Positions 1 through 17,067 of a stretch of DNA of 17,067 bases are shown here, piece by piece (position 1 is the stretch's first letter; each line of letters starts with the position of its first letter). The notes below the pieces were generated by a model. The model searched no databases and was not told the DNA's origin. It saw nothing but the letters and a program-made list of their open reading frames with translations. The DNA comes from Bacilli bacterium. GTDB lineage: Bacteria; Bacillota_I; Bacilli_A; RFN20; CAG-288. Where the stretch lies: assembly GCA_028707375.1 (NCBI GenBank), contig JAQWCB010000003.1:1-17067 (forward strand). Reading direction: 5' to 3'. The translations under genes and the position numbers were made by a program.

Positions 1-998
1 AATCTGACGAGAGAGAAACTTTGGAAAAATTAAAAAGCAATCCTTCCAAGGAAGATATTATTAATAAACTTAAGGAAGGTGGTATCGTTGGTTTAGGTGG
101 TGCCGGTTTCCCTAGTTTTATTAAATATAATACGAAAGATAAGATTGATACTATTTTAATTAACGCTATCGAGTGCGAACCATATTTGACAACGGATTTT
201 ATTATCGGCTCACGTGCTGATTTATCGGAAACGCTATCTACGATTAAAGTCTTTCTCGATGCTTTTGATATTCCGCAGTGTATAATCGGTATCAAAAGGG
301 ATAAGCCAGAAGTTATTGCTAACTTTTCGCGTACTTTAGAAAAGTTTGGCGATGATCGAATTGGACTCAAGACTGTTAAATCTGTTTATCCAGCCGGTTG
401 GGAGCGAGCTTTGATCAAGATGACACTCAAACGCGAATACGATAAGCTTCCAAGCGAATGTGGCGTTATTGTTAATAATTTGCAAACTGTGATGGAGATA
501 GGCAAATTATTTTTCCACGGCGAGACTATGTCATCACGCTTGATGACAGTTTCGGGAGAAGTGAATAAACCTGCAAATATTAGATTGCCTTATGGTACAC
601 TGGTAAGCGATATTCTTGAAGCCGCTGGTGGAGTTAAGACTGATCCGGCAGTGGTCATAAACGGAGGACCAATGACTGGTAGTCCTTATATGAATGGTGA
701 TATTCCCACTGCGATGCAAGCGAATGCTATCACCGTGTTAAAAAGAAAAAAAGTTAATACTTTACCTTGTTTGCGTTGCGGGGAGTGTACAGCTCATTGT
801 CCTGCTAACTTGCAACCTTGTGAAATCAATTTTGCAATCCAGCGAGGTGATTACGAACGCGCGTACAAACTCAATGCTTTAAGTTGTGTTGAATGTGGAC
901 TTTGCTCGTACGTGTGCCCTTCAAATATTGAAGTATCGCAAGGGGTAGCAAAGGCAAAACTTATGGTGCGACTCAAAGTTGCTATCAATAAAAAGTAG
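1..998 (+). CDS. rnfC: Rnf electron transport complex subunit RnfC (5' partial)
   Basis: Peripheral cytoplasmic subunit of the Rnf complex. It handles NAD(H), carries FMN and Fe-S clusters, and passes electrons to or from the membrane subunits. The frame is open to the left edge (first full codon at 3), reading SDERETLEKLKSN into the family's Gly-rich GGIVGLGGAGFPS stretch and the ECEPYLTTD motif, so the TTG at 21 is internal and roughly the N-terminal quarter (the barrel-sandwich domain) lies outside the window. Two CX2CX2CX3C tetra-cysteine motifs near the C-terminus (Cys codons at 768/777/786/798 and 885/894/903/915) bind two [4Fe-4S] clusters. The end, rich in Lys and Arg, is at the family's usual place. 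The next gene follows after 11 nt with a GGGGAGG ribosome site, so this is one operon. Family assignment is secure. Confidence 0.95.
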   Translation, partial: SDERETLEKLKSNPSKEDIINKLKEGGIVGLGGAGFPSFIKYNTKDKIDTILINAIECEPYLTTDFIIGSRADLSETLSTIKVFLDAFDIPQCIIGIKRDKPEVIANFSRTLEKFGDDRIGLKTVKSVYPAGWERALIKMTLKREYDKLPSECGVIVNNLQTVMEIGKLFFHGETMSSRLMTVSGEVNKPANIRLPYGTLVSDILEAAGGVKTDPAVVINGGPMTGSPYMNGDIPTAMQANAITVLKRKKVNTLPCLRCGECTAHCPANLQPCEINFAIQRGDYERAYKLNALSCVECGLCSYVCPSNIEVSQGVAKAKLMVRLKVAINKK

Positions 999-1009
999 GG
1001 GAGGAAGAT

Positions 1010-2659
1010 ATGAAATTTTCATTGGAAAAAGCTCCGCACTTAGTATCGTCGCGATCAACGAGAAAAATAATGACCATCCTAAGTATTTCACTCTTGGTCT
1101 TAAGTATCTATGCTATCGCTTGGTATTTTGTAAAAGCGGGCAGTAACTATGGTGTTCATGCCATATTGATATTTGTTGTTTCCATTGTGACGAGTGTTGT
1201 TGCGGATGCCCTGTGGGCGATTCCAGCGCTGCGGGATAAAAAGGTAAAGTCATTTAAGGAAAGACTTCAGAATTGGGGTCTAAAAATACTTGATTCTTAC
1301 GGCTATGTTTCAGGTCTCATCTTTGCTTTGTTGCTTCCGGTAGGAACAACTTTATATGTTGTGTTTATCGGAGCTTTCATTGGGACTTTCCTTGTCAAAT
1401 CCATCTTTGGTGGCTTTGGGAAAAATATTTTCAATCCTGCGATTACAGCAAGGATATTAGTTGGTGTCAGTTTTCCTTCAGCGTTGTCGACAACCCTAGG
1501 CGACGATGTTGCGACGAGCGTTATGAGTGGAGCATCTATCACCACTACAACGGCTAATTTAGGGTGGACTACTAACTTGCAAGGAATTTCTTTAGGCAAT
1601 CTCTTCATGGGAAACTATCGTGGAACCTTGGGAGAGACTTTTGCTTTTTTGATTATATTAATTGGAATTGTGCTCATTGTTTTAAAAGTTATCGATTGGC
1701 GCATTCCTACGTTCTATCTTGCTTCGCTTTTTGTTACGGCCATTATTATGGGATTGACATCAGGATTGGGTGTTCATTCATTTGAATTTGGCTTGCGTAA
1801 TATTTTGCTCGGCGGCGCGATGTTCGGGGCTGTCTTCTGTTTAACTGATCCAGTCACTTCACCGACTTCAAGGCAGGGAAAAATAATATATGCAGTGAGT
1901 GCTGCACTGTTGACTTGCTTGATTAGATATCAAGCATCATCGGTTGAAGGTGTTGGTTTCTCTATTATGTTAATGAACATTTTGACTCCGCTCATCGATC
2001 GCTTGTGCGTCTCTAATTCGAATAAGAAAATTGGAGTTAAGGTGGGAACCATCAGTGGTATTGTGGCCTTAACTTTAGTCTTTGGTGGAGTTTATGGTAG
2101 CTTAAATAAAACCAGTGATACCTATTCTTCTACGGTTGAAAGATGTGATGAGAATATGGATTTGTATGACATTGCACTCGATATATCGCGTAAGAATGCA
2201 TATGGATATGAAACGGTTGACAGCGAGGTTACATTGAATCACGGCACATGCTTGAAAAAAATCAATTTCACTTTGGATGATGAACCTGCTAGTTACTATC
2301 GCTTGCGCACCGATCCAAAGGATTCATACAATTATAAAAATTTGGAAACGCCGATTGATGGCTACATTGAATTTAGCATCGTTGTTAATAACGACGGAGT
2401 TGTCGGATATAAATATATTGATGGCACAGAAAATTCCTTGGGAATTGAGTTTGCTCAACAGATATCTATAACTCCAGAATATCCATATTACAACGGGAAT
2501 ATAACTACACAAAATGTTGTGGTTGAGTCTGGTGCAACTTCGGCGGTTAATTCGATTGTTACTATTCCTTCAATGCTTAAAACCATGCAGGATGCTGAAC
2601 GCGATTTTGGCTTAAATGTATCAAATGCATATCCAGTCGCTATAAAGGAGATATATTAA
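1010..2659 (+). CDS. rnfD: RnfD fused to a C-terminal RnfG-like FMN-binding module
   Basis: Integral membrane subunit of Rnf, normally about 310-350 aa; this one is 549 aa. Residues 1-335 are a typical RnfD/NqrB membrane domain with FGGFGKNIFNPAITAR (133-148) and the closing LIDRL motif. The covalent-FMN motif, usually (S/T)GAT or (S/T)SAT, reads SGAS (173-176). Beyond residue 340 come an extra helix (about 343-365) and an extracytoplasmic domain (about 370-530) that aligns by eye with the domains of the next gene (DG-VVGYKYI, G-TENSLG, YPYYNG) and ends in a flavinylation-type SGAT (507-510, Thr510 codon at 2537). The helix plus domain layout is that of a complete RnfG protein, so I read this as an RnfD-RnfG fusion. 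It is one uninterrupted frame, with GGGGAGG upstream and one base before the next gene. Confidence 0.92.
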   Translation: MKFSLEKAPHLVSSRSTRKIMTILSISLLVLSIYAIAWYFVKAGSNYGVHAILIFVVSIVTSVVADALWAIPALRDKKVKSFKERLQNWGLKILDSYGYVSGLIFALLLPVGTTLYVVFIGAFIGTFLVKSIFGGFGKNIFNPAITARILVGVSFPSALSTTLGDDVATSVMSGASITTTTANLGWTTNLQGISLGNLFMGNYRGTLGETFAFLIILIGIVLIVLKVIDWRIPTFYLASLFVTAIIMGLTSGLGVHSFEFGLRNILLGGAMFGAVFCLTDPVTSPTSRQGKIIYAVSAALLTCLIRYQASSVEGVGFSIMLMNILTPLIDRLCVSNSNKKIGVKVGTISGIVALTLVFGGVYGSLNKTSDTYSSTVERCDENMDLYDIALDISRKNAYGYETVDSEVTLNHGTCLKKINFTLDDEPASYYRLRTDPKDSYNYKNLETPIDGYIEFSIVVNNDGVVGYKYIDGTENSLGIEFAQQISITPEYPYYNGNITTQNVVVESGATSAVNSIVTIPSMLKTMQDAERDFGLNVSNAYPVAIKEIY

Positions 2660-2660
2660 T

Positions 2661-3656
2661 ATGAATAATTATGTTAAATTTCCTTTAGTCCTTGGGGGAG
2701 TGTGCTTAATTTGTGGCACAGCCTTAGCTGGTGTTAACTATATGACTGAAGACATTATTGCCCAGCATATTATTGATGCTAAGCAACAGGCCATCTTTGA
2801 CATTTTAGATGCTAATGACTTGTCTTTAAAAGGCGATTCATCAACGATTGTTGAAATTCCCTGGACTGATGGACACGCCGATACATTGGATACGAGAAAA
2901 CTTGTCCCTTGCACTGACGCTGATTACTACTACTATCAAGCAACAACTGAACCTGGTTATTCAGGAACGGTAACTTTTGGTGCTTTAGTTGATGCTAATT
3001 ATGATATTGTTGGTTACAAGTATATTACTGGTGATGAAGATGATATCGGGAAGAATGCTTCACAGAAGATAACAATCAGCGTGGAATATCCTTACTCTGG
3101 TGGCAATCTTGTAGCGGGGGAGACTATTGAATCAGGAGCTTCGGCTAAGGTTACACTTCCGAAGGTTGTTTCAGCTTTAGAAGATATTATTACTGATGCG
3201 CAAACTATTTCCGGTGGAAATGTTGACACTGATGAAAATTTGGCGACAATTTTGGAAAATGATGGTTTGGAATTAAAGAGTGGTTCAGAAGTTACGGATA
3301 TACCTTGGGAAGGTGAACATGCAAGTACCTTGAATATTCGAAAGCTCGTTCCTTGCACTGATGCTGACTATTATTACTATGAGGCAACAACGGCAACTGG
3401 ATATGCTGGAACCATTACTTTCGGGGCTTTGGTTGATACTAATTCCGATGTTGTCGGCTTTACATACATAAGCGGAACCGAAGACCATTTAGGAAAGAAT
3501 GCTGTGAAAAAGATTACTATCAATCTCGAACATCCTTATTCCGGCGGTGCGTTTGTTGATGGCGAAACTATTGAGTCTGGAGCGTCAGCGATGGCGACTT
3601 TCCCTGTGGTGGAAGCGGCACTTGAAGATATTATCGCTGATGCGCAAACATTATAG
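2661..3656 (+). CDS. rnfG: RnfG-like subunit with two tandem FMN-binding domains
   Basis: RnfG carries a covalently bound FMN outside the membrane and relays electrons between RnfD and the rest of the complex; usual length is about 180-220 aa. This protein has 331 aa: an N-terminal helix (about 7-25) typical of RnfG, then two very similar domains at about 46-182 and 197-331. Both contain RKLVPCTDADYYYY, TFGALVD, an E/D-rich loop ending in GKNA, YPYSGG-type and ETIESGASA motifs. The residue that normally takes FMN (Thr of SGAT) is Ser in both (Ser161, codon 3141; Ser309, codon 3585). A Cys (84 and 232) is conserved between copies. The start ATG lies 1 nt after the rnfD stop, with AAGGAG before it. 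Whether the Ser residues are flavinylated is unknown. Confidence 0.9.
   Translation: MNNYVKFPLVLGGVCLICGTALAGVNYMTEDIIAQHIIDAKQQAIFDILDANDLSLKGDSSTIVEIPWTDGHADTLDTRKLVPCTDADYYYYQATTEPGYSGTVTFGALVDANYDIVGYKYITGDEDDIGKNASQKITISVEYPYSGGNLVAGETIESGASAKVTLPKVVSALEDIITDAQTISGGNVDTDENLATILENDGLELKSGSEVTDIPWEGEHASTLNIRKLVPCTDADYYYYEATTATGYAGTITFGALVDTNSDVVGFTYISGTEDHLGKNAVKKITINLEHPYSGGAFVDGETIESGASAMATFPVVEAALEDIIADAQTL
2796..3206 (+). repeat. FMN-binding domain, copy 1 of tandem duplication in rnfG
   Basis: Encodes about residues 46-182 of RnfG. It matches copy 2 (3249-3653) motif by motif at the protein level and shares visible DNA identity, for example around the CTTGCACTGA block at 2909 and 3352. 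The high similarity points to a within-gene duplication younger than the divergence from the related domain at the end of rnfD. Confidence 0.8.
3249..3653 (+). repeat. FMN-binding domain, copy 2 of tandem duplication in rnfG
   Basis: Encodes about residues 197-331 of RnfG. Same motif order as copy 1, joined to it by a short Gly/Asp/Glu-containing linker (about 183-196). Its SGAS acceptor Ser is encoded at 3585-3587. The gene stops soon after the helix that follows this motif. Confidence 0.8.
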
Positions 3657-3670
3657 GAAGGATGGATAAG

Positions 3671-4369
3671 ATGAATAAATTAAAAAAATCTAAAGGAAAG
3701 ATAATTCTTAATGGTATTTTTTCGGAAAACCCCATTCTTTCATTAGCCTTAGGGCTTTGTCCTGTTATTGTTTCAACCCAGTCCATCGATAATGCTATCG
3801 GTATGGGCGCAGCTATATTAATCGTTCTTGTTCTATCGAATTTAATTGTGTCTTTGATTAAGAACTTTATTCCTTCCGATGTTAGAATACCAGTCTACAT
3901 CGTGATTATTGCGTCTCTTGTTACTTGTGTTCAGCTTTTGATGGAAGCCTATACTCCAGAATTGGCTGCGGCCTTGGGAGAGTTCTTACCTTTGATTACA
4001 GTTAACTGCATTATCTTAGGAAGGGCCGAAGCCTTTGCGGCTAAAAATACTCCACTCGATTCAGTGATGGATGCTATTGGTATGTCTTTGGGTTTCTTCT
4101 TGGCGTGCCTTGTCATCGCTTTCTTCCGTGAATTTTTAGGAACGGGCGGCTTAGTGTTGACTAATCCTTTTACAACCGAAACAATTTTCAGTTGGCATCC
4201 GCTTGAAGCGTATGCTATTCCTGTAATGATTCAAGCGACGGGTGGCTTTATGTGGATTGGAATTATTATGGGATTGTTCAATATGTTGCTGATGCATTCT
4301 AACGACAAAAAAGCCAAGAAAAAGAAAGAAGCCGCGAAAGTTGTTTGTCCTGCGGCTCAGAAAGCCTAG
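3671..4369 (+). CDS. rnfE: Rnf complex membrane subunit RnfE
   Basis: Six-helix integral membrane subunit of Rnf, paired with RnfA. Together they hold a membrane [2Fe-2S] centre and form the ion and electron path. The 232 aa contain the family signatures NGIFSENPILSLALGLCP (14-31) and LPLITVNCIILGRAEAF (106-122), with both cluster-type cysteines present (Cys30, Cys113). The C-terminus is a Lys-rich cytoplasmic tail (213-219). I chose the ATG at 3671 because AGGAAGG (3655-3661) lies 9 nt before it. An in-frame ATG at 3662 directly abuts that ribosome site and would add three residues. Standard length and sequence, with none of the unusual features seen in RnfD, RnfG and RnfB. Confidence 0.95.
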   Translation: MNKLKKSKGKIILNGIFSENPILSLALGLCPVIVSTQSIDNAIGMGAAILIVLVLSNLIVSLIKNFIPSDVRIPVYIVIIASLVTCVQLLMEAYTPELAAALGEFLPLITVNCIILGRAEAFAAKNTPLDSVMDAIGMSLGFFLACLVIAFFREFLGTGGLVLTNPFTTETIFSWHPLEAYAIPVMIQATGGFMWIGIIMGLFNMLLMHSNDKKAKKKKEAAKVVCPAAQKA

Positions 4370-4382
4370 GAGGTAATACAAA

Positions 4383-4955
4383 ATGACATTTATCGTTACA
4401 TTGATTTCAACGATGATCATCAACAATATCATCTTGGCGGGATATAAAGGATTGTGTTCTTATTTTGGAATTTCCTCCAATATGTCTTCCGCGGTAGGGA
4501 TGGGATTGGCTATGACGGTCGTATCTTTTCTATCGGGTCTAATTTGCTGGGGCTTGCATTTTGCGACGATAGCCTTAGGCATTACTTATTTGAATACGGT
4601 TTTATTTATTCTAGTTGTTGCCTCACTGGTACAGATTCTCGAAATCGTTTTGAAAAAATTTGTTCCAAGCTTATATAAGGCTCTCGGTATCTACTTGCCG
4701 TTGATTACTACTAATTGCGCTGTCTTAGGTTTAGCCTTAGCTCTTACTACTTATGGTGCTGCTGATTGGCAAGCCGTTTTAGGAACATGCCTTGGTATGC
4801 CTTTAGGTTACTTCTTGATTCTCGTTATTTTCTCAGCTGTTCAAGACAAGTTGAAATTGACAACTACTCATCGTGCCTTCAAAGGCTTGGCAATCTCTTT
4901 TATTGCTACAGCTTTTATGGCTTTAGCTTTCGTTGGATTTACTGGACTTTTATAA
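4383..4955 (+). CDS. rnfA: Rnf complex membrane subunit RnfA
   Basis: Partner of RnfE in the membrane core of Rnf, homologous to it in an inverted topology. It is 190 aa with about six hydrophobic helices. Signature elements are NNIILAGYKGLC (14-25), GMG at 39-41 and LPLITTNCAVLGLAL (105-119). The two cysteines expected to ligate the shared [2Fe-2S] centre are there (Cys25, Cys112). The usual GICPFLG around the first Cys is changed to GLCSYFG. A good ribosome site (AGGAGG, 4369-4374) precedes the ATG, and the next gene starts one base after the stop, so translation is probably coupled. Confidence 0.94.
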   Translation: MTFIVTLISTMIINNIILAGYKGLCSYFGISSNMSSAVGMGLAMTVVSFLSGLICWGLHFATIALGITYLNTVLFILVVASLVQILEIVLKKFVPSLYKALGIYLPLITTNCAVLGLALALTTYGAADWQAVLGTCLGMPLGYFLILVIFSAVQDKLKLTTTHRAFKGLAISFIATAFMALAFVGFTGLL

Positions 4956-4956
4956 T

Positions 4957-5208
4957 ATGAGCACTGGACTTAAAATATTTTTATCAATCTTATTGGTGGC
5001 TGTCTTGCTCGGGGCTTTTATCGGCACCTATGTGTGGAATAAGAAAACCAAGAAACCAGATAATTGTCCTAAGTGTGAAATATCTTGCGCGGGTTGCATG
5101 CTCAATTGTGCAAGCCGTGAAGAGGAAGTTTCAATTGAGAAAATTACGCATAATTTAACAGAAAATTTGCATCGCGACGATGCGAAAAAAGAAACGGAGA
5201 AGAAATAA
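4957..5208 (+). CDS. Small Cys-rich single-helix membrane protein inside the rnf operon
   Basis: 83 aa. One N-terminal membrane helix (about 6-26) is followed by a basic stretch (NKKTKK, 28-33), which predicts a cytoplasmic C-terminal part. That part carries five cysteines in CX2CX3CX2CX3C spacing (Cys37, 40, 44, 47, 51) and then a charged tail. The spacing suits an Fe-S cluster or metal site, but this is inference. The start ATG is 1 nt after the rnfA stop, and the stop overlaps the rnfB start (TAATG), so it is embedded in the operon at the place where rnfB normally follows rnfA. In general shape it resembles the short FeoB-associated Cys-rich membrane proteins, which is the main alternative reading. 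I do not recognise it as a known Rnf subunit. Confidence 0.8.
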   Translation: MSTGLKIFLSILLVAVLLGAFIGTYVWNKKTKKPDNCPKCEISCAGCMLNCASREEEVSIEKITHNLTENLHRDDAKKETEKK

Positions 5209-5534
5209 TGGATAGTGTTGCGAAAATATTTGTTGCGATAGGTCTCTTGTTTGGAGTAGCCGTCGTTCTCGGTGTGGTGATTGCCTTTATTGTTAATAAA
5301 TTTAAGGTTAAAGAGGATGAGCGTGCTATCAAATTGCTAGGAATGTTACCAGGAGCAAATTGCGGAGCCTGTGGATATCCTGGATGTGCTGGATTGCGAG
5401 ATGCCATAATTGAAGGAAAAGTCACAAAAATCAAATCCTGCAAAGTTATCTCGACTGAAGGTGCTCAGGAAATTGTGGACTATCTTAACTCGGCTGAAGG
5501 TGAAGATGGCTCTAAACTCAAGGTTACTTTGTAA
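5208..5534 (+). CDS. rnfB: RnfB, short form lacking the ferredoxin module
   Basis: RnfB normally accepts electrons from ferredoxin. It has an N-terminal membrane helix, a [4Fe-4S] domain and then at least two further 4Fe-4S ferredoxin motifs, for about 190-330 aa. Here there are only 108 aa: helix (about 7-29), then LLGMLPGANCGACGYPGC (43-60) with Cys52, 55, 60 and the fourth Cys78, then a short helix-forming end and a TAA stop. No ferredoxin-type Cys clusters occur in any following gene of this window, and the downstream sequence starts an unrelated gene 12 nt later, so this is not an obvious recent frameshift. The start overlaps the previous stop (TAATG), implying coupled translation. Identity is secure; its electron-transfer role in this form is uncertain. 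Confidence 0.9.
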   Translation: MDSVAKIFVAIGLLFGVAVVLGVVIAFIVNKFKVKEDERAIKLLGMLPGANCGACGYPGCAGLRDAIIEGKVTKIKSCKVISTEGAQEIVDYLNSAEGEDGSKLKVTL

Positions 5535-5546
5535 TATTAAGATTTG

Positions 5547-6131
5547 ATGATTAAGAGAAATCAAGCCAAACTAATCAAATTTAATTGGCGGGATATTGTT
5601 GCTATTGTGACTGTGGTAGCTATTACTGCCACAGTTTTTGTATGGACATTATTTGTGATGCCTTCGGCTAGTCAAAATGTCGATACGTACCTATTAGCCC
5701 GTTATCACAATGATGTGATTTTTCAGAATTTGCCAGTTAGGGATGGTCCAACATCTTTGGAATACGTCATTTCCTTTCGTCGCGATTTAAGAGTAAACGA
5801 GACTTATACCAATACTTATAAAGAAGGTGAAATTAAGAATATTGAAGCGACAAACTTAGCAGATGTGACTTCTCCGAGCGAAGTTGACGGTTACTATTTG
5901 ATCGTTAACTCTACTTCTGATGATGTATTCAATGGCTTTCGCGATTTGGTTGGGCCGCAAGTCGATGTCAAAGTTTTCAATATGGGGTTTCAAGTTATTC
6001 TTGAGGATTCGCCTGAAAACGTTTGCTCTAAGCAAGGCTTTACTGACAATGCCAATGTACCGGTTGTATGTCTTCCTAATTCAATGTTTTTTTGGCTTGC
6101 TTCCAATAGTTATGACGGTCCGGATGCATAG
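5547..6131 (+). CDS. NusG domain II-type membrane-anchored protein (EetA-like)
   Basis: 194 aa with one N-terminal membrane helix (about 17-38) and an extracytoplasmic remainder. The end carries the hallmark of the NusG domain II family (PF07009): VCSKQGF (159-165) followed by VVCLPNS (173-179), with the paired cysteines Cys160 and Cys175. The family's usual CP before the first Cys is SPENV here. The anchored form of this family has nothing to do with transcription. It is commonly found beside Gx-transporter-like proteins, FMN-binding proteins and ApbE, and the Listeria extracellular electron transfer protein EetA is, to my knowledge, of this type. Start: ATG at 5547 (a TTG lies one codon upstream), 12 nt after rnfB. 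It is part of the same operon, and its role in passing electrons outward is inference. Confidence 0.8.
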   Translation: MIKRNQAKLIKFNWRDIVAIVTVVAITATVFVWTLFVMPSASQNVDTYLLARYHNDVIFQNLPVRDGPTSLEYVISFRRDLRVNETYTNTYKEGEIKNIEATNLADVTSPSEVDGYYLIVNSTSDDVFNGFRDLVGPQVDVKVFNMGFQVILEDSPENVCSKQGFTDNANVPVVCLPNSMFFWLASNSYDGPDA

Positions 6132-6140
6132 GAGAGAAAA

Positions 6141-6659
6141 ATGAAAATACGCAAGATGACAGTGACAGCTCTATTGGTAGCCTTAGCAATTATTTTTCAC
6201 TATATTGAATCATTTATTCCAGTTATTATTCCGGGATTTCATTTGGGTCTGGCCAACGTGATAAGTCTTTTTGCTCTCTTTTATATGGGATGGCAGTATT
6301 ATCTATCCGTTCTCTTTCTTCGCGTTGTCTTAGTCGGTTTGATGTTCACGGGTTTTGGCACGACCTTTATGCTTTCTCTCGGTGGCGCTATTTTAAGTAG
6401 TATATTTACTATGATTTTATATTTTTTCACTAAAACATCAATCTATGGCGTATCAACTGTTTCGGCTTTCGCCCATGTTTTAGGACAAATTATTGTTTAC
6501 ATCGGAATCGTTAATACCGCTTATATGCTTCTTTATCTGCCACTTCTGGCTGTTTTGGGAGTGGGATCTGGACTTATTTTGGCATATTTGACAGCTCACA
6601 TCATCAAAGTCCTTCCAAGTTTCAACAATATGTGTTCCATTCGACGGAACCATTCGTGA
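6141..6659 (+). CDS. Gx transporter / heptaprenyl diphosphate synthase component I family membrane protein (EetB-like)
   Basis: 172 aa, about five or six membrane helices. Matches the Hpre_diP_synt_I/Gx-transporter family (PF07456) through HLGLANVISLFALFYMG (34-50), FLRVVLVGL (59-67), SLGGAILS (79-86) and the HVLGQ (112-116) region. Despite the family name it lacks prenyltransferase motifs. Members resemble the substrate-binding membrane part of ECF-type transporters and often pair with NusG-domain-II proteins and ApbE in flavin-based extracytoplasmic electron transfer loci. AGGAGAG precedes the ATG by a few bases, and the gap to the previous gene is 9 nt. It ends with TGA, the only such stop among the complete genes here. 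It is the last gene of the closely packed rnf run; about 105 nt follow before metK, with no clear terminator. Confidence 0.82.
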   Translation: MKIRKMTVTALLVALAIIFHYIESFIPVIIPGFHLGLANVISLFALFYMGWQYYLSVLFLRVVLVGLMFTGFGTTFMLSLGGAILSSIFTMILYFFTKTSIYGVSTVSAFAHVLGQIIVYIGIVNTAYMLLYLPLLAVLGVGSGLILAYLTAHIIKVLPSFNNMCSIRRNHS

Positions 6660-6764
6660 TTTGGAATTAATTGATTTTGTTTATTGATTATCGAGAACAT
6701 TATTATTAAAATAATTAAGTCTAACTATGTACTATTTATGAAAAAACGGCAAAGGGAAATAACT

Positions 6765-7940
6765 ATGAAACGCAAAATACTATTTACATCCGAATCAGTT
6801 TCGGAAGGTCATCCTGATAAACTTTGCGATAAGATCGCTGATTCAATTTTGGATGCCTGCTTACAAAAAGATCCAGCCTCACGTGTGGCGGTCGAGGTTA
6901 TGGCGACAGTTGAGAAAATTGTCATTGCGGGGGAAGTTACTTCTAAGGCTAAACCTGATTATGAACGAATTGCTCGCGAGGTTATGCGACAGATTGGCTA
7001 TACCTCAAAGGAAATAGGTATCGGCTGCGACACCGCGGAGATTGAAGTTCTTGTTAAAGAGCAATCAAAGGATATTGCGCAAGGTGTGGATTCCTCTTTT
7101 GACTCGAAAGCCCTCGGAGCGGGAGATCAAGGGATGATGTTTGGCTATGCTTCGAATGAAACTGAAAATTATATGCCGTTGCCCATTGTTATGGCACATA
7201 AAATAGTTAGAACGGCTTCGCAACTGAGGCGCGAAGGAGTGCTTAAGCACGCTCGACCGGATATGAAGGCTCAGGTGACCATTGATTATACTGAAGCCAA
7301 TAAACCTAGAGTTGATGCTATCGTTTGCTCGGTGCAACACGATGAAAAAATTACAATTGATGAATTTAGGAAGAATATTCTAAATCAAGTTATCATTCCT
7401 GTCGTTATTTCTTTTGGAATGAATACGGATTTTGATGCATATATAAATCCCACTGGTCGTTTTGTTATTGGTGGACCTATGGGTGATACGGGATTAACTG
7501 GGCGCAAAATTATTGTCGATACATATGGCGGATCATGTCCTCACGGCGGTGGCGCTTTTTCTGGTAAAGATCCTTCCAAGGTTGACCGATCAGCGGCATA
7601 TGCGGCTCGCTACTGCACCAAGAATATTGTCGCAGCCGGATTGGCGGATAGATGCGAAATACAATTATCTTACGCTATTGGGGTTTCAAAACCGGTATCG
7701 ATAGCTATCGATACCTTTGGAACGCAAAAAGTTAAGAAGGAAATAATTCTTTCTGCGGTTGAGGATTTATTTGATTTCACCCCGCAGGGAATAATTGATA
7801 AATTCAATTTAACGCATCCGACTTTTAAATATGCTGATTTATGTAATTATGGACATTTTGGTCGTCCTGATATTGATTTGCCATTCGAAAAATTAGATAT
7901 GGTCGATAAATTGAAAGCATATGTCAAAGAAAAATTGTAG
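6765..7940 (+). CDS. metK: S-adenosylmethionine synthetase
   Basis: Makes S-adenosylmethionine from methionine and ATP in the cytoplasm. The 391 aa match the normal family length. Visible signatures are FTSESVSEGHPDK (7-19), GAGDQGMMFGYASNET (118-133), GGPMGDTGLTGRKIIVDTYGG (from 236) and the phosphate-binding GGGAFSGKDPSKVDRSAAY (261-279). The ATG at 6765 is chosen because MKRKILFTSESVSEGHPD is the conserved beginning and AAAGGGA lies 8 nt upstream; the frame continues upstream to 6684 without conserved sequence. I see no SAM riboswitch in the 105-nt leader. The last 20 nt overlap the following decarboxylase gene, so the two are probably translated together. Confidence 0.97.
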   Translation: MKRKILFTSESVSEGHPDKLCDKIADSILDACLQKDPASRVAVEVMATVEKIVIAGEVTSKAKPDYERIAREVMRQIGYTSKEIGIGCDTAEIEVLVKEQSKDIAQGVDSSFDSKALGAGDQGMMFGYASNETENYMPLPIVMAHKIVRTASQLRREGVLKHARPDMKAQVTIDYTEANKPRVDAIVCSVQHDEKITIDEFRKNILNQVIIPVVISFGMNTDFDAYINPTGRFVIGGPMGDTGLTGRKIIVDTYGGSCPHGGGAFSGKDPSKVDRSAAYAARYCTKNIVAAGLADRCEIQLSYAIGVSKPVSIAIDTFGTQKVKKEIILSAVEDLFDFTPQGIIDKFNLTHPTFKYADLCNYGHFGRPDIDLPFEKLDMVDKLKAYVKEKL

Positions 7941-9447
7941 CGCAGAAGAGATTAATAAAAGGCAAGCCCAAACTCCTTTTTTAACAGCGTGCAAAAATTA
8001 TATCGATTCGAATCCGACACCTTTTGATGTTCCGTCACACAAGATGGGAAGAATAACAACTGAACTTGCTTCAATTACTGGCGAGGATATTTTTCATTGC
8101 GATTTTAATGCAGTCATCGGTCTAGATAGTCTATTTCATCCAACAGGAGTTATTAAACAAGCCCAGGATTTAGCCGCCGAAGCCTATCACGCCAAAAAAG
8201 CCATCTTTTTAGTGAATGGAACAACTGGTGGCATTCAAATTGCTATCAATGCACTCATCGCTGCCAAGGAAAAAATTATTGTTCCGCGCAATGTACATAA
8301 ATCGGTTATTAATTCTATCATTTTTTCAGGAGCATATCCTATCTTTGTTCAACCAGATATCGACCGAAACACGGGCATTGCAAATGGGGTTAAGACTGAA
8401 GATTATGTCAAGTCAATGGATGAAAATCCGGATGCTAAAGTTCTATTTGTCATCAATCCCACCTATTTTGGAGTAACGAGCGATTTGAAAACAATCGTCG
8501 ATTTGGCACATCAAAGAGGAATGCTTGTTATGGTTGACGAAGCCCATGGTTCACATTTTGCTTTCAGCGATAAAATGCCTATTTCGGCAATGGATGCTGG
8601 AGCGGATATTTCTATCATGTCCACCCATAAGACAGCCGGATCGCTTACCCAGTCTTCCTTGCTCTTAATTAAAAATACCGAGAAGATTGATGTAGCAAGA
8701 ATTATGCGCGTATATTCGATGTTTACTACGACTTCGCCTAGTTACATTCTGCTCGCTTCGCTTGATGCTGCTCGGAAATTAATGTTTTTTGACGGAAAAA
8801 AGTTAGTTGATGAATCGATATATTTAGCGGAGTACGCACGCCGACAAATAAATCGCATTCCTGGTCTATCTTCTTTTGGACTTGAATATTTTAACTGCTC
8901 TTCACGCTTTGCTCGCGATGCGACCAAGATTGTCGTCGACTGTTCGGCGTGGGGGATTACGGGTTTTCAATTATTTAAATTGATTCGAAAGCGATTCAAT
9001 ATTCAGTTGGAACTTGGAGATATCAATGTCATTTTGGCCATTGTTGGCATCGGTTCAAGAATTGAGGATATCGATGTTTTGATTATGGCTTTGCAAAATT
9101 TTTCCAAGGAATTTTATCATGTGGGACACAAACAGATTCCGTTCCATTTTCAATTACCTCAGCCAGAATTGGCTGTTCGCCCCCGCGATGCGTTTTATGC
9201 TCCGACCAAGGAAGTAATAATCGAGAATGCGGCTGGTGAAATTTGTGCTGAATCTATAATGATTTATCCGCCGGGCATTCCGCTTCTCGTTCCGGGAGAA
9301 ATTGTGGGGACAGCCGAGATTGAATTGCTTGACTACTATTCCAAAAACGAAGGCTTCCTTCTTTCGGATTCGAAAGATGGCTACATAAAAGTAGTTGATC
9401 AATCAATATGGTACAAGGCTGATCAATTGAATTACGAATATGAATAG
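7921..9447 (+). CDS. Orn/Lys/Arg decarboxylase family protein (PLP-dependent, SpeA/YaaO-like)
   Basis: A 508-aa fold-type I PLP enzyme of the bacterial ornithine/lysine/arginine decarboxylase family, close in size to Bacillus arginine decarboxylase. Motifs: FDVPSHKMGR (35-44, family FHVPGHKxG), NGTTGG (99-104), PRNVHKS (122-128), the aspartate-containing DEAHGSHF (206-213) and the PLP lysine in STHKTAGSLTQSS (234-246, Lys237). A C-terminal decarboxylase domain is present (about 390-490), with IMIYPPGIPLLVPGE (442-456). Substrate cannot be told from sequence; arginine is the likeliest by size, and lysine or ornithine is possible. It overlaps metK by 20 nt with only a weak ribosome site (GAAAG), which fits translational coupling. 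The pairing may link SAM and polyamine supply, but no SAM decarboxylase or aminopropyltransferase is in the window. Confidence 0.9.
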   Translation: MSKKNCSAEEINKRQAQTPFLTACKNYIDSNPTPFDVPSHKMGRITTELASITGEDIFHCDFNAVIGLDSLFHPTGVIKQAQDLAAEAYHAKKAIFLVNGTTGGIQIAINALIAAKEKIIVPRNVHKSVINSIIFSGAYPIFVQPDIDRNTGIANGVKTEDYVKSMDENPDAKVLFVINPTYFGVTSDLKTIVDLAHQRGMLVMVDEAHGSHFAFSDKMPISAMDAGADISIMSTHKTAGSLTQSSLLLIKNTEKIDVARIMRVYSMFTTTSPSYILLASLDAARKLMFFDGKKLVDESIYLAEYARRQINRIPGLSSFGLEYFNCSSRFARDATKIVVDCSAWGITGFQLFKLIRKRFNIQLELGDINVILAIVGIGSRIEDIDVLIMALQNFSKEFYHVGHKQIPFHFQLPQPELAVRPRDAFYAPTKEVIIENAAGEICAESIMIYPPGIPLLVPGEIVGTAEIELLDYYSKNEGFLLSDSKDGYIKVVDQSIWYKADQLNYEYE

Positions 9448-9463
9448 TTTTAATATTCATATT
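9437..9463 (+). terminator. AT-rich stem-loop over the decarboxylase stop codon, possible weak terminator
   Basis: AATATGAATA (9437-9446) pairs perfectly with TATTCATATT (9454-9463) around a 7-nt loop. The TAG stop (9445-9447) sits in the 5' arm and loop. The stem is pure A/T except one G-C pair and is followed only by GTTTTCC, so termination would be weak. It may instead affect mRNA stability. Confidence 0.35.
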
Positions 9464-9492
9464 GTTTTCCTTGGAATAAAATCTTGTGCGAA

Positions 9493-9524
9493 TTGCTATT
9501 CAAAAAAGATATATATGTTATAAT
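9493..9524 (+). promoter_or_regulatory. Extended -10 promoter of hpf
   Basis: TGTTATAAT (9516-9524) is a perfect extended -10 element (TG, one base, TATAAT). The best -35 candidate is TTGCTA (9493-9498), but the spacing of 20 nt is long, as tolerated by extended -10 promoters. The predicted transcript start is near 9531, so the leader is about 35 nt. Confidence 0.7.
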
Positions 9525-9532
9525 AAAGAAAA

Positions 9533-9550
9533 GGTGAAAGCGATTTCACC
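9533..9550 (+). promoter_or_regulatory. CcpA-type catabolite-responsive element (cre) in the hpf leader
   Basis: GGTGAAA-GCGA-TTTCACC is a perfect 7-bp palindrome. Its core TGAAAGCGATTTCA (9535-9548) matches the cre consensus TGWAANCGNTNWCA at every defined position. It lies directly after the predicted start site, a typical place for repression by CcpA. In RNA it could also form a GNRA-capped hairpin at the 5' end. CcpA itself is not in the window. Confidence 0.65.
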
Positions 9551-9565
9551 AGAGGAGGAAAATTT

Positions 9566-10105
9566 ATGAAATATACGATTGTCGGTCACGGAATAGAAGT
9601 GACTCCCGCCATGAAAAAACAGGCGATAAAAAAACTTGCGAGAATCGAAAAGTATTTTGATGAGGAGAATGATAACAAGTGCAATATTACTTTCTCTGTT
9701 GGACATCACGATCAAACAGTAGAAATAGGAATCACGACAAAGACAGATAATTTGCGGGCTAAGGTCAAAGCTGTTGATGCTTATTCAGCTTTAGATTTAG
9801 TTATAGATAAACTTGAAGGACAAATGCGCAAGATGAAAACGCGTTTGATGAAAAGTCACAAGCGCAACAGCGTAGGTGAAGATATGCGATTAGATTTGAT
9901 TTCTGATGCTGAGGTCGCTCCGCTCGAACAGATTGTTAAAAGAAAAATATTGCAACTTATTCCGATGGATGCCGAGGAAGCACTTGCGCGAATGGAAGCT
10001 CTCGATCACGACTTCTTCATTTATCTTGATTCTACGACTGGTCGGAAATGCGTTCTCTATCGTCGAACCGCTGGGAACTATGGCGTTATTGAGATTGAAG
10101 AATAA
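9566..10105 (+). CDS. hpf: Ribosome hibernation promoting factor, long form
   Basis: Binds the 30S subunit and, in the long form, dimerises 70S ribosomes into inactive 100S particles under starvation or stationary phase. The 179 aa fall into the two domains of the long type. The N-terminal S30AE domain (about 1-100) has KYTIVGHGIEVTPAMKKQAI, and the C-terminal dimerisation domain (about 118-179) has VKRKILQLIPMDAEEALARM (124-143), HDFFIYLD (148-155) and YRRTAGNYGVIE (165-176), close to the family pattern. AGAGGAGGAAA precedes the ATG. It is a single-gene unit with its own promoter, a cre-like operator and a strong terminator. Carbon-source control through CcpA is inferred from the operator. 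Confidence 0.95.
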   Translation: MKYTIVGHGIEVTPAMKKQAIKKLARIEKYFDEENDNKCNITFSVGHHDQTVEIGITTKTDNLRAKVKAVDAYSALDLVIDKLEGQMRKMKTRLMKSHKRNSVGEDMRLDLISDAEVAPLEQIVKRKILQLIPMDAEEALARMEALDHDFFIYLDSTTGRKCVLYRRTAGNYGVIEIEE

Positions 10106-10125
10106 TCTCTTAAAGTAATGTGTTG

Positions 10126-10156
10126 AAGGATGAGACTTTTGGCCTCATCCTTTTTT
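10126..10156 (+). terminator. Rho-independent terminator of hpf
   Basis: AAGGATGAG (10126-10134) pairs perfectly with CTCATCCTT (10144-10152) over a 9-nt loop, and six T residues run from 10151 to 10156. It lies 21 nt after the hpf stop. Confidence 0.9.
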
Positions 10157-10257
10157 AATTATTAGCTTGGAAAGTTAACGAGGAATTGACCAATTGTATC
10201 AACATTTTTTAAACCATTCCCAGACTTATAGTATCGATGTATTTTATATAGAAAATG

Positions 10258-10266
10258 TGTTATATT
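10258..10266 (+). promoter_or_regulatory. Extended -10 promoter of the apbE-like gene
   Basis: TGTTATATT (10258-10266) has the TG extension and a 5/6 -10 box, the same layout as the hpf promoter. No good -35 is seen. The predicted start is near 10273, about 22 nt before the ATG at 10295, with AAGGGGG (10282-10288) as ribosome site. Confidence 0.5.
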
Positions 10267-10294
10267 AAATGACGTCTATTCAAGGGGGATTTAT

Positions 10295-11722
10295 ATGAAA
10301 AGAGGAAAAAAGTTATATATCTTGTTAGCAACTTTTTTGCTTGCTTCGTGCGATTGGAGCTTTGTATCAAATCCAAATGAGAAACCATACGTTGAATATA
10401 CCATTAGCTTGGAGCAAATAAACAGCAAGACAGGATGGGTTCACATCAGCGATGCCGATGGAAACATTATCGACGATGTGACTAGTGATCCTTTTAATTC
10501 TAGTATTTATATTAAATATCAAGTAAAGAAGGGGCAAGGGCACGATTACGATTTTGAAAATGATTTTTCAAATGAAATGGGATATTATTCAGCTTTGTTT
10601 GATCGTCACAATTATTACTCGTACAAAGGAAAATTGCTTAACAATATTCGTGTCTTGAACGATAGTTATGGAACCGGTGAGGCTATCGTGGTACCAGATA
10701 TTCTATATAATTCCTTGAAGAAGGCTTTGAATTTTTCTTTGATAACCGACAATAAATTTAGTATCGGAATCGGTAATCTCTCTTCGCTTTGGGATGCTTA
10801 TATTTCAGCGGCCTCGAGCGCCGGCTCACTCTACGACAAAGAAAGTACCATGCAGCAGCGAGTAATCTATAATGATATTGCGGAAAGTTATGTTGAATTT
10901 GCGCGAATGACTTCTCCTTTGCCTGCTCAGCTGGCTCAAATGCTTGCTTTTAATGATGATGATCACAGCATTACCTTTAATAGTGATCAAGCCGTTGATG
11001 ATTATGTTGATAGTCATTTAGGTATCGCTAATGAGATCAAAATTAGTTCGACAGCTTTGGATTTGACAAAACCATCTATTACTTTGGGCGGTTTTGGTAA
11101 AGGTGAAGCAACTGAACTTTTTGTCGAAAATCACAATGAGAAAAGTTATTTGATGAATTCAGGGCACTCCTCAATTAAATGCATCAATCAGAAAATTGAC
11201 GGAACATCCTGGAGTCTCACGGTCGCTAACCCGTATTATTACGAGTCAGTCAAATCAGGAAATATAAATAATAACATAAATAATTCTGATATATATTTTA
11301 CGCATGATGGCTCTTTTGATTTATCGACTTCGGGATATTACGAGAATTATTTTTATGCTTATGAAGACGGGAAATACGTGCTACGCCATCATATTTTAGA
11401 TCCGCTTACGGGGTATTCAAACAATACTTTTGCCAGTGCTTCGGTTTTGCTTGATGATTCTGGATATGCTGATATGTATACGACAGCTTTGATGAACGCT
11501 TCTTCCATCAGTGAGGCCGAACAGCTTAGAAAGAAAATGGATCAGTATACCAATTTGAATTCGGAAGCGTATTATTTGATTAATAGCAATGTCGATAATG
11601 AAAAGAAGACAACCTGTTACGTCACTAGTTCACTTCGCGACTCTTTTAAATTTACAAACGAAACCTGGCCTAATAATTTTGAGAATGAACCGATTACTAG
11701 CATCGAGACAATTAGGGAATAG
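10295..11722 (+). CDS. apbE: FAD:protein FMN transferase (ApbE family), lipoprotein
   Basis: ApbE enzymes cleave FAD and attach FMN to a Thr (or Ser) in extracytoplasmic flavoproteins such as RnfG and RnfD. The 475 aa begin with a lipoprotein signal: basic start, hydrophobic stretch and lipobox LASC (Cys19), so it is anchored outside the membrane. Family motifs: FSIGIGNLSSLW (155-166), LGGFGKGEA (264-272, usual GGIAKGYA), DLSTSGYYENYF (342-353), HHILDPLTGYSNN (365-377) and ADMYTTAL (392-399, usual ADALSTAL) with the metal-binding Asp393 kept. It is longer and more divergent than the usual 300-350 aa, with added N-terminal sequence, an Asn-rich insert (about 322-331) and a tail beyond 415. Its likely targets are the Rnf flavin domains in this window. 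It sits apart from them under its own promoter. Confidence 0.85.
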   Translation: MKRGKKLYILLATFLLASCDWSFVSNPNEKPYVEYTISLEQINSKTGWVHISDADGNIIDDVTSDPFNSSIYIKYQVKKGQGHDYDFENDFSNEMGYYSALFDRHNYYSYKGKLLNNIRVLNDSYGTGEAIVVPDILYNSLKKALNFSLITDNKFSIGIGNLSSLWDAYISAASSAGSLYDKESTMQQRVIYNDIAESYVEFARMTSPLPAQLAQMLAFNDDDHSITFNSDQAVDDYVDSHLGIANEIKISSTALDLTKPSITLGGFGKGEATELFVENHNEKSYLMNSGHSSIKCINQKIDGTSWSLTVANPYYYESVKSGNINNNINNSDIYFTHDGSFDLSTSGYYENYFYAYEDGKYVLRHHILDPLTGYSNNTFASASVLLDDSGYADMYTTALMNASSISEAEQLRKKMDQYTNLNSEAYYLINSNVDNEKKTTCYVTSSLRDSFKFTNETWPNNFENEPITSIETIRE

Positions 11723-11735
11723 TCGAGATAGAAAT

Positions 11736-11764
11736 TTGACAATTTCAAGTGATAAACATAGAAT
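11736..11764 (+). promoter_or_regulatory. Near-consensus vegetative promoter of the HAD gene
   Basis: TTGACA (11736-11741), 17-nt spacer, TAGAAT (11759-11764): a perfect -35 and 5/6 -10 at ideal spacing. The predicted start is near 11771, only about 10 nt before the ATG at 11782. A small dyad, GAAATT-TGAC-AATTTC (11731-11746), overlaps the -35. Confidence 0.65.
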
Positions 11765-11781
11765 GAGTAAGGTACATAAAA

Positions 11782-12660
11782 ATGATTAAGTTAATTGCAA
11801 CAGACCTTGACGGGACTTTATTTTATCCCAAACGGCGTTTTACTTTGTTGACTCGAAAGAACCAAAGATTGCTTAAAGACTTTTCTTCAGCCGGTGGCAA
11901 AATTGTTTTAGTTACTGGTCGCTCTCGCCGTGTAGCAAGCAAAGTGGGGAAAAAGATCAAAACTAATATCTCTGTCTTAGGATGCAATGGGGCATTCTTT
12001 TATGAAGATGGGGAATATAAATACGATAAGCCAATCAATCAGCAAATTTTTATGAAGGTTTATATGAAATTGCGCAAGAGCTATGGCATCATTGGTTGGT
12101 TGTTATTAGATGATACAGATGTGATTAAAATATCAACCCCGGTTGTAAGTAAGATTGTCAATCTTGTGGCGCGTTTGTTCAATCGTTTTAATTTTGCCTA
12201 CAGTGAAAAATACGTTCTGGGAGAGAAACCTTTTTTAGATGCTGTGGGGAGTGGAAAATGTTACAAGTTAATGCCGATTTTTGGTATGGGCAAAGGCGGA
12301 AGAGAACGGGCAAAGGTTGCGGCCTTTGCCCTCAATGATTTATTTGGCAGTCAGCTAGATATAACTATTGCTAACGTTTCCTTGGAAATAACGCGAAAGG
12401 GAACAAATAAAGGAAATGCCTTGCGCGAATATATCAAGGAAAAAGGGATAAAGGAAGATGAAGTTTTGGTGATAGGCGATGCGGATAACGATGTATCTAT
12501 GCTTGCTAGTTTTCAACACTCATTCGCAATGAACAGAGGCGAGAATGAACCAAAGCGGATAGCAAACTATCACATTGACTACGTTTCGGATATTCGCGAT
12601 TACATTTTGACTGAAAATAATGAATTAAAGGAGTTTTCGCCACCAAATCATTCGACTTAA
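11782..12660 (+). CDS. Cof-type HAD-superfamily phosphatase
   Basis: Cytoplasmic Mg2+-dependent phosphatase of the Cof/YbjI-like class IIB group, acting on sugar phosphates or cofactor phosphates; the substrate cannot be told. In its 292 aa all four HAD motifs are visible: motif I DLDGTL (8-13, nucleophile Asp8 and acid Asp10), motif II LVTGRS (43-48), motif III around NKGNAL (209-214, Lys210) and motif IV GDADNDVSML (232-241). The long cap between motifs II and III (about 80-200) is typical of class IIB, and ends here in KGTNKGNALREYIKEKGI. It has its own promoter. The ribosome site is poor (GTAAGG) and may lie partly upstream of the predicted transcript start. No clear terminator follows. 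Confidence 0.9.
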   Translation: MIKLIATDLDGTLFYPKRRFTLLTRKNQRLLKDFSSAGGKIVLVTGRSRRVASKVGKKIKTNISVLGCNGAFFYEDGEYKYDKPINQQIFMKVYMKLRKSYGIIGWLLLDDTDVIKISTPVVSKIVNLVARLFNRFNFAYSEKYVLGEKPFLDAVGSGKCYKLMPIFGMGKGGRERAKVAAFALNDLFGSQLDITIANVSLEITRKGTNKGNALREYIKEKGIKEDEVLVIGDADNDVSMLASFQHSFAMNRGENEPKRIANYHIDYVSDIRDYILTENNELKEFSPPNHST

Positions 12661-12822
12661 TCATATTTTTTAGGAAGCCGATTATGTGTAGTGTTTTTAA
12701 TTTTTTTAAGAAAATTGGTGTGAAGCAGTATATTGTAAAGATATATAGATAAAAAACGGAACAATACCGAATATCAAGCAATATATTTGTAGAAACACAC
12801 CTATAATTGTGTTATTATAACT
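12661..12822. other. Non-coding gap after the HAD gene
   Basis: The gap to the next start codon is 214 nt. No conserved coding sequence is seen. Runs of T and A near 12689-12714 (AATTTT..AAAATT) might end transcription weakly, but no convincing hairpin with a U-run exists. The last part holds the promoter of the next gene and a dyad, AACACA (12794-12799) and TGTGTT (12808-12813), overlapping the -10. Confidence 0.5.
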
Positions 12823-12846
12823 TAGATATGTGCAAAATTATATCTA
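12794..12846 (+). promoter_or_regulatory. Extended -10 promoter with overlapping dyad and 5' leader hairpin
   Basis: TGTTATTAT (12810-12818) is an extended -10 element. A 6-8-6 dyad (AACACA/TGTGTT, 12794-12813) overlaps it and could be an operator. The predicted start near 12825 coincides with the beginning of a 7-bp hairpin, TAGATAT (12823-12829) with ATATCTA (12840-12846). A second TATAAT at 12802-12807 is an alternative -10. Confidence 0.45.
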
Positions 12847-12874
12847 CGTATCATTTGGAGGAAAATCTATTACT

Positions 12875-13870
12875 ATGAACGAACAAACAAGATATGTTAT
12901 GGCTATTTACGAACTAGGAATCATCATTAGAGATTCAATGGAGTACTTGCTCCCGCCTGGCAAAAATGGATTTGATTTAAAAGTTTACAAATCTAGAAAG
13001 CAAATGTGTGCCCATCTCATTGATGAAAAATCGCCTTTTCAAATATTTTGTAACAACAACAAGGCAAAAGCCAAAGATTCGGATATGACAGTTGGTGAGA
13101 AAATCTCGAGCCAGGTTCACGAATTTTACGATGATGTATATGGAGAAGAATCACGAATCGTTAAAATTGATCACGATGCTGTTGTTGTTGAAACTTCATT
13201 GCTCTTACAATTAATGGATTACTGCATCGGTTTGCACGAGACAATTTCAGACATTTGTCTCGGTTTCCAAAATTCCTTTGAGAAAGCGGGAACGCTTGAA
13301 CCTGATTTAAAGCAATTATTGCTTTGCGATGATCCTTTTTATCGTTCCATAGCTTTTAGATCAATTGCAACTGTGTTTGTCGTTAAGTTTGCCGAATACA
13401 ATACTGCCGTTAAATCATATGTTCTTGCTGAACGTAAGAAAAATGGTGTTGATCCAACTAAACAACCAGGATTTGATCCCAAAGTCGATCCTTCTTGCGC
13501 CTTCATTTCCAACGAGATGACAAGAGTTGTCGGTTTCTTTAATTTCTTGAGAACTCACAATAAATCACACGATGTTATATTTGAAGATTCTATAAAGCGC
13601 ATGCAGGATGATTTCCACTATTTTGATGGGTCAAAGAAATTGGCTCCCGGTGAAAAACTTCAGGATGCCATGAAGCGTTTTGAGACAATCTTTGTCCCAA
13701 TCATTCCTGGATATCGCGATGCGTGGGTTCGTATTTTCAATAAAATATTTGGTGAATTGAATACATACGAGAAGGAAATGCTTAAAAAGGCTGAGGCTTT
13801 GAAAAAAGAAAAAGCAGAAGAAGCATCAAAAGAAGAGAAAAAAGACACTTCTAAAGATGAGGAGAAATAG
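12875..13870 (+). CDS. Conserved-looking hypothetical protein, soluble, charged C-terminus
   Basis: 331 aa. I do not recognise the family. No signal peptide or membrane helix is seen. The protein appears mostly alpha-helical and mixed in charge, with hydrophobic helices around 105-165 and a Cys at about 196 and elsewhere that show no metal-type spacing. The last 35 residues are a Lys/Glu-rich, probably disordered or coiled tail. The ATG at 12875 is preceded by GGAGGAAA (12857-12864), a slightly long spacing, and no better start exists; a GTG at 12830 would lie upstream of the ribosome site. The next gene starts 2 nt after the stop, and its ribosome site is within the end of this gene. The two products are probably made together, and the partner is a membrane protein, so this one may act at the membrane surface (inference). 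Confidence 0.85.
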   Translation: MNEQTRYVMAIYELGIIIRDSMEYLLPPGKNGFDLKVYKSRKQMCAHLIDEKSPFQIFCNNNKAKAKDSDMTVGEKISSQVHEFYDDVYGEESRIVKIDHDAVVVETSLLLQLMDYCIGLHETISDICLGFQNSFEKAGTLEPDLKQLLLCDDPFYRSIAFRSIATVFVVKFAEYNTAVKSYVLAERKKNGVDPTKQPGFDPKVDPSCAFISNEMTRVVGFFNFLRTHNKSHDVIFEDSIKRMQDDFHYFDGSKKLAPGEKLQDAMKRFETIFVPIIPGYRDAWVRIFNKIFGELNTYEKEMLKKAEALKKEKAEEASKEEKKDTSKDEEK

Positions 13871-13872
13871 AT

Positions 13873-14322
13873 ATGTCGAATAAGAAGAAACAAAAAAAGA
13901 AAGTAAGCGCAAGAGAAATTGTAGCTTATTCTATCACTGGTTTCTTTTGGCTAGGCGGTTTAGCTCTCTGTATTATGGGCGTTTACGCTTTTAATGGTCC
14001 GGGGAGAATTGTATACAATCCGATGTATTTAGCACAAAAAGGCTTTTCAAAATGGTTGGGTTGGTCTAGTACAATTGATTTCCGTATCTTAGGGACTATT
14101 ATATGTCTTGTTTCTATGGCGCTATTCTTGATGTTTGCTTACCATTATGCAAATAAGAATCGTGAGTTCAGCGAGCGTAGAAAACGTCAACTTGAACGTT
14201 TGAACGAACTGATTGCAAAGGATAAAGAACTCCAAGAAGTCAGCGATGAAGAAGCTACTGATCTTGATGAAGATAAAGTGATTGATGAGCTTCCTGAACA
14301 GACGACAGCTAAGATTAACTAA
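13873..14322 (+). CDS. Hypothetical two-helix membrane protein
   Basis: 149 aa. A Lys-rich start (NKKKQKKKVSARE) is followed by two membrane helices at about 19-40 and 74-93, predicting both ends in the cytoplasm. The roughly 30-residue loop between them contains NGPGRIVYNPMYLAQKG and would be outside. After helix 2 comes a charged helix likely to form a coiled coil (about 95-118) and an acidic tail. I do not recognise the family. It is closely coupled to the preceding gene (2 nt gap, GGAG ribosome site at 13860-13863). Its loop is too short for an enzyme domain, so an anchoring or scaffolding role with its neighbour is possible but not shown. Confidence 0.8.
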   Translation: MSNKKKQKKKVSAREIVAYSITGFFWLGGLALCIMGVYAFNGPGRIVYNPMYLAQKGFSKWLGWSSTIDFRILGTIICLVSMALFLMFAYHYANKNREFSERRKRQLERLNELIAKDKELQEVSDEEATDLDEDKVIDELPEQTTAKIN

Positions 14323-14353
14323 TGTTTAACTGATATTTAAATTATTACAAGAA

Positions 14354-14440
14354 AAAAAGACTGATTTTGATATGTGAACTATATCCCAAATCCTGGACAG
14401 CAGGAGCGGTACAGTACATATCAGTGTAATCAGTCTTTTT
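14354..14440. repeat. 87-nt nested palindrome between convergent genes (bidirectional terminator or small mobile repeat)
   Basis: AAAAAGACTGATT (14354-14366) pairs perfectly with AATCAGTCTTTTT (14428-14440). Inside it TGATATGT (14368-14375) pairs with ACATATCA (14416-14423), and at the centre TCCTG (14391-14395) pairs with CAGGA (14401-14405). The A/T ends give a U-run on both strands, so it can terminate both the + strand unit and the merR gene. The size and layered structure exceed a plain terminator. Confidence 0.7.
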
Positions 14441-14447
14441 GTTATTT

Positions 14448-14876
14448 CTATAGGAACTTGTGGAATTTTTTAGGTATTTCTTCCCTTGGTAATTTCTCAA
14501 CTTCATCGAGCGAGCCCATCTCTTGAGCCTTAGCATAAAACCACTCTTTATATTCCAGCATTTCCAAATTGTCCTGTAACGATTGCATTTGTGCTAATAC
14601 TGAATCTTTTTGCTTCTTGATAATTTCAGCCCGCTTAGTGTACTTTTCGTCGCCTTGAGTATAGTAACTTACAAATGTTCTGATGTCTTTAATCGGCATT
14701 CCTGTCTGCTTAAGACATCCAATGATATTTAACATGCCTAAATCCGACTCTTTGAACATGCGGATTCCTCCATTGGTTCTTTCAATAAATGGAAGTAATC
14801 CTTCTTTATCGTAATAACGTAAAGTCGAGGCATTGACATCCATTTTTTTAGCAATTTCTCCTACGGTATAATACAT
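14448..14876 (-). CDS. MerR-family transcriptional regulator (NmlR/AdhR-like)
   Basis: 142-aa DNA-binding activator/repressor. The N-terminal winged helix is clear: YYTVGEIAKKMDVNASTLRY (2-21), YYDKEGLLPF (21-30), GGIRMF (36-41). It is followed by CLKQTGMPIKDIRTFV (54-69) and a long dimerisation helix (about 75-115). The single Cys54 matches the position of the reactive cysteine in NmlR/AdhR-type thiol and aldehyde sensors, so response to electrophiles is likely (inference from family). The ATG at 14876 is chosen because GGAGG (complement of 14885-14889) is well spaced before it; a GTG at 14891 would sit upstream of that site. A typical MerR promoter (14921-14951) lies just upstream, facing away. 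Confidence 0.92.
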   Translation of the reverse strand: MYYTVGEIAKKMDVNASTLRYYDKEGLLPFIERTNGGIRMFKESDLGMLNIIGCLKQTGMPIKDIRTFVSYYTQGDEKYTKRAEIIKKQKDSVLAQMQSLQDNLEMLEYKEWFYAKAQEMGSLDEVEKLPREEIPKKFHKFL

Positions 14877-14920
14877 TTTGACTTCCTCCACTCTTTATTT
14901 TAACTTTTTTAATAAAGTTC

Positions 14921-14951
14921 TTGACTTAAAGTTAACTTTAACTAGTATTAT
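14921..14951 (+). promoter_or_regulatory. MerR-type promoter with 19-bp spacer and dyad operator
   Basis: TTGACT (14921-14926) and TATTAT (14946-14951) are separated by 19 bp, the overlong spacer that MerR activators correct by twisting DNA. A perfect 16-bp palindrome TTAAAGTTAACTTTAA (14926-14941) lies in the spacer, as in AdhR/NmlR targets. It points rightward, away from merR, into a stretch of more than 300 nt without a convincing gene. Confidence 0.8.
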
Positions 14952-15137
14952 ATACTTAAGCCTATTGACAATAGTTTAATATAGTCGCAGGCAAATAACA
15001 ATAGGAGAATGTTAAAAAACGGAAATATTTATAGAATAGTCAAAATATAATAGAAATGTCATTTATCTCATGCGATTATTTCGTTGCGGTACGGAAAGTA
15101 ATATGTGAGCATATCAATCAATTTTTTATGATAAACA

Positions 15138-15146
15138 TGTTATAAT
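15138..15146 (+). promoter_or_regulatory. Extended -10 promoter upstream of DUF3737
   Basis: TGTTATAAT is identical to the hpf extended -10 element. No good -35 is seen. The predicted start is near 15153, giving a leader of about 125 nt. A second TATAAT at 15172-15177 is an alternative. Confidence 0.5.
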
Positions 15147-15174
15147 TCGTAAGCAAAGAGAGAATGATTATTAT

Positions 15175-15229
15175 AATTGTCTAGATGTTAAAGGAAAATT
15201 TATGCTTGAAAGCAATCATCTAGCTAATT
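15175..15229 (+). other. Stem-loop in the DUF3737 leader
   Basis: CTAGATG (15181-15187) pairs with CATCTAG (15217-15223), extended across a 2x2 internal loop by AATT (15175-15178) with AATT (15226-15229). A small hairpin TGCT-TGAA-AGCA (15203-15214) lies in the loop. It could be a regulatory leader structure; no known riboswitch class is recognised. Confidence 0.35.
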
Positions 15230-15278
15230 CGATATATTTAAAATTTTAACATTGACCTAGGTGATGAAGGAGATAAAA

Positions 15279-16166
15279 ATGAATAAAAAAATAGAAAATC
15301 AAACATTTCAGCAAGAACGAGCGTTATACAATCTAACTGATGCGGAAGTTATAAATTGCCATTTTGGAGGTGAAGAAGATGGTGAATCGTGTCTCAAGGA
15401 AGCAAGAAATATAAGTGTAAAGAATTCTTATATCAATCTTCGATATCCGATGTGGCACAATCATCATTTTGAATTGATTGATTCTGAACTTGATGAAAAT
15501 GCTCGTGCCGCTTTTTGGTACTCGACTGATGGATTGATAAGAAATGTAAAAGTCAAGACTATTAAGTCGCTGCGCAACGCTGAGCGCATTCGCATCGAGA
15601 ATTCAGATATCGTTGCGAAGGAAGTTGGATGGTTCTGCAAGGATATATATATGGAAAATTCTCATCTAGAGGGAGATTATCCTTTCCTTAGAGCAGAGAA
15701 CATCACAATTAACAATTCTAAAATAGATGGCAAATACAGTCTGCAATATATGGAAAATGTTCGCATAACTAATTCTATCCTAAATACAAAGGATGCTTTC
15801 TGGCATTCAAAAAATGTCGTTGTTGAAAATTGTAAAATAAACGGGGCATATCTAGCATGGTACGCTGAGGATATTACCTTCATTAACTGTGAGATTACTG
15901 GAACTCAACCCATATGTTATACTAAAAAAGTAAAAATGATTAATTGTACGATGCACAATACTGATTTAGCCTTTGAATATTCCGATGTTGAAGCGGATAT
16001 TGTTGGACATATTGATTCAGTTAAGAATCCTAAATCTGGATATATAAGGGCTGATTCAATTGGTGATATTATTTTGAAAGATTCTATAATGGAAACTAAC
16101 GCGGTAATCGAAGTCAGATCAGCCAAGGAAAATAGTGAAAAATGCATGTCGTGCTCCGCTAATTAG
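15279..16166 (+). CDS. DUF3737 family protein (right-handed beta-helix-like)
   Basis: 295 aa of short, repeated strand-turn units of the type I-x-N/D-S/C-x-I, as expected for a parallel beta-helix. It matches the DUF3737 (PF12541) pattern: QERALYNL (12-19), GESCLKEARNISVKNS (35-50), the aromatic cluster YPMWH, DAFWHSKNV, GAYLAWYAEDITFINCEITG, and LAFEYSDVEADIVGHIDSVK near the end. Function is unknown in the family; the fold resembles carbohydrate-active or scaffold proteins, but no catalytic residues can be named. The start at ATG 15279 follows AAGGAG (15267-15272) at good spacing. Two further start codons (15261 GTG, 15264 ATG) lie upstream of or beside that site. The C-terminal CMSCSAN adds two cysteines. 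It is probably cotranscribed with the cyclophilin-like gene. Confidence 0.9.
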   Translation: MNKKIENQTFQQERALYNLTDAEVINCHFGGEEDGESCLKEARNISVKNSYINLRYPMWHNHHFELIDSELDENARAAFWYSTDGLIRNVKVKTIKSLRNAERIRIENSDIVAKEVGWFCKDIYMENSHLEGDYPFLRAENITINNSKIDGKYSLQYMENVRITNSILNTKDAFWHSKNVVVENCKINGAYLAWYAEDITFINCEITGTQPICYTKKVKMINCTMHNTDLAFEYSDVEADIVGHIDSVKNPKSGYIRADSIGDIILKDSIMETNAVIEVRSAKENSEKCMSCSAN

Positions 16167-16235
16167 TTTGGGTCGATAAATAGTAAAATATTTTAAAATT
16201 AACTATAGAGAATAAATATGAAAGGAGTCACAATT

Positions 16236-16583
16236 ATGATTAATTTAACTATTAATTCTAAGGTTCTTCAAGTGGAACTTGAAAATAATTCATCAGCTCA
16301 GGCCTTAATAGAACTGTTGAAAAAAGGTCCGATAGAAATATCTATGAATGATTATGCGGGAATGGAGAAAGTTGGAAATCTGCCGACTAAACTTCCTAGA
16401 AATGATAAGCCCATCAATGTTGGATGGGGCGATGTCATTTTGTATCAAGGAAGAGCCTTTGTTATATATTATGAACACAATTCCTGGAATTTTACTAAAC
16501 TGGGAAAAATTGTCAATATTTCGAGAGATGCCTTAACTTCGATTCTCGGTCGAGGGTCACTAATAGCAACCTTATCTTTATAA
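16236..16583 (+). CDS. Cyclophilin-like fold protein
   Basis: 115 aa, matching the short bacterial cyclophilin-like family (PF18050 type). It starts with a beta strand (MINLTINSKVLQVELENNSSA, first 21), then ALIELLKKGPIEISMNDYAG (24-43), the family's KVGNLPTKLPRND (47-59), WGDVILYQGRAFVIYYEHNSW (about 66-86) and a final strand region. These proteins keep the cyclophilin barrel but lack the usual prolyl-isomerase catalytic Arg motif, and they are often encoded next to flavodoxin, oxidoreductase and CMD-family genes. ATG 16236 is chosen for AAGGAG (16222-16227) 8 nt upstream. It lies 69 nt after DUF3737 with no terminator between, and a terminator directly follows. Confidence 0.87.
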   Translation: MINLTINSKVLQVELENNSSAQALIELLKKGPIEISMNDYAGMEKVGNLPTKLPRNDKPINVGWGDVILYQGRAFVIYYEHNSWNFTKLGKIVNISRDALTSILGRGSLIATLSL

Positions 16584-16610
16584 AAAATGAGTCATTATAG
16601 ACTCATTTTT
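16583..16610. terminator. Intrinsic terminator after the cyclophilin-like gene
   Basis: AAAAATGAGTC (16583-16593) pairs perfectly with GACTCATTTTT (16600-16610) around loop ATTATA. The 3' arm ends in five T. The symmetric A/T ends would work on both strands. Confidence 0.85.
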
Positions 16611-16641
16611 AGTATTAAAACATATCTATAATAAGACAAAT

Positions 16642-16687
16642 AAAAAGCTGTTAGTAAATCAATTATGAATAGCTAACAGCTTTTTTT
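16642..16687. terminator. Bidirectional terminator between convergent genes
   Basis: AAAAAGCTGTTAG (16642-16654) pairs with CTAACAGCTTTTT (16673-16685), 13 bp with an 18-nt loop and seven T on the + strand. On the - strand it lies just after the stop of the CMD-family gene and ends in TTTTTA, so it probably serves that gene. Confidence 0.85.
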
Positions 16688-16704
16688 AAATGTATTAAAT
16701 CCAA

Positions 16705-17067
16705 TTATTTCTTAAGATCAGAGATAATTTTTAGCGCGTTAAGTACTCGAGGATAACCAATATAAGGAATCATTTGCTGAACTAATTTAGTCATAAATTC
16801 AATAGAATTTCCAACATTGATGTTTCCAATCAAATGAGATTTTAATTGACTAGCCGTATCGCCTTGACCTAATAGAAAGCAAAATGTAATGAGTTCGCGA
16901 TCTTTAAGTTCTAAGCCTTTACGCGTGTAATAATCTCCAAAACAATTTTCGGCTAATAATCTATTTACTGGGCTGGCTTTATAATAATCTTTCATCTGTT
17001 CACCAAATATTCTCACTTGGCAATCTATTCCTTTTTCCAATCTATTATCCATAGTTGTCGTCGATTG
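16705..17067 (-). CDS. Carboxymuconolactone decarboxylase (CMD) family protein, 5' partial
   Basis: Member of the AhpD/CMD alpha-helical family, which includes decarboxylases and peroxidase-linked thiol proteins. Visible motifs are ENCFGDYYTRKGLELKDREL (20 residues around the family's R-x-L-x(3)-R-E-L block), LGQGDTASQLKSHLIGNINVGNS and MIPYIGYPRVLNALKII. Cys residues are at ENCFG and ITFCF. There is no CXXC of the AhpD peroxidase type. The ATG at 17052 lacks a ribosome site, and the frame stays open to the window edge, reading QSTTT just before it. That is the linker typical of two-domain CMD proteins (about 230-250 aa), so I read this as the C-terminal half of a longer gene that starts beyond the right edge. 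It converges on the cyclophilin-like gene. Confidence 0.88.
   Translation of the reverse strand, partial: QSTTTMDNRLEKGIDCQVRIFGEQMKDYYKASPVNRLLAENCFGDYYTRKGLELKDRELITFCFLLGQGDTASQLKSHLIGNINVGNSIEFMTKLVQQMIPYIGYPRVLNALKIISDLKK

Follow-up and report, generated by a model that had tools for sequence, protein, structure and literature searches.

The rnf operon of a Bacilli bacterium (GTDB lineage Bacillota_I; Bacilli_A; RFN20; CAG-288) encodes an RnfG subunit with two tandem FMN-bind-type domains behind one membrane helix, and an RnfD subunit with a further domain of this type at its C-terminus. We consider it probable that this is a genuine Rnf complex in which the outward flavin carrier has been multiplied, with flavinylated heads of which the extra ones act as an external relay or buffer. 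The observed basis of this view is the gene order, the domain copies, the constraint on the acceptor column and the presence nearby of genes for ApbE and an EetB-like protein; from these we infer flavinylation itself, the topology of the RnfD tail, the electron route and an external partner.

The Rnf complex serves many anaerobes as a main respiratory pump, usually depicted as a closed loop that leads from ferredoxin to NAD+. Extra heads on two of its subunits suggest a longer external flavin chain than the textbook pump has.

The rnf locus

The DNA analyzed here (the window) is one entire contig of 17,067 nucleotides (C172 of the source genome G000, which has a size of 1.08 Mb and is 66% complete). 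Its rnf genes are arranged on the + strand in the order rnfC-D-G-E-A-(91-aa protein)-B. The rnfC reading frame (21..998, +; TIGR01945, 270 bits against a cut-off of 246; Complex1_51K) is open to the contig start, and retains the FMN/NAD domain. RnfC of same-genus genomes has 435-495 aa, and a truncated RnfC was rejected because the window is a whole contig that begins inside rnfC. It is followed by rnfD (1010..2659, +; PF03116, 237 bits), rnfG (2661..3656, +), rnfE (3662..4369, +; PF02508; NF009070, 236 bits against a cut-off of 184) and rnfA (4383..4955, +; PF02508; best NCBIfam model TIGR01943, 177 bits, below its cut-off of 229), placing rnfG between rnfD and rnfE of an rnf operon. Judged by their family matches, RnfA, RnfE, RnfD and the present part of RnfC look intact. 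An Rfam scan of the window gave no match at gathering scores.

Between rnfA and rnfB lies a gene for a 91-aa protein with a membrane helix and a Cys-rich tail (4933..5208, +). Proteins of this type occur in 44 loci of the order, including the window, with at least four Cys in 43 of the 44; the match to PF12669 is weak (18.5 bits, below cut-off). The protein may serve this type of Rnf as an additional iron-sulfur subunit. The rnfB gene that follows (5208..5534, +; PF04060) is short, its product consisting solely of a membrane helix and a single 4-Cys cluster domain. RnfB has 94-129 aa in 51 of the 51 loci of the order where it was found (among the window and L092-L151). In nearly all of these a membrane helix is combined with one CxxCx4Cx17C-type cluster, and the ferredoxin-type clusters that known RnfB proteins carry are missing. 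A literature search for RnfB without a ferredoxin domain in Bacilli found no paper.

Tandem domains of RnfG

The window RnfG (331 aa) was assigned from homologues, a domain alignment and the predicted fold. In the predicted structure it has a single N-terminal membrane helix and the NqrC/RnfG-type fold. Domain 1 covers about residues 38-183 (2772..3209, +) and domain 2 about residues 191-330 (3231..3650, +; HMM limits). The two domains share 63% amino acid identity and 67% DNA identity (281/420 aligned bases). A previous sequence-only reading had described two highly similar domains behind one membrane helix, spanning 2796-3653; the tandem is confirmed here and recurs in relatives, and that span corresponds to the post-helix part of the full gene (2661-3656, +). 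Ordinary RnfG has one domain and the window protein has two, hence it is a variant; with at least two FMN-bind domains and an acceptor in each, it falls into the multi-flavinylated RnfG group.

Neither RnfG copy nor the RnfD tail of the window is matched by Pfam FMN_bind (PF04205), and the domains were therefore identified through homologues, profiles and the predicted RnfG fold. RnfG also scores 37.3 bits on TIGR01947, against a cut-off of 102. Failure to reach the TIGR01947 and FMN_bind cut-offs is a detection convention and not a trait, and the RnfG proteins of several other members of the order do match PF04205. The domain HMM was built in five rounds from seeds including both halves of the window RnfG and the RnfD tail, and its matches to those copies are thus no independent proof of them. 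A DNA-level repeat finder reported no direct repeats in the window because the domain copies are too diverged. The RnfG model has a pTM of 0.71. Foldseek searches with the whole two-domain model gave low TM-scores (best 0.33 by query length), and the VIA-align fold rows cover mainly model residues 1-187, so chiefly domain 1.

The same tandem layout is present in related RnfG proteins, with two copies in P0004 and P0005 and three in P0002, the nearest named relative, which is from a 'Bacilli bacterium'. In a comparison using 35 of the 101 domain-HMM hits, the domain 1/2 pair has been kept since before four lineages split, and the duplication is thus older than several lineages.

The RnfD membrane site and tail

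An RnfD fusion had also been proposed from the sequence, together with up to four covalent flavins in the complex. Both proposals stand as far as candidate sites are concerned. RnfG used alone as a query matches positions 2318-2620 inside rnfD (E 9.5e-12, 36% identity), hhalign of the tail against the RnfG domain gives 98.7%, and there are four candidate covalent-flavin sites, two in RnfG and two in RnfD. The RnfD sites are Ser176, the acceptor position of the flavin site in the membrane part (SGAS; 1535..1537, +; located by codon and by alignment with members of the order, which mostly have Thr), and Thr510, the acceptor position of the tail domain (SGAT; 2537..2539, +; located by codon). The Ser at the membrane site is a point absent from the sequence-only reading. 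In the other fetched genomes this position is mostly Thr, with Ser in G001, G002 and G004 of the same genus and in G007, G018, G082 and G111; among 120 listed database relatives (of 528) it is Thr in 90 and Ser in 30.

Hydropathy and alignment suggest that residues 341-359 of RnfD (2030..2086, +) form an 11th membrane helix, which would place the C-terminus outside. The tail fold is assigned from sequence profiles, and its external topology is likewise a prediction. Long RnfD proteins are frequent in the order: 26 of the 59 fetched RnfD proteins have at least 480 aa, not counting that of G070, a piece cut by its contig (the 59 come from 64 genomes with a match, G009, G019, G020, G037 and G071 being outside the set). 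PF03116 and PF04205 are both present in 20 of the 120 listed database RnfD relatives (of 528). An acceptor-like motif occurs in the last 45 residues of 56 of 81 RnfD tails, the latter being relatives longer than 440 aa among the 120 listed of 528; the pattern was loose and run without a control.

Ser and Thr as flavin acceptors

The motif ESGASA had been noted in both RnfG copies, and codon positions agree exactly, identifying the predicted FMN acceptors as Ser161 in domain 1 (codon TCG; 3141..3143, +) and Ser309 in domain 2 (codon TCA; 3585..3587, +). The ApbE-substrate motif [S/T]GA[S/T] is thus found as ESGAS twice in RnfG, and as SGAT and SGAS in RnfD. The fuller motif is D-x-x-[S/T]-G-A-[S/T], with Ser used as an acceptor (PMC12052999), and Ser sites of a DUF3570 protein were reported to be modified (PMC8238504). 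The suspicion that the Ser sites were odd or probably unmodified was not upheld, Ser being an accepted ApbE target in these two reports. Replacement of Thr by Ser cut flavin loading by 10-55% (PMC12052999). The Asp at -3 is replaced by Thr in both RnfG copies, and is Asp in 25 of the 96 filled domains of the order; an Asp-to-Ala exchange at this position of K. pneumoniae fumarate reductase had a minor effect only (PMC12052999).

The acceptor column is Ser or Thr in 99 of 99 filled domains of the order, including those of the window (Thr 66, Ser 33), and it is the only purely Ser/Thr column among those with at least 80 domains filled. These 99 domains are not independent, several source genomes being closely related, and weak HMM matches may be misaligned at the motif; the set excludes the records P0003 and P0010, which duplicate G000 and G004 and hold three domains, as well as the gapped RnfD row of G088. 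On a quick tree from which the motif columns had been left out, at least 15 switches between Ser and Thr are required, and the 28 nearest domains have Ser in 17 and Thr in 11. The Ser/Thr-only column speaks against random drift at the Ser sites, which had been named beforehand as grounds for abandoning the proposal. Conservation of SGAS among homologues held only in part: the second domain of P0004 and several other relatives have Thr. Since Ser is a documented ApbE target and the column is restricted to Ser and Thr, both RnfG copies look like working acceptors and not like spacers, and Ser and Thr look like two interchangeable acceptors in nature, as this lineage suggests.

A lineage-wide Ser-specific ApbE was considered, since every genus member with a recovered RnfD (G000, G001, G002 and G004) has Ser at the membrane site of that subunit, and was rejected, as RnfG of G001, G002 and G004 carries Thr. 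Loss of an acceptor is probable in one place, a domain-like, HMM-undetected stretch in the RnfD tail of G002 that reads STGAV (by eye).

Flavin-loading genes

Downstream of rnfB, a gene encodes a NusG_II-domain membrane protein (5544..6131, +; PF07009, 27.3 bits, below the cut-off of 29.6), which we take to be EetA-like by its position. The next gene encodes an EetB-like ECF S component, a candidate FAD exporter subunit (6141..6659, +; PF07456, 112.7 bits), its function being suggested by L. monocytogenes EetB (PMC9973259). There, EetB is needed for flavinylation of PplA, and the family is reported beside Rnf in 572 Clostridia genomes (PMC9973259). Three other genes separate the PF07456 gene from apbE, which encodes an ApbE lipoprotein, a candidate flavin transferase (10295..11722, +; PF02424, 92.6 bits). 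Its TSG, HHILDP and Asp segments, which hold the catalytic Ser, His and Asp of ApbE (following PMC12052999), align with those of the solved structures 1vrm and 7esa. It is the only ApbE found in G000, an incomplete genome.

Across 117 relatives, RnfD was found in 64 and ApbE in 65, with both in 58 and neither in 46 (Fisher p 2e-18, relatedness ignored). ApbE was not found in six of the 64 RnfD-bearing genomes, including G009 (91% complete) and G071 (96%). L115 (G027) and L130 (G030) each have two apbE genes close to an rnf operon, and those of G027 are adjacent.

Head number and movement between subunits

The number of heads varies widely among relatives, so no fixed wire length is needed. Closest to the window, RnfG contains 1-3 domains and the RnfD tail 0-3 HMM-detected ones, and elsewhere in the order RnfG has up to 5. 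The window has two in RnfG and one in the RnfD tail, while G001 has three in RnfG, and a closely similar intact database RnfD (P0030) carries two tail domains. G002 combines a one-domain RnfG with an RnfD of 996 aa containing three HMM-detected tail domains in addition to the STGAV stretch, and G004 has a one-domain RnfG and an RnfD without a tail. Putative RnfG/RnfD pairs from the database, matched by equal lengths of their longest contigs, give 3+1 (P0002/P0020), 1+3 (P0006/P0022), 1+2 (P0014/P0026) and 1+2 (P0012/P0029) heads. By HMM, at least two domains are present in 9 of 55 RnfG proteins of the order, with up to five (1114 aa in G063, 1015 aa in G075), and five further members of the 55 exceed 300 aa with one HMM match. 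The count base is 55 because no RnfG frame was found in 4 of the 59 (G015, G021, G079 and G080); the G035 protein is a cut piece. The RnfG-position proteins of L132-L134 (G063, G075 and G082) have 1004-1114 aa and 4-5 HMM-detected FMN-bind-type domains. Relatives thus provide a natural series of heads (RnfD tail 0 to 3 detected, RnfG 1 to 5) for testing whether they connect the loop to the outside.

In G001 (L092, L093), a fragment lying upstream of rnfG was interpreted as the last part of the RnfD tail. This second tail domain shares 86-88% identity with RnfG domains 3 and 2 of that genome, and 41% with the first tail domain. This similarity points to exchange of heads between the subunits, with heads apparently copied between RnfG and RnfD. 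An intact RnfD of 671 aa carrying two tail domains (P0030) makes misassembly of the shared domain unlikely.

Proposed function

In known Rnf complexes, electrons pass from RnfB to the RnfA/E [2Fe-2S] cluster and on to the FMN of RnfG, which swings to RnfD, and then through RnfC to NAD+ (PMC12174285, PMC11889175). In the window, the EetB-like transporter (6141-6659) would supply FAD to ApbE (10295-11722), which would probably attach FMN to Ser161 and Ser309 of RnfG and to Thr510 (tail) and Ser176 (membrane part) of RnfD. RnfG head 1 is most likely the standard shuttle, carrying electrons from the RnfA/E [2Fe-2S] cluster through RnfG, RnfD and RnfC to NAD+. RnfG head 2 and the RnfD head would extend this shuttle into an external flavin relay or buffer, exchanging electrons with a partner outside the membrane.

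Counted against a flavinylated relay are the replacement of Asp -3 by Thr, the lower loading on Thr to Ser exchange, the probable acceptor loss in the G002 tail, the genomes in which ApbE was not found, the variable head number and the failure to identify a terminal acceptor. A scan for PF00890, aimed at an external FMN-linked fumarate-type reductase as the acceptor, gave 26 rows in seven of seven genomes. Of these, 25 are short matches at the start of the profile (within positions 1-67 of 414), and two of the rows belong to long reading frames (916 and 957 aa). The window itself gives no pointer to an acceptor beyond NAD+. Such an acceptor, also suggested by the sequence-only reading, may exist, and has already been proposed for multi-flavinylated RnfG by Meheust 2021 (PMC8238504).

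The alternative that fares best, to which we give a substantial minority chance, is that the extra heads are flavinylated and serve the normal ferredoxin/NAD+ cycle only, as additional carrier near the [2Fe-2S] cluster, as a buffer or as a gate, without any external acceptor. It is consistent with the presence of an RnfC with the FMN/NAD domain, with the absence of an identified external reductase in the PF00890 scan of seven genomes, and with RnfG heads ranging from 1 to 5 while the core rnf operon order remains constant across the order. However, canonical Rnf manages with one head and rotation of RnfG (PMC12174285), and three or more external domains in one complex would seem more than a single shuttle requires.

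Beyond the external relay or buffer, a wider proposal, which we regard as tentative and rather doubtful, is that the Rnf of this Bacilli order is an outward-connected exchanger, in which the ferredoxin head is gone from RnfB and interchangeable external flavin heads are carried by RnfG and RnfD. Such an exchanger would link a carrier in the cytosol with an extracytosolic acceptor or donor, NAD+ being one partner among others. External flavin-type domains total 3 to 5 in several members of the order.

It is improbable that the Ser copies stay unmodified and act as spacers or protein-contact modules. Ser is a poorer ApbE target (PMC12052999), Asp -3 is missing, and the G002 tail stretch seems by eye to have lost its acceptor, but the acceptor column remains Ser/Thr throughout the order with repeated switches between the two, and P0004 domain 2 carries Thr at the place of Ser309. 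Neutral tandem growth by recombination, with copies staying loadable only because broken ones disturb the complex, is very improbable: near relatives do differ in copy number (RnfG 1, 2 or 3; RnfD tail 0 to 3 detected) and the G001 RnfD tail end closely resembles its own RnfG domains 2 and 3, yet the window domains, at 63% identity, have both been retained since before four lineages split.

Relation to known systems

Multi-flavinylated RnfG and its second electron route are already in print, and the window is a variant of this type. Meheust 2021 (PMC8238504) describes RnfG in rnf clusters with more than one FMN-binding domain, and proposes a second electron path to external acceptors. Unlike the proteins described there, the window domains are missed by Pfam FMN_bind, as are the domains of all five same-genus genomes. 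Surveys relying on Pfam would therefore probably leave them out, and tallies of multi-flavinylated proteins made in this way can miss a whole genus. The window RnfD also bears such a domain, a feature not mentioned in the accessible sections of that paper.

Canonical RnfG/NqrC proteins (9eri_G of A. woodii, 7zc6_G of C. tetanomorphum) resemble the window RnfG in having one membrane helix, a stalk, an antiparallel sheet and an acceptor at the start of the last helix, but differ in having one head and a Thr acceptor (T185 in A. woodii, PMC11889175). SaFMN3 and CbFMN4 (PMC10339131) likewise have tandem FMN-bind domains and a predicted membrane anchor, and SaFMN3 holds three FMN by ESI-MS; however, these are not Rnf subunits, their acceptors are Thr and their domains are more than 80% alike. 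FMN-bind2 domain pairs, with facing sheets and two flavin sites, have been described in a study that also modelled a two-domain Erysipelotrichaceae protein (PMC11334425), but have ∼160 aa per domain and often even numbers of domains, whereas here the domains have 140-146 aa and occur in 1, 2, 3 or more copies. For EetB-dependent FAD export (PMC9973259), the likeness is a PF07456 gene beside rnf and near apbE, a colocalization reported for Rnf, with the function here assigned by analogy.

Within the portions of the literature consulted, no account was found of such RnfD tails, of RnfG and RnfD having heads in common or of this genus, some of which supplementary tables may list, and no description of an RnfB lacking the ferredoxin head in this order.

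Other genes of the window

Further downstream, a pair of neighbouring ORFs (12830-14322; 346 and 149 aa) has no Pfam match at E 0.001, the 149-aa one having two apparent membrane helices (by eye). The region 14448-17052 contains a gene for a DUF3737 protein (15261-16166, 352 bits), with genes for a MerR regulator, a cyclophilin-like protein and a carboxymuconolactone-decarboxylase-type protein nearby.
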